64,000 bases of DNA. It comes from Flavobacteriaceae bacterium. Lineage in GTDB: Bacteria > Bacteroidota > Bacteroidia > Flavobacteriales > Flavobacteriaceae. Where the stretch lies: assembly GCA_030830005.1 (NCBI GenBank), contig JAURNV010000024.1, positions 1-64,000 on the forward strand. The letters are read 5' to 3'. The notes below the pieces were generated by a model that saw nothing but the letters and a program-made list of their open reading frames with translations, was not told where the DNA came from and searched no databases. Of the stretch, positions 1-64,000 are shown in pieces. Within the stretch, counting starts at the first letter, position 1. Each line of letters starts with the position of its first letter. Both the position numbers and the translations under genes were made by a program.

Positions 1-17
1 AACTGAGCTACTCTCGC
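1..17 (-). tRNA. Partial tRNA 5' end (probably tRNA-Gly), truncated by window edge
   Basis: Reverse complement begins GCGAGAGTAGCTCAGTT, a typical tRNA acceptor/D-arm start; anticodon lies outside the window, so identity is a guess. Confidence 0.65.
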
Positions 18-101
18 GTTGTACCGAAAAGAGGTATTTTCGGTGTTGGTACTTCATCACAAATATAAAAAACTTTTGGTTTTATGCTTGAGAATTAGAG
101 T

Positions 102-183
102 GGGGAGAGCAGGATTCGAACCTGCGAAGGTAAAAACCAACAGATTTACAGTCTGTCCTCGTTGGCCGCTTGAGTATCTCCCC
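102..183 (-). tRNA. tRNA-Tyr (anticodon GTA)
   Basis: Acceptor stem ggggaga/tctcccc, T-arm gattcgaac, anticodon stem-loop CAGACTGTAAATCTG, long variable arm. Confidence 0.93.
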
Positions 184-225
184 TATTACAAAGAACAACA
201 CCCCACAAAGGGGTGAAAATTAAAG

Positions 226-299
226 AGCCGATGGAGGGACTCGAACCCACGACCTGCTGATTACAAATCAGCTGCTCTAGCCAGCTGAGCTACATCGGC
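226..299 (-). tRNA. tRNA-Thr (anticodon TGT)
   Basis: Acceptor gccgatg/catcggc, T-arm, anticodon stem-loop GCTGATTTGTAATCAGC. Confidence 0.93.
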
Positions 300-360
300 G
301 AATGCTCCCATTTAGAAGCGGTTGCAAATGTAATAATTAATTTATTTGGCTTCAAAAAAA

Positions 361-675
361 TTAAACCCCATTTTGAAAAGATCTTAAATGTTTCTCTTTA
401 CTTCGTATAAGTAAGCGTTCTACCGCTCTAGATGCTGCGTCAAAAGCTTCCTCGAATGTGCCACTTTCTTTTTTAACCATGAGTGTATCGCCTGGAATTT
501 TAACTTTTATTTCTACCTGCGTCGTGCGTTTTTGCGCTGATTTTTCTAGCTTCATGTACAAATCTGTAGACAAAATCTTGCCGTAATAGTGTTGGTACTT
601 ATCAATGCGCTTGGCAATGAATTTCTTAAGACTAGATTTTAATGAAAAGTTAAGGGCTTGAATTGTGATTCGCAT
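361..675 (-). CDS. hpf: Ribosome hibernation promoting factor, short HPF/RaiA family
   Basis: 104-aa ORF with HPF fold-type sequence; next to the tRNA cluster. Confidence 0.88.
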   Translation of the reverse strand: MRITIQALNFSLKSSLKKFIAKRIDKYQHYYGKILSTDLYMKLEKSAQKRTTQVEIKVKIPGDTLMVKKESGTFEEAFDAASRAVERLLIRSKEKHLRSFQNGV

Positions 676-719
676 AATTATAAATTAAAATTTAAACTGG
701 GCGAACTTGGCGCGAATAC

Positions 720-1610
720 TTACTTTTTTGCTCTAGGGTGTGCAGCGCGGTAGGCGTCTTGCACTTTTGGAAGCTGAACTTTAGTGTATTCTTGAGTAGC
801 GGCCAAGCTTTCATGGCCAAGTATTTCCTTAACCACGTTGATGTCAGCACCTGCATCCAACATGTGAGTAGCAAAGCTATGGCGTAGCACATGTGGAGAA
901 GTGCGTATCTTACTTGATACTGCTCTAAAATACGTTTTTATTAGGCGATATACAAAATTAGGGTAGGTTTTTTTACCCTTATCAGTAACCAACAGAAAGT
1001 TATGCTTAGAGGCTCCATCAATTGCATTCCGCTGTTCGCAATAGGACTCTAATTCATGTATAAAAGAGGGTAAAATTGGAATAATTCGCTCTTTATTCCT
1101 TTTTCCCAACACTCTGAGTTGTTGTTGCATCCAATCCACATCAGTAAGCTTGAGGTTAATCAATTCAGACTGGCGCATACCAGTGGTATACATTAGTTCT
1201 ATGGCCACTGCATCTCGAATTCCTGGAAACGTACTTTTATCTATCGCCAAAAGCACATTTTCAACCTCTTCAATACTAAAAGGAAGAATAAATGTTTTTT
1301 TTGCTTTAATGGTCTTATGCTGTGCTAAAGGATGGCTCTGCATTAAGCCAATAGTTTGCATGTATTTATAAAATGAGTTTAGCGTTGCACATTTTCTATT
1401 GATACTGCGCATAGAAATGCCTTGTTGAGATAGTGAAATTACAAAATCTCTAACCATACCGTAGTGCACTTTACATAAGTCTTGCAATTGGTACGTGTCA
1501 CTGCAGTGCACCGTAAAATCCTGAATATCTTTACGATATGCAATAATTGTGAGTGCAGAATAGTTTTTCTCAGCCGCTAAATAACGAAGAAAAGCATCAA
1601 CATTGTCCAT
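720..1610 (-). CDS. xerC: Tyrosine recombinase XerC/XerD family
   Basis: Catalytic motifs TGMRQSEL, HVLRHSFATHMLDAGAD, LGHESLAATQEY. Confidence 0.9.
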   Translation of the reverse strand: MDNVDAFLRYLAAEKNYSALTIIAYRKDIQDFTVHCSDTYQLQDLCKVHYGMVRDFVISLSQQGISMRSINRKCATLNSFYKYMQTIGLMQSHPLAQHKTIKAKKTFILPFSIEEVENVLLAIDKSTFPGIRDAVAIELMYTTGMRQSELINLKLTDVDWMQQQLRVLGKRNKERIIPILPSFIHELESYCEQRNAIDGASKHNFLLVTDKGKKTYPNFVYRLIKTYFRAVSSKIRTSPHVLRHSFATHMLDAGADINVVKEILGHESLAATQEYTKVQLPKVQDAYRAAHPRAKK

Positions 1611-1634
1611 ACAGACAAGGTATGAAAAGAAAAA

Positions 1635-1829
1635 TTAATTTTCTTCTTTATCGCGAAGGTGCTGAATATAGGAAGCTTTTTGGATTTGTGCCCGCCGAGA
1701 AACCGAAGGTTTTGTGAACGTTTGACGTTCACGAAGCTGACGCATGGCCCCTGTTTTATCAAATTTACGCTTAAAACGCTTCAGCGCTCTATCGATATTT
1801 TCACCGTCTTTAATTGGAATAATTAACAT
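1635..1829 (-). CDS. rpsU: 30S ribosomal protein S21
   Basis: 64-aa MLIIPIKDGENIDRALKRFKRKFDKTGAMRQLRERQ. Confidence 0.95.
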   Translation of the reverse strand: MLIIPIKDGENIDRALKRFKRKFDKTGAMRQLRERQTFTKPSVSRRAQIQKASYIQHLRDKEEN

Positions 1830-1896
1830 GAACCTTACCTCCTCTCTTTAAAATTAAGGTTGCAAATATAGCGGTTATTTCTAATAACCCACAAGG

Positions 1897-3060
1897 CTAT
1901 TTTAAAATTTGATTAGCAATTACCACTTTTTGTATTTCGGATGTTCCTTCGCCGATGGTACAAAGTTTTGCGTCGCGGTAAAATTTCTCTACTGGAAATT
2001 CTTTAGAATACCCATAACCTCCAAAAATTTGAACCGCTTCGTTAGATGCTCGCACACAAGTTTCCGATGCAAACAATTTAGACATCGCACTAATTTTTGT
2101 CATTCTGCGGCCGGAATTTTTCTCGTAACAGGCTTTGTGCATCAGCAATTCCGATGCTTCTATATCTGTTGCCATTTGTGCCAATTTAAAAGATATCCCT
2201 TGAAAAGAATTAATAGGTTTACCAAATTGAACTCGTTCTGAAGAGTATTTTAATGCAGCTTCATAAGCTCCACGGGCAATACCTAAAGATAGTGCTGCAA
2301 TAGAAATGCGACCACCATCCAAAATTTTCATTGATTGTATAAAGCCATCGCCGATATCTCCTAACCTATTTTCGTCAGGAATTCGGCATTGATCAAACAC
2401 CAATTCTGCGGTTTCTGAGGCACGCATGCCAAGCTTATTTTCTTTCTTTCCTGCATAAAACCCAGGTGTTCCACGCTCAACGACAAACGCAGTCATGCCA
2501 TGACTATCTCCTTTTTCACCAGTACGCACTATTACAACAGCAATATTTCCGCTGCTCCCGTGAGTAATGAAATTTTTAGTCCCATTGATTATCCACTCAT
2601 TGCCTTCACGTACCGCAGTAGAGTTCATCCCGCCTGCATCGGATCCCGTATTGTGTTCAGTAAGCCCCCACGCGCCTATCCACTGCCCTGAAGCAAGTTT
2701 AGGCAACCAACGTTGTTTTTGTTCTTCTGAACCAAATTGTAAAATGTGGTTTGTACACAGTGAATTGTGCGCTGCAATAGACAATCCGATGGATGGGTCA
2801 ACTTTTGAAATTTCTTCAATAATGGCGGTATATTCAAAATAACCTAATCCAGCACCACCATATACTTCGGGAACGAGAACTCCCATAAAACCCATAGCCC
2901 CAGCTTGATGCAAAACTTCCTTTGGGAAAAACTGGCGTTCATCCCAATCCATAACATGAGGAGCAATGTACTGCTTAGCAAATTCGCGGGCAGATGCCGC
3001 TACCATTTCATGGGTTTCCCCTAACTCAAAAATAGGACCAGATTGAAGTTCAGTTCTCAT
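1897..3060 (-). CDS. Acyl-CoA dehydrogenase
   Basis: Motifs GAWGLTEHNTGSDAGG, FGGYGYSKEFPVEKFYRDAK, IGEGTSEIQ. Confidence 0.95.
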   Translation of the reverse strand: MRTELQSGPIFELGETHEMVAASAREFAKQYIAPHVMDWDERQFFPKEVLHQAGAMGFMGVLVPEVYGGAGLGYFEYTAIIEEISKVDPSIGLSIAAHNSLCTNHILQFGSEEQKQRWLPKLASGQWIGAWGLTEHNTGSDAGGMNSTAVREGNEWIINGTKNFITHGSSGNIAVVIVRTGEKGDSHGMTAFVVERGTPGFYAGKKENKLGMRASETAELVFDQCRIPDENRLGDIGDGFIQSMKILDGGRISIAALSLGIARGAYEAALKYSSERVQFGKPINSFQGISFKLAQMATDIEASELLMHKACYEKNSGRRMTKISAMSKLFASETCVRASNEAVQIFGGYGYSKEFPVEKFYRDAKLCTIGEGTSEIQKVVIANQILK

Positions 3061-3061
3061 A

Positions 3062-3832
3062 CTAATTAAAGGACAAATATAATGATAATCTTGCTTTTTT
3101 AACGGAATCCAATTGATGAATAACAGATAGGTCTTCCCACGAATTCAAGTTTTCCTTCTGTGTTCTCACTGCAACAATTTTACTAGCCAATGCATTATTT
3201 ACATAATGCAAACCAGAAAGTTGACTAAGTGTTAACTCATTGATATTCTTTTTTTGAATAAAAGGAATAGAGTCTAGCTTGAAGTGCACCCAAATCCGCT
3301 GTTGGATTTCGGGCGTAAGCCCCCAAACATCAGCCAACTGATCTTTTACTAAAAATCCGCCTAATTTATTTCGTAATTCAAGAATGCGTTGTGCGTAAAC
3401 CTTGCCAATACCACTTACTAGCTGCAAATCAGTAGTCGTAGCAGTATTAAGCTCTTTTTTAACAACCTTTTCTTTGCTGTAATTTGCAGCAGGGAATTGA
3501 GACTTGGGTAACTTTAAGTAAGGACGTATTCGTCTAATTTCACTTTCCGATAATTTAGAGACTTGCCTAAAAACCTGTAGTGAATTTATGTAATTTCCTG
3601 TTGCCCTAAATGCGCGAATACGATTGACCGCTTCAATGGGAATATCTAATTGATAGGCTTTAAAATCAGAAATGTAGTTTGGATTAAAAGGAAATATGGT
3701 GTCTTTACTTTCAACATAATTTATTGCCATGAGTGAATCAGCTTTTCGCTGTAAAATGCTGTCAAGCAATAATGTTGAAGGAGCTTTATGAGGCGCCATG
3801 GGAACAAACAACATTCCCAAATGCAACACCAA
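3062..3832 (-). CDS. Helix-hairpin-helix (ComEA-like) protein; N-terminus probably frame-disrupted (see findings)
   Basis: HHH motifs LNTATTTDLQLVSGIGKVYAQRILELR; called start is a TTG just downstream of an A8 run. Confidence 0.75.
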   Translation of the reverse strand: MVLHLGMLFVPMAPHKAPSTLLLDSILQRKADSLMAINYVESKDTIFPFNPNYISDFKAYQLDIPIEAVNRIRAFRATGNYINSLQVFRQVSKLSESEIRRIRPYLKLPKSQFPAANYSKEKVVKKELNTATTTDLQLVSGIGKVYAQRILELRNKLGGFLVKDQLADVWGLTPEIQQRIWVHFKLDSIPFIQKKNINELTLSQLSGLHYVNNALASKIVAVRTQKENLNSWEDLSVIHQLDSVKKARLSLYLSFN

Positions 3833-3916
3833 AAAAAATAGCTAGTGTCCAAATAACACCTCTACGTTGAGACTTGGTTAGGCTAAGATTTGATGGGGAT
3901 GAATTCAAAACATTTG

Positions 3917-5514
3917 CTACGTTTTTACTTTAATCGCTGTTAAATATCTTGTCAATTCTTCTTTAACTCTTGGGAACAAGAAAAATAACCCTATCATGTT
4001 TGGAAATACTAGGGCTAAAATCATCGCATCCGAAAATGTCCATACAGCAGACATATCTCCAGCAGCGCCAATGACAATAAAAATTAAAAACAGAACCTTA
4101 TAGGTTAAATCAGACCACTTGTTTTTACCAAAAATAAACATCCATGATTGAAGACCATAATAGGACCATGAAATCATGGTAGATATGGCAAATAACACCA
4201 CGGCAATGGTTAAAAAAGGTCCTGAGAAAGAAATATATTTAGCAAAGGCAGCAGCTGTAATTCCTGCTCCTTCTACCGCTTCGCCGTCTATCAAAACTAC
4301 TCCGTTTTCACCCCCGTAAGCAAATACTGAGTTGTCTCCATTAAAAATAATGATTACTAAGGCAGTCATGGTACAAATAACAACAGTATCTATAAAGGGC
4401 TCAAGTAAAGCGACTAACCCTTCAGAAGCGGCGTATTTGGTTTTTACTGCCGAATGTGCGATTGATGCTGAACCTGCGCCTGCTTCATTAGAAAATGCAG
4501 CACGCCGAAATCCTGTAATAAGGACACCTAATAATCCTCCCAAACCTGCTTGAGGACTAAATGCTTGGTAAAAAATCTGACCAAAAGCATTATCAACATA
4601 ATCATAGTTTAATAGAATTATGTACAAACATGCGCCTATGTAAAGAACAGCCATAAGAGGAACAATTTTTTCAGTAACTGATGCAATTCGTTTAATACCA
4701 CCAATAATGATTATTCCTACGAAAATCATCATGATGATTCCAATAATTGTACGTGCGCTTCCTCCAGTCATTCCAAATGAATCTACAAGTTGCATAGCAG
4801 CTTGGTTAGACTGAGCAGCGTTGCCACCTCCAAAAGAAGCGCCAACACATAGAAGTGCGAAAGTCACAGCTAAGAATTTTCCAAAACGAGCAAATCCCCG
4901 TTCTTTCAATCCTTTTGATAAATAATACATTGGACCGCCGTAGACCGTGCCATCTTCACCAACATCACGGTATTTTACCCCAAGCGTGCATTCCACAAAT
5001 TTTGTAGACATCCCAATAAGACCACATAAAATCATCCAAAAAGTAGCCCCAGGACCACCTACAGCAATGGCTAAGGCTACTCCCGCAATATTACCATTTC
5101 CAACCGTACCCGATACAGCGGTAGCCAAGGCCTGAAAATGGCTTACCTCACCGTCTTTACTTTCATCTTTTATGGTATCTACTACATCCCCTTTAGCCAC
5201 ATGTACAGAGGGTTTTTCTACAACCCCGTGGCGATCAATTTCGTCATGTTTACCACGTACAACCCCAATGGCTAATGGAAATTTTCGGATATTAATAAAA
5301 CCGAAATAAAGCGTAAAAAACATAGCCCCCCCTACCAATAAAATTATAATTGTAGGAACATCGGTGCCTGGGAAATTATGAAGAATTACATTTCCCCACC
5401 AGTCTGCTATGGGTGTAAAAGCTTCATTAATTCTATCGTCAATTCCTTTTTCTTGGGTTTGTGCTACTAGTGGTAGGCAAAAAAAAGTAAACAGGAATAT
5501 TGTAAAATTTTTCA
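3917..5514 (-). CDS. Sodium:alanine symporter family (AGCS) transporter
   Basis: Multi-TM; GNGNIAGVALAIAVGGPGATFWM and SNEAGAGSASIAHSA motifs; signal-like N-terminus MKNFTIFLFTFFCLPLVAQ. Confidence 0.92.
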
Positions 5515-5525
5515 TAAAAAATAGA

Positions 5526-5753
5526 TTATAAATCAAAAACTGATGAGCGTTTGGAAAACAGAAAATCTTTCATCTTAAGCCAAAATGCGAGTACCAAATA
5601 TAGGGCAAAGCCTCCCCCCAACGAAAAAAAACTGAGATAGATAAAGAAAATACGAACGTTTTTAGCCTTCATACCTAGCCGTTCGGCAAGTCTGGAGCAA
5701 ACTTCAAATCCTCTTTTTTCAAAAAAATAACGCGTTTCGTGTAGTAAACTCAT
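5526..5753 (-). CDS. PspC-domain small membrane protein
   Basis: 75 aa, CSRLAERLGMKAKNVRIFFIYLSFFSLGGGFALYLVLAFWLK. Confidence 0.75.
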   Translation of the reverse strand: MSLLHETRYFFEKRGFEVCSRLAERLGMKAKNVRIFFIYLSFFSLGGGFALYLVLAFWLKMKDFLFSKRSSVFDL

Positions 5754-5767
5754 TTAGGCAAATGTAA

Positions 5768-7036
5768 TCAAAGATTTAAAAGTGTATGTCCGAAGCTGCA
5801 CTGTAAACAACGCCTAGAATCACAATAATTATGTTTTAATTGAAGGCACGCCTGACTTTCTAGCGCATCGTCAATTGGGCATCCCAAGTTATTAAAATTA
5901 GACGTATAAACGTTTTTTTCTGCTGGGAGTTGGTGCATCCAATCCAATACCAAGTCTTTCCGCTTATCTCCTTTGTAACTGTAATAATGAAATAAAAATG
6001 GAAACACGGTATTGATCAACAACAACTGGTTGAAAGATTTGCTTGTACGATTTATACGTTTATTTGATGGGGTTCTAAAATGATAATGTTTCTCCCAAAA
6101 AGGAGAGGTTTTTGAAATGAATAGTTCGTCAAAGTCTTTGATTGACTTGATCTTGTGCACAAGGGATAATAAGCGTGGTCTTTTATGTAATAGCCATGCC
6201 AATTGTGCCAATCGAATAGTAGGAAAATTCGAAGGCCGTAAGCGGAAGAATTGTACCCTTTCTGAAATGGGAGATAACGCGTGTTTATTTCTTAAATAGG
6301 TGTATATTTTAGCCTGCTTACAGAAATAATTATTCTCGATAGGAAGCTCAAACAAACCCACTTGCCCCATAAACAAAGCTTCTAAATTTTCTAAATTTTC
6401 TGCACTTTTAAGTACAACCTTCCAAGGAATGGAAAGCATCATTTTAGAAAAGGCTATTCCGTTATAATTCAAACCAAAGCCCTTTGCAAGTGAAATTAAA
6501 AAAACTGCCTCCCAATTATTTTTTGAAAGTGCTAACCAACTTTGAATCAAGGTTGTTTTCTCTTGAAGTCGCTCAACATATAGGCGTTCCCAAAATTGTT
6601 TTCTAACAAATTCTGGAAGTCGATGGAGCTCATCTTCACAAAGTGTCCATTTACTCGACTGTGAGTTCCATTTGGTATATTTTTCGATTATATCTTCAGG
6701 TGCATACTCGGCTAAACACAAGGTGGGCATAGGCTGTTGACTTGTGTCTGCAATAGGCACATCGTCTTGCCAAACCACATGCAGCACCACATTATCATAG
6801 GCATTATCAAGATGATGATTATGATTAAACCAATCCGAAGAGCGAATATGGAGCTCAACATTACCAACCCATAGGGTGTTGTTTAATTGAATGTGCGCAT
6901 TGAAAAAATCAGGGCCTTCATATTGGTTTTCCTGACCCGGCTTAACAACAAAAAGAGTATCTCCCGACGTAGTTTTTAGTTGACTACTTCGAAACTTTTG
7001 TGTCTTCCACAAATAGGCGAGCAGTTCTTCGCGCAA
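5768..7036 (-). CDS. DUF2851 family protein
   Basis: EGPDFFNAHIQLNNTLWVGNVELHIRSSDWFNHNHHLD signature region. Confidence 0.8.
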   Translation of the reverse strand: MREELLAYLWKTQKFRSSQLKTTSGDTLFVVKPGQENQYEGPDFFNAHIQLNNTLWVGNVELHIRSSDWFNHNHHLDNAYDNVVLHVVWQDDVPIADTSQQPMPTLCLAEYAPEDIIEKYTKWNSQSSKWTLCEDELHRLPEFVRKQFWERLYVERLQEKTTLIQSWLALSKNNWEAVFLISLAKGFGLNYNGIAFSKMMLSIPWKVVLKSAENLENLEALFMGQVGLFELPIENNYFCKQAKIYTYLRNKHALSPISERVQFFRLRPSNFPTIRLAQLAWLLHKRPRLLSLVHKIKSIKDFDELFISKTSPFWEKHYHFRTPSNKRINRTSKSFNQLLLINTVFPFLFHYYSYKGDKRKDLVLDWMHQLPAEKNVYTSNFNNLGCPIDDALESQACLQLKHNYCDSRRCLQCSFGHTLLNL

Positions 7037-7050
7037 CAGTCATAAGGGTA

Positions 7051-7431
7051 TTACTCCTCCAAATCGCCCTCCCAAGAAAGGACACCACCTTCAAGATTAT
7101 AAACAGTTTCAAAACCCATTTGCTCCATTAGCTGACACGCTTGTCCGCTGCGAGCACCCGAACGACAATACACAAAATACGCCTTAGACTTGTCCAATTT
7201 CTCAATAGAGGAAATAAAATCTGCACCTCCACGGATATCTAAGTTTACTGCATTTTTAATATATCCACTTTCAAATTCTTCTTCTGTTCGAACATCGAGG
7301 ATTACAGCTCCTGAAGTTTGGCTATATAGTTCAGCCCACTCAGTAGGAAGTAGTTCGTTCATAATTGTCTGTTTTTTGGGCGAAGATACACACGATATAA
7401 AAATCAAACTAACGAAAAATAAAATGCGCAT
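7051..7431 (-). CDS. Rhodanese-like domain protein (secreted/lipoprotein-like N-terminus)
   Basis: Active-site loop YCRSGARSGQA; ILDVRTEEEFESGYI. Confidence 0.88.
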   Translation of the reverse strand: MRILFFVSLIFISCVSSPKKQTIMNELLPTEWAELYSQTSGAVILDVRTEEEFESGYIKNAVNLDIRGGADFISSIEKLDKSKAYFVYCRSGARSGQACQLMEQMGFETVYNLEGGVLSWEGDLEE

Positions 7432-7458
7432 TTTCTTTTTTCAAATATAAAAATAAAT

Positions 7459-7466
7459 TATATTTG
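7459..7466 (+). promoter_or_regulatory. Bacteroidota-type -7 element TATATTTG upstream of marR-family gene
   Basis: Matches TAnnTTTG about 24 bp upstream of the start codon. Confidence 0.55.
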
Positions 7467-7490
7467 TACCTACAATAGTTGTTATAACAA
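7464..7490. promoter_or_regulatory. Tandem palindromes TTGTA-CC-TACAA (7464-7475) and TTGTTATAACAA (7479-7490), candidate MarR operator
   Basis: Exact inverted symmetry read directly; overlap the -7 element and the start codon. Confidence 0.55.
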
Positions 7491-7915
7491 TGGTTAATAG
7501 AAACGTAATTGTTGAATTAATGCGCACAGGTAATTTGTTTAGCGATATGATAAATACCGCGTTACAAACTCGTGGGTTAACTATACAACAGTTTAACGTG
7601 TTGCGAATTTTACGAGGCCGAAACGGGTTGGCTGCTTGTCTAGAAAGCGTTACCAACGATATGATACACCGCATGAGTAACACGTCGCGTATTGTAGACA
7701 AGCTGACTGAAAAAGGATATGTAATTAGAGAAGTTTGTAAGGAAAATCGTCGTAAAATAGATCTTTTTATTACATCCAAAGGGCTTGCTATCATTGAGGA
7801 AGTAGACCCGTTATTAATTAAAAAGGAACAAGAACTAACAAAAACATTATCAACTAAAGAATTGGAACAATTATTGCAATTACTAACAAAATTAAAATCG
7901 AAACATAAACATTAA
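7490..7915 (+). CDS. MarR family transcriptional regulator
   Basis: 141 aa winged-helix MarR pattern: LRGRNGLAACLESVTNDMIHRMSNTSRIVDKLTEKGYVIREVCKENRRKIDLFIT. Confidence 0.88.
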   Translation: MVNRNVIVELMRTGNLFSDMINTALQTRGLTIQQFNVLRILRGRNGLAACLESVTNDMIHRMSNTSRIVDKLTEKGYVIREVCKENRRKIDLFITSKGLAIIEEVDPLLIKKEQELTKTLSTKELEQLLQLLTKLKSKHKH

Positions 7916-7925
7916 ATATACACAC

Positions 7926-8483
7926 ATGAAAAAGAAAACACTCTTCGCCCTAATGGCAATAACATTTTTAGCTGCTGGGTTACATGCACAAACCACTGAA
8001 ATTTCTAATGGCACTATTTCCTGGAAAGGATCTAAAATAACAACAGATTCACACGTGGGCACCTTAACTATCAGTAAAGGCTCATTAAATTTTGACGGCG
8101 ATACACTAGTAGGTGGCTCGTTTATTGTTGACATGAACAGTATTGTTTGCACTGACTTAACAGGCAAAAAATCAGATCGATTAGTTGGTCATTTGAAATC
8201 TGATGATTTTTTTGCTGTTGAAAAGCATCCCGAAGCAACGCTAAACATTACTACTGCTGAAAAAACAGAAAACGGCTACAACGTCGTTGGAGATTTTACC
8301 ATTCGTGGCATTACTCATTCGGAATCCTTCACACTAAATTTAGAAGGCAAAAAAGGCACTGCTGACTTGGAAATTGACCGCTCGAAGTACAATGTGAAAT
8401 ACGCTTCAGGCTCGTTTTTCGAAAACCTAGGAGATAAACTCATAAACAACGAATTGGAGCTAAGCGTTAGCTTTAGTTTTTAA
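7926..8483 (+). CDS. YceI family protein (secreted)
   Basis: Signal peptide + SKITTDSHVGTLTISKGSLNFDGDTLVGGSFIVDMNSI. Confidence 0.88.
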   Translation: MKKKTLFALMAITFLAAGLHAQTTEISNGTISWKGSKITTDSHVGTLTISKGSLNFDGDTLVGGSFIVDMNSIVCTDLTGKKSDRLVGHLKSDDFFAVEKHPEATLNITTAEKTENGYNVVGDFTIRGITHSESFTLNLEGKKGTADLEIDRSKYNVKYASGSFFENLGDKLINNELELSVSFSF

Positions 8484-8487
8484 TTGC

Positions 8488-8517
8488 TTGTTTTTTCAAT
8501 CTCGAATTGTATATTTG
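8488..8517 (+). promoter_or_regulatory. trp promoter: -33 TTG (8488-8490), 19-nt spacer, -7 TATATTTG (8510-8517)
   Basis: Matches Bacteroidota TTG/TAnnTTTG architecture; lies just before the leader peptide. Confidence 0.7.
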
Positions 8518-8522
8518 GCCAG

Positions 8523-8564
8523 ATGAAAAAAATCTTAACTAAAGCGCTTTGGTGGAACTCCTAA
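8523..8564 (+). CDS. trpL: trp operon leader peptide MKKILTKALWWNS
   Basis: 13-codon ORF with tandem Trp codons (8550-8555), followed by alternative hairpins and an intrinsic terminator before trpE. Confidence 0.8.
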   Translation: MKKILTKALWWNS

Positions 8565-8595
8565 TAGGGGGTCGATAGGCGTTTTAGAAACACAC

Positions 8596-8628
8596 AAAAG
8601 GCTTGTCGTATTTGGCAAGCCTTTTTTT
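8596..8628 (+). terminator. trp attenuator terminator hairpin
   Basis: AAAAGGCTTG - TCGTATTTGG - CAAGCCTTTT, 10-bp perfect stem running into a T7 tract, immediately upstream of trpE. Confidence 0.85.
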
Positions 8629-8639
8629 ATTTTTGACAC

Positions 8640-10043
8640 ATGAAATTTGTACTTAAAACAGCTACAAAAGAATTGCTTACCGACACCATGACTCCGGTGA
8701 ATATGTACCTCAAAATCAGGGATGCATTCCCTGAGAGTGTGCTTTTGGAAAGTTCTGATTATGGCGCAAACGACAACAGTGTTGCTTATTTGTGCTTTAA
8801 CCCCATCGCCTCGTTTAAAGTGCACAATGGTTTGATGACACAAACTTTTCCAGATGGCAGTGTTTTGGAACAGCAAATTAAAGAGGATATTTCTGTGGTA
8901 AAATCATTAGAAGATTTTATATCATGCTTCGAAACCGATTTTACCGATACACGTTTTCTAAGTAACGGTCTCTTTGGCTACACCTCATATGAAGCAGTGC
9001 AGTATTTTGAAGAAATAACCTTTTCCAAAAAGAAAAACAGTACAGATATTCCAGAAATTTATTATGCCCTTTACCAAAATATTATTGCGGTAAATGTATT
9101 TAACAATCAAGCCAAACTTTTTGCGCATTGTTTCCAAACAGAAAGTAATCTTGAGGAGATAATAAAATTATTAAATGCACCAGCTCGAGATTCGTTTTCC
9201 TTTACTAAAGAAGGTAACCCTACCTCAAACATGAACGACAAAGAATTTGTGGAATTAGTTAAAAAAGGCATTAACCATTGTATGCGCGGTGATGTATTTC
9301 AGATTGTACTTTCACGCCGTTTTTCGCAAGCTTTTAGGGGTGATGATTTCAGCCTATATCGTGTATTGCGATCCATTAACCCATCCCCATATATCTTTTA
9401 TTTTGATTTAGGAAATTATAAGATTTTTGGCAGTTCACCCGAAGCGCAACTTGTTGTTCAAGATGGAGTAGCAGAGATTCACCCTATTGCAGGAACCTTT
9501 ATCCGTACTGGAAATGACGCTAAAGACGAAGCCAAAGCAAAGGAGCTCGCAGAAGATCTCAAAGAAAATGCCGAGCATATGATGTTAGTTGATTTAGCCC
9601 GCAACGATTTAAGTCGACATGGACACAATGTAACAGTAGAAAAAGACCGAGAAGTGCAGTTCTACTCTCATGTAATTCATTTGGTCTCTAAAGTTACTGG
9701 ACAAAAAAAAGTGGATACGCCTACCATGCAAGTAGTTGCCGACACCTTCCCCGCAGGAACACTAAGTGGTGCTCCTAAACATCGCGCCATGCAACTCATT
9801 GATGATTATGAAAATATCGATCGTGCATTTTATGGTGGTGCCATCGGTTTTATTGACTTTAAAGGAAATTACAATCACGCCATTATTATCCGTTCGTTTT
9901 TAAGCAAAAACAATACACTTCACTATCATGCAGGGGCTGGAGTGGTTTCCAAATCAAAGCCCGAAAGTGAGTTGCAAGAAGTGTACAATAAATTACGGGC
10001 CTTAAATACTGCTATGGATAAAGCAGAAAAACAGTTTTCATGA
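8640..10043 (+). CDS. trpE: Anthranilate synthase component I
   Basis: Chorismate-binding motifs FQIVLSRRF, GSSPEAQL, HPIAGTFIRTG, FPAGTLSGAPKHRAM. Confidence 0.95.
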   Translation: MKFVLKTATKELLTDTMTPVNMYLKIRDAFPESVLLESSDYGANDNSVAYLCFNPIASFKVHNGLMTQTFPDGSVLEQQIKEDISVVKSLEDFISCFETDFTDTRFLSNGLFGYTSYEAVQYFEEITFSKKKNSTDIPEIYYALYQNIIAVNVFNNQAKLFAHCFQTESNLEEIIKLLNAPARDSFSFTKEGNPTSNMNDKEFVELVKKGINHCMRGDVFQIVLSRRFSQAFRGDDFSLYRVLRSINPSPYIFYFDLGNYKIFGSSPEAQLVVQDGVAEIHPIAGTFIRTGNDAKDEAKAKELAEDLKENAEHMMLVDLARNDLSRHGHNVTVEKDREVQFYSHVIHLVSKVTGQKKVDTPTMQVVADTFPAGTLSGAPKHRAMQLIDDYENIDRAFYGGAIGFIDFKGNYNHAIIIRSFLSKNNTLHYHAGAGVVSKSKPESELQEVYNKLRALNTAMDKAEKQFS

Positions 10044-10600
10044 ATATACTAGTTATAGATAATTACGATTCATTTACCTTTAATTTGGTACATTATTTAG
10101 AGGAGCTAGACTGTAAAGTTACTGTAAAGCGCAACGACCAATTCGAGTTAGAAGAAATTGCTAGCTTCGATAAAATTGTACTTTCGCCTGGACCGGGCAT
10201 CCCTAGCGAAGCAGGACTTTTAAAAGCGGTTATTAAAAAATATGCTAAAAACATTCCCATGCTTGGCGTTTGCTTAGGGCATCAAGCAATAGCGGAAGTT
10301 TTTGGGGGGTCACTAACCAATTTATCTTCCGTCTTTCATGGCGTAGCAAGTTCCATGGAAGTAGTAAAAGAAGACCCTCTTTTCGCAAATTTACCAAAGC
10401 ATTTTGATGTAGGAAGATATCATTCTTGGGTGGTTAACAAACCTCTTCCTCAAGGGCTTATTTTACTTGCCGAAGAAGAAAACGGACAAGTAATGGCTTT
10501 TAAACACGAAGTATATCCAGTTTATGGGGTTCAGTTTCATCCTGAATCGGTGCTTACCCCACATGGAAAACAATTGCTAAAAAATTGGGTTGTACTATGA
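10040..10600 (+). CDS. trpG: Anthranilate synthase component II (glutamine amidotransferase)
   Basis: LSPGPGIPSEAG, LGVCLGHQAIAE, VQFHPESVLT. Confidence 0.95.
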   Translation: MNILVIDNYDSFTFNLVHYLEELDCKVTVKRNDQFELEEIASFDKIVLSPGPGIPSEAGLLKAVIKKYAKNIPMLGVCLGHQAIAEVFGGSLTNLSSVFHGVASSMEVVKEDPLFANLPKHFDVGRYHSWVVNKPLPQGLILLAEEENGQVMAFKHEVYPVYGVQFHPESVLTPHGKQLLKNWVVL

Positions 10601-11589
10601 AAGAGCTACTAACACGACTTACCCAACACGAAAAACTTTCTCGTCAAGAGGCAAAAGAGGCTTTGCTCTTTATTGGCCGTGGCGAAGGAAATCACTATCA
10701 GGTCACGACTTTTCTGAGCATCTATATGATGCGAAACATTTCTGTGTCCGAATTGGCTGGTTTTCGCGATGCGCTTATCGAACTTTGTATTGCTGTTGAT
10801 TTATCTGCCTATAACCCCATAGATTTATGTGGAACTGGCGGAGACAGCAAAGACACCTTCAACATCTCAACCTTATCTTCGTTTGTAACAGCAGGGGCAG
10901 GAATTCCCGTGGCTAAGCATGGAAATTACGGGGTTTCTTCTTCATGCGGCTCAAGTAATGTAATGGAATATTTGGGTGTTAAATTTTCAAACGACTCAGC
11001 CTTTTTAGAACGTTGTATTGATCAAGCGGGAATTTGCGTGCTCCATGCGCCTCTTTTCCATCCCGCTATGAAACACGTTGCTCCAATTCGGCGTGCATTG
11101 CAATTAAAAACGTTTTTTAATATGCTCGGTCCTTTGGTAAACCCATGTTCGCCAAAGCGTCAAATGGTAGGTGTTTTTAATTTAGCGTTATTACGTTTAT
11201 ATGCCCTATTATTTCAAGAAACAGAAACACAATATTGCATCGTACATGCTTTAGACGGGTATGATGAAATTTCACTTACTTCTGGAACGAAAGCAATTTC
11301 AAACAAGGGCGAAACCATAATTTACCCTTCAACTTTTGGACTCACTGCGTTATCTCCATCAGCCATTGGTGGAGGTCATAGTATAGAAGCTGCTGCTATT
11401 TTTACTAATGTTCTTAATAACGAAGCTACAACTGCTCAAAAACAAGTCGTTTGCGCAAACGCTGGAACAGCAATTGCTACTGCATTAGATATTTCACTTG
11501 CAGAAGGCTATGCAAAAGCACAAGAATCCATTGAATCAAAAAAAGCATTGGCTGCATTTAAAAAACTTTTAGAACTAAGTAAGGCATGA
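10597..11589 (+). CDS. trpD: Anthranilate phosphoribosyltransferase
   Basis: DLCGTGGDSKDTFNIST, KHGNYGVSSSCGSSNVME; ATGA overlap with trpG stop. Confidence 0.95.
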   Translation: MKELLTRLTQHEKLSRQEAKEALLFIGRGEGNHYQVTTFLSIYMMRNISVSELAGFRDALIELCIAVDLSAYNPIDLCGTGGDSKDTFNISTLSSFVTAGAGIPVAKHGNYGVSSSCGSSNVMEYLGVKFSNDSAFLERCIDQAGICVLHAPLFHPAMKHVAPIRRALQLKTFFNMLGPLVNPCSPKRQMVGVFNLALLRLYALLFQETETQYCIVHALDGYDEISLTSGTKAISNKGETIIYPSTFGLTALSPSAIGGGHSIEAAAIFTNVLNNEATTAQKQVVCANAGTAIATALDISLAEGYAKAQESIESKKALAAFKKLLELSKA

Positions 11590-12371
11590 GTATTTTAGAG
11601 CAAATAGTTAACGACCAACGCAAAGAGATTATATTAAAGAAGCAGGTGGTTTCAGAAGCTAGCTTAACAAAGATGCCCTTGTATACTAGGCAATCATTAT
11701 CATTTTCGAAAGCCATAAAACATACCCCCTTGGGTATTGTTGCCGAACATAAAAGACGATCGCCTTCCAAGCCACAAATAAAACTACAATCTAGAGTAGC
11801 CGAAGTAGCCTTAGGTTATGAAAAAGCAGGTGTTGCTGCAATGTCCGTGCTAACAAACAATCAATATTTTGGAGGTTCTATCGAAGATTTACTACTTGCA
11901 AGAAGCGCTTGTAATCTGCCGCTATTACGCAAAGAATTTATCATTGACTCCTATCAAATTCACGAAGCAAAAGCCTATGGTGCTGATGCTATTTTGCTCA
12001 TTGCTGCCTGTTTACAACCCAATGAAATTCAGGGTCTTTCAAAAATAGCTAATAGTATTGGGCTAGAAGTTTTATTAGAAGTTCATAATAAAGTAGAGCT
12101 TGACAAAACTCCTTTAGATTTTGTACAAGTAGTTGGTGTAAATAACCGTAATCTTAAGGATTTTTCGGTGTCCTTAGATACTAGTCTTTCGTTAGCAAAA
12201 CATATTCCTTCGGATAAAATCAAAATCTCAGAGAGCGGAATTTCCTCAACCGAGTCGATAAAATCACTTTTGGAAGCAGGTTTTGACGGTTTTTTAATGG
12301 GTGAATATTTTATGCTTAATGATTCTCCAAGTCAAAAAGCACAGCAATTCATTAAATCATTTACCCTATGA
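11586..12371 (+). CDS. trpC: Indole-3-glycerol phosphate synthase
   Basis: VAEHKRRSPSK, LLRKEFIIDSYQIHEAKAYGADAILLI. Confidence 0.95.
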   Translation: MSILEQIVNDQRKEIILKKQVVSEASLTKMPLYTRQSLSFSKAIKHTPLGIVAEHKRRSPSKPQIKLQSRVAEVALGYEKAGVAAMSVLTNNQYFGGSIEDLLLARSACNLPLLRKEFIIDSYQIHEAKAYGADAILLIAACLQPNEIQGLSKIANSIGLEVLLEVHNKVELDKTPLDFVQVVGVNNRNLKDFSVSLDTSLSLAKHIPSDKIKISESGISSTESIKSLLEAGFDGFLMGEYFMLNDSPSQKAQQFIKSFTL

Positions 12372-12976
12372 AATGGAAAGTCTGTGGTATGCGCGATGCT
12401 AAAAATATAGCCGATGTGGCAACTCTACATCCTGATTATATGGGATTTATTATGTGGGAGGGTTCTAAACGCTATTGTCCAATACCCCCCGAAGTCCCAG
12501 AGTATATTATCAAGGTGGGGGTTTTTGTAGATGCAAGTTTAGAGAATATTGAAAATGCTATTGAGGATTTCAAATTAGGCGCAGTTCAACTCCATGGCAG
12601 TGAAACCCCTAGTCTTTGTAGAGCATTGCAGGGCAAAACACAAGTTATAAAGGCTTTTAGTATTGGTAAAACCTTTGATTTTGATTCACTTGTAGATTAC
12701 CTTCCATACTGTGATTTCTTCTTGTTCGACACCAAAGGACCTCTGCCAGGAGGAAATGGAAGTAGTTTTGACTGGACGCTTTTAAACGATTATCCATTTG
12801 ATTTACCGTTTTTTCTAAGTGGAGGGATAGGGTTAGCAGAAACAGAAAAGATTAACGAAATTCGCAAGACGGATTTACCAGTATATGCCCTTGATGTAAA
12901 TAGTACGTTTGAAGTTGAGCCTGGCTTAAAAAACGCCAAGCTTTTAAAAGTTTTTAAAGAAAAAATAATGCTATGA
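12368..12976 (+). CDS. trpF: Phosphoribosylanthranilate isomerase
   Basis: KVCGMRDAKNIADV, VQLHG, FLSGGI. Confidence 0.93.
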   Translation: MKWKVCGMRDAKNIADVATLHPDYMGFIMWEGSKRYCPIPPEVPEYIIKVGVFVDASLENIENAIEDFKLGAVQLHGSETPSLCRALQGKTQVIKAFSIGKTFDFDSLVDYLPYCDFFLFDTKGPLPGGNGSSFDWTLLNDYPFDLPFFLSGGIGLAETEKINEIRKTDLPVYALDVNSTFEVEPGLKNAKLLKVFKEKIML

Positions 12977-14157
12977 GTAGTTATCATGTAAACGAAAAAG
13001 GTTTTTACGGAGATTTCGGAGGAGCCTATATCCCTGAAATGCTTTATCCAAACGTAGAAGAACTTCGTCAGAACTACTTGGAAATTACCGCACAAGATGA
13101 CTTTAAAAAGGAATTCGACCAACTCTTAAAAGACTATGTGGGTCGTCCCACACCGCTCTACTTTGCCTCGCGTCTATCCGAAAAATACAACACCAAAATC
13201 TACCTAAAACGTGAGGATTTGTGTCACACAGGAGCACATAAAATCAACAATACCATTGGGCAAATTCTTCTTGCAAAACGACTTGGTAAAAATCGTATTA
13301 TTGCCGAAACAGGTGCTGGTCAACACGGCGTTGCTACTGCCACAGTATGTGCCCTAATGGGTATCCAATGTGTGGTTTATATGGGCGAATTGGACATAAA
13401 GCGCCAATCACCAAATGTGGCGCGCATGAAAATGTTAGGCGCAGAAGTACGTTCTGCATTATCTGGAAGCAAAACTTTAAAAGATGCAACCAATGAAGCG
13501 ATACGCGATTGGATCAACAATCCTGTGGACACGCATTACATCATCGGCTCAGTGGTGGGACCACACCCTTACCCAGACATGGTGGCACGTTTTCAAGCTG
13601 TGATTAGTGAAGAATGCAAGGTACAACTCATGGAAACTGAAGGCCGTGACTATCCTGACCATGTCATTGCATGTGTTGGTGGTGGAAGCAACGCCGCAGG
13701 AATTTATTATCATTACTTAGATGACCCAAGAGTAAATATTATTGCCGTAGAAGCTGCTGGGAAAGGAATTGATTCGGGTGAAAGTGCCGCAACATCTGCT
13801 TTGGGAAAAGAAGGCATTATTCATGGAAGCAAGACCTTGCTTATGCAAACCCCAGATGGACAAATCACGGAACCTTATTCGATTTCTGCAGGATTAGACT
13901 ACCCTGGTGTGGGACCCATGCACGCACATTTGTACCGCAGCCAGCGTGCTGAATTTGTCTCTGTACCCGACCAAGAAGCTATGGACTGGGGGCTTATGCT
14001 TTCGCAAATGGAAGGTATTATTCCTGCCATTGAGACCTCGCATGCTTTTGCAGTCTTAGATGCACGAAAATTCGAACCAAATGATGTGTTACTTTTTAAT
14101 TGTTCTGGGCGAGGAGACAAAGACCTTCAAACCTATATTGACTATTTTAAATTATAA
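12973..14157 (+). CDS. trpB: Tryptophan synthase beta chain
   Basis: KREDLCHTGAHKINN, ACVGGGSNAAGIY. Confidence 0.97.
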   Translation: MSSYHVNEKGFYGDFGGAYIPEMLYPNVEELRQNYLEITAQDDFKKEFDQLLKDYVGRPTPLYFASRLSEKYNTKIYLKREDLCHTGAHKINNTIGQILLAKRLGKNRIIAETGAGQHGVATATVCALMGIQCVVYMGELDIKRQSPNVARMKMLGAEVRSALSGSKTLKDATNEAIRDWINNPVDTHYIIGSVVGPHPYPDMVARFQAVISEECKVQLMETEGRDYPDHVIACVGGGSNAAGIYYHYLDDPRVNIIAVEAAGKGIDSGESAATSALGKEGIIHGSKTLLMQTPDGQITEPYSISAGLDYPGVGPMHAHLYRSQRAEFVSVPDQEAMDWGLMLSQMEGIIPAIETSHAFAVLDARKFEPNDVLLFNCSGRGDKDLQTYIDYFKL

Positions 14158-14258
14158 AGAAATTTGTACTTTAGCATAGAACATAGCCCCAAGCTTATTC
14201 CACACCCTCATACATCATTTTTTGTGCGAATATGAGAAGGCTTTTAAATACACAAATC

Positions 14259-14669
14259 ATGAACGAGTTCAAAAAATTCATCAATAAAGGTAATGTTATT
14301 GAAATGGCTGTAGGTTTAATTATGGCGACCTATTTTGGTGCTATTGTTAAATCTTTAGTCAATGATATTATAATGCCACCCGTGGGAATGTTGCTTGGAG
14401 GAGTGGACTTTTCAGCACTCAAAGTAGTTATTCAGTCTCAAAATGAAAGTGAAGGAATTACAGAAGTAGCCATTTATTACGGTTCATTTATAAACACCAT
14501 TATTACGTTTTTACTTGTTGCTTTTGCCATTTTTTTGGTGGTAAAATTCTATAACCGCGTAAAAGAAAAACTTGAAAAAAAGGAAGCCGAAGCTCCCACA
14601 CCGCCAACAGCTCCCTCCAACGAAGAGGTTTTGCTCACCGAAATTAGAGACTTGCTCAAAAAGAAATAA
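14259..14669 (+). CDS. mscL: Large-conductance mechanosensitive channel MscL
   Basis: MNEFKKFINKGNVIEMAVGLIMATYFGAIVKSLVNDIIMPPVGMLLGGVDFS; alternative upstream start at 14232. Confidence 0.92.
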   Translation: MNEFKKFINKGNVIEMAVGLIMATYFGAIVKSLVNDIIMPPVGMLLGGVDFSALKVVIQSQNESEGITEVAIYYGSFINTIITFLLVAFAIFLVVKFYNRVKEKLEKKEAEAPTPPTAPSNEEVLLTEIRDLLKKK

Positions 14670-14745
14670 ATCTGTACTATCTTTTTGTTGCCTTTACCTA
14701 TTGAAAAGAGTATTTTTACACTTTAAATAAAACGTGAACAGTTTT

Positions 14746-15507
14746 ATGAATCGCATTCAATCCGTACTCGAGCAAGACCGAAAGTTACTTTCTGTTTATT
14801 TTACAGCTGGATTTCCTAATCTAAACGATACGGTATCTATCCTTACCCAACTGCAAGATGCAGGGGTGGATATGATTGAGCTAGGGCTTCCATTCTCAGA
14901 TCCTTTGGCTGATGGACCTACCATTCAGGAGAGTTCAACAAAAGCACTAAAAAACGGTATGAGCACCGATAAACTTTTTGAGCAGCTTAAAGACGTCAGA
15001 AAAAACATACATATACCGCTAATTGTAATGGGTTATTTTAATCCCATGATGCAATACGGAGTGGAACGCTTTTGCCAAAAATGCCAAGAGGTCGGAATTG
15101 ATGGACTTATTATCCCTGACCTTCCCGTAGATGAATATCACAATAATTATCAAGAATTGTTTAAAAAATATGGACTATTAAACATGTTTTTGATTACCCC
15201 ACAAACATCTGATGAGCGTATCCGATTCATAGACAGTGTTTCTGAGGGATTTATTTATATGGTAAGTAGCGCTGCTACTACTGGAGCTCAAAGCAGTTTT
15301 GGTGAAAAACAAACAGCATATTTCAAACGAATTGGCGCCATGAACCTTAATGCAAAACTTTTAGTTGGATTTGGCATCAGCAATGCTGAAACCTATCATG
15401 CTGCCACCAAATACAGCAAAGGGGCGATCATCGGCTCGGCCTTTATTAAGCACTTAGAAAAAACAGGAGCAGATAATGCATCAGCTTTTGTGACACAAAT
15501 TAGATAA
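14746..15507 (+). CDS. trpA: Tryptophan synthase alpha chain
   Basis: MIELGLPFSDPLADGPTIQ; alternative GTG start at 14734. Confidence 0.95.
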   Translation: MNRIQSVLEQDRKLLSVYFTAGFPNLNDTVSILTQLQDAGVDMIELGLPFSDPLADGPTIQESSTKALKNGMSTDKLFEQLKDVRKNIHIPLIVMGYFNPMMQYGVERFCQKCQEVGIDGLIIPDLPVDEYHNNYQELFKKYGLLNMFLITPQTSDERIRFIDSVSEGFIYMVSSAATTGAQSSFGEKQTAYFKRIGAMNLNAKLLVGFGISNAETYHAATKYSKGAIIGSAFIKHLEKTGADNASAFVTQIR

Positions 15508-15650
15508 CTTTTTTTTGTTGTTAAAAATTAGAATTTTAATCTAGTTATAAACTTGAGTTTTTCTTTCAAGTTTAGTTAAAATCACTATATTACTACTCTC
15601 AAATCTTAAAGTGAAAATTCGATCATTTATCCACAAACAAAATATTGCTT

Positions 15651-15673
15651 CATGGGGAGTACCCATGGGTTTT
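15651..15673 (+). terminator. Possible terminator after trpA: CATGGG-GAGTA-CCCATG + T-rich tail
   Basis: 6-bp hairpin followed by ggttttt; short stem. Confidence 0.4.
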
Positions 15674-15826
15674 TCCGTTGTGAAAAGCCAACAAATCATT
15701 GACAAATAGAGCAAAAGCTATACGAACATAAACGTAGCTAGTACAAGCAAAATTTGCATAATACGATTTGTGGAAACAACTACACGATTTACACAATCAT
15801 TTAGATAGAGGTAATTAACTATAATT

Positions 15827-15940
15827 ATGGGAAAAGGAGATAAAAAAACACGTCGGGGTAAAATAGTAAATAAAACCTTTGGTGTAAGACGACCACGGAC
15901 AAAAAACAAAAAAACTAACGGACAAAAACAGGCTGGGTAG
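15827..15940 (+). CDS. 30S ribosomal protein THX (bTHX)
   Basis: 37-aa ORF MGKGDKKTRRGKIVNKTFGVRRPRTKNKKTNGQKQAG, not in supplied ORF track; matches the MGKGDKKTxRGKI pattern recalled for bacterial THX. Confidence 0.88.
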   Translation: MGKGDKKTRRGKIVNKTFGVRRPRTKNKKTNGQKQAG

Positions 15941-16676
15941 CACTAGTAGTTTCTGCTTCGCTAAAAGAATAGCCATCACCAGAAAAAGCAAGCACCTCTT
16001 CAGAAGTTTGGGCATTGGTTTCTAGCAAATGACGCGTCATAGTCCCCCGTGCTTTTTTAGCATAAAACGAAATTATTTTGAATTTTCCGTTTTTAAAATC
16101 TTTAAATACAGGGTGAATAACAGGGGTGTCCAACGCATCAAAATCAATAGCTGATGCATACTCATTACTTGCTAAATTAACAACCAATTCTGAAGGAGTT
16201 AATTCTTTTTTTAGGTGTTTTGTCAGTTTTTCTTTCCAAAAAGCATAGAGTGATTTTTGACCATTAATTCCAAAAGAAGTTCCCATTTCTAATCGGTAGG
16301 GCTGCATCAAATCCAAGGGTTTTAACATTCCATAAAGCCCTGATAAAATACGTAAGTTTTGTTGCCCTGCTTTTAGCGCAGCATCACTGAGAGAATAGGC
16401 ATCTATACCCGAATAGACATCCCCATTGAAGGCAAATACAGCCGGGCGTGCATTTTCGGACGTAAAGGGTGTATTGAATGTTTGATTGCGCTCCCAATTT
16501 AAATTAGATAACTTTTCAGAAATACCCATAAGCTTTTGTAAATCGGATGGTTTTTTAAGTTTCAAAGCCGCATTTAACTGCTTGGATTCGGTTAAAAATT
16601 CAGGCTGGCTGTATTTTGCTGTTGGCAATGTACGCTTGAAATCAAGAGACTTAGCTGGAGAAACAAGAATTTTCAT
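15915..16676 (-). CDS. yaaA: Peroxide stress protein YaaA (DUF328 family)
   Basis: MKILVSPAKSLDF, LSGLYGMLKPLDLMQPYRLEMGT, NLASNEYASAID. Confidence 0.95.
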   Translation of the reverse strand: MKILVSPAKSLDFKRTLPTAKYSQPEFLTESKQLNAALKLKKPSDLQKLMGISEKLSNLNWERNQTFNTPFTSENARPAVFAFNGDVYSGIDAYSLSDAALKAGQQNLRILSGLYGMLKPLDLMQPYRLEMGTSFGINGQKSLYAFWKEKLTKHLKKELTPSELVVNLASNEYASAIDFDALDTPVIHPVFKDFKNGKFKIISFYAKKARGTMTRHLLETNAQTSEEVLAFSGDGYSFSEAETTSATQPVFVR

Positions 16677-16754
16677 TTTTCTAAATTTTAGCTAAAAATA
16701 CAACACTTAAGCTGTACTGTCAATGGAATGGCATAGAACAAATCAATAGTCCTA

Positions 16755-17777
16755 TCAGACATTTCCCAATTGTTGATGCTGCGCATAGTTACGCCACTTA
16801 GTAAGGGCGCCCTCAAAATCTTCAGGAAGCGGACACGAAAATGACATTTCTTTTCCTGTTTCAGGATGTTTAAATCCTAGTGTCTGTGCGTGAAGCGCCT
16901 GTCGAGGTAATTGCTTAAAACAATTCTCAACGAATTGCTTATACTTGGTAAATGTGGTGCCCTTCAAAATTTTATCACCACCATACCGTGAATCGCTAAA
17001 TAGTGTGTGTCCTAAGTGCTTCATATGTGCTCTAATTTGATGGGTACGGCCGGTTTCTAACACGCAACGAATCAAGGTAACATAACCAAAGCGTTCCACG
17101 ACCTCATAGTGAGTAATGGCGTGTTTCCCATGATCACTATCCGGAAAAACGCTCATAAGTAATCGGTTTTTGGGGTCACGCGCGAGGTAGCCTTTAACCG
17201 TCCCTTTTTCGTCTAAAACATCGCCCCAAACTAATGCAAGATACTGCCGCGTTGAAGTTTTATCGTGAAACTGTTGCGCTAAGTGGGCCATAGCCAAATC
17301 CGTTTTTGCAACAACCAATAAGCCCGATGTGTCTTTGTCAATACGATGAACAAGTCCGGGTCGGTTATTGCTGTTTTTGGGTAAGTTTTTAAAGTGATAC
17401 AGCAATCCATTGATTAGTGTTCCCGAATAATTTCCATGCCCAGGGTGTACCACCACTCCTGCAGGTTTGTTAACCACTAAGAGAGCATCGTCCTCATAGA
17501 TAATATCAAGATTCATAGATTCGGGTACAAGCAAGTCTTCATGAGGGGGGTGTGCTAAGAGAACCTTAACTACATCACCGCCTTTTACTCGATAATTAGA
17601 TTTAACAGCGTTGTCATTCACTACAATTGAGCCCGCAGCAGCTGCTTGCTGGATTTTATTGCGTGTCGCATTTTCAATGCGATTCATCAAAAATTTATCT
17701 ACTCTAAGGGGTTCCTGCCCAGCGTCTGCAGAAAAAGCGTAATGCTCGTGAAGTTCGTCTAAGGATTCGTTTTCCAT
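16755..17777 (-). CDS. RluA/RluD family pseudouridine synthase
   Basis: S4 domain + GLVHRIDKDTSGLLVVAKTD, GRTHQIRAHMKHLGH. Confidence 0.95.
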   Translation of the reverse strand: MENESLDELHEHYAFSADAGQEPLRVDKFLMNRIENATRNKIQQAAAAGSIVVNDNAVKSNYRVKGGDVVKVLLAHPPHEDLLVPESMNLDIIYEDDALLVVNKPAGVVVHPGHGNYSGTLINGLLYHFKNLPKNSNNRPGLVHRIDKDTSGLLVVAKTDLAMAHLAQQFHDKTSTRQYLALVWGDVLDEKGTVKGYLARDPKNRLLMSVFPDSDHGKHAITHYEVVERFGYVTLIRCVLETGRTHQIRAHMKHLGHTLFSDSRYGGDKILKGTTFTKYKQFVENCFKQLPRQALHAQTLGFKHPETGKEMSFSCPLPEDFEGALTKWRNYAQHQQLGNV

Positions 17778-17779
17778 AG

Positions 17780-18340
17780 CTATTCTGATCTGACTCCGTT
17801 ACCTAAAACTAAATCTATTCGTGAAGTTTTGGGGAGCTTATCGCCCGGAGCTATAGGGGCATTGTTATGACGTAACTGAAGTACCATGTTTTTACCTATA
17901 TTATTCATGAAGGTGATTTCACCAATTTCTAACCCAACAGCGCGAAGAGAAGATTCTGCTGAACGTCGTGTAATTTGAATAACGTCAGGGATACTTACTT
18001 CGTTATAATTAGAGGGGTTCAAGGTAAGGTATATTTTACGATCCTTTTTAACGAGCTCTCCTGCTAGGGGAGATTGCTCAATTACAGCAAATGGTCTATA
18101 TGTAGGATTAAAACGAGCAGAATCAATGACCTCAAACATTAAATCAAACTCATCAAGAACGGCTTCTGCCTCTTCAATAGATTTTGTGATAAGTTCAGGA
18201 ACTTCAATAAAATCGCCTTGTCTGGTGTGCCAATGCAACCCGTAAAACACGACAATAAATAATGAAGAAAGTGCGAGCATCAACAAAAACAATTGCCAAA
18301 AAAAAGTGCGGCTGAACAAAAAACGAAAGAAGTGAAGCAT
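17780..18340 (-). CDS. PASTA domain-containing membrane protein
   Basis: N-terminal TM, then repeats IEVPELITKSIEEAEAVL... and SIPDVIQITRRSAESSLRAVGLEIGE. Confidence 0.85.
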   Translation of the reverse strand: MLHFFRFLFSRTFFWQLFLLMLALSSLFIVVFYGLHWHTRQGDFIEVPELITKSIEEAEAVLDEFDLMFEVIDSARFNPTYRPFAVIEQSPLAGELVKKDRKIYLTLNPSNYNEVSIPDVIQITRRSAESSLRAVGLEIGEITFMNNIGKNMVLQLRHNNAPIAPGDKLPKTSRIDLVLGNGVRSE

Positions 18341-18381
18341 AATATACTTAATTGAAGGCCAAAAATAATGATATTTGTGCT

Positions 18382-19371
18382 ATGAAAAAGCACATTGCCG
18401 TTGTCATGGGGGGAACTACTTCCGAACATGCCATTTCATTAAAAAGCGGAAAGACAGTTATTAGCCATCTATCTAAAGAACATTTTGACGTTACTAAGGT
18501 AGTCGTTTCTCCTGAGGGATATCTTGTTCACTTAGGTGAGAAAAAAATCCCCATAGAGCTAACTACTTTTTCATTCGAACATGAAGGAAAAAAAATCTTT
18601 TTTGATGCGGTTTTTAATGCAATTCATGGCGCTCCTGGCGAGAACGGTGAACTTCAAAATATATTGGATAAAGCAAAAATTCCCTATACCGGTTGTACAG
18701 CTGAGGTAGCACGACTTACCTATAATAAACACCGTACATTAACATTTCTAGAGCCACATGGCATCGCTATGGCTAAGCATATATTATTGAACAAAAATGT
18801 GGACTGGAACACCGATGAAATCATTGAAAAAATAGGCTTGCCCTGTTTTGTGAAAGCCAACAAAGCGGGCAGTAGTTATGGAGTGTTAAAGGTGCACAAA
18901 GCATCTGAAATGCAGAAGGCTATTGAAACCGCTCTATTGGAGGACGATCAAGTTCTAGTAGAACGCTTTCTTTCAGGAAAAGAGGTTTCAATTGGCGTGA
19001 TAGAATTTCGGGGCGAAGTAATGGTACTCCCCCCTACAGAAATTATCTCTAACGGGGATTTCTTTGATTATCAAGCAAAATACGAAGGAAACTCTCAAGA
19101 AATAACTCCTGCTAGATTGACAACAACCCAATTAGAAAAATTGGAAAAAGCAGCAAAAAAGGTATTTGTTTCCTTGGGTGCTCGTGGGTTTAGCCGAAGT
19201 GATTTTATTTTTCAAGAGGATACCCCATATTTTTTGGAATTGAATAGCATTCCAGGGCTTACTGAAGAAAGTTTATTACCAAAACAAGCGAGTTTTGCGG
19301 GTATTGCATTAAGTGAATTGTTTGCAGACATGATTTACAGCTGTTTAAAAAATAATACCTTTGGCGCATGA
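18382..19371 (+). CDS. ddl: D-alanine--D-alanine ligase
   Basis: VVMGGTTSEHAISLKSG, FNAIHGAPGENGELQ, ELNSIPGLTEESLLPKQA. Confidence 0.95.
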   Translation: MKKHIAVVMGGTTSEHAISLKSGKTVISHLSKEHFDVTKVVVSPEGYLVHLGEKKIPIELTTFSFEHEGKKIFFDAVFNAIHGAPGENGELQNILDKAKIPYTGCTAEVARLTYNKHRTLTFLEPHGIAMAKHILLNKNVDWNTDEIIEKIGLPCFVKANKAGSSYGVLKVHKASEMQKAIETALLEDDQVLVERFLSGKEVSIGVIEFRGEVMVLPPTEIISNGDFFDYQAKYEGNSQEITPARLTTTQLEKLEKAAKKVFVSLGARGFSRSDFIFQEDTPYFLELNSIPGLTEESLLPKQASFAGIALSELFADMIYSCLKNNTFGA

Positions 19372-19820
19372 AACGTGCGCTTTTCCCCGGTTCTTTTGAC
19401 CCCTTTACTGTTGGTCATTTTGATATTGTAACAAGAGGCATCAAAATATTTGATGAGGTTATCATTGGAGTTGGCACTAATAGTGAAAAGAAATATATGT
19501 TTTCGTTAGACCAACGCCTAGCCTTCATTGAAGCTTGTTTTACAGATGAGTCCCGAGTTCGTGTTGCATCATACGATGGTTTGACTGTTAATTTTTGTCG
19601 TGATATCGAAGCTGACTTTATTTTACGCGGCGTTCGCAATAATGGAGATTTTGAATTTGAAAAAGCTATTGCGCGAACCAATCGCCATATGTCCAAAATT
19701 GAAACTGTATTCTTATTAACCTCCGCTCAAACCTCTTATATAAGCAGTAGTATTGTAAGAGAAATTATTCGCAATAATGGCGACTACAGTACATTTATTC
19801 CTCCTCAGATAAAGATTTAA
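19368..19820 (+). CDS. coaD: Pantetheine-phosphate adenylyltransferase
   Basis: ALFPGSFDPFTVGHFDI, TSAQTSYISSSIVREI. Confidence 0.96.
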   Translation: MKRALFPGSFDPFTVGHFDIVTRGIKIFDEVIIGVGTNSEKKYMFSLDQRLAFIEACFTDESRVRVASYDGLTVNFCRDIEADFILRGVRNNGDFEFEKAIARTNRHMSKIETVFLLTSAQTSYISSSIVREIIRNNGDYSTFIPPQIKI

Positions 19821-20415
19821 GTAAATCTATATTGTTTAACAAATGGTCAATGTTAGGATAGGTTTTTTCAAGAGCCTTGACCACCTTTTTCTTTCCTTTC
19901 CAAACAGCTTTGGTAATGTCCTCTTTGGTTTGTGGAATAAGTTCCCCTGTGAATACTGTAGTCATATAAAACCAATGAGATTCCTTTAATTTATATCTAT
20001 TATTACGCTTAAAAATATGGTAGGTAATTCCTACCAAAGGACCTACTTTGAGTTTTTTTACTCCTGTTTCTTCTTTTACCTCACGCTTTGCCCCTTCTTC
20101 TAAGGTTTCTCCCTTATCAATTTTTCCTTTTGGTAAATCCCATTTATTTTTTCGGAAAATAAACAATAGTTTTCCTTCTTGATTTTTAACTACACCTCCA
20201 GCAGCTATAATTACAGGTAATTTTTCTTTAAACTGCGAAAGCAATTTGTTAGAATCATCATGGATTAAGTAAAGCTTTTGAACCTTAGTTGTGCGTAAAA
20301 TTCTAATAATTTCTTTTAATGGAGTAGTTCTAAGAGGTAGCACTCTTGCCCTAGTTTTTTTTGGCAGCTTTGTAGTAAGGATTAGCTCCTTCTTATTAAC
20401 AAAAACTTTATACAT
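19795..20415 (-). CDS. NUDIX hydrolase
   Basis: Nudix box GETLEEGAKREVKEETGV. Confidence 0.92.
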   Translation of the reverse strand: MYKVFVNKKELILTTKLPKKTRARVLPLRTTPLKEIIRILRTTKVQKLYLIHDDSNKLLSQFKEKLPVIIAAGGVVKNQEGKLLFIFRKNKWDLPKGKIDKGETLEEGAKREVKEETGVKKLKVGPLVGITYHIFKRNNRYKLKESHWFYMTTVFTGELIPQTKEDITKAVWKGKKKVVKALEKTYPNIDHLLNNIDLLKSLSEEE

Positions 20416-20418
20416 TTG
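20411..20418 (+). promoter_or_regulatory. -7 element TACATTTG for pyrE, overlapping the divergent NUDIX start codon
   Basis: Exact TAnnTTTG match 7-13 nt before candidate pyrE ATGs. Confidence 0.5.
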
Positions 20419-20424
20419 CGTTAT

Positions 20425-21072
20425 ATGCCTATGGAATCCTCTACTGCAAAAAAAGTAGCCGAATATCTTTTACAAATTAAAGCAATAAAGCTTGAACCAA
20501 AAAATCCATTTACATGGGCTAGCGGATGGCAATCACCTATTTATTGTGATAACCGAATAACACTTTCCTATCCCAAAATACGGAAGTTTTTAAGTAATGC
20601 CATGGCGCAAGAAATTAAAAAACGTTATCCCCAAGCAAAAGCCATTGCCGGAGTTGCAACTGGAGCCATTGGAATTGGAATGTTAGTAGCAGAAGCTCTC
20701 GATTTGCCCTTTATGTATGTGCGTCCCGAGCCAAAAAAGCATGGTAGGCAAAACCAAATTGAAGGGCATTTTGATTCTAGTGCTCCAACAGTTGTAATAG
20801 AAGATTTAATTAGCACAGGTAAAAGCAGTTTACAAGCCGTCAAGGCGTTACGAAGTGCTAACATTAATGTGTTGGGCATGGTTGCTTTGTTTAGCTATGA
20901 ATTTGATGTAGCTACCCAAAACATGCAAAAAGAAGGTGTTGAATTAACAACCCTTTCAGGTTACGGTGCACTTATAGATACTGCCATAGCCACAAACTAC
21001 ATTGCCCCCGAACTAAAAGATATTTTGAAAAAATGGCGTGAAGCACCTGAGCTTTGGTCTTCAAAATCATAG
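20425..21072 (+). CDS. pyrE: Orotate phosphoribosyltransferase
   Basis: KHGRQNQIEG, VVIEDLISTGKSSLQAVKALR. Confidence 0.95.
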   Translation: MPMESSTAKKVAEYLLQIKAIKLEPKNPFTWASGWQSPIYCDNRITLSYPKIRKFLSNAMAQEIKKRYPQAKAIAGVATGAIGIGMLVAEALDLPFMYVRPEPKKHGRQNQIEGHFDSSAPTVVIEDLISTGKSSLQAVKALRSANINVLGMVALFSYEFDVATQNMQKEGVELTTLSGYGALIDTAIATNYIAPELKDILKKWREAPELWSSKS

Positions 21073-21075
21073 AAG

Positions 21076-21462
21076 ATGAAAATTGAAAGTAGTACAACTT
21101 TAGTAGAGCTATCAATAGCTGAAGTCTTTGAAAAACTTTCAAAGGCAAGTACTTTTGAACGCTTAATGCCTGAAGAAGCTAGTTTTAGATTAGTTGACGA
21201 GGAACGTTTTAGTTTTAAATTAGGAAGTATGCCGGCTATACCTCTAAAGGTTGAACGGTTATTTCCAAACAGTCAAATTATTTTGGTAGCAGATGGCGGT
21301 AACGTTCCCTTCGAATTGCACGTTAATTTAACGGAATTTAATTCCATAACCCAAATTCAGTTGGTATTTGATGGCAACCTTAATCCGATGATGCAAATGA
21401 TGGTAAAAAGGCCACTAACTCAATTTTTAGAAGCTCTTATCGGCAACGCGAAAAAGCTGTAA
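21076..21462 (+). CDS. SRPBCC/START-like family protein
   Basis: 128-aa ORF in operon with pyrE; polyketide-cyclase-like pattern. Confidence 0.6.
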   Translation: MKIESSTTLVELSIAEVFEKLSKASTFERLMPEEASFRLVDEERFSFKLGSMPAIPLKVERLFPNSQIILVADGGNVPFELHVNLTEFNSITQIQLVFDGNLNPMMQMMVKRPLTQFLEALIGNAKKL

Positions 21463-22168
21463 ACACAAGTGCTTTTTCTTCAAAAATCTCTCTTTCTCCA
21501 TTCTCATGTTCAACAACTAACTTTCCGTCTTTGGCAACGTCTACAATAGTAGCTGTAAATGGTATACTGTCTTTTCTTTCAAATGAGCAGAGTTCCCCTA
21601 AACCATAAAGTGTAGTCAAATAACGCTTATCATCTGTATGTTTTCCACGAACAGTGTGTTCAATATTTGCTGCTAAGGCTTCAAAAAGAGATTCAATGTC
21701 ATAGGATTTGCCAGTAATTGCGCTTAATGAAGTTGCGCAAGGTAAGTTTGGAAGCGCTTTCTCATTTACATTAATTCCACAACCAATCACGACATCTGTA
21801 ACCTTAGCCCCCCTTAAAATAGGTTCTACCAAAATCCCACCAATTTTCTTTCCTTTAGCTAAAATGTCATTAGGCCACTTAATTTGCAGCTCTGGAATCT
21901 TATGCGCTAGAAGCGTTTCAATGACAGCTAAGCAAACACGTTTATTGATTTCGAAAAGGGTCTGGATATCAATAGAAATGTTACCCAAATATACAGACCC
22001 TGTTAGGTTTAATCCCTTCGTGGCATGCCATTGCGTTCCCATTCGCCCTTTGCCGTGAGTTTGATGCTCTGCCCACACACCAATAGCAGTATGCTTTTTT
22101 GACTGTTGTACCCACTGTTTTAAAAACGAATTTGTAGAGTCAACTGAGCTAAGTTTGATAAATAGCAT
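21437..22168 (-). CDS. birA: Biotin--[acetyl-CoA-carboxylase] ligase
   Basis: WAEHQTHGKGRMGTQWHA, IKWPNDILAKGKKIGGILVE. Confidence 0.95.
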   Translation of the reverse strand: MLFIKLSSVDSTNSFLKQWVQQSKKHTAIGVWAEHQTHGKGRMGTQWHATKGLNLTGSVYLGNISIDIQTLFEINKRVCLAVIETLLAHKIPELQIKWPNDILAKGKKIGGILVEPILRGAKVTDVVIGCGINVNEKALPNLPCATSLSAITGKSYDIESLFEALAANIEHTVRGKHTDDKRYLTTLYGLGELCSFERKDSIPFTATIVDVAKDGKLVVEHENGEREIFEEKALVFTAFSRCR

Positions 22169-22228
22169 GTATAATGAGTATGTCTCGTGTAAAATATAAA
22201 GTTACGACATACACCAAATAAAGTGAAA

Positions 22229-23896
22229 TTAGTTCACTATAATTTTTTGTATCCAACGTTCATTCATTGATGAAGCCTTTAAAACATACAATCCTTTTGG
22301 CACATCAGGCTTGATTCGTATATCCTTTCTATTCAGTTGTTGTTGGTAAAAAACCTCTTGACCAACCAAATTATAAAGAGCTATTTCTTGAATTTCGTCC
22401 GGTGAGCTTATATGAATATTTTTGTCTTTGTTGTTAAACCATATATTAAACAATCTGTCCTTACTAACTGAAGGAGTATCCAAGGGCTGCAATTGATAGA
22501 CACGTACATAGTCTATTTCCATAGTGGTATCCACAAAAGTATTGCTGTTTGTTCCATTCTCAATAGCTACATTCAAGAGTAGGAATTGGTCTTTATAAAA
22601 GGGCCATGTATCATCATTTTTTACTGTGGGATTGTAGGTGTAATGGGAAACCCCATCTACAGAAAAAACCATTTTTTCGTCCGTCCATACAAGTGTATAG
22701 GTATGAAACTCCGTTGAAGCCGTAGAGATTGTTTGCCCTCCGTGGTTAATAGTTCCTCCATATGATGAAGGGGTATGCATAGCGCTGCTAACATAGTTTT
22801 GGTTTTTGCCCCAGTGCTCCATAATGTCAATTTCACCACAAGTAGGCCATCCCGTTGTACCAAACCCCTGTTGTTGCCAATATGCCCCTGGCTCACTAAT
22901 GTTTTTGCCTAGCATCCATATGGCAGGCCAAGTACCTGCGCCTGTAGGTAGTTTTGCTCTAACCTCGACCATTCCGTATGTAAATGCATATTTTGAGTTT
23001 AATCTTGCCGAAGTAAATTCTTTGGTATGCCCTTGGTCAGTGTAATTTTCAGCTTTTGCAACAATTTTTAAAGTTCCATTAGACACATAACTGTTTTCTA
23101 TTTCATTTGTATAGTGTTGTAACTCATTATTATACCAACTCCAACCGTTAGGGTACCCTTCTGGTAATATAGTTTGTTGAAACCATTTTGTGTTGTCTAC
23201 TGGATTTGCATTTCCAGAAATATAGGCAGAACCATCATCATTAAATTCATCGGACCAGACAAGTTGATAGGACGAATTAGTATTGTTTGCTGTTGTAATT
23301 GTTACTTGCCCCCAATCCTTCTGCGGATTAGCATTAAGACCCTCCATTACAAATCCGTACTGAATTAAATTATTGTCATTGGTGGGCGTGTAGGAAAAGC
23401 TAAAGTCAGTCGTGTCGGCAACAATATCTTGTGTAGCTATGTTTACAAGCTGATAACCTGATTTAAACTCTTTGATAAAAGCTTTCAGGGTATACCTTGT
23501 GTCAAGTGTAAAAGAGGCTATATTCCCAAAAAATGTTAATGCCCCTCCAGGATATGACCCTGAACCATATTCTACATATGTAATTGCTTCCATCCACTTG
23601 TTTCCATCTCCTGCACCGTTAGACCAATAGGGGTCTGATGCGTTGTATAGATTGGTATTTGGTTTCAGGGTAATTGATTGCGAACTATCGTTTGAAATTA
23701 AGGCAATTAAATCTGTAACAGCAAAAGAATTTCCTGCAATCCAATTTCCCTTAGTGCCATTTACATTTTCAAAGCGATGCATATAACCAATCCAAGACGC
23801 ATCTTCATCAATGCTTACGGAAACCTGTCCGTTTGAAATAGCTGTACTCAAGGAAGCTACAAATACAGTGATAACGTGTATTGTTTTTAATTTCAA
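22229..23896 (-). CDS. Secreted glycoside hydrolase family 16 (beta-glucanase/laminarinase-like) with T9SS type A C-terminal domain
   Basis: Signal peptide; GH16 motif GEIDIMEHWG; C-terminal IALYNLVGQEVFYQQ...KGLYVLKASSMNERWIQKIIVN. Confidence 0.9.
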   Translation of the reverse strand: MKLKTIHVITVFVASLSTAISNGQVSVSIDEDASWIGYMHRFENVNGTKGNWIAGNSFAVTDLIALISNDSSQSITLKPNTNLYNASDPYWSNGAGDGNKWMEAITYVEYGSGSYPGGALTFFGNIASFTLDTRYTLKAFIKEFKSGYQLVNIATQDIVADTTDFSFSYTPTNDNNLIQYGFVMEGLNANPQKDWGQVTITTANNTNSSYQLVWSDEFNDDGSAYISGNANPVDNTKWFQQTILPEGYPNGWSWYNNELQHYTNEIENSYVSNGTLKIVAKAENYTDQGHTKEFTSARLNSKYAFTYGMVEVRAKLPTGAGTWPAIWMLGKNISEPGAYWQQQGFGTTGWPTCGEIDIMEHWGKNQNYVSSAMHTPSSYGGTINHGGQTISTASTEFHTYTLVWTDEKMVFSVDGVSHYTYNPTVKNDDTWPFYKDQFLLLNVAIENGTNSNTFVDTTMEIDYVRVYQLQPLDTPSVSKDRLFNIWFNNKDKNIHISSPDEIQEIALYNLVGQEVFYQQQLNRKDIRIKPDVPKGLYVLKASSMNERWIQKIIVN

Positions 23897-24025
23897 AATT
23901 TTAATATGTTGGTGAGTTTCATGACAAAATGTCCACTAAAGATGAATAAACTCATGCTAGTTATAGACAAAGAGCCTTTTTTTTTCAAAAATAGCATAAA
24001 TAAACTGGTATAATAGTAATGGCAT

Positions 24026-24033
24026 TACTTTTG
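24026..24033 (+). promoter_or_regulatory. -7-like element TACTTTTG upstream of rsfS-ftsH
   Basis: Exact TAnnTTTG match; no clear -33 identified. Confidence 0.4.
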
Positions 24034-24113
24034 TTTTAATAGAATTGCAAAACGAGGTGTATGATAAAGTAGTTATGTAAATAACAACTACATTTACACA
24101 GACAAAAAAATTA

Positions 24114-24482
24114 ATGATTAAAAAAACTGGAACAGACACATTACTGTCACACATTATTGAAGGTATCGAAGAAGTAAAGGGTGAAGATATCAATATTTTA
24201 GATCTGCGAGAAATAGATAACAATGTCTGCCAATACTTTGTGGTTTGTTCTGGAAATTCCAACACACAGGTACGTGCCATTTCTAGTTCTGTACAAAAAC
24301 TAGTCAGTAAAGCTGTGCATGAAAAACCATGGCACGTTGAAGGTCAAGAAACAAGCGAATGGATACTTATGGATTTTGTAGATGTTGTCGTACATATTTT
24401 TCAAAAACATACACGCTCGCATTACGATATTGAATCTTTATGGGGCGATGCTAAACTTACTTTGATAGAATCTAAATACTAG
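24114..24482 (+). CDS. rsfS: Ribosome silencing factor RsfS/YbeB
   Basis: CQYFVVCSGNSNTQVRAISSSV, EWILMDFVDVVVHIFQ. Confidence 0.93.
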   Translation: MIKKTGTDTLLSHIIEGIEEVKGEDINILDLREIDNNVCQYFVVCSGNSNTQVRAISSSVQKLVSKAVHEKPWHVEGQETSEWILMDFVDVVVHIFQKHTRSHYDIESLWGDAKLTLIESKY

Positions 24483-24484
24483 CC

Positions 24485-26506
24485 ATGTCTAAAAACGAAA
24501 AAATACCACCAAAAAAACCTGCACTAAACCCTTATTGGTTCTATGGAGCCATCGTTTTGTTCTTTTTAGGAATGTCATTTTTTGGTGGCGGTGATGGTCT
24601 TGGTGAAGATCAAAAAATAAATATTTCCAAGTTTGAGCGTTTTCTTAACGACAGTGAAGTTAGCCGAGTGGTGGTGGTAAATAAAAACCTGGCGCAGGTA
24701 ACACTTACAAAAGAAGCACTTCAAGAAACAAAACACAAAAAAGCAAAAAAAACGGATATTTTTGGCAGAAATAATGATGCTGGGCCACACTATCAATTTG
24801 AGGTTGGGAATCTGGAGCTTTTTCAGAAAAAACTTGAAGCAGCTGAAGAAAATGGTGTTGCTTTTAGCTATGAATTTAAGACTGTTGAAAATAGGTGGCT
24901 TGATGTACTCGTTGGTTTTTTACCCCTGATACTAATTATTGCCATTTGGTTATTCATTATGAGACGCATGTCTGGAGGTGGATCTGGAGGCGGTGGTGCA
25001 CAGATTTTTAATATTGGAAAATCAAAAGCCAAGCTTTTTGACGAAAAAACAGATGTTAAAATCACCTTTAAAGATGTTGCTGGATTAGAAGGTGCTAAAG
25101 AAGAAGTACAAGAGATTGTAGATTTTCTTAAAAATCCCTCAAAATACACCGTGCTTGGAGGTAAAATTCCAAAAGGGGCTTTGTTGGTAGGTCCTCCAGG
25201 AACAGGAAAAACGCTCTTAGCAAAAGCAGTTGCGGGAGAGGCAAAAGTTCCGTTTTTCTCTCTTTCGGGTTCAGATTTCGTTGAAATGTTTGTCGGTGTA
25301 GGTGCCTCTAGAGTACGTGACCTATTTAAGCAAGCTAAAGACAAATCACCCGCTATAATCTTTATTGATGAAATTGATGCTATTGGACGAGCAAGAGGAA
25401 AAAACAATATTACTGGTTCCAATGATGAAAGGGAAAATACACTTAACCAATTACTCACCGAAATGGATGGTTTTGGTACCAATACAAACGTAATTGTTAT
25501 TGCTGCGACTAACCGTGCTGATGTTCTTGACAAGGCACTAATGCGTGCGGGGCGGTTTGATCGTCAGATCTATGTGGACTTACCTGATTTAAGAGAACGT
25601 AAAGAAATTTTCAACGTACACCTAAAACCTTTAAAATCCGACCCAAAATTGGATATAGATTTTCTCGCCAAACAAACTCCTGGCTTTTCGGGAGCTGACA
25701 TTGCTAATGTTTGTAACGAATCTGCACTGATTGCTGCTCGTAAAAACAAAAAGAGAGTTGGTCGTCAAGACTTTTTAGATGCTGTTGATAGAATTGTAGG
25801 TGGGCTAGAAAAAAAGAGTAAAATCATAACCCCTGAAGAAAAGAAAACAATCGCATTTCATGAAGCTGGACATGCTACCGTAAGTTGGATGTTAGAACAT
25901 GCTTCACCTCTTGTTAAAGTAACTATTGTTCCTCGAGGACAATCGTTAGGTGCTGCATGGTACTTACCTGAAGAAAGGCAAATTGTTCGAACAGAACAAA
26001 TGTTGGACGAAATGTGTGCCACTCTAGGTGGCCGTGCAGCTGAGGAAATCATTTTTAATAAAATCTCTACTGGAGCATTAAGTGATTTGGTTAAAGTAAG
26101 CCGTCAAGCCAAAGCTATGGTTACCATATACGGGCTTAATGATAAAATTGGGAATATTACTTATTATCAAACCAATAATGACGATTACGGGTTTACAAAA
26201 CCTTATTCAGAAGACACTGCAAAACTTATTGATACTGAAATTTCAGCAATTGTTGAAAAAGAGTACAAGCGTGCCATTCAAATTCTCAAAAAGCATAAAG
26301 GCAAATTAACAGAACTCGCTGAGCATCTACTTGAAAAAGAAGTGATTTTTAAAGATGATTTGGAGCGCATTTTTGGAAAGCGCCCTTTTGAAAAAGAGGA
26401 AACAGCCGACGAAAAGAAAACTGTTATAACCAAAGCCAACACTAGAAAACGTACTGCGTCCAAACCCAAAGAAAAACAATCTGATACTCCAAAAGGTGAT
26501 AACTAA
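24485..26506 (+). CDS. ftsH: ATP-dependent zinc metalloprotease FtsH
   Basis: [32 protein letters not shown]. Confidence 0.98.
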
Positions 26507-26518
26507 CGTAGGTTTTGT

Positions 26519-26526
26519 TACCTTTG
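26519..26526 (+). promoter_or_regulatory. -7 element TACCTTTG upstream of LUD-domain gene
   Basis: Exact TAnnTTTG match 17 nt before the GTG start. Confidence 0.45.
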
Positions 26527-26543
26527 TGTAACAAGCTTATTAC

Positions 26544-27152
26544 GTGAGTAAATTCTGGTCAAAATTATTCGGAAACAAGAACGTCTCTAAAGATAAGGAA
26601 GCAGAGGAGCGTGGTCCCCATATGCCACACAAAGAGGTTCCTATTGAGCAAACTTTTGCTGAAAAATTTACTAAGCTTGGAGGAAAATTTGTTTACTGCG
26701 AACAACTTGATGATGCTAAGCAAGCCTTCAAAGACATCATTGAAGAATACCCCTCTGAGGTTAGAGAGCTGTTATGTTTAGATTCAGAAATACCAAAAAA
26801 ACTTGACGCTGGAATTACACTAACAAAAACCAATCTTAATGCTAAGATTATGTTGTGTAGCTGTGAGTCGTTAGTTGCTTATGATGGAAGTGTTGTGGTT
26901 TGCGAGCGTCAATTAGGTTCAAACAAACTTTCTGACCTCCCAGAAACAGTAATAATATTAGCAGGAACGCGACAGTTTTCAAAGACGGTTTCGGATGCCT
27001 TAAAATACATCAAGAATCGCTATGTAGAGAGTATTCCCCTTAATATAACCTCAATTAAACAGTTTAAAACCGAAGTATTTACTGAAGACAACTACATGAA
27101 TTATGGAAGTGGCGTAAAAGAAGTGTACTTATTATTACTTGAGGATTTCTAA
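26544..27152 (+). CDS. LUD-domain-like (LutC/YkgG-type) protein
   Basis: 202 aa; conserved pattern and position between ftsH and cdsA; GTG start. Confidence 0.65.
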   Translation: MSKFWSKLFGNKNVSKDKEAEERGPHMPHKEVPIEQTFAEKFTKLGGKFVYCEQLDDAKQAFKDIIEEYPSEVRELLCLDSEIPKKLDAGITLTKTNLNAKIMLCSCESLVAYDGSVVVCERQLGSNKLSDLPETVIILAGTRQFSKTVSDALKYIKNRYVESIPLNITSIKQFKTEVFTEDNYMNYGSGVKEVYLLLLEDF

Positions 27153-27931
27153 TGAGTGTTTTAACTCGCGTACTAACCTCTTTTTTTTATGTTGGGATAC
27201 TCTTAGGTAGCCTTTACCTAAACCCTATTTTTTTTGGTATCGTAATTTGCACCATGGCTACCATCACAATTTATGAGGCTCAACAAATGGCTCATCAGCA
27301 TATACCCATAACCTATTTGTTTTTTCCACTCATTTTTCTTGTTTCAAATTATAATAAACTTGGTAATTTACTAATCCTAATTTTAGGTGTCCTTGGGGTT
27401 GTTCTTTCGGTTTATTATTTCGTGAACAACAAACGCACAAAAATGAACAGCACCTTTGTTACCCTTTTAGGGTTCTTTGGTATAGCTATTCCAATGGCAT
27501 TATTGACATCCTTAGGAATAAAAAACCCGGAATTGGTTGCTTTTATGTTTGGAATAATTTGGTTAAATGATAGCGGTGCTTACTTTGTTGGTTCAATGAT
27601 TGGAAAAAGACCTCTTGCGCCATATATCTCACCAAATAAAACCGTTGAAGGATTTGTGGGTGGCCTGCTCATTTCCGTGGTCGTAATGCTCTTCATAGGC
27701 AATCATTTGGCTTTACTTGAATCAAACACCATAATACCAATAATATTTGTTATTGCTTTAACCAGCAGCATCGGAGATTTGGTGCAATCAAAAATAAAAA
27801 GACAATGTGGTGTCAAAAACAGTGGGAAAATTTTACCCGGTCACGGAGGGATGTATGACCGAATTGATAGTACACTATTAGCAGTTCCGGTGTTTTCACT
27901 TTTGTTATTTTTAATTGGATATGTTTCATAA
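27152..27931 (+). CDS. cdsA: Phosphatidate cytidylyltransferase
   Basis: Multi-TM, SSIGDLVQSKIKRQCGVKNSGKILPGHGGMYDRIDS. Confidence 0.96.
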   Translation: MSVLTRVLTSFFYVGILLGSLYLNPIFFGIVICTMATITIYEAQQMAHQHIPITYLFFPLIFLVSNYNKLGNLLILILGVLGVVLSVYYFVNNKRTKMNSTFVTLLGFFGIAIPMALLTSLGIKNPELVAFMFGIIWLNDSGAYFVGSMIGKRPLAPYISPNKTVEGFVGGLLISVVVMLFIGNHLALLESNTIIPIIFVIALTSSIGDLVQSKIKRQCGVKNSGKILPGHGGMYDRIDSTLLAVPVFSLLLFLIGYVS

Positions 27932-28580
27932 AGAAGGTTTTACCATCATAATTGTAAGTTTCTTGCTCCTTGCAGTGGCTGCCATAATTGTAGATTATTT
28001 TATTGCGATAAAATGGCTTAAAACGCTTTTACAAGTGTTCCTTTTTGTAATGCTAATTCTTGTACTGCAATTTTTCAGAAACCCCAACCGTCCGCCATTA
28101 GGGCTTACAGATGCAATTATTGCACCCGTTGACGGTAAAGTAGTTATTATTGAAGAAGTTGAAGAGCCTGAATATTTTAAAGGAAAACGGTTGCAGGTAT
28201 CAATATTTATGTCACCCATAAACGTGCATGTAACACGCTATCCTGTTTCGGGAGAAGTTGTATTTAGTAAATATCATCCAGGAAAATATCTTGTTGCATG
28301 GCATCCAAAATCTTCTACTCTTAATGAGCGAACTACAATTGTTGTTAAAAATCAACTGTTCGGAGATATACTATACCGGCAAATCGCTGGTGCACTAGCC
28401 CGGCGTATCGTTAATTACGCTAAAAAAGGGGATCAAGTTACGCAAGGCACAGATGCTGGATTTATTAAATTCGGGTCTAGAGTTGATGTTTTTTTGCCTC
28501 CTAACACGCCTATTAATGTAGAAATAGGACAAAAAGTAAAAGGGGGCATAACACTAATTACTGCAAAGACAGCAGACTAA
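27915..28580 (+). CDS. psd: Phosphatidylserine decarboxylase family protein
   Basis: IFMSPINVHVTRYPVSG, KFGSRVDVFLP (GS cleavage site). Confidence 0.93.
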   Translation: MDMFHKEGFTIIIVSFLLLAVAAIIVDYFIAIKWLKTLLQVFLFVMLILVLQFFRNPNRPPLGLTDAIIAPVDGKVVIIEEVEEPEYFKGKRLQVSIFMSPINVHVTRYPVSGEVVFSKYHPGKYLVAWHPKSSTLNERTTIVVKNQLFGDILYRQIAGALARRIVNYAKKGDQVTQGTDAGFIKFGSRVDVFLPPNTPINVEIGQKVKGGITLITAKTAD

Positions 28581-31195
28581 AGCGACTCCAATCTGGTTCT
28601 TAGTGTTGCTATTTTTTCTTTAGCATCACTGGCTTTTTTTCGTTCTAATGCAACAACTTCTTCTGGTGCATTGGAAACAAAACGATCATTAGAAAGTTTT
28701 TTCTCTACCGATTTTAAAAAACCTTCTTGGTAAGCAAGTTCTTCTTCCATTTTTAAGCGCTCGTCAGCTAAGTTCGATGTTGCAATAGGAACAAAATATT
28801 CGTGAGCGTCTACCCTAAAAGAAAGCGATTGTTCTGGAGCATTATCCGTTTGAATCCAAGTCTCTACATGTGCTAATTTTGAAACAATTAAACGTAAAGA
28901 AACTTCATCTTTAACGGTCTCTATCAAATGGAGAGGCTCTTTGAAAGCGATATTTTGATTTTTGCGAATAGTTCGCAACTGAGCAATCAATTCTGAAGAG
29001 TGCTCAAACCGTGCTAAAACACTACTGTCAACACTTTTTTGTGTTGGCCAAGACGAAACGATTAAGGCCTCATCTTTAGTGCGTGCATTAAGTGCATGCC
29101 ATAATTCTTCTGACAAAAAAGGCATAAACGGATGCAATAATCGCAAGTTATTTTCAAATAAGACACAAACCTTTTCATAGGTTTTTGCATCAATGCCCTT
29201 ACCATATGCAGGCTTTACAATTTCCAATAACCAAGAGCAGAAATCATCCCAAATAAGCTTGTAGGTTGCCATAAGCGCATCTGAAATTCGGTACTTACTA
29301 AAGTAGTTGTCAATTGTAGTGAGGATTTGTTGAAATTTTGAGGTGTACCAATCTAGACCAAGTGCAGAAGTTTCGCACGGCGGTAAGGTTTCATCAATTT
29401 CCCAGCTTTGAAGGAGTCGGAAAGCATTCCATATTTTGTTTGCGAAATTTTTTCCTTGTTGGCATAAATTTTCATCAAACAATAAATCGTTTCCAGCGGC
29501 TGCACTAAGTAATAACCCTACTCTTACACCATCTGCGCCATAAGTATCCATCAACTTTATTGCATCAGGAGAATTTCCAAGTTGTTTTGACATTTTCCTT
29601 CCTTGACTGTCACGCACTAACCCTGTCAAATATACATGTGAGAAAGGCTTTTCATTGCGAAGTGCATAACCAGACATTATCATTCGTGCTACCCAAAAGA
29701 ATAAAATATCGGGGCCCGTGACCAATTCTTGTGTGGGGTAGTAATACGATATTTCTTTGTTATTGGGGTCTAGCACTCCGTTGAATACCGAAATAGGCCA
29801 TAACCACGATGAAAACCAAGTATCTAACACGTCCTGATCTTGACTTAAATCTTGTAAGGTGAGAGATTTGTTTCCAGATGAAGAAATCGCTTTTTCAAGT
29901 GCCTGCTCCTTAGAAGTTGCAACCACCAAATTTTCGTTGTTCTTGCCGTAGTAGTAGGCTGGGATTTGGTGACCCCACCATAATTGACGTGAGATATTCC
30001 AGTCACGGATATTATTCATCCAATGGCGGTACGTATTAATAAATTTTTGAGGCACCAATTGCACATCGCTATTTTCAACAGCATCTATTGCTGGCTTTGC
30101 TAGCGATTCCATTTTCAAAAACCACTGATCAGATAGACGTGGCTCAACCACAGCCTTAGTACGTTCAGAAGTGCCTACCTTATGCATATGTGAAGTAACT
30201 TTTACCAAGTAGCCCTTAGCTTCCAATTCCTTGACTAGAACCTTTCGAACAGCAAACCTATCCTGTCCTTCATAGTGTAATCCTTCTTGATTAAGTGTGC
30301 CGTCAGGATTAAAAACATCAATGAATTCAAGTTGATGTTTATCTCCTAAAACTTTATCATTTTCGTCGTGGGCAGGAGTTACTTTTAGGCAGCCTGTCCC
30401 CATCTCTATACTTACATAGCTATCTTTTATTATTGGCACTACTCTATTAACAAGGGGTACGATAACCTTCTTGCCGTGAAATGCGAAATAACGTTCATCA
30501 TCGGGGTGAATGGCTACAGCTGTATCACCAAAAAGGGTCTCAGGACGAGTTGTTGCAACAACAATCTGCTCATCGGTTCCCTCAATGGCATAGGCGATGT
30601 GGTATAAATTTCCTTGCTTTTCTTCATAAATTACCTCTTCATCAGAAAGTGTGGTTTGTGCTTCGGGGTCCCAATGCACCATACGGTATCCACGATAAAT
30701 AAGTCCTTGTTCGTATAAGTCCACAAAAACCTTAATTACTGATGCGGACATATCGTCATCAAGTGTGAATTTAGTGCGTTCCCAATCGCAAGAACAACCT
30801 AGCTTTTTTAATTGCTCCAAGATTATTCCCCCGTGTTCATCAGTCCAATCCCAGGCATGTTTCAAAAAAGCTTCACGTCCAATATCACTTTTATCTACAC
30901 CCGCTTTTTTAAGTTTGCTGACAACTTTCGCTTCTGTGGCTATTGAAGCGTGGTCGGTTCCGGGGACCCAACAAGCATTATAACCAAGCATACGTGCACG
31001 ACGAATTAGAACATCTTGCAACGTGTTATTCATTAAGTGTCCCATATGTAATACCCCTGTCACATTTGGCGGGGGAATTACAATACTGTAAGGCTTACGG
31101 GAATCAGGTATTGAACGAAAAAAATTGTTCTCTAGCCAATAGTCATACCATTTTTGTTCTACAGAGGAAGGGTTAAACTTGTGCGGAATGGTCAT
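28577..31195 (-). CDS. valS: Valyl-tRNA synthetase
   Basis: PPPNVTGVLHMGHLMNNT, GRKMSKQLGNSPD. Confidence 0.98.
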   Translation of the reverse strand: MTIPHKFNPSSVEQKWYDYWLENNFFRSIPDSRKPYSIVIPPPNVTGVLHMGHLMNNTLQDVLIRRARMLGYNACWVPGTDHASIATEAKVVSKLKKAGVDKSDIGREAFLKHAWDWTDEHGGIILEQLKKLGCSCDWERTKFTLDDDMSASVIKVFVDLYEQGLIYRGYRMVHWDPEAQTTLSDEEVIYEEKQGNLYHIAYAIEGTDEQIVVATTRPETLFGDTAVAIHPDDERYFAFHGKKVIVPLVNRVVPIIKDSYVSIEMGTGCLKVTPAHDENDKVLGDKHQLEFIDVFNPDGTLNQEGLHYEGQDRFAVRKVLVKELEAKGYLVKVTSHMHKVGTSERTKAVVEPRLSDQWFLKMESLAKPAIDAVENSDVQLVPQKFINTYRHWMNNIRDWNISRQLWWGHQIPAYYYGKNNENLVVATSKEQALEKAISSSGNKSLTLQDLSQDQDVLDTWFSSWLWPISVFNGVLDPNNKEISYYYPTQELVTGPDILFFWVARMIMSGYALRNEKPFSHVYLTGLVRDSQGRKMSKQLGNSPDAIKLMDTYGADGVRVGLLLSAAAGNDLLFDENLCQQGKNFANKIWNAFRLLQSWEIDETLPPCETSALGLDWYTSKFQQILTTIDNYFSKYRISDALMATYKLIWDDFCSWLLEIVKPAYGKGIDAKTYEKVCVLFENNLRLLHPFMPFLSEELWHALNARTKDEALIVSSWPTQKSVDSSVLARFEHSSELIAQLRTIRKNQNIAFKEPLHLIETVKDEVSLRLIVSKLAHVETWIQTDNAPEQSLSFRVDAHEYFVPIATSNLADERLKMEEELAYQEGFLKSVEKKLSNDRFVSNAPEEVVALERKKASDAKEKIATLRTRLESL

Positions 31196-31304
31196 GAACT
31201 ATGTTTATTATCGGCAAATGTAGGCATAGGGAGGTGAAATTGAAAGCCCAAATTTTGTCTTATGCTTAAGAATTTTGTACTTTAGTAAAACCAAATTATA
31301 AATC

Positions 31305-31688
31305 ATGAAAAGAATTTTTATTTCTGCTTTGTTCTTGAGCTTAGGTTTTTTTTCTGTTGCACAAGACATTCCAACAATTACTTTTGATTCTTTAGTCATC
31401 GATTATGGCATCATTACCAAAGGAGATAATGGTGTTCGTCAATTTACATTTACTAATACAGGAACTGCCGATTTGGAGATTACACAGGTACGTTCTTCTT
31501 GCGGTTGTACCATTCCAAAAAAGCCATCTCAGCCCATTGCTCCTGGAGCATCAGACGTTATTGAAGTTAAATACGATACTGAGCGTGTAGGACCTATTCG
31601 CAAAACCATTACGGTGGCCTCAAATGCATCTAATGGAATGATTGCCTTAAAAATTAAAGGAGAAGTCCAAGAAGCCGAAGAAAATTAG
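31305..31688 (+). CDS. DUF1573 domain-containing secreted protein
   Basis: FTFTNTGTADLEITQVRSSCGCTIPKKPSQPIAPG. Confidence 0.88.
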   Translation: MKRIFISALFLSLGFFSVAQDIPTITFDSLVIDYGIITKGDNGVRQFTFTNTGTADLEITQVRSSCGCTIPKKPSQPIAPGASDVIEVKYDTERVGPIRKTITVASNASNGMIALKIKGEVQEAEEN

Positions 31689-31759
31689 CGGTTAGCTTCT
31701 ATTATTTTATCCTATAACACTTTTATTTTTTTGCATCTTTGCAGGCAAAACATTTTACA

Positions 31760-32962
31760 ATGCCCAGCATTTCGCGTAAAGGAGCAAATTTACCCACTTC
31801 GCCAATTCGAAAACTTGCTAATCAAGCTGTATTAGCAAAAAAAAGAGGCATAGAAGTTTATCATTTAAACATTGGACAACCTGATCTACCTAGTCCTGAG
31901 AGTGCTTTAAAGGCAATTGCTTCGTATGATGAAAAAATCATTGCTTACGGTCCTTCAGAAGGATCACGCTCTTTTCGTGAGAAGCTAGTCAATTATTACA
32001 AGCAACATCAAATTTCTTTAACCCCAGAAGATATTTTGGTGACCACTGGGGCAAGTGAGGCCATTATTATGGCATTAGATTGTATAACCAATGAAGGAGA
32101 TGAACTTATTATTCCCGAACCTTTTTATGCTAACTACGAAACTTTTGCAGCTGCATGTGGGGTAAAAGTAATAGGGATTCCTTCTACATTTGAAAGTCAA
32201 TTTGCACTCCCATCAGTAGAGAATATAGAAGCTGCTATTTCTGACAAAACTCGTGCACTGTTTGTTTGCAATCCCAATAATCCGTCGGGATACGTATATA
32301 CTAAGGAAGAACTTGAAGCACTCGCACAACTGGCATTAAAGCACGATATCTTTTTTATTGTTGATGAGGTATATCGAGAATTTATTTATGACGGCAACAC
32401 ACACACTTCCGTTTTACAACTTGAAGGAATTGATCAACATGCTATTTTAATAGACTCAATGTCCAAACGTTACAGCATGTGTGGTGCCCGAATTGGATGT
32501 TTAATAACAAAAAATAAAGAGGTCATTCAGGCTGCATTAAAATTTGCCCAATCACGTCTATGCCCGCCAACTCTTGCGTTATATGCTTGTGAAGCTGCCC
32601 TAGATGAACCTCAACAATATTTGAATAACGCTATAGCAGAATACCAACTTCGAAGGCAAACTGCCATTTCCTGTTTAAATGCAATTGAAGGGATAGAAGT
32701 AGCAATCCCAAAAGGAGCGTTTTACTGTTTGGTTCGTCTTCCTGTTGCTGATAGTGACCACTTTGCAAAGTGGTTGTTAGAGTCATTTGAAAATGAAGGA
32801 GAGACACTTATGGTAGCTCCAGCAAATGGCTTTTTTTCAGGTGACACAACAGGAAAAGACATGATTCGTATTGCATTTGTACTAACATCGAAAAAGCTGA
32901 AGCGAGCTATTAAACTACTTGAATTAGGTTTAATTTCCTACCTGAAAAATTATGGAAACTAA
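31760..32962 (+). CDS. Pyridoxal phosphate-dependent class I/II aminotransferase
   Basis: NIGQPDLPSPESAL, CNPNNPSG, SMSKRYSMCGARIG. Confidence 0.94.
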   Translation: MPSISRKGANLPTSPIRKLANQAVLAKKRGIEVYHLNIGQPDLPSPESALKAIASYDEKIIAYGPSEGSRSFREKLVNYYKQHQISLTPEDILVTTGASEAIIMALDCITNEGDELIIPEPFYANYETFAAACGVKVIGIPSTFESQFALPSVENIEAAISDKTRALFVCNPNNPSGYVYTKEELEALAQLALKHDIFFIVDEVYREFIYDGNTHTSVLQLEGIDQHAILIDSMSKRYSMCGARIGCLITKNKEVIQAALKFAQSRLCPPTLALYACEAALDEPQQYLNNAIAEYQLRRQTAISCLNAIEGIEVAIPKGAFYCLVRLPVADSDHFAKWLLESFENEGETLMVAPANGFFSGDTTGKDMIRIAFVLTSKKLKRAIKLLELGLISYLKNYGN

Positions 32963-33968
32963 AAAACAGGTTTCATTAAAGCAATACAATACTTTTGGCA
33001 TAGCTGCTACAACCCCTCTTTTTGTTAAGGTTACCTCAAGCTTAGTTCTACAAGAGGTGCTTAAAGATGTTCGCTTCAAGGATTCATTCATTTTAGGTGG
33101 CGGAAGTAATGTGCTGTTTTTGAAAGATTTATCGCTACCAGTGATAAAAATAGCTATTCCAGGAATAAAAATTATTGAAGAAAATGAAGACGTTGCAATC
33201 GTATCTGCAGGTGCAGGCGTAGTTTGGCATGATTTGGTAATGTGGTGTATTGCCAATAACTTGGGCGGCATAGAGAATCTAAGTCTTATCCCTGGCTTGG
33301 TAGGTGCAGCCCCTATTCAAAATATAGGAGCTTACGGAGTTGAACTTAGTGATGTGTTTCATAATGCTATTGGAATTGGGCGTGAAAAAGGAGGCTCTAG
33401 GATATTCTATTTAGAAGATTGTGAGTTTGGGTACAGAGACTCTATTTTTAAAAATGAGCTTAAAGATTCGTACATAATAACAACCTTACGCTTATCGTTG
33501 ACAAAGAAAAATCATCGGTTAAATATTGATTATGGTGCTTTAAGCCAAACTTTAGAAGAGATGGGAGTTCACTCGCCTACAATTAGCGATATAGCCAAAG
33601 CCGTCACACGAATTCGAAGCCAAAAACTTCCTAACCCAGAATTGCTAGGGAACGCGGGTAGTTTTTTTAAGAATCCTATTGTTAGCAACCAAAAAATAAA
33701 AACAATACAAAATAAATTCCCTGGAGTGCCAACATACCCCATTGATGGTAATTATTCTAAAATTGCTGCAGGGTGGCTTATTGAGCAAGCAGGATTTAAG
33801 GGGCAACAACATGGAAATGTAGGAATGCACAAGGAGCAAGCCTTAGTGTTAGTAAATTATGGTAATGCCTCGGGGAGTGAACTTTGGAATCACGCCCAAC
33901 GTGTTATAGCGGGGGTTAAACAGCTATTTGACCTGACGTTAGAACCTGAAGTAAATCTTATCAATTAA
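32952..33968 (+). CDS. murB: UDP-N-acetylmuramate dehydrogenase
   Basis: ILGGGSNVLFLKD, GAAPIQNIGAYGVEL, NAGSFFKNPIV. Confidence 0.96.
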   Translation: METKKQVSLKQYNTFGIAATTPLFVKVTSSLVLQEVLKDVRFKDSFILGGGSNVLFLKDLSLPVIKIAIPGIKIIEENEDVAIVSAGAGVVWHDLVMWCIANNLGGIENLSLIPGLVGAAPIQNIGAYGVELSDVFHNAIGIGREKGGSRIFYLEDCEFGYRDSIFKNELKDSYIITTLRLSLTKKNHRLNIDYGALSQTLEEMGVHSPTISDIAKAVTRIRSQKLPNPELLGNAGSFFKNPIVSNQKIKTIQNKFPGVPTYPIDGNYSKIAAGWLIEQAGFKGQQHGNVGMHKEQALVLVNYGNASGSELWNHAQRVIAGVKQLFDLTLEPEVNLIN

Positions 33969-33988
33969 ATTTTAGCTATTTTTAAACC

Positions 33989-34198
33989 ATGGATCTTTTT
34001 TTAATCACCTTTATTTTAGTGTCGCTTGCTTTTGCTGGAATTGCCATAAAAATATGGGCTAAAAAAGGAGGAGAGTTTTCTGGTACTTGTGCAAGTCAAA
34101 GTCCATTTCTAAATAAAGAAGGTGAACCTTGCAGTCTTTGTGGAAAAGTCCCAAGTCAACAAACCGATTGTGACCTCCCGAAACCCGAACATAATTAA
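33989..34198 (+). CDS. Small membrane-anchored Cys-rich conserved protein of unknown function
   Basis: 69 aa: one TM followed by GEFSGTCASQSPFLNKEGEPCSLCGK. Confidence 0.7.
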   Translation: MDLFLITFILVSLAFAGIAIKIWAKKGGEFSGTCASQSPFLNKEGEPCSLCGKVPSQQTDCDLPKPEHN

Positions 34199-34203
34199 AT
34201 ACC

Positions 34204-34764
34204 GTGGCAGCGGTGAATACACTTCGTGAAAAAATATTATTGGCTCAAAAAGGTGACCAACATGCCTTTCGTCATTTATTAGAATTCTATTGGAATGATG
34301 TGTATGGTTTTATGTTGCAGCGTACCCAAAATGAAAATGAAGCCGAAGACCTAACCGTCCGTTGTTTTGGTAAAGCTTTTGAAAAAATAACCACCTACAA
34401 TCCAGATTTCGGATTCAAAACTTGGCTCACCACAATTGCAAAAAACTTACACATTGATCAAATCAGAAAAGAAACAATTTCTGCAGTAACAACAGAAACT
34501 AGCCAAGAAATTGCACAAAACATTGCTGACAGCTCACCCCACCCCGAAGATGACTTGATTCGCAAACAACGCCTTGAAACATTACTCAGTAACATAAAAA
34601 CGCTCAAACCCCACTATCGAGACGTCATTCAACTTAAGTATTTACACGAGCTTACCATAAAACAAATGGCAAAAGAGCTCCACACAAATGAGAGCACTGT
34701 AAAAGTTAAACTCATGCGCGCAAGAAAACTATTAGCTGAAATTTTAGCCAACCAAGACACTTAA
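34204..34764 (+). CDS. RNA polymerase sigma factor, sigma-70/ECF family
   Basis: Region 2 HLLEFYWNDVYGFML...AEDLTVRCFGKAFEKI; region 4 YRDVIQLKYLHELTIKQMAKELHTNESTVKVKLMRARKLL; GTG start. Confidence 0.92.
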   Translation: MAAVNTLREKILLAQKGDQHAFRHLLEFYWNDVYGFMLQRTQNENEAEDLTVRCFGKAFEKITTYNPDFGFKTWLTTIAKNLHIDQIRKETISAVTTETSQEIAQNIADSSPHPEDDLIRKQRLETLLSNIKTLKPHYRDVIQLKYLHELTIKQMAKELHTNESTVKVKLMRARKLLAEILANQDT

Positions 34765-34765
34765 T

Positions 34766-35971
34766 TTGACCACTATATTTAGAAAATTAGGCCCAGGAAT
34801 CCTGTTTGCAGGTGCCGCCATAGGCGTATCTCACTTGGTACAATCTACTCGTGCCGGTGCTGACTTTGGTTTTGGCCTTATTTGGGCGTTGATACTTATA
34901 AACCTTGTTAAATATCCCTTTTTTCAATTTGGGCCTAGATATGCCCTTGCCACCAGAGAAAGCCTGTTAGAAGGATATCGCCGTATGGGAAAAGGAGTTT
35001 TGGTAATGTACTATATCCTTAACTTAGGAACTATGTTTGCCATTCAGGCCGCTGTTACAGCAGTAACTGCAGGTATTGCAGCACGGCTATTAGGCATTGA
35101 ATCTACGGGTTGGACTTCCGTGGTGGTTGCACTATTGTGTTTTGCTGTACTGTGGCGTGGAAAATATAATTGGCTAGATAAAGCCATGAAAATTATTGTG
35201 CTTGTTTTAAGTGTAAGCACTCTATTGGCAGTCGTTTTTTCCTTACTTGAAAAACCTGAAATTTCTCTAGCTCAAGTACTCCCCTTAAGTCAGTCTGATT
35301 GGATTTTTCTTATTGCTTTCATGGGTTGGATGCCAGGACCTTTGGACATTTCAATTTGGCATTCGCTTTGGGCATTAGAAAAGAAAAAAATCAGCCCCAC
35401 AACAACCCTAAAAACTTCTTTATTTGATTTTAACGTGGGTTATGCGGTAACCTTTGTGTTAGGTTGTTGTTTTGTGATTTTAGGCGCAACCGTAATGTTC
35501 AATTCTGGAATTACGTTCTCCGCTAACGGCGCAACTTTTGCTGGTCAACTTATAGGATTATATACTTCACTTATGGGTAATGGTTGGTTTATCATTATTG
35601 CCGTAGCTGCTTTAGCTACTATGTTCAGCACAACCATTACCACACTGGACGCCTCGCCTCGTGTAATGGCACACACCGCCTTATTACTCAATGGAAGGGT
35701 TAATAAACAACAAAGTTGGCTTGTTATCCTTACTTTAGGCACATGTGCAATCTTCTTGTTTTTTGCTTCCGAAATGGGACTATTAGTAAAGATCGCAACT
35801 ATTCTTTCCTTTTTGACCGCCCCATTTTATGCCGCTGCCAATTTTCGCTTAGTTACAAGCAAACATATGCCTTACGAACATCGTCCTAAAAAAGGAATGC
35901 GTATTTTTTGTCTATCAAGTATTCTCTTTTTGGTTGGGTTTAGCATTACCTACCTAATCATGCTTTTATGA
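34766..35971 (+). CDS. Nramp family divalent metal cation transporter
   Basis: GPGILFAGAAIGVSHLVQSTRAGADFGFGLIW, multi-TM; TTG start. Confidence 0.9.
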   Translation: MTTIFRKLGPGILFAGAAIGVSHLVQSTRAGADFGFGLIWALILINLVKYPFFQFGPRYALATRESLLEGYRRMGKGVLVMYYILNLGTMFAIQAAVTAVTAGIAARLLGIESTGWTSVVVALLCFAVLWRGKYNWLDKAMKIIVLVLSVSTLLAVVFSLLEKPEISLAQVLPLSQSDWIFLIAFMGWMPGPLDISIWHSLWALEKKKISPTTTLKTSLFDFNVGYAVTFVLGCCFVILGATVMFNSGITFSANGATFAGQLIGLYTSLMGNGWFIIIAVAALATMFSTTITTLDASPRVMAHTALLLNGRVNKQQSWLVILTLGTCAIFLFFASEMGLLVKIATILSFLTAPFYAAANFRLVTSKHMPYEHRPKKGMRIFCLSSILFLVGFSITYLIMLL

Positions 35972-35987
35972 TGCCGTTTTTGTTTTG

Positions 35988-35995
35988 TAAATTTG
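35988..35995 (+). promoter_or_regulatory. -7-like element TAAATTTG upstream of lipA
   Basis: Exact TAnnTTTG match 17 nt before lipA ATG. Confidence 0.45.
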
Positions 35996-36011
35996 CAGCA
36001 TAAATTGCTAT

Positions 36012-36887
36012 ATGTCAGAAACAACCTCACCAACAGCTACTGTACGTTCTCCAAAACCTAAATGGCTTAGAGTAAAGTTACCTACAGGTAAAAAATATAC
36101 AGAGCTTCGTGGATTGGTAGATAAATATGCGTTGCACACCATTTGCACCTCGGGGAGTTGCCCAAACATGGGCGAATGTTGGGGCGAGGGCACCGCTACT
36201 TTTATGATTTTAGGAAATATCTGTACGAGGTCTTGTGGGTTTTGTGGCGTACAAACTGGACGCCCGGATACCGTAGATTGGGCAGAGCCTGAAAAAGTGG
36301 CACGATCCATTAAAATTATGGGTATCAAACATGCGGTTATTACTTCCGTTGACCGAGACGATTTACCCGACCAAGGTACCATCATTTGGACGGAAACCGT
36401 ACAAGCTATTCGACGTATGAACCCTAACACCACACTAGAAACGCTAATCCCCGATTTTCAAGGGCAAGAGCACTTGTTAGACCGTATAGTAGAGGTTGCC
36501 CCAGAAGTGGTGTCGCACAATATGGAAACCGTACGCAGGCTTACTCGTGAAGTGCGTATTCAAGCCAAATACGATCGTAGTTTGGAAGTGTTGCGCTACC
36601 TCAAAGACCAAGGTGCTGCTCGTACCAAATCGGGCTTAATGCTGGGGCTAGGCGAAACCGAAGATGAAGTCATTGCCTCTATGGAAGATTTGCGCAACGC
36701 CAAGGTGGACATCATTACGCTGGGGCAATACCTACAACCCTCAAAAAAACATTTGCCTGTGGCGGATTTTATCACTCCCGAACAATTTAAAAAATACGAA
36801 GCCTTAGGCAAGGATATGGGCTTTCGCCATGTAGAAAGTGGTGCTTTGGTACGTTCTTCTTACAAAGCGCATAAGCATATTAATTAA
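36012..36887 (+). CDS. lipA: Lipoyl synthase
   Basis: [36 protein letters not shown] (both Fe-S motifs). Confidence 0.98.
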
Positions 36888-37892
36888 CTAGCAAAAAAGC
36901 GCAGCTCTTACCGCCTCCAAAAATTGCTTTTCATCCGCCAAAAACTGAACCCGGACACCAAGGGTATACAGGTTTTTTAGCCCATAAGGAGCAAGGCGTA
37001 CCGCATCTTTTTCGGTTGTCAAAATGGGTTGGTTTAGATTAGCCAAGGCCGTGATTTCTACCGTAGAAAAAATATGGTGGTCAGGAAAAGATTTGTGTGT
37101 AAAAACTGCTTTTTTAGCATTCAGAAATGACACCAACGTACTTGGATTGGCAATGCCGGTGAGCAGCACAAAGGAGTTTTTAATAAATTCCTCTAAAGCT
37201 ACTTCTGCTACCCCACGAACATAGGCATTGTACTTTAATGTGGTAAAAAAGAGTTTTTGGTGGGGTCCTACGCCCAGTTTTGTTTTGTAGGTGTTTTTGG
37301 TTTCTTCGTTAAGGGTTGTGGGGCATTTGGTAACCACAACCACATCGGCTTGTTGTGCCGAAGATGCCGGCTCACGCAAATTCCCCACAGGAAGTAAGGT
37401 ATCTAAAAACCACGGGGTTTGAAACGTAGTGAGTACAATCTTGAAAGAAGGTTGCAACGGCAAATGTTGCAAGGCATCGTCTAAAATTAACGCATCGAGA
37501 TTGGGGTGGTCCTGTAGCATTTGTTGAATTCCTTGTGGGCGTTTTTCACAAACAGACACCTTAACATTTACGTGCTTTTGAGACATCATCAGGGGCTCAT
37601 CTCCAACATTTTTGGCGGTAGATTCAGGAATTACTGACACGTAACCCTTAGTTTTTCTACCATACCCTCGACTCAAGACGCCCAAGCGTATTTTTTCTGA
37701 AAATATAGAAAGTAGGTAATCTACCATAGGCGTTTTTCCTGTGCCTCCAGTTGAAATATTCCCCACAACAATAACAGGAATAGGGGCTTTGTAGCGCGAA
37801 AACACACCGTTTTTATATAGCGATTTACGAATAAAAACAGCTCCACCAAAAAGGATTTTAAACGGAAATAATGCTTTTCTCCAAACACCCAT
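36888..37892 (-). CDS. lpxK: Tetraacyldisaccharide 4'-kinase
   Basis: VIVVGNISTGGTGKTPMVDYL, LSRGYGRKTKG; start trimmed to MGVWRKALFPF. Confidence 0.93.
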   Translation of the reverse strand: MGVWRKALFPFKILFGGAVFIRKSLYKNGVFSRYKAPIPVIVVGNISTGGTGKTPMVDYLLSIFSEKIRLGVLSRGYGRKTKGYVSVIPESTAKNVGDEPLMMSQKHVNVKVSVCEKRPQGIQQMLQDHPNLDALILDDALQHLPLQPSFKIVLTTFQTPWFLDTLLPVGNLREPASSAQQADVVVVTKCPTTLNEETKNTYKTKLGVGPHQKLFFTTLKYNAYVRGVAEVALEEFIKNSFVLLTGIANPSTLVSFLNAKKAVFTHKSFPDHHIFSTVEITALANLNQPILTTEKDAVRLAPYGLKNLYTLGVRVQFLADEKQFLEAVRAALFC

Positions 37893-37912
37893 GAAAACAA
37901 AAGTAGAACTTT

Positions 37913-37920
37913 TATCTTTG
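37913..37920 (+). promoter_or_regulatory. -7 element TATCTTTG, 7 nt before Nif3-family start
   Basis: Exact TAnnTTTG match; implies near-leaderless transcript. Confidence 0.5.
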
Positions 37921-37927
37921 GAACGCG

Positions 37928-39022
37928 ATGACAGTACATGAAATAACATCTTATTTGGAACAATGGGCACCACTCACCTATGCTGAAGATTTTGACAATG
38001 TGGGATTGTTGGTGGGAGATAATACACAAAAAGTAACTGGAGTACTTGTTAGTCACGATTCTTTAGAAACCGTTGTTGATGAAGCCATTGCTGAAAAATG
38101 CAATCTCATTATTTGCTTTCATCCTATCATTTTTCAAGGGCTCAAACGAGTAACCAGTAATACATATGTGGAACGTGCAGTTATTAAAGCTGTCAAGAAC
38201 GATATCGCTATTTATGCTATACATACGGCACTAGACGTAAAATTAGATGGCGTAAATAAAGGGTTAGCAGATGCATTAAAACTCCAAAACAGAAAAGTAC
38301 TTATTCCTTCAAAAGGGAGTTTGTTAAAGCTAAACACCTATGTGCCAAACCAAAACTTAAATGATGTACAAAATGCACTTTTCGCTGCTGGTGCTGGATC
38401 GCTAGGAACTTATGCAGAATGTAGTTTCACTTATGAAGGAAAGGGAAGTTTTAAACCCTTAGAGGGAAGCAATCCATATGTTGGGACAAAGGAAAAAAGG
38501 CACTCAGAAGTTGAAACACTTCTTCAAGTAGTTTTACCCAAACATTGCAAAAATACAGTAGTAGATGCATTGAAAAATACACATCCTTACGAAACAGTGG
38601 CGTATGAACTCACGGTATTAGAAAACATCCGAACGGACTTGGGTATGGGCTGTGCTGGTACTCTTCCAAAACCACTCTCAGAACAGATTTTTTTAAAAAA
38701 CCTAAAAGAACTTTTGGGAACACCTTGCATACGACATAGTGCGCTTTTGGGTAAAAAAATTGAACGCATTGGAATTCTTGGAGGTTCGGGGAGTTTTGCC
38801 ATTGATGCAGCTAAGCAAGATAATTGTGATGCTTTTATTACTGCAGACATGAAATATCATGATTTTTTTAAGGGTGAAAAGAGCTGTTTGCTGGTAGATG
38901 TGGGGCATTTTGAAAGCGAACAATTCACCAAAAAAATAATCTTAGAGGTTCTTAGGAAAAATTTCCCTAATTTTGCGTTCATTTCATCAAAAACGGATAC
39001 TAATCCAGTTCATTATTTCTAA
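37928..39022 (+). CDS. Nif3-like dinuclear metal center hexameric protein
   Basis: LEQWAPLTYAEDFDNVGLLVGD, HTALDVKLDGVNKGLADAL, DVGHFESEQF. Confidence 0.94.
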   Translation: MTVHEITSYLEQWAPLTYAEDFDNVGLLVGDNTQKVTGVLVSHDSLETVVDEAIAEKCNLIICFHPIIFQGLKRVTSNTYVERAVIKAVKNDIAIYAIHTALDVKLDGVNKGLADALKLQNRKVLIPSKGSLLKLNTYVPNQNLNDVQNALFAAGAGSLGTYAECSFTYEGKGSFKPLEGSNPYVGTKEKRHSEVETLLQVVLPKHCKNTVVDALKNTHPYETVAYELTVLENIRTDLGMGCAGTLPKPLSEQIFLKNLKELLGTPCIRHSALLGKKIERIGILGGSGSFAIDAAKQDNCDAFITADMKYHDFFKGEKSCLLVDVGHFESEQFTKKIILEVLRKNFPNFAFISSKTDTNPVHYF

Positions 39023-39024
39023 CT

Positions 39025-39804
39025 ATGGCTAAAAAGAAAGCTGAAACCACAATCGAAGAAAAATTACGTGCCCTTTATAACCTTCAACTCATTGATACAC
39101 GTATCGACGAGATCCGCAACGTTCGTGGCGAATTACCGCTTGAAGTAGATGATTTGGATGCTGAAGTTGCTGGCCTCGAAAAACGTCTTAGCAATCTTGA
39201 GATTGAAGTTACTGCCTACACTGAAGAAATAAAAACGAAGAAAAACGGGATTGTTACTGCAACAGAACTGATAAAAAAATATAAAGAGCAACAAAAAAAT
39301 GTTCGCAACAATCGCGAATACGACTCCCTCAACAAGGAAGTTGAGTTTCAAGAACTCGAAATCCAGCTTTCTGAAAAGCAGATTAAGCAACTAATGGCTT
39401 TAATTGAGCAAAAAAACGAGATTGTTACTGAAACAAATACCAAACTTGAAGAAAGGAAAAAACACCTTACGCACAAGAAAGAGGAATTAGATGCTATTTT
39501 GGCTGAAACTCAAAAAGAAGAGGATTTATTACTCGAAAAATCTAAAGAGTTTGCCAAAAAAGCGGATGAACGTTTAGTAACAGCATATCAACGTATTCGT
39601 GGTTCTGTAAAAAATGGTCTTGCAATTGTATCGTTAGAGCGGGGTGCCTCGGGAGGTTCCTTTTTTACAATTCCACCTCAAGTTCAGCTTGAAATTGCTT
39701 CTCGAAAAAAAATAATTACCGACGAACATAGCGGTCGAATTTTGGTTGATCGTGAACTTGCCGAGGAGCAAGAAGCCTTTATGGAAGGTATTTTTTCAAA
39801 TTAG
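39025..39804 (+). CDS. Coiled-coil hairpin protein of the CT398/zf-RING_7-like family lacking the zinc-ribbon cysteines
   Basis: Long coiled coil then IITDEHSGRILVDRELAEEQE. Confidence 0.8.
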   Translation: MAKKKAETTIEEKLRALYNLQLIDTRIDEIRNVRGELPLEVDDLDAEVAGLEKRLSNLEIEVTAYTEEIKTKKNGIVTATELIKKYKEQQKNVRNNREYDSLNKEVEFQELEIQLSEKQIKQLMALIEQKNEIVTETNTKLEERKKHLTHKKEELDAILAETQKEEDLLLEKSKEFAKKADERLVTAYQRIRGSVKNGLAIVSLERGASGGSFFTIPPQVQLEIASRKKIITDEHSGRILVDRELAEEQEAFMEGIFSN

Positions 39805-40052
39805 TAGTACTTCTACAACATAGACGCAAAGCCCATTAGGGCCACTCATCTTTTCAGTCTTTTCATACATTATAGTGGCATGATTGTTGTGAATATTTTA
39901 TTCAATAGCCTCTAATTATCTTTAAATATGCTGAACCAACCTACAAGTTAACACCCTTACAGGTTCCTCTGCTATTATTTAGGATTAGTTTTAGGTATTA
40001 AAAAAAGGCTTCTTTTAAAGAAGTCTATGTCTCAAATTCTAAATAATACTAA

Positions 40053-40607
40053 TTGATGAAATATTCTAAAATCCTCTCAAACACAGTGATTATCACCATC
40101 GCCCTTTTGGCAATGGCATGTGCCTCAAAAGAATCTGTGGATATTCCTGGTGCTAACCCTGAACCAAATCCACCAACAGATAACGCAGAAAATGCACCTG
40201 ATTTCAGCTTAACAGATTTGAACGGCAATACCGTTAAGCTAGATGATTTTAACAATAAAGTGTTAGTGCTCTTTTTTTTCGGATACAGCTGTCCAACCTG
40301 TACGTCAGCAGGACCTAAAATTCAGTCTCAACTCGCCGACACCTATGGCTCAAATAACGATTTTGCCATCATAGGCTTGGATGTTTGGAATGGAAACTCA
40401 AGTGCAGTTCAAAGTTTTAAAGATGTCACAGGCATTACTTTCCCTTTGTTGTTGAATGCCTCAGCAACAGCTTCATCGTATAAGTCTTCATACGATAGGC
40501 TACTTGTTGTAGATAAACTAGGAAAAATTCGCTTTAAAGGAACTCGACTTGCCTCTCAAGACCTGGAAAATGCCATAGACGCAGTAAAAATATATTTAGA
40601 TAAATAG
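40053..40607 (+). CDS. Redoxin/TlpA-like thiol-disulfide lipoprotein
   Basis: Lipobox LLAMAC; FFFGYSCPTCTSAGPKI CxxC motif. Confidence 0.88.
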   Translation: MMKYSKILSNTVIITIALLAMACASKESVDIPGANPEPNPPTDNAENAPDFSLTDLNGNTVKLDDFNNKVLVLFFFGYSCPTCTSAGPKIQSQLADTYGSNNDFAIIGLDVWNGNSSAVQSFKDVTGITFPLLLNASATASSYKSSYDRLLVVDKLGKIRFKGTRLASQDLENAIDAVKIYLDK

Positions 40608-40608
40608 C

Positions 40609-41100
40609 ATGATACGGTTTTTATATGTAGCCGTTTTTTTAATCGGTACGTGCACTACTGGGCATAGTCAAAAAATTAGAGATTTTTTATTGGATGATAT
40701 TGCTGGACAGACCTACAGTTTTGCTGACCTCAAAGGAGAGCATTTGACCATTATTGATTTTTGGGCTTCATGGTGTAAACCCTGTCTAAAGGCCATGCCG
40801 AAACTCGAAATTTTACAAAAAAAATACGAAGACAATGGAGTCAATCTAATTAGTATAAATGCTGACGGCCCGCGCAGTATTGCCAAAGTAGCGCCTTTAG
40901 TTAGATCATTGGGGATAAAAAATATTGTGCTAAAGGACATTAACAACGAAGTGATGAACGACTTGAATGTCTTTCAATTGCCTACCCTACTGCTTATTGA
41001 TAATAAAGGACAAGTGGTTTTTAGACATGAAGGATATACAGAAGGTGATGAAAAAGTCATAGAAATGCAGATAATGAAAATACTTGGAGAAATTGAGTAA
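40609..41100 (+). CDS. TlpA-family thioredoxin-like protein (exported)
   Basis: Signal peptide; FWASWCKPCLKAMPKLE. Confidence 0.92.
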   Translation: MIRFLYVAVFLIGTCTTGHSQKIRDFLLDDIAGQTYSFADLKGEHLTIIDFWASWCKPCLKAMPKLEILQKKYEDNGVNLISINADGPRSIAKVAPLVRSLGIKNIVLKDINNEVMNDLNVFQLPTLLLIDNKGQVVFRHEGYTEGDEKVIEMQIMKILGEIE

Positions 41101-41102
41101 TT

Positions 41103-42545
41103 ATGAAAGTTCTCATTTTTTTTACCGTCATACTTTCTTTTCAGGTATGCGCGCAGTTTTCAGGGACCACCCTTTTGGAATACCAATATGGAAGACTTCC
41201 CAACGCAAATGAAGCGGCATTTCATGGTGTTTATAGCAAACCTATTTTAAATTACAGCTGGAATAATCTAAAAGCTACCGTAGGTTTACAGATATATCAA
41301 AGTCCATTCAACAAGCGAAATTATACCGATTTATCGTGGTTAGGTGTAAATTACAAAAACAAGAAATGGGAAATAAGTTTAGGGAACTTTAACAGCACTT
41401 TAGAACGAGGTGTCCTTTTACGATCTTATGAAATCCAAGGCGCCTTACTTGAGGACTTAAGTTTTAGAGGAAAACATTATTTCTACAGAGATGTATTAGG
41501 AGCTAAAGTTGGTTTTAGAAGAAAATCATTTAGCGTTTCGGCATTGTGGGGTCATGTACTTAACAATGTTTTTCCTCCATCACAACCAAAAAAAGATAGA
41601 CGATCTGATGAGATAGCTGCGCTAAGCACAACTTTTAAAAGCTTCCAACAAACGTTGGGAGTATCGGGCATTCGCATAAAAAACATCTTAGAGGAATCTT
41701 ATTATGGCTCATCTAATCTTTCGGGAAGCATCCTACCTTACCTGAGCTATTATGTCTTGGTTGCAAAAAAATTAAATACTATTACTACCGAAAGCAGTAG
41801 CCAAGCTATTTATGGAAACTTAAATTTTTCATTTAACTCGTTAGGGTTAAGTGCAGAATGGAAAGATTACAAGAACTTTGTTTTAGGCTCAGGCATAAAC
41901 GAACCCCCTGCACTTGTAAAAGAACATACATATAGGGTCCTGAATAGAAGTACACATGTTTTAAATCCAAGTAATGAAAAAGGGGTCCAATTTGAAGGCT
42001 ACTTCAACTTAACTGATAATACATCCCTAACCTTAAATTATACCCAAGCAATAAATGATTCGGGAAAAAAATTCCGTTATGAAGAATGGTTTGGAGAATA
42101 CAGCTCCATTTTTTCAGAACAAACTGACTATAGAATTTTCTTAGATTATGCAACGGATGAACTTAAAAATCAGAGGAATAGAATTTCTTCAGGCTTTGTG
42201 GCTAATCATAGGATTAATTCTTCCATTCAGAACATAACTATTGAATTCAATACACAGTCGTATAAGCAAGACCAGTTTAAAACAAAAAATTATGTAGGGG
42301 AAATAACATTGAGGTACAAGAAAAATTTATTTTTATCATTCCTCTATGAATGGAGTAACGACAGGTTTTTAACTAACGATACAAGAACTTGGTATGGAAC
42401 AACATTAAATTATAAAATAAACTCAACAAATTCATTTTCTATTTTTGGAGGCGAAAGGCGTGGTGGTCCAGCTTGTAATGCTGGTGTTTGTTATGAAATT
42501 TTAGATTTTAAGGGCATCGAAATACGATGGTCAACTCGTTTTTGA
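41103..42545 (+). CDS. DUF6029-like outer-membrane beta-barrel protein
   Basis: Signal peptide, amphipathic strand periodicity, C-terminal GGERRGGPACNAGVCYEILDFKGIEIRWSTRF ending in aromatic. Confidence 0.7.
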   Translation: MKVLIFFTVILSFQVCAQFSGTTLLEYQYGRLPNANEAAFHGVYSKPILNYSWNNLKATVGLQIYQSPFNKRNYTDLSWLGVNYKNKKWEISLGNFNSTLERGVLLRSYEIQGALLEDLSFRGKHYFYRDVLGAKVGFRRKSFSVSALWGHVLNNVFPPSQPKKDRRSDEIAALSTTFKSFQQTLGVSGIRIKNILEESYYGSSNLSGSILPYLSYYVLVAKKLNTITTESSSQAIYGNLNFSFNSLGLSAEWKDYKNFVLGSGINEPPALVKEHTYRVLNRSTHVLNPSNEKGVQFEGYFNLTDNTSLTLNYTQAINDSGKKFRYEEWFGEYSSIFSEQTDYRIFLDYATDELKNQRNRISSGFVANHRINSSIQNITIEFNTQSYKQDQFKTKNYVGEITLRYKKNLFLSFLYEWSNDRFLTNDTRTWYGTTLNYKINSTNSFSIFGGERRGGPACNAGVCYEILDFKGIEIRWSTRF

Positions 42546-42603
42546 AGCAATGAAGTTAAAAGCCTTGCTAAGCAACAGATTACTATTGTTATTTTTGTTA
42601 TTT

Positions 42604-42633
42604 TTATAACATATTACATATAATTTGTTATAA
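42604..42633. promoter_or_regulatory. Inverted repeat TTATAACA-N14-TGTTATAA just upstream of LysDH-like gene; candidate operator
   Basis: Exact 8-bp arms read directly; ends 1 nt before the ATG. Confidence 0.45.
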
Positions 42634-42634
42634 T

Positions 42635-43705
42635 ATGAAGAATATAGCACTGCTTGGTTTAGGAAAAGTTGGTACTCTGGTTGGGATATTGCTTAGCAAA
42701 CAGTTTGAAGTTACTGCTTACGACAGTAAAGAATCACACTACCAAATAAAGCTTCCATATAAATGTAAGGTTGCGGATTTGAGCAAACCCGAGGTTATTC
42801 ATGAAATAATGAAAAATACGGACGCTGTAGTATCAGCACTCCCCTTTCATCTCAACAAAAGCATCGCAACCATATGCCATCAAAAAGGCATCCATTACTT
42901 TGATCTTACCGAAGATGTTAGTACAACACATTACATAGAATCATTAGCAAAAAACGCCTCAGCCGTGTTGGCACCGCAATGTGGTTTAGCTCCTGGTTTA
43001 ATTGGAATTATTGGAGGTGAATTGACAAAAAAATTTGATTCCATTCGCGATATTGAATTACGAGTGGGGGCGCTTCCACGTTTTCCCAATGGACAATTAT
43101 CCTACTCTTTTACATGGTCACCAACAGGTGTACTCAATGAATATTTGAACGACGCCGAAGCCATACATAATGGCAAACGGAAATTTATACCCTCACTTGA
43201 TGGCTTTGAGCATATGAATATTGAAGGACAAGAATACGAGGCATTTACCACATCCGGGGGATTAGGCACCATGTGTGCAACTTTTGAAGGAAAGGTTGAT
43301 ACGCTAAATTATAAAACGATACGTTATCCAGGACATGGAAAACTGATGCGGTTTTTACTTTATGAACTAATTCTCAAAAATGAGCTGCCCGAGCTTGAGC
43401 GTATTCTAACCCAAGCAAAACCACCAGTAGATGAAGATTTAGTTCATGTATATGCTGTTGTAGAAGGGTTGATAGATGGTAAAATAATGCGAAAAGAATT
43501 TTTTAAAACCTATTTCCCAAAAGAAATAAATGGCCACAAATGGCGTGCTATTTCATGGACTACGGCGGCTTCATTAGCGGCAGTTGTAGAGATGGTTGCA
43601 AAGGGAAAACTACCTCAAAAAGGGTTTATAAAACAAGAAAATATTCCATTGGAAGATTTTTATACCACACAAAATGGAGAACTTTTTAAAACGACTTCCC
43701 CATGA
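42635..43705 (+). CDS. Saccharopine dehydrogenase-fold protein, lysine 6-dehydrogenase-like
   Basis: LLGLGKVGTLVG Rossmann motif; APQCGLAPGLIGIIGGEL; EAFTTSGGLGTMCATF...YKTIRYPGHGKLM resembling recalled LysDH sequences. Confidence 0.8.
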   Translation: MKNIALLGLGKVGTLVGILLSKQFEVTAYDSKESHYQIKLPYKCKVADLSKPEVIHEIMKNTDAVVSALPFHLNKSIATICHQKGIHYFDLTEDVSTTHYIESLAKNASAVLAPQCGLAPGLIGIIGGELTKKFDSIRDIELRVGALPRFPNGQLSYSFTWSPTGVLNEYLNDAEAIHNGKRKFIPSLDGFEHMNIEGQEYEAFTTSGGLGTMCATFEGKVDTLNYKTIRYPGHGKLMRFLLYELILKNELPELERILTQAKPPVDEDLVHVYAVVEGLIDGKIMRKEFFKTYFPKEINGHKWRAISWTTAASLAAVVEMVAKGKLPQKGFIKQENIPLEDFYTTQNGELFKTTSP

Positions 43706-44613
43706 AATTTACCACCAATACCCCGTTAGACAAGGTTCTTCACGGGCTTTTTACACCTTATGCAAATCGGGTGCCTGATGTAAAAACAATAACATCAGCT
43801 ATGATAGAAAAGGGCTTTATAGCGCAACAAGCAGATATCATAAATGACCACATCGCTTTTCGTACATTGGGTGTGCCGCACTTAGGAATTAAATCGTTAG
43901 AACGTATTTTTATGCATTACGGATACACAAAACAAGACTACTATTATTTTCCAGAAAAAAAGGTAGACGCATACTGGTACAAACCACCCTTAGAAAAATA
44001 TCCCCGTGTATTTATTAGCGAACTCCGTGTAAAAGACCTTACTACTTCATCGGTAGCAATACTTTCAAATTACATAAAAGGAATAGAAGAGGATCCCATA
44101 AATAATCTGGATTTGGGCAATACTCAAGAAATAGTAAACTTTTTGCATAAACCTTTATGGGAAATACCTACATGGGACGACTACCAAAACTTACGTAGTG
44201 AATCCGAATATGGGGCTTGGGTATTATATAATAGGTATTATCTTAATCACTATACCATAAGTGTTCATGCGTTACCTAAACCGTTTAATCAATTGGAACA
44301 TTTCAATTCATTTCTAAAATCATTAGGGGTTCAATTAAATAATTCTGGAGGTGAAATAAAGACAAGTTCTGATGGGTTGCTGCGTCAAAGTAGCTCGGTT
44401 GCTCAAATGGTTGATAGTATTTTTGCCAACAATGACATGCATGCTATTGCTGGAAGCTATGTAGAATTTGCAGAACGTTCGTTGTTGCCACAACATTCGC
44501 ATCTTTCAACAAAAGAAACAAGCAATATTCATCGCCGTGACGGTTTTGAAGTCACTAATGCGGATAAAATTTTTGAAAGTACTTTTCAAAAACAAACCAC
44601 TCGGAAACTTTAA
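43702..44613 (+). CDS. DUF1338 protein, putative 2-oxoadipate dioxygenase/decarboxylase
   Basis: INDHIAFRTLGVPHLGIKSLERIFMHYGYTKQDYYYFPEKKVDAYWYKPP...RVFISELRV. Confidence 0.85.
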   Translation: MKFTTNTPLDKVLHGLFTPYANRVPDVKTITSAMIEKGFIAQQADIINDHIAFRTLGVPHLGIKSLERIFMHYGYTKQDYYYFPEKKVDAYWYKPPLEKYPRVFISELRVKDLTTSSVAILSNYIKGIEEDPINNLDLGNTQEIVNFLHKPLWEIPTWDDYQNLRSESEYGAWVLYNRYYLNHYTISVHALPKPFNQLEHFNSFLKSLGVQLNNSGGEIKTSSDGLLRQSSSVAQMVDSIFANNDMHAIAGSYVEFAERSLLPQHSHLSTKETSNIHRRDGFEVTNADKIFESTFQKQTTRKL

Positions 44614-45983
44614 AAAATACGTCCCGGATTCAATAAGTTTTTTGGATCAATGGCTTGTTTTAAGGTTTTCATTAAAGCTATTTCCGCTTTAGATTTAGAT
44701 GTATCCAAAAAGGTTTTTTTAAATAATCCTATTCCGTGTTCCGCTGAAACAGAGCCCAAATATTTTTTTAGATTTTGATACACTACTGTTTCGATTTTTT
44801 GGCTATGGGCCAACTTATTGTCAGATTTACCAACAACCAAATGAATATTTCCATCAGCAATATGTCCAAAAGGCAGTACCCCCTCAACAAACGAAATAGC
44901 TTCCAATTCCGCCACAATTCGTGTTATTTCAACGTCCATAATATTTACGGGTAAACTGATGTCAAAGTGTTGGGTATAGGGAAAGGGTTGCCGTAGTGCG
45001 TGGGTGTTTTCACGAATATGAAAAAGATTTTCGACTTCTCGATCCGACTGTGCCATAACAGCGTCTACTATTAATTCTGCTTCAGCAGCACTGGTAATAG
45101 CATTCTCTAATATGATGTAATCACTACCTAAATCATTCCCCAAACTCTCAATAAAAACATAATATGAATAGGCTGAATGCATTGGAACACTACGGTCTGA
45201 AGCGGCACTAACTGCTACTTGATATGAAGATTGCCACATGAGTTCATAGGCACTTAGATTTCCAGACAATTCCCTGTCAATATGCCTTAAAAGACGTGTC
45301 ACCTTTTTAAACGTATCCACGCCACACAACGCTGCATACCTTGAAGTTGGCAATTCAAAAAGACGTAAAGACACTCTAGTAATAATACCTAGGGTACCCT
45401 CTGCGCCAATAAAAAGTTGTTTTAAGTCATAGCCCGAATTGTCTTTTATAATTTTTTTAAGTGATGAAATCACCTCACCTGTAGGTAGGACTGCCTCAAT
45501 TCCTATAACCAAATTGCGGGCCATCCCATATTTTAAAACACGCATACCACCAGCATTGGTAGCAACCACTCCGCCTATTTGTGCAGAGCCTTTGGCACCA
45601 AAATGTAAGGGTAAAAAGAGTCCTTTCTCTGTAACTGCATGTATTAGGTGCTCTAAGACAGTACCTGCTTGTGCTATAACAACTTTAGATTCTTGATCAA
45701 TTTCTTCAATAGCATTCATTTTTTCTAATGAAATTACCCATTGATTAGAGGTTGTTTCAGTAGCACCGACCAAATTAGTTAGCCCACCATGCACTACAAT
45801 TTCCACATCATGCTGATAACACAACGCCAAAATTTTTGACACCTGCTCTGTTGTGCTTGGCAGCAGTACTCCTTTTGCTGTTAAGGGAACATCTGTTGCC
45901 CACACGTGAGAAAAACGTGCTTTTTCAGCACCTCCGTACAGCACATTTGACGGGCCTATAATTTTTTTAAAAGCTTCAACCAT
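44610..45983 (-). CDS. FAD-binding oxidoreductase (GlcD / D-2-hydroxyglutarate or D-lactate dehydrogenase family)
   Basis: VVHGGLTNLVGATE, GGVVATNAGGMRVLKYG, FGHIADGNIHL, SAEHGIGLFKK. Confidence 0.92.
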   Translation of the reverse strand: MVEAFKKIIGPSNVLYGGAEKARFSHVWATDVPLTAKGVLLPSTTEQVSKILALCYQHDVEIVVHGGLTNLVGATETTSNQWVISLEKMNAIEEIDQESKVVIAQAGTVLEHLIHAVTEKGLFLPLHFGAKGSAQIGGVVATNAGGMRVLKYGMARNLVIGIEAVLPTGEVISSLKKIIKDNSGYDLKQLFIGAEGTLGIITRVSLRLFELPTSRYAALCGVDTFKKVTRLLRHIDRELSGNLSAYELMWQSSYQVAVSAASDRSVPMHSAYSYYVFIESLGNDLGSDYIILENAITSAAEAELIVDAVMAQSDREVENLFHIRENTHALRQPFPYTQHFDISLPVNIMDVEITRIVAELEAISFVEGVLPFGHIADGNIHLVVGKSDNKLAHSQKIETVVYQNLKKYLGSVSAEHGIGLFKKTFLDTSKSKAEIALMKTLKQAIDPKNLLNPGRIF

Positions 45984-46010
45984 TGATTAGCAATTATCAT
46001 TCAAATATAT

Positions 46011-47876
46011 TCAACCAAATGCTTCTAAAAACCATTGCATCGCATTAGGATTTTTGAGTGCATCTAGTGAAACTACGTCTTCAATTTTTTCACCCAGCAA
46101 AACACGTTTAACAGGTATTTCTACTTTTTTTCCACTTATAGTATATGGAATTTCTGGGGCATGAAAGATAACATCAGGCACATGGCGTGGAGAACACATT
46201 TTTCTAATATGTGCTTTTATTTGCACTTCGTCAAATTCTTTATCCGATTGAATAAAAAGCATAAGCCTGTCTTGAGACTTATCATGTAAATGAATTACTA
46301 GACTATCGTCTATACCACAGAATAGCTCAAGTGCTGCGTATAATTCTGCTGTGCCTATTCGTACGCCGTGGCGGTTTAGGGTAGCATCGGATCGCCCATA
46401 AATAATAATACCTCCATTTTCGGTGCTGGATGCCCAATCACCATGATTCCAAACAGCGTTGAATTTCATAAAATAACTTTGTTGATAGCGCTCAAATGAT
46501 GGATCGTCAACCAAGCTAATAGGCATTGCTAAAAAAGGCGCACTTAGCACCAATTCCCCTGCAGAATTTTTAATCTCCTCTCCATCTTCATTCCAAATTT
46601 CAACAGGAGCTCCTAACATTTTACATTGTAATTCACCCGGATAAACGGGTAAATCAGGATGTCCCCCTACAAAAGCAGTACACACATCTGTACCCCCACT
46701 CAATGAAATAATTTGTGTTTTTGGAAATTGCTGTTGCAAATTCCTGCACACCGTTGCCGAAAGGGGTGAGCCAGTAGAACCTATTGTTTTAAGAAATGAA
46801 AAATCGGTTTTGGATAAAAACAAAGAGTTACTCTCCATTTGCTGCTGAAAATAAACCGCCCCTCCACCAAAATGATGAATACCTGCGCGAAAAGCAAATT
46901 GCCATAAAGCATCTGGGGTTGGGTGAGTTGGTCCATCAGCATATAAACAAAGTGATGCCCCACAAAGTAAGCTACTAAGCGCATAGTTCCACATCATCCA
47001 ACCTGTTGTAGAGTACCAAAAATAACGATCCCCTTCACACACATTTTGATGTAACACTAACGCTTTTAAGTGTTCTAAAAGCATGTGCCCAGTACCGTGA
47101 ACAATGGCTTTGGGCTTACCGGTAGTCCCAGAGGAAAAAAGTGTCCAAATGGGTGAGGAAAAAGGAACAGGAGTAAAAATAATATCGCTTACCGTTTTGG
47201 GCGCATCATCAAAAATGGTATGATTGTCTAAAAAAAGGGTTGCTTTAATTGAGGGAACGTTATGAACAATTTCTGCAATTTTTTGAGAAGTGTCAAATGA
47301 TTTTCCTCCATAAGAATACTGCTTATGTGCAAAAAGTACTTTGGGGTTGAGTTGGGCAAAACGCTCACAAACAGTGTGGGTGCCAAAATCGGGCGAACAT
47401 GAAGACCATACAGCACCCATGGCATTTGTCGCCAAAAATGCAGCTATGGTCTCGGGGCTATTGATGCCGTAGCAAACCACATAATCCCCTTGACTTACTC
47501 CCCGATCTTTAAGATATTGCTGCAACACAACCGTTTTTGCTATTAATTGCGTCCAACTTATTTCAGTATATCCATTCTCGGATTGATATACAAGGGCAGA
47601 ACGTTTGGGCGTTGCATTTCTAAAAATGTGATGGGCATAGTTGAGGTGAGCTCCGCTAAACCATTTTGTTTGCCAAAAGGGCGTGACAGGTTCAAATACC
47701 GCTGTGTAGGGCATATCAAAATCTATGGAAAAAAACGCGGCGATGCTCTCCCAAAATGCCGCTTGTTGCGATATACTCCATTGGTGTAATGACGCATAAT
47801 CGGAAAAGGAGAGATCGTAAGACGTCTCCAAAAAAGTAGTGTACTCACTAAACTTTGAAGTGCTTTTGGGTTGCAT
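46011..47876 (-). CDS. Acetoacetate--CoA ligase
   Basis: WTLFSSGTTGKPKAIVHGTG; FSGAHLNYAHHIFRN; GRSDATLNRHGVRIGTAELY; ~620 aa. Confidence 0.92.
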   Translation of the reverse strand: MQPKSTSKFSEYTTFLETSYDLSFSDYASLHQWSISQQAAFWESIAAFFSIDFDMPYTAVFEPVTPFWQTKWFSGAHLNYAHHIFRNATPKRSALVYQSENGYTEISWTQLIAKTVVLQQYLKDRGVSQGDYVVCYGINSPETIAAFLATNAMGAVWSSCSPDFGTHTVCERFAQLNPKVLFAHKQYSYGGKSFDTSQKIAEIVHNVPSIKATLFLDNHTIFDDAPKTVSDIIFTPVPFSSPIWTLFSSGTTGKPKAIVHGTGHMLLEHLKALVLHQNVCEGDRYFWYSTTGWMMWNYALSSLLCGASLCLYADGPTHPTPDALWQFAFRAGIHHFGGGAVYFQQQMESNSLFLSKTDFSFLKTIGSTGSPLSATVCRNLQQQFPKTQIISLSGGTDVCTAFVGGHPDLPVYPGELQCKMLGAPVEIWNEDGEEIKNSAGELVLSAPFLAMPISLVDDPSFERYQQSYFMKFNAVWNHGDWASSTENGGIIIYGRSDATLNRHGVRIGTAELYAALELFCGIDDSLVIHLHDKSQDRLMLFIQSDKEFDEVQIKAHIRKMCSPRHVPDVIFHAPEIPYTISGKKVEIPVKRVLLGEKIEDVVSLDALKNPNAMQWFLEAFG

Positions 47877-47919
47877 AGCCGTAAGATACGACGTTCTTTC
47901 AAATTATGTATTTTAGGCT

Positions 47920-48393
47920 ATGCAATTACCGAATCCATCTGTAGCCAAGTTATGGGCAAACTTTGTTCAGCAGTACCCAAAATATAAAAATACCCCAATA
48001 CCAAATCACTTTTACTTTTGCGATAATGAGCAAGATGCCAACACTTGTGCTGATCTGGTGGTAAAAAAAATAAAACAAGCAACAGCTACTTCTTTGTGGT
48101 GGTATGAATATCATGGCGAGCCCAGACCAAATATTGGAGATTTATATATCGTAACCGATTGGGAGGGCTCCGCAAAAGCCATTATCGAACTTATCGCAAT
48201 CACACATATCCCTTTTAATGAAGTCGGTGCGGACTTTGCAGAAGCCGAAGGAGAAGGAGATAAAAGTTTGGGCTATTGGCGAAAGGTGCATAAGGCTTAT
48301 TACCAAAGAGAAATGGAAGCTGTTGGTGCACGATTTAAAGAAAACATGATGATTTCGTGTGAGCGCTTTAGAACGGTATACGCACTTCCGTAA
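47920..48393 (+). CDS. ASCH domain-containing protein
   Basis: GDLYIVTDWEGSAKAIIE..., DFAEAEGEGDKSLGYWRKVHKAYY. Confidence 0.85.
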   Translation: MQLPNPSVAKLWANFVQQYPKYKNTPIPNHFYFCDNEQDANTCADLVVKKIKQATATSLWWYEYHGEPRPNIGDLYIVTDWEGSAKAIIELIAITHIPFNEVGADFAEAEGEGDKSLGYWRKVHKAYYQREMEAVGARFKENMMISCERFRTVYALP

Positions 48394-48458
48394 GGCATGT
48401 TTAACTCAACCGTAGTGGGTTAATTTTCCGTGTTTATTAGCTTACTCATGCTGTTAAA

Positions 48459-49010
48459 TTACTTTTCAAGAAAGTTTTTTATTTCTTTTTCATTAGAAAA
48501 TTTTAATGAATTGTACTTTTCACTATTCCCTTTTTGAATTGATAATGTTTCCCATTTTTCACCACATATTACTTTACCAATCATTACAATTTGTCCAATA
48601 TGGTATGAATAATGACAGAGTTGTCTATTAATGCATTCCATCACTGTATGACCTTCGTTTCTTATAAAACTAATTTTATTTAAATCTTCATTTGAGAGGT
48701 TTTCAAGGGTGTCAAACAACACTTTCCATCCTTTATTCCAAACATTCATTAGTTCAGGTTTAGTTTTAATGGTGTCTATGAACTCATCATCCCTATTCCT
48801 CCATTCCTTTTCTCCGTCTGAGTTTAAAAAATCACTCCATCTGGAAACCATATTACCACTTAAGTGTTTAACTATTGTGTTGATACTATTAACTTCAGAG
48901 TTTGATTTAAAAGAAAGTTGGGTTTCAGGAATTTGCTCAATCGTTTTTTCTCCTAATTCTTTATAATACTTAAACTGTAATATTGACGACTTTAAAAATG
49001 AACTATCCAT
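48459..49010 (-). CDS. DUF1572/DinB-like family protein
   Basis: SINTIVKHLSGNMVSRWSDFLNSDGEKEWRNRDDEF; NRQLCHYSYHIGQIVMIGK. Confidence 0.82.
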   Translation of the reverse strand: MDSSFLKSSILQFKYYKELGEKTIEQIPETQLSFKSNSEVNSINTIVKHLSGNMVSRWSDFLNSDGEKEWRNRDDEFIDTIKTKPELMNVWNKGWKVLFDTLENLSNEDLNKISFIRNEGHTVMECINRQLCHYSYHIGQIVMIGKVICGEKWETLSIQKGNSEKYNSLKFSNEKEIKNFLEK

Positions 49011-49072
49011 TTCTTAAAATTATAAAACAATTATTACTTATTTAATGATGTAAGAATAACGAATACGTAATC

Positions 49073-50917
49073 CTACTCCACCGTAACGGACTTTGCTAGA
49101 TTTCGAGGTTGATCAACATTACACCCTCGCATAATGGCAATATAATATGAAAGCAACTGTAGCGGAATGCTTGATAAAATGGGCACTAAAGCTTCGGTAA
49201 CTTCAGGAATTTCAATAACGTGATCTGAGAGTGTTTTTACACTTTCGTCCCCCTTGGTTACTATTGAAATAATTTTAGCATTTCGAGATTTTATCTCTTG
49301 GATATTGCTAACAATTTTTTCGTAATGTCCTTTGTTTGTGGCAATTACCACCACAGGCATATTCTCGTCTATCAGGGCAATGGGGCCGTGCTTCATCTCG
49401 GCAGCGGGATACCCTTCGGCATGAATGTAGGATATCTCTTTCAGCTTTAACGCCCCCTCAAGTGCTGCAGGAAAATTATATCCCCTACCCAAATACAAAA
49501 AGTTTGCAGCATCTTTATACTCTTCTGCAATCGCTTTAATTTGATTGGCAAATTTGAGCAGGTTTCCAATCTGTTTTGGAAGTTCTACCAAGTGTCGTGC
49601 CACTCGGTCAAAAGCTTCTTTGGAAATGGTACCTCTAAGCTGACCCAACCGAAGACCCATCATCGTGATTACAGTAAGCTGGGTAGTAAATGCCTTAGTT
49701 GAGGCTACTCCAATTTCTGGACCCGCGTGGGTATAGGCTCCCGAATGGGTTTCGCGTGCAATAGACGACCCTACCACATTACAAATCCCAAAGACAAATG
49801 CCCCTTTTTCTTTAGCAAGTTTTACAGCGGCTAAAGTATCTGCCGTTTCGCCCGATTGCGAAATGGCAATAACAACATCGCCTTTGTTTATAACGGGATT
49901 ACGGTACCGGAATTCTGAAGCGTACTCAACTTCTACAGGGATGCGCGCAGCATCCTCAAACAAGTATTCCGCCACTAAACCTGCGTGCCATGAAGTTCCG
50001 CACGCTACAATAGTGATGCGGTCAACATTTTTAAAAACATCTAGGTGTTGTTCGATACCAGAAATATTAATTTGCTGTTCTTCAACAAACAAACGTCCCC
50101 TAAATGTGTCCAAAATAGCGTTGGGTTGCTCGTGAATTTCTTTCAACATAAAATGCTCAAATCCACCTTTTTCAATTTTCTCTAAGGAAAGTTGAATTTC
50201 CTGTATGTTAGGTGTGAGTGCTTCGCCACCTACAATAGAATACATTCTAAATCCTTTTTTTCTTGAAATTACTGCCATTTCATTGTCTTCGAGGTAAATG
50301 GTTCGATTGGTATATTCAATAAATGGAGAAGCATCTGAAGCAATAAAATACTCGTCCTTTCCAATTCCTATAGCCAAGGGGCTTCCCAATTTGGCAACCA
50401 CTATTTCATTTGGTCTCTCAACATCAAAAACTGCTATGGCATAGGCGCCAACTACCTGCGAAAGTGAAATTTGCACAGCCTCGCCAATTTTAACCCCTTG
50501 AGAAAGTTTTATGTATTCGATAAGATTGACCAATACTTCAGTGTCAGTATCTGAAGAAAATGTAAATCCATTTTCCGTAAGAATTTTTTTAATGGAGGCG
50601 TAATTTTCGATAATTCCGTTGTGGACTATGGAGATTTTTCCAGAATTTGAGGTATGTGGGTGTGCGTTTACATCTGATGGAACTCCATGAGTTGCCCAGC
50701 GTGTATGACCCAGACCAAGCGTTGCTCCAGCTGAGGCGTGCGTTGAAGCAAGTTTTTCCAAGTCGGTAACTTTACCTTTAGTTTTTAAAACATGAGCAGC
50801 GCCGCCAAAAAGAGTAATTCCCGCACTATCATACCCTCTGTATTCTAAGCGTTTAAGCCCTTTTATTATAACAGGATAGGCATCTCTTTGTCCAATATAT
50901 CCTACAATTCCACACAT
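49073..50917 (-). CDS. glmS: Glutamine--fructose-6-phosphate aminotransferase (isomerizing)
   Basis: MCGIVGYIGQRDAYPVIIKGLKRLEYRGYDSAG; ...RNLAKSVTVE C-terminus. Confidence 0.98.
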   Translation of the reverse strand: MCGIVGYIGQRDAYPVIIKGLKRLEYRGYDSAGITLFGGAAHVLKTKGKVTDLEKLASTHASAGATLGLGHTRWATHGVPSDVNAHPHTSNSGKISIVHNGIIENYASIKKILTENGFTFSSDTDTEVLVNLIEYIKLSQGVKIGEAVQISLSQVVGAYAIAVFDVERPNEIVVAKLGSPLAIGIGKDEYFIASDASPFIEYTNRTIYLEDNEMAVISRKKGFRMYSIVGGEALTPNIQEIQLSLEKIEKGGFEHFMLKEIHEQPNAILDTFRGRLFVEEQQINISGIEQHLDVFKNVDRITIVACGTSWHAGLVAEYLFEDAARIPVEVEYASEFRYRNPVINKGDVVIAISQSGETADTLAAVKLAKEKGAFVFGICNVVGSSIARETHSGAYTHAGPEIGVASTKAFTTQLTVITMMGLRLGQLRGTISKEAFDRVARHLVELPKQIGNLLKFANQIKAIAEEYKDAANFLYLGRGYNFPAALEGALKLKEISYIHAEGYPAAEMKHGPIALIDENMPVVVIATNKGHYEKIVSNIQEIKSRNAKIISIVTKGDESVKTLSDHVIEIPEVTEALVPILSSIPLQLLSYYIAIMRGCNVDQPRNLAKSVTVE

Positions 50918-50954
50918 AAGCTCTAGACTGAGTATTTGTTAAACTTAATTGTTA

Positions 50955-50962
50955 CAAAGATA
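50955..50962 (-). promoter_or_regulatory. -7 element TATCTTTG (minus strand) for glmS
   Basis: Plus-strand CAAAGATA about 38 bp upstream of glmS start. Confidence 0.5.
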
Positions 50963-51051
50963 TTGTAATATTATTACCAACATCGAGATCTTTACTTTTG
51001 CTTCTATTTATTTAAAAACCCAAGGTAACCTTTCCCGTTTTTGAAAACAAA

Positions 51052-51080
51052 AAAATCCCGATGCAGTGCATCGGGATTTT
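51052..51080. terminator. 29-nt perfect palindrome AAAATCCCGATGCA-G-TGCATCGGGATTTT, probable terminator downstream of tRNA-Val
   Basis: 14-bp arms with T-rich ends on both strands. Confidence 0.8.
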
Positions 51081-51087
51081 GTTTGAG

Positions 51088-51162
51088 TGGGCGCGAAGGG
51101 ATTCGAACCCCTGACCCCTTGGGTGTAAACCAAGTGCTCTGAACCAACTGAGCTACGCGCCC
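51088..51162 (-). tRNA. tRNA-Val (anticodon TAC)
   Basis: Acceptor gggcgcg/cgcgccc; anticodon stem-loop CTTGGTTTACACCCAAG; T-arm gattcgaac. Confidence 0.94.
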
Positions 51163-51221
51163 CAAAGGGTGCAAATATATAAAAATACATTTGTTCAAAA
51201 ATTACTTTTTTTGGCATTTTT

Positions 51222-52430
51222 TTACGGCAATATTTCCGCAACAACAAAGAGACTACCTCCCACATAAATTGTGTCATCTTTTGAGGCAACAGACTTGGCT
51301 TTGGCTAATGCACGCCTTACACTTGTATGAGTACTATACGTAAATCCCCAAGACTTAAACGCCGATGCTAAGGCACCTACATCCAAGGCTCTTGGAACAT
51401 TTGCAGCGCATAAATAATACGTTGCCGTAGCGGGAAGTAGAGGCAGGATATCTTCTATTCCCTTGTCATTTACTACACCAAAAACAATATGCAAGTGATT
51501 GAATTTTAGGGAATTAAGCTGAGTGAATACAATTTTAAGTCCTGCTGTATTATGTGCGACATCAGCAATAATTTTTGGATTTTCGGCCAAAATTTCCCAT
51601 CGGCCACGAAGTCCCGTATTAGCTACAACACGTTGTAATCCTTGTTTTATTTGCAAGTCTGATACAGCAAGTTGCGTCAAGGCTTTAAGTAAAGAAACCA
51701 CCCCATTGATGTTTTGTTGCTGATAGTCCCCCAACAAATCGGTAGTGTAGTTATGCGATGAGGCAAAAAGAAGCGGTGCATCATTTTGATGGGCGATTTC
51801 CTCAAAAACGGGAAGAGTTTCGGCGTCTTTTTCTACTACCACAACGGGTGTATTAGGCTTGATTATTCCTGCTTTCTCACGGGCGATGGAGGCTCGTGTA
51901 TTTCCCAAAAATTGCTGATGATCTAATGCGATATTGGTAATCAAACATCCTTCTGGAAGAATAACATTAGTAGCGTCTAATCTGCCACCAAGACCCACTT
52001 CAATAACAGCTATATCTACCTGTTGTTTAGCAAAATAATCAACTGCCAGTCCCAAAGTCATTTCAAAAAAGGAACATTGATGCTTATCAAAGAAATTACC
52101 GTGTTCTGTCACAAACGCTACCACCTCTTTCTCGGAAATAGGCGTTCCATTTAAGCGTATGCGTTCCCTAAAATCTTTTAAATGTGGAGAAGTATAGAGT
52201 CCAACCTTTAAACCTGTTTCTTGTAAGATAGAGGCAAGCATATGCGAAGAAGATCCTTTACCGTTAGTACCCGCAACGTGAAGGCTTTTAAACTTGTGTT
52301 GTGGATTTCCCAAATACGTGACCAATTCTGTAACGCGGTCTAAATTTGGATTCAGGGCAGCGGCACCAACCCGTTGATACATGGGAAGTCGGGCATACAG
52401 CCAATGTAGTGTGGCTGCATAATCCATCAT
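51222..52430 (-). CDS. folC: Bifunctional folylpolyglutamate synthase/dihydrofolate synthase
   Basis: HVAGTNGKGSSSHMLASIL, TSPHLKDFRERIRLNG, VGLGGRLDATNV. Confidence 0.96.
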   Translation of the reverse strand: MMDYAATLHWLYARLPMYQRVGAAALNPNLDRVTELVTYLGNPQHKFKSLHVAGTNGKGSSSHMLASILQETGLKVGLYTSPHLKDFRERIRLNGTPISEKEVVAFVTEHGNFFDKHQCSFFEMTLGLAVDYFAKQQVDIAVIEVGLGGRLDATNVILPEGCLITNIALDHQQFLGNTRASIAREKAGIIKPNTPVVVVEKDAETLPVFEEIAHQNDAPLLFASSHNYTTDLLGDYQQQNINGVVSLLKALTQLAVSDLQIKQGLQRVVANTGLRGRWEILAENPKIIADVAHNTAGLKIVFTQLNSLKFNHLHIVFGVVNDKGIEDILPLLPATATYYLCAANVPRALDVGALASAFKSWGFTYSTHTSVRRALAKAKSVASKDDTIYVGGSLFVVAEILP

Positions 52431-53752
52431 ACAAATAAATAATCACGCATCAACATGAATATAGCATAACCCGATACAAATCCGACAAGAGCCAAAATAG
52501 TAATGTTTTTTAGGTACCAAAAAAAGTTGATTTTTTCCATACCCATCGCAACAACGCCAGCGGCAGAACCAAATATCAACATGCTTCCACCTGTACCTGC
52601 AGCAAAAGCAATAGCATGCCAAAGTGGATTGTCAATTCCTTCCGAAAACATTCCCATACTTGCTGCTACCAATGGCACATTGTCAATAACAGCCGAACCA
52701 GAACCTAACAAAGCAACCACTACATCCATATTTGGAAAAGTAGCCGTTAGGTCTTGAGCAAAATTAAACAACAACCCCAATGACTCTAGGGCAGCAACTG
52801 CCATTAAAATTCCTAAGAAAAATAAAATGCTTGGTAGTTCAATTTTAGTTAAGGCCGCGTGTACTGGACCATGAGAGCTATGGGCATCAGACACCTTATC
52901 TATGTTTGACATAGAAAATTTAGAGCTACTGTAAATTTCAGCAAATGTAGCCACCACTGCTAACGAAAGCATCATACCCATGTAGGGTGGTAGATGGGTT
53001 ATTGTTTTAAATACAGGAACAAACAAAATAGCACTCAAGCCTAAATATAACATGGTTGCACCATAAGGCTTTTTGGCAACATCGCCTTTAAAAACATCTA
53101 TAGTCCCTCTAAAAGCCTTAAATCGACTAGCAATAAGCGTAGGAATTACCATACACACAAGCGAAGGAATTAGTAGGTACTTAATAAGTTCTGGTGTGGT
53201 AACTTTTTTACCAATCCAAAGCATTGTAGTTGTTACATCACCAATAGGAGACCAAGCACCACCTGCATTAGCTGCAATAATAATAAGTCCAGCAAACCAG
53301 AGTCGGGTATTACGGTCCTGGACAACCTTTTGTAAAATAGTGATTAGAACAATAGTTGCCGTTAGGTTGTCAATTATTGCAGACAAGATAAACGCCAAAA
53401 TCGAGAAGATCCAAAGTAATTTTACCTTTTTGCGAGTTTGAATAAACCCTTTAATTGTTGCAAATCCATCAAAATAATCAATGATTTCAACAATGGTCAT
53501 AGCACCTAAAAGAAAAACTAATATTTCGGCTGTTTTTCCCAAATGATGTAAAAGAATTTCATCTAAATGTGTTTGGTGTAAACTTCTAGAAGCCGTATCG
53601 ACATCAAATACCGTAAGATGACCTAGAGCAATTAGCGCCCATAATATTGCCATCATAGCAAGAGCAGGGATAAGTTTGTCTATTTTTAAATTGTGCTCAA
53701 GGGTTATAGACAAGTATCCTAAAAAAAATACGATAAGAATTAAGGTTTCCAT
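52427..53752 (-). CDS. nhaD: Sodium:proton antiporter NhaD
   Basis: IIDNLTATIVLITILQ, IIAANAGGAWSPIGDVTTTMLWIG; start trimmed to METLILIV. Confidence 0.92.
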   Translation of the reverse strand: METLILIVFFLGYLSITLEHNLKIDKLIPALAMMAILWALIALGHLTVFDVDTASRSLHQTHLDEILLHHLGKTAEILVFLLGAMTIVEIIDYFDGFATIKGFIQTRKKVKLLWIFSILAFILSAIIDNLTATIVLITILQKVVQDRNTRLWFAGLIIIAANAGGAWSPIGDVTTTMLWIGKKVTTPELIKYLLIPSLVCMVIPTLIASRFKAFRGTIDVFKGDVAKKPYGATMLYLGLSAILFVPVFKTITHLPPYMGMMLSLAVVATFAEIYSSSKFSMSNIDKVSDAHSSHGPVHAALTKIELPSILFFLGILMAVAALESLGLLFNFAQDLTATFPNMDVVVALLGSGSAVIDNVPLVAASMGMFSEGIDNPLWHAIAFAAGTGGSMLIFGSAAGVVAMGMEKINFFWYLKNITILALVGFVSGYAIFMLMRDYLFV

Positions 53753-53779
53753 GGTACTGATTTGTAAATTTAGCAAGAA

Positions 53780-53787
53780 CAAATATA
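53780..53787 (-). promoter_or_regulatory. -7 element TATATTTG (minus strand) for nhaD
   Basis: Plus-strand CAAATATA about 28 bp upstream of nhaD METLIL start. Confidence 0.45.
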
Positions 53788-53918
53788 GTGATGTGTTCGT
53801 GTTCCAAAAACAACAAAAACGTGTTTTTTAACACTTTTCGATAAAACACTAGCCGTTAATTATTTTAAATTTAATAGCAAGAACCCCTTCATATAGGAGT
53901 CATTTTTGGCTCAAAAAG

Positions 53919-53981
53919 CAAATTAAAAAGACACACCCCCTATAAAACATGGGGGTTGCCTGATCAAGGTGTCTAAATTTG
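53919..53981. other. Nested three-helix palindromic element in the nhaD-gltB intergenic region
   Basis: caaatt/aatttg, agacac/gtgtct and accccc/gggggt arms, all exact, with a 12-nt bulge TGCCTGATCAAG on one side. Confidence 0.6.
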
Positions 53982-54103
53982 ATAATTAATAATTTTAATA
54001 CACTCATTTTAGCTAATTCATAATTCAGCCATTTTATTTTAAGAATGCCACATTCACTTACAAATAGACTATAGGATGATTATTAAAATTTAAATTCGAA
54101 AAT

Positions 54104-54111
54104 TATATTTG
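54104..54111 (+). promoter_or_regulatory. -7 element TATATTTG for gltB
   Basis: Exact TAnnTTTG match 16 nt before the ATG at 54127; overlaps the TTG used in the ORF track. Confidence 0.55.
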
Positions 54112-54126
54112 AAAAAAATAGAATTT

Positions 54127-57100
54127 ATGCTACCTCACCCACAAGGTTTATACCATCCTGAAAACGAGCACGACAATTGCGGAGCTGGGTTTATTTGTAG
54201 TCTAGAAGGCAAACGGACAAATGACATTATCCACAAGGCATTAGATATTCTCGTAAAGCTTGAACACCGTGGCGCAGTAAGTGCTGACGGCAAAACAGGT
54301 GATGGCGCAGGAATTCTCATAGACATTCCACATAATTTTTTATCAGAAGTATGCTCTTTCAAAATACCTGAAGCCTACTCCTATGCGCTTGGCATGGTAT
54401 TTCTTCCACAGAAACTTAATCAGCGTACCTATTGTGTTGACGTTTTTGAGGAAGAACTTCAAAGACAAAACCTAGAAATAATTGGTTGGCGCGATGTACC
54501 AACAAACATTGATGTTGTAGGCAAAATTGCTAATCAAACACTCCCAAACATTAAGCAAGTTTTCGTGAAAGATGCTACGGGGGATCTAACTGAAGACCAA
54601 CTTAATACAAAAGCATTTATTGCGCGAAAGCGCGCCGAGCATCGTGTGTATGCCAGCAAAATGTCGCAATGCGCCTATTTTTATTTACCTAGCTTCTCCA
54701 CTCGTACGGTAATCTATAAAGGATTACTCATGCCTGAGGATATTGAAGGGTTTTATTTAGATCTTAAAGATTCTCGTGTGGTTACTCGATTAGCGTTGGT
54801 ACATCAACGGTTTTCAACAAATACATTCCCCACGTGGGACTTAGCGCAGCCTTTCCGATACATGTGTCACAATGGTGAAATAAACACGTATAAAGGAAAC
54901 GTTATCCGAATGAAGGCACGTGAAGAGCTTTTTGCAAATGAATTTTTTGGGGAGGACATGCAACACATTACGCCCATCGTGCTCCCAGGTAAATCTGATT
55001 CTTCTTCAATGGACATGGTTGTAGAATTATTACTTCACACAGGGCGTTCTCTACCTGAAGTAATGATGATGTTAGTGCCTGAAGCATGGGAAAGACATCA
55101 GTCGATGGATCCAGCCAAAAAAGATTTTTACGCTTACAACGCTTGTATTATGGAGCCGTGGGATGGCCCTGCGTCTGTTCCTTTTACTGATGGAAAATAT
55201 ATTGGCGCACTGTTAGACCGTAATGGACTTCGTCCATCGCGCTACACTGTTACTAAAGACGGATATGTAGTCATGTCCTCTGAAACTGGTGTTATTGACA
55301 TCGACCCAGCAAATGTTTCGCATCATGGGCGTTTAGAACCTGGTCGAATGTTCTTGGTTGACATGGAGGAAGGTCGAATTCTCGAAGACAAAGAAGTAAA
55401 AGAAACCATTTCTGCTAAACACCCATACGGCGACTGGCTCAAAGAAAACCTACTCCCATTAAAGGAAGTTCCTTATACAGGCAATAATACTCCTGTCGAA
55501 GCTGAACCTTACATAAAACGTCTGCAAGCTTTTGGTTATACCGAAGAGGACATCAAAACACTTATTTCTCCTATGAGCACTCTTGGAAAAGAGGCGATAG
55601 GCTCAATGGGAACGGATACCCCACTGGCAGTACTTTCAAACAAACCGCAACTGCTTTACAATTACTTTAAACAATTGTTTGCGCAAGTTACCAATCCCCC
55701 TCTAGACGGAATCCGTGAAGAAATTGTTACCGACACATCTATGTCTGTGGGTAGCGATGCCAATATTTTTAATGTTTCACCTGAACATGCTATAAAACTA
55801 CGTATTCAAAACCCCATCATATCTAATGAGGATTTAGACAAAATTAAATTCATAGAGCATCATAATTTTAGGGCTAGCTCAGTGCCTGCACTATATGATA
55901 TCCATTCAGGAAACAATGGACTGGAACGGGCTTTAGATGCCATGCTGATTCAGGTCAAAAAAGAAGTTGAGTCAGGAGCAAACATCATTATTCTTTCTGA
56001 CAGAGGAGTCAACAATGAAAAAGCGCCAATTCCTATGCTTCTTGCGTGTTCGCATGTACATCACGGCATGATGAAACATCGTTTACGATCCAATTTTGGT
56101 ATTATTATCGAGTCTGCCGAACCACGTGAACCACATCACTTTGCATTATTATTTGGTTATGGTGCTAGTGCCATCAATCCATACATGGTTAATGAAATTA
56201 TCACTCACCAAATTGAAACCGGGATTATTAAAGGGCTTTCTTCAGAAAATGCAATTGCCAATTTTAATACAGCTATTGCCAAGGGACTGGTTAAAATCAT
56301 GAATAAAATTGGTATTTCTACGCTACACTCATACCGAGGAGCTCAAATTTTTGAAGCATTAGGGTTAAGCAAGAAATTTATCAATACCTATTTCTGCAAC
56401 ACGGCTACAAGAATTGAAGGAATTGGACTGAAAGAAGTAGAACAAGAAATCGCAAAGCGTCATGTTTTTGCCTTTGGACAGAAAACGGCTAGCGAGGGTC
56501 TTGACCTCGAAATTGGGGGGAGTTATCGTTGGCGAAGAAATGGCGAAGCACATATGTTAAACCCTGCTAGTATTGCCAAATTGCAACTTGCTACTAATAA
56601 AGGCAGTTACAGCACTTTTGAAGAATACTCCAAGTTGGTAAACGACCAAAGTAAGCAACTTATGACACTTCGAGGTATGTTTGAGTTTGCTGACTTAGAC
56701 CCCATCCCCTTAGATGAAGTTGAGCCTTGGACTAAAATTGTAAAGCGCTTTAAAACGGGGGCTATGTCTTTAGGGTCTATTAGTGAGGAGGCACACGAAA
56801 ACTTAGCAATCGCCATGAACCGAATTGGCGGAAAAAGCAACTCAGGTGAGGGTGGTGAAGACCCCCGACGATTTACCCGTGATGAAGATGGAGAATGGCG
56901 GAATTCTGCCATAAAGCAGGTAGCCTCAGGGCGATTTGGGGTTTCTTCGCACTACCTTACAAACGCGCGAGAAATTCAAATTAAGATGGCGCAAGGCGCT
57001 AAGCCTGGAGAGGGAGGACAACTTCCCGGACCAAAAGTAAACCCATACATCGCATCGGTGCGAAATTCAACACCATATGTAGGTCTTATTTCACCACCCC

Positions 57101-58629
57101 CGCATCATGATATTTATTCTATAGAAGATTTAGCACAACTTATCTATGACCTCAAGAATGCAAATCGTGAGGCGCGTGTTAATGTAAAATTAGTTTCTGA
57201 GGTAGGAGTAGGTACTATTGCGGCTGGGGTAGCAAAAGCAAAAGCGGATGTGATTCTAATTTCAGGTTATGACGGCGGAACGGGAGCATCTCCCCTAACC
57301 TCACTAAAACACGCTGGATTGCCATGGGAACTTGGTATTGCTGAAGCACAACAAACCTTAGTACTTAACGACCTCCGCGGTCGCATTGTCATGGAATGTG
57401 ACGGACAAATGAAAACAGGACGAGATGTTGCCATTGCATGTTTATTGGGGGCTGAGGAATTTGGCTTCTCTACAGCACCGCTTGTCGCTTCGGGGTGTAT
57501 CATGATGCGGGCCTGTCACTTAAACACTTGTCCAGTGGGGATTGCCACACAAGACCCTGAACTTCGTAAAAACTTTAAAGGAAAACCTGAACATGTTGTC
57601 AATTTCATGCACTTTGTAGCTGAGGAGATGCGTGTTATTATGGCTGAACTTGGGTTTAGAACCGTTGACGAAATGGTGGGACAAAGCCAGAAACTAAACA
57701 TGAATACCGCTATTGAACATTTTAAAGCACAGGGGGTTGACTTATCAGCTATTTTATACAAACCCGATGTTGACGAAAGCGTTCCTGTGCGTAACATTAG
57801 CAAACAAGATCACGGACTAGACAACGTGCTCGATGTGGACATTGTATCAAAAGCTCAAAAAGCTATCATTGCTAAAGAACCTCAAACGCTACATTTTGAT
57901 ATCCGAAATACAAATCGCAGTGTAGGTGCTTTATTAAGTAATGAGATTTCTAAAGCACATGGTCGTGATGGACTTCCACAGGATACGCTTCGCTTGTTAT
58001 TTAACGGAGCAGCGGGACAAAGTTTTGGGTGTTTTGCGACCAAAGGACTTCATATGGAAGTCAAAGGAAACGCAAACGATTATTTTGGAAAAGGACTTTC
58101 TGGGGCGCGTTTAGTAGCCAAAGTTCCGGAACAAGCAACGTTTAAACCCGAAGAAAACATTATTATAGGAAATGTAGCTTTATATGGTGCAACGGGGGGC
58201 GAGGCCTACATAAATGGAATTGCGGGTGAACGCTTCTGTGTGAGAAACTCAGGGGCTGTAGCTGTTGTAGAAGGCGTTGGTGACCACGGTTGTGAATATA
58301 TGACAGGCGGCGAAGCGGTAATTTTAGGGCAAATTGGACGCAACTTTGCTGCAGGGATGAGCGGTGGAATTGCCTACATTTATGCTGAAAACGGCGTTTT
58401 TGATGACCGAAACTTTAATATGGAAATGATAGGTCTTGAAGATCTCAACAGTACGGATATAAAACGTGTTGAACACTTGATAAAAAATCATATTGAATTT
58501 ACTTCTAGCCCTTTGGCAACACGAATTTTAGCGCACTGGAAAACAACACAAAAACACTTTATTAAGGTAATGCCTACTGATTATAAGGCGGCCCTTGAGC
58601 GCATGGCGCAAGAAGAACAAAACGTATAA
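54127..58629 (+). CDS. gltB: Glutamate synthase large subunit
   Basis: NCGAGFICSLEGKRTNDIIHKALDILVKLEHRGAV; GGKSNSGEGGEDPRRF; CHLNTCPVGIATQDPELR. Confidence 0.98.
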   Translation: MLPHPQGLYHPENEHDNCGAGFICSLEGKRTNDIIHKALDILVKLEHRGAVSADGKTGDGAGILIDIPHNFLSEVCSFKIPEAYSYALGMVFLPQKLNQRTYCVDVFEEELQRQNLEIIGWRDVPTNIDVVGKIANQTLPNIKQVFVKDATGDLTEDQLNTKAFIARKRAEHRVYASKMSQCAYFYLPSFSTRTVIYKGLLMPEDIEGFYLDLKDSRVVTRLALVHQRFSTNTFPTWDLAQPFRYMCHNGEINTYKGNVIRMKAREELFANEFFGEDMQHITPIVLPGKSDSSSMDMVVELLLHTGRSLPEVMMMLVPEAWERHQSMDPAKKDFYAYNACIMEPWDGPASVPFTDGKYIGALLDRNGLRPSRYTVTKDGYVVMSSETGVIDIDPANVSHHGRLEPGRMFLVDMEEGRILEDKEVKETISAKHPYGDWLKENLLPLKEVPYTGNNTPVEAEPYIKRLQAFGYTEEDIKTLISPMSTLGKEAIGSMGTDTPLAVLSNKPQLLYNYFKQLFAQVTNPPLDGIREEIVTDTSMSVGSDANIFNVSPEHAIKLRIQNPIISNEDLDKIKFIEHHNFRASSVPALYDIHSGNNGLERALDAMLIQVKKEVESGANIIILSDRGVNNEKAPIPMLLACSHVHHGMMKHRLRSNFGIIIESAEPREPHHFALLFGYGASAINPYMVNEIITHQIETGIIKGLSSENAIANFNTAIAKGLVKIMNKIGISTLHSYRGAQIFEALGLSKKFINTYFCNTATRIEGIGLKEVEQEIAKRHVFAFGQKTASEGLDLEIGGSYRWRRNGEAHMLNPASIAKLQLATNKGSYSTFEEYSKLVNDQSKQLMTLRGMFEFADLDPIPLDEVEPWTKIVKRFKTGAMSLGSISEEAHENLAIAMNRIGGKSNSGEGGEDPRRFTRDEDGEWRNSAIKQVASGRFGVSSHYLTNAREIQIKMAQGAKPGEGGQLPGPKVNPYIASVRNSTPYVGLISPPPHHDIYSIEDLAQLIYDLKNANREARVNVKLVSEVGVGTIAAGVAKAKADVILISGYDGGTGASPLTSLKHAGLPWELGIAEAQQTLVLNDLRGRIVMECDGQMKTGRDVAIACLLGAEEFGFSTAPLVASGCIMMRACHLNTCPVGIATQDPELRKNFKGKPEHVVNFMHFVAEEMRVIMAELGFRTVDEMVGQSQKLNMNTAIEHFKAQGVDLSAILYKPDVDESVPVRNISKQDHGLDNVLDVDIVSKAQKAIIAKEPQTLHFDIRNTNRSVGALLSNEISKAHGRDGLPQDTLRLLFNGAAGQSFGCFATKGLHMEVKGNANDYFGKGLSGARLVAKVPEQATFKPEENIIIGNVALYGATGGEAYINGIAGERFCVRNSGAVAVVEGVGDHGCEYMTGGEAVILGQIGRNFAAGMSGGIAYIYAENGVFDDRNFNMEMIGLEDLNSTDIKRVEHLIKNHIEFTSSPLATRILAHWKTTQKHFIKVMPTDYKAALERMAQEEQNV

Positions 58630-58631
58630 TT

Positions 58632-60095
58632 ATGGGGAAGTTAAGAGGATTTATGGAGTATGAACGCATGAATGAACAAAACATTGCTGTTCAGGATCGT
58701 GTAAAGAATTACAAGGAATTTACCGTTACACCAAGTGAGGAAACCCTACAAGACCAAGGGGCCCGTTGTATGGACTGTGGGGTACCCTTTTGCCACAGTG
58801 GCTGTCCTTTAGGGAATATGATTCCAGACTTCAACGATGCTGTTTATCGCAACGAGTGGCAAAAAGCATTGCGTATTTTACATTCCACCAACAATTTCCC
58901 TGAATTTACGGGAAGACTTTGTCCTGCACCTTGCGAAGCGGCTTGTGTACTGGGTATTATTAACCCTCCTGTTTCCATTGAGATGATTGAAAAATACATC
59001 GTTGAGCGTGGGTTTAAAGAAGGATGGATAAAAGCTGACCCTCCTCTAAAAAGAACTGGAAAAAGCGTTGCTGTTGTAGGATCAGGTCCTGCAGGGCTTG
59101 CCGCTGCTCAACAACTAAATCGTGCTGGGCATACGGTTACCGTTTTTGAGCGCGATGAAAAAGTTGGCGGGTTGTTACGCTATGGAATTCCAGACTTTAA
59201 AATGGAAAAAAACATCATAGACCGTCGTTTGGAAATCTTAGAAGAAGAGGGCATTCTATTTAAAACAGGAATAGAAGTAGGCAAAAACATGTCTATCGAA
59301 GAACTTAATGCTTTTGATGCTGTTGTGCTATGCGGGGGGGCAACTCTTCGCAGGAGGTTACCTATCCCAGGTGCCGACTTACCAGGAGTGGTACAAGCCA
59401 TGGATTTCTTACCCAAAAGCAACCGTTGGGTAGACGGACTTACCGAGGTCGATGATGCGCTTCATGCAGCTGGCAAAAACGTTGTGGTTATTGGGGGAGG
59501 TGACACAGGCTCTGACTGTATCGGCACCTCAAATCGACAAGGGGCAAAAAGCGTAACCAATTTTGAAATTATGCCCAAACCTTCAGAAACACGGACCGAA
59601 GATCACCCTTGGCCGTTTTGGCCCTTTAAACTTAAAACAACTTCTTCTCACGAAGAAGGAAGCCATAGAGAGTGGAGCATCCTAACCAAAGAGTTTGTTG
59701 CTGATGAGAATGGAAATCTCAAAGGATTGAAAACCGTTAATGTGCGTTGGGAAAAGAATGAAAATGGCGGAAGACCAACTCTTGTTGAAGCACCTAACTC
59801 TGAGCAAGAATGGCCGTGTGAATTGGCCTTGTTAGCTCTTGGGTTTACAGGTCCTGAACCTACCCTTGCTGAGCAATTAGGTTTAGACCAAGACGAACGT
59901 TCGAATGTAAAAGGAAACGAAAAATACCAAACCAATGTACCGCATGTATTTACTGCTGGTGATATGCGTCGGGGGCAATCGTTAATTGTTTGGGCAATTT
60001 CTGAGGGGCGCGAAGCTGCACATCATGTAGATACTTTCCTAATGGGCGCCTCAACACTGCCTATTAAAGAGGGTGGTGACTTGCCAGAAAATTAA
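58632..60095 (+). CDS. gltD: Glutamate synthase small subunit
   Basis: CMDCGVPFCHSGCPLGN, VVGSGPAGLAAAQQLNRAGHTVTVFE. Confidence 0.98.
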   Translation: MGKLRGFMEYERMNEQNIAVQDRVKNYKEFTVTPSEETLQDQGARCMDCGVPFCHSGCPLGNMIPDFNDAVYRNEWQKALRILHSTNNFPEFTGRLCPAPCEAACVLGIINPPVSIEMIEKYIVERGFKEGWIKADPPLKRTGKSVAVVGSGPAGLAAAQQLNRAGHTVTVFERDEKVGGLLRYGIPDFKMEKNIIDRRLEILEEEGILFKTGIEVGKNMSIEELNAFDAVVLCGGATLRRRLPIPGADLPGVVQAMDFLPKSNRWVDGLTEVDDALHAAGKNVVVIGGGDTGSDCIGTSNRQGAKSVTNFEIMPKPSETRTEDHPWPFWPFKLKTTSSHEEGSHREWSILTKEFVADENGNLKGLKTVNVRWEKNENGGRPTLVEAPNSEQEWPCELALLALGFTGPEPTLAEQLGLDQDERSNVKGNEKYQTNVPHVFTAGDMRRGQSLIVWAISEGREAAHHVDTFLMGASTLPIKEGGDLPEN

Positions 60096-62000
60096 CTACT
60101 GAAAGAAATTCCAGACCACTCCAAATCGAATAAGTAAATCACGATAGGGATAGCCAGGAGCAGCGTAATAATTGGGAGCTTTTCGGTTAGCATTTACATG
60201 TTCAACTATAAAGAACAAGCGAGTCTGCCTGATTTTTGCATTAAAAAAAGCGTTAACTACAGGAAATCCGCCTAACTCTTGGTCCGGTTGCACAACAAAT
60301 TCGGAAAGTAGCGGATGAAAGGCGCGCATTTTAAAAGGCGAAAAATAGTGTGCGCTTACCCCAAGGTGTAAAAATAGTGCCTTTTCAAACCAATGATCTT
60401 CATAATACAATGCTGTTCGGCCAATGAGTTTGGGCATAGGTATGGCGGCGGGGTTTCCACTAACTTGTTGTGTGCGTATTTTGGTGTCCCAACGAAAAAC
60501 CCGCCACTTAAGTCCCCCATCCCATTCGAGTTGTAAGAGGTTTATCGGATCGCTTGATTGGGTTGGAGCAACCAACAAACTATCTGCTTCGGTCTGTAAA
60601 AAATAGGCGTGATTAGTGATGTTGGTAGCGGTTAACGAAAGTGTACCCAATTTGGGGTGCTTTATCTTTCCGTATAACGAAGTTCGCCCTTCCTTTTTTG
60701 GAGTAATATCCCACTGATAATCGGCATAAGTACTGCTAAATTGTTCAAAGGTAAATCCCGGATGTTGTTCTTGCATGCGTACGCCAGCTACCAAATTTGT
60801 GTTCTTTGTAAGAGGATACTTGATTTCTGCATGTAAAAAATTTCCCACCCGCGAATCTCCAAGTGAGAATTCTGCATCGGCACGCAACTTTAATGCACCA
60901 AATCCCTTTCGCCATGAACCACCAACCGAATATGCATCTTCTTTTATAATTGGCGTTCTGCTGTTGTGCCTTTCGGTAAACGCATAGTTGTGATGGCGGG
61001 CATAAGCCGTTAGCCAACCAACTTTAGGGTTGTTTATTTCAACATAAGCATCGTACTGACCAAGTTTGTAATGATAATAGTCAGTTGGTTTAGAAGCGCC
61101 ATCTACTAAGGAGCCATATTCAGAATATGCTTGGCTTTGGGTAAACTTATGGATTTGATTATTTGTTTGAACTCGATAGCCGAGGCGTAAACGTGGGACT
61201 TGAAGGGAATCGTTGCTGCGAAGGACAAGATAATCTTGTTCAAGTAAATAAAATTTACCTGTAAAATTGTTGCTGGCGTTTTCATACAATACATCTAAGC
61301 GGTCGCGGTCATAAAATTCATCGTTACCCGATTCAAAATCTTGTATAGACGCTGCATCTAAGCCCCCGTTTTCTTGTTGTTCTATTTTTTGATTTGCTAT
61401 TTTTAGGCGCATACGATACCGCCCATTAGGGTTCTCGTAACTTGTTGAAAAGCGCAATTGACTTCTGCCCGAAATCTGATGCTGATACTTTCCCAACGAG
61501 CGATGCCCACGGTAGCCAATAGCATAGTTTAGCCGCGGGTGGATGTTGGCGGTAATAAGTGCATCTGACGACTGCCCTTGCGATTGAGTACTTTTATAAA
61601 ACACCTCAGACAAAGGGGTAGGCACATGGTAGTAATGAATGTCTTGGGGCAAAAACCGTTGGCTTTCTTTAGAACGAAATCCTACGTTAGGAGCAGTATT
61701 GTGTTGCCATGGCTCCAATGATAGCGGGTTAAGGGCCTGTCCGGAATTGTTTAATGAGATGTAGCTAAAATTATCTTGGCGTTGGGAATTTAATTTATAA
61801 TACTTTGCCATGGTGAGCGTGGTATCTACGTGGGTGGTATCGCGCGATTGGGATATGATTAGATAGTCTGTAATATTGGGTTTTAGGCTTTCCTTTTGAA
61901 CTTTAGGCTTACGTTCAATAACTAACGAATCCGAAATAGACGGCTTAAGCTGGGCAAAAACGCCCAAGGGAATCCATAACAAAAGCAATATTCGCAACAC
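60096..62000 (-). CDS. Putative outer-membrane porin (Bacteroidota porin-like family)
   Basis: 634-aa secreted beta-barrel-like protein with C-terminal RFGVVWNFFQ. Confidence 0.78.
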   Translation of the reverse strand: MLRILLLLWIPLGVFAQLKPSISDSLVIERKPKVQKESLKPNITDYLIISQSRDTTHVDTTLTMAKYYKLNSQRQDNFSYISLNNSGQALNPLSLEPWQHNTAPNVGFRSKESQRFLPQDIHYYHVPTPLSEVFYKSTQSQGQSSDALITANIHPRLNYAIGYRGHRSLGKYQHQISGRSQLRFSTSYENPNGRYRMRLKIANQKIEQQENGGLDAASIQDFESGNDEFYDRDRLDVLYENASNNFTGKFYLLEQDYLVLRSNDSLQVPRLRLGYRVQTNNQIHKFTQSQAYSEYGSLVDGASKPTDYYHYKLGQYDAYVEINNPKVGWLTAYARHHNYAFTERHNSRTPIIKEDAYSVGGSWRKGFGALKLRADAEFSLGDSRVGNFLHAEIKYPLTKNTNLVAGVRMQEQHPGFTFEQFSSTYADYQWDITPKKEGRTSLYGKIKHPKLGTLSLTATNITNHAYFLQTEADSLLVAPTQSSDPINLLQLEWDGGLKWRVFRWDTKIRTQQVSGNPAAIPMPKLIGRTALYYEDHWFEKALFLHLGVSAHYFSPFKMRAFHPLLSEFVVQPDQELGGFPVVNAFFNAKIRQTRLFFIVEHVNANRKAPNYYAAPGYPYRDLLIRFGVVWNFFQ

Positions 62001-62160
62001 CTAAAATTCTTTGGCGTAAAGGTATTGAATTCAGCCAAACCGTATGTGGTATGGGAGAATGCAATTTTTTTTTACATTAGCAGCAAACAAAGCTCCAAGT
62101 TGTATAAAGGAAGTTAACCCATTTCGCATTTTTTCATTTTTATAGCCCAAGGCTTTTGGA

Positions 62161-62872
62161 TATATGAAACCCATAAAAGTGGGATATACGCAATGCGTAT
62201 ATACAAACGTTGGCAAACATTTTATGACGTCCTGAAAAATGACTGAATTGAAAGTGTGAAAAAATGAGACTAAAAATCTACTAATGAAATTAAAAGAATT
62301 ACGCACTAACTTTAAATATTACTAAATAAAAAATTAACGAAATTAAACTTCAAAACAATGAGTAAACAAATTATAACTGAGTACTTAAATAAATTTGACT
62401 ATGCCTTTGAGGAAAAAGAAGAAAAAATTAATGTTAAACTTGACTTTAATTTAGAGATTAATATTGACTTAACCAGTGCAGATAAAATAAAGATTTCTGA
62501 TAGATTAGGCTCTTTGAATTTTTTATCTTGGCCATTTTCAATGACTATTAAAGGGACAATGTTGTACAACTTCATTTCTTCATTTATAGTTTTTGTATTG
62601 TTTCTTGCTTTGAGAAATTCTATTAATACTTATGCATTAACTTTATTTGTAATTTTTGCAGCATTCTGGAATTTATATTGGCTATTATACTACTTGATTA
62701 AATCAGAAAATTTCAAAAAAGAAATCAAGACTTTGATAAAATAAAAAAAACGATTTGCCAACACGCAATATACGTAAGCCGGGGGATGTGGCTAATTCAG
62801 ACTTTTGCACTTTTACTCAAAACTGTGACGGTTTGATAGAAAATCGCTTTGAAATGCCAAACGTTTCATATA
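62161..62872. repeat. Nested inverted repeats (tatatgaaac / gtttcatata; cgtatat-N6-gttggcaaa / tttgccaac-N5-atatacg) flanking an orphan ORF
   Basis: Arms at 62161-62170/62863-62872 and 62196-62217/62754-62774 read directly. Confidence 0.6.
62358..62744 (+). CDS. Orphan small membrane protein, unknown function
   Basis: 128 aa with about two TM segments; locally A/T-rich; inside nested inverted repeats. Confidence 0.6.
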   Translation: MSKQIITEYLNKFDYAFEEKEEKINVKLDFNLEINIDLTSADKIKISDRLGSLNFLSWPFSMTIKGTMLYNFISSFIVFVLFLALRNSINTYALTLFVIFAAFWNLYWLLYYLIKSENFKKEIKTLIK

Positions 62873-62930
62873 CCCATCCGTTAGATAAATTCAACCTATA
62901 AAAACAAACCCTACCCCAGCAGGTTGCGTT

Positions 62931-62948
62931 TGCCTATCGGCAGGCAGG
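62931..62948. repeat. REP-like palindrome TGCCTATCGGCAGGCAGG
   Basis: TGCCT/AGGCA arms; resembles GC-rich intergenic palindromes common in Flavobacteriia. Confidence 0.4.
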
Positions 62949-63040
62949 TTTGTGATGCTTGGTTGAGCATAAATGGACCTTACATTACCGGAATAGTCGC
63001 ACGCATTATTTAACACAAGGTTTTGTATTTTTAACCGGCA

Positions 63041-63634
63041 ATGCAAACACAACTTACGCAGACTTTGGAATGTGGTACTGACGAAGCCGGTCGGGGTTGT
63101 TTGGCAGGACCCGTTACTGCGGCTGCCGTAATTCTACCAAAAAATTTTACCCATCCCCTACTCAACGACTCCAAAAAACTCACTGCCAAACAACGCTATG
63201 CCTTACGTAACGAAATCAAAGATGTTGCCCTTGCCTATGGCATAGCACATGTTCCACATACCCGAATCGATGAAATCAATATCTTAAATGCCTCCATAGA
63301 GGCCATGCATTTGGCAATTGCCAACATGGCACTAACCCCTGAAACCATTTTGGTAGACGGCAACAAATTCAAACCCTATCAACACATTCCGCATCATTGC
63401 ATAGTGGGCGGAGATGCTAAATTTTTAAACATTGCTGCAGCCTCTATCCTAGCAAAAACCACACGCGACGACATCATGCACGAACATCATCATGCCTATC
63501 CGCACTTTGGTTGGAACACCAACAAAGGCTATCCCACCCTAAAACACCGAGAAGCTATCCTAAAACACGGGGCTGTTGAAATACACCGAAAAACTTTTGC
63601 GCTATTTCCAAAACAGCTTTCGTTAGATTTATAA
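63041..63634 (+). CDS. rnhB: Ribonuclease HII
   Basis: ECGTDEAGRGCLAGPVTAAAVIL, LNDSKKLTAKQR, AASILAKTTRD. Confidence 0.97.
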   Translation: MQTQLTQTLECGTDEAGRGCLAGPVTAAAVILPKNFTHPLLNDSKKLTAKQRYALRNEIKDVALAYGIAHVPHTRIDEINILNASIEAMHLAIANMALTPETILVDGNKFKPYQHIPHHCIVGGDAKFLNIAAASILAKTTRDDIMHEHHHAYPHFGWNTNKGYPTLKHREAILKHGAVEIHRKTFALFPKQLSLDL

Positions 63635-63643
63635 CTTTGCACT

Positions 63644-64000
63644 ATGAATCGACTCTTGCTCCTAGGAATTTGCATGGTATTTTATGCCTGTCAGCAAAAA
63701 CAAACGCCTTCTGCTTCGCTATTAAGCTATTTGCCCAATAATGCGTTGTTGGTTGTCAAGAGTGAATCCTTTAAAGAGCTGCAAAATTTTGAAAGCAAAC
63801 ACATCGCAGCAAAGTCACTCACTACTGTTTTTCCTGATTTTTTTGCTCAACTCAACCAAGTAGCACAAAACACAAGCGGGCAATTGAGTTTTCATCCCGA
63901 AGGAAAAGATCGGCTTTCGCCTCTATGGATTACACGTCAAAGGCTTATAAAATCAGACTCCGTTTTGGCAGATACCCTAAACTATGCCAAAACCCAGTTC
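63644..64000 (+). CDS. Putative lipoprotein of unknown function (partial, runs off window)
   Basis: Open frame to window end: MNRLLLLGICMVFYACQQKQTPSASLLSYLPNNALLVVKSESFKELQ, lipobox VFYAC. Confidence 0.7.
   Translation, partial: MNRLLLLGICMVFYACQQKQTPSASLLSYLPNNALLVVKSESFKELQNFESKHIAAKSLTTVFPDFFAQLNQVAQNTSGQLSFHPEGKDRLSPLWITRQRLIKSDSVLADTLNYAKTQF

Follow-up and report, generated by a model that had tools for sequence, protein, structure and literature searches.

A putative ribosome-mediated trp attenuator with a predicted leaderless leader peptide in Flavobacteriaceae

The trp attenuator of Escherichia coli, the Trp_leader type, combines a leader open reading frame (ORF) carrying tandem Trp codons with three alternative helices and an intrinsic terminator. 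To our knowledge, Bacteroidota operate without Shine-Dalgarno signals. A motif described in that phylum, Bacteroid-trp (RF01692), occupies the same site upstream of trp genes as the leader described below and likewise contains an ORF with tandem Trp codons, usually three where the present leader has two (Weinberg et al. 2010, PMC2864571). Leaderless attenuator peptides are reported in other phyla: peTrpL/trpL of Sinorhizobium meliloti (PMC7298713) and TrpL1 of Streptomyces lividans (PMC8079986), both with the transcription start at the leader AUG, and the ilvB leader of Corynebacterium diphtheriae (PMC5784534). In Flavobacterium psychrophilum, which belongs to the same family as the locus studied here, transcriptome data point to leader-peptide attenuation upstream of amino-acid operons, and the portion of that report drawn on here does not describe leaderless leader peptides (PMC9723704). 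A literature search of incomplete coverage found no report of leaderless attenuator peptides for Bacteroidota. Leaderless or near-leaderless mRNAs are a minority in three species of the phylum: 5' UTRs shorter than 10 nt make up 3.7% in Bacteroides thetaiotaomicron (PMC7366714), leaderless mRNAs 5.5% in F. psychrophilum according to the same portion of its report (PMC9723704), and leaders of at most 10 nt 13% in Flavobacterium johnsoniae, the other 87% being longer than 10 nt (PMC6847099).

In the 64,000-nt stretch of Flavobacteriaceae DNA analysed here (the window), direct reading of positions 8484–8640 places a leader flanked by a complete Bacteroidota promoter and a terminator, 5' of a trpEGDCFB operon on the forward strand, which also carries all features of the leader. 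The first structural gene is trpE (8640–10043; Pfam PF00425 and PF04715), after which trpG, trpD, trpC, trpF and trpB follow in overlapping order (10040–14157; assigned from Pfam and ORFs). An mscL gene on the same strand (14232–14669; Pfam MscL, 146 bits) splits the operon between trpB and trpA (14734–15507; PF00290). The 13-codon ORF with tandem Trp codons that an earlier sequence-only reading had pointed out is borne out by the sequence: it encodes MKKILTKALWWNS and runs over 8523–8564, from the ATG at 8523 to a TAA at 8562–8564. This ATG is the sole start kept by all relatives, while upstream in-frame starts vary, and the TGG TGG pair (8550–8555), the predicted stall site, is invariant in the leader alignment (A1). 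A scan of the window with Rfam at gathering score returned tRNAs alone, with no T-box or other known cis-regulator. The analysis shows the sequence, promoter elements and conservation of the leader and, in silico, its alternative helices.

With the -7 consensus TAHHTTTG (PMC6847099), a -7 box reading TATATTTG was placed at 8510–8517, and each of the 18 clade leaders fits TATATTTG or TATCTTTG. Many transcription starts of F. johnsoniae lie 4–5 nt 3' of the -7 element (PMC6847099), and the part of the F. psychrophilum report used here places the box at -12 to -5 (PMC9723704). By this published flavobacterial spacing, the start at our locus is predicted at 8522 or 8523, which would put the AUG at +2 or +1; in E. 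coli, by contrast, trpL has a Shine-Dalgarno leader. A start at 8522 or 8523 also lets the TTG at 8488–8490 fall at the -33 element, a CTTG (8487–8490) centred near -33 for a start at 8522, and CTTGTTTTTT is conserved at this element in the genus. The distance between box and ATG is 5 nt in 18 of 18 clade leaders despite 14 different spacers. That the leader ATG lies within a few nucleotides of the likely start, as the sequence-only reading had proposed, is well supported as a prediction by the -33/-7 promoter and the invariant 5-nt spacing in the genus, and a prediction it remains. The same reading had regarded the leaderless geometry as the less expected part of the locus; it is not specific to the species, and similar peptides are known in other phyla.

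The genome does not bear out the idea of TATATTTG-N5-ATG as a rare arrangement: the pattern TATATTTGN{3,8}ATG occurs at 11 genome sites versus 8 for the reversed pattern, and several of the sites precede ordinary genes. A box 4–11 nt 5' of the start is found for 5 of 59 window genes and 19 of 394 genes in related loci, control counts that take in trpE starts with a box in the T tract. Taken by itself, the geometry is not unusual in the genome; its significance rests on conservation. In an MreB-like and a DapF-like gene (L233 and L240, at G000:C4 and G000:C26), a TATATTTG box precedes the ATG by 5 and 3 nt, respectively, so that ordinary genes of this genome may also have leaderless mRNAs. On the minus strand at L236 (G000:C19:10049-10063), a 20-codon ORF, MTVNLVSRFTFSPRARRPLG, begins 4 nt after a TATATTTG box and 5' of a longer ORF; it may be a further small ORF of the leaderless kind.

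The RNA from 8518 to 8640 has a minimum free energy of -40.3 kcal/mol, compared with -24.2 ± 3.4 kcal/mol for 200 dinucleotide shuffles (z -4.8), none of which was as stable. Strand 1 (8539–8549), recognised by folding and compensatory changes, lies just 5' of the Trp codons, unlike its counterpart in the E. coli trp attenuator, and pairs with 8577–8587 in an 11-bp helix that encloses a small inner hairpin, CUCCU/AGGGG (8558–8571), holding part of the stop codon. Strand 2 (8573–8587) can instead pair with strand 3 (8596–8608), the 5' arm of the terminator, in a 12-bp antiterminator composed of 8573–8580 with 8601–8608, a G.G mismatch, and 8582–8585 with 8596–8599. The terminator joins strand 3 to 8613–8625 over 13 bp and is followed by a T7 tract (8622–8628) 11 nt 5' of trpE, strand 4 and the tract together spanning 8613–8628 and strand 4 pairing in 98% of cells in the genus. 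The pairings drawn by eye in the sequence-only reading are real, but they were too short for the 1:2 and 3:4 helices, and its 2:3 pairing is the outer half of the antiterminator. The mutually exclusive 1:2, 2:3 and 3:4 helices together with an intrinsic terminator form the architecture of an attenuator in silico.

Co-transcriptional folding was modelled under constraint, with a ribosome on the Trp codons covering the RNA to 8564 or 8567 and RNA polymerase at 8608–8614. Under these settings the antiterminator is the best fold (-11.3 to -12.5 kcal/mol) and forms before the second arm of the terminator exists. In the full-length equilibrium fold the terminator wins every time, and antitermination would therefore be kinetic and depend on timing. 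Such dependence on timing is expected and is shared by other attenuators.

The clade set of 18 leaders (that of the window, those of 16 close relatives and that of L019, which is more distant) aligns without gaps 5' of the Trp codons. All 17 relatives retain the hairpins, the ORF with its Trp codons, and the box with its spacing. Covariation, a check suggested in the sequence-only reading, is seen for the 1:2 and 2:3 helices. In the 1:2 helix four pairs show two-sided changes and the covariation score lies above that of 500 of 500 shuffles; in the 2:3 helix 93% of cells are paired, one pair shows two-sided changes, and the score is reached by 4 of 500 shuffles. The 3:4 terminator is paired in 98% of cells with one-sided changes only, as would follow from a strand 3 constrained by two partners. 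These covariation counts provide modest support, since the clade sequences are close and the alignment shallow. In one marine metagenome-assembled genome, the leader 5' of trpE (L021) carries changes in its second Trp codon as well as in the -7 box, at the G, and looks as if it were decaying.

The leader shares several features with Bacteroid-trp. It sits directly upstream of trp genes, with trpE at 8640; it contains a short ORF in which the AUG and UGGUGG of the model are aligned; and it has a conserved stem around the Trp codons, as seen from the full-length alignment and the 1:2 pair counts. RF01692 aligns to the window end to end (1–131), with no non-standard pairs marked in the printed alignment, at 34.1 bits, below the gathering cut-off of 49 bits. 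The guess of the sequence-only reading that this is Bacteroid-trp was right by homology, but the score falls short of the family cut-off. The same holds for the genus, where sub-threshold matches occur in 16 of 17 genomes and matches above the cut-off in none of the 17. In a survey of one genome per genus, covering 151 genera of Flavobacteriaceae, RF01692 matches 130 and exceeds the cut-off in 96. Phylum-wide it is found in 20 of 198 genomes, and as 18 of these belong to the same family, the reach beyond the family is weak by this model. The window differs in its antiterminator, formed by CGAUAGGC/GCUUGUCG plus UUUU/AAAA, while other genera mostly use UCGUGA/UCACGA; in most genera UCGUGA lies in strand 2 and its partner UCACGA within the loop and 3' arm of the terminator, a pair that is absent from the window's clade. 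Furthermore, the match begins at 8503, about 20 nt 5' of the predicted transcript start, so that the first columns of RF01692 correspond to promoter DNA here. Judged by sequence comparison, the leader is homologous to Bacteroid-trp in place and plan and is a divergent form outside the curated family.

Across the family, two or three consecutive Trp codons are found in 127 genera, and in 109 of 124 genera the duplex of strand 2 with the terminator arm is better than 57 or more of 60 shuffles. The 3:4 terminator shows 25–31 two-sided changes per stretch of six core pairs. An Rfam-independent pattern, TATATTTGN{3,8}ATGN{3,33}TGGTGG, hits 55 of 151 genomes, mostly at sites of RF01692 matches. Among the 121 genera with a measurable leader, the spacing between box and ATG is bimodal: it is 4–6 nt in 31 genera (exactly 5 in 25) and 13–24 nt in 57, where the leaders are A-rich, and the rest have 7–12 nt (29 genera), 0 nt (one) or more than 24 nt (three). 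In one of the 31 short-spacing genera (L117) the true box probably lies further upstream. A TTG near the -33 distance accompanies the predicted leaderless form in 25 of these 31 genera. The bimodal spacing led us to reject the proposition that every Bacteroid-trp leader is leaderless, and the many genera at 13–24 nt indicate that the family can do without leaderless initiation. Mapped on a 66-row TrpE tree, short spacing requires 8 changes, of which at least 6 fall on well-supported branches, so that predicted leaderless and longer-leader forms have interchanged. Trp-codon leaders of Saprospiraceae and Epilithonimonas loci (L042, L044-L046, L048, L059) have no TAHHTTTG box near the ATG.

Ribosome-mediated attenuation, as envisaged in the sequence-only reading, is supported by Trp codons that are conserved, by helices that exclude one another and by the occurrence of relatives in about 130 genera. 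We consider it very probable that the locus is a ribosome-mediated trp attenuator whose leader peptide mRNA is leaderless or carries a 1-nt leader, where we infer the start, initiation, stalling and the response to Trp. The sigma-A promoter elements at 8487–8490 and 8510–8517 would direct RNA synthesis from 8522 or 8523, and a ribosome starting on the 5'-terminal AUG would make MKKILTKALWWNS. With ample Trp-tRNA, it would reach the stop codon, strand 2 would be covered, or sequestered by strand 1, and the 3:4 terminator would form 11 nt before trpE. If Trp-tRNA is scarce, the ribosome would wait at 8550–8555 and mask strand 1 and the inner hairpin, so that strand 2 could pair with strand 3 ahead of the synthesis of strand 4 and transcription would continue into trpE.

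The attenuator could be real and its leaderless start incidental, if longer transcripts, from yceI read-through or an upstream promoter, are the ones usually translated. The co-directional yceI does end at 8483, its stop codon 39 nt 5' of the leader ATG, and the A-rich leaders of the 57 genera at 13–24 nt would fit such transcripts, but the fixed spacing kept across 14 spacers with a matched -33 element, the recurrence of this geometry with a TTG near -33 in other genera and the lack of conserved upstream in-frame starts make this unlikely. Part of the transcription into trpE might also bypass the attenuator: TATTTTTG at 8628–8635 fits TAHHTTTG, lies 4 nt 5' of the trpE ATG and is shared by the window with six sister species, so that it could act as a second promoter for a leaderless trpE mRNA. 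The box is absent from the rest of the clade, however, and overlaps the T tract of the terminator, so it may be a chance occurrence in a T-rich stretch, and we regard such a promoter as rather improbable.

A terminator with incidental pairing, in a leader that has a short ORF but acts constitutively and does not switch with Trp, would account for the dominance of the terminator in each full-length fold and for the 3:4 helix lacking two-sided changes in the genus. It would hardly account for Trp codons, 1:2 and 2:3 helices that are kept across relatives while the peptide termini vary, and is highly improbable.

A similar layout precedes hisG. A His-run pattern gave four matches in 151 genomes, two of which are his leaders arranged in the same way before hisG (MKTIFVHHHH... 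and MQLKKLNHHH...). In the window's genus (L296, L295-L310) a His-rich leader, for example MKTTHTHHHVKSSFQTN, and a terminator precede hisG. Of 13 readable species, 12 have a conserved GATATTTG 7–8 nt 5' of the leader ATG, while the distance is 57 nt in the genome from which the window comes. Most his leaders escaped a search with the strict -7 box, since in the genus the box takes the form GATATTTG. The first base of GATATTTG does not fit the strict consensus, and a near-leaderless his leader in most species of the genus is therefore a lead.

The mechanism is a known one, in a divergent form of a known motif family, combined here with a conserved, predicted leaderless start. The S. meliloti and S. 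lividans peptides share with it the tandem Trp codons and the position upstream of trpE, but they belong to other phyla with other promoters, no sequence relation is claimed, and their starts are reported while that of the window is predicted. The comparison further suggests that some columns of the RF01692 model represent promoter DNA and that its cut-off excludes an entire clade. We see an even chance that much of the Flavobacteriaceae uses AUG-initiated leader mRNAs at amino-acid attenuators (trp, and his in the window's genus), that the spacing between -7 box and AUG is under selection with several switches between leaderless and short-leader forms, and that in the window's genus the antiterminator pairing has been rewired compared with the family. 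A conserved, apparently leaderless regulatory peptide would make a compact natural system for probing how Bacteroidota ribosomes initiate at a 5'-terminal AUG and at what speed they follow RNA polymerase.
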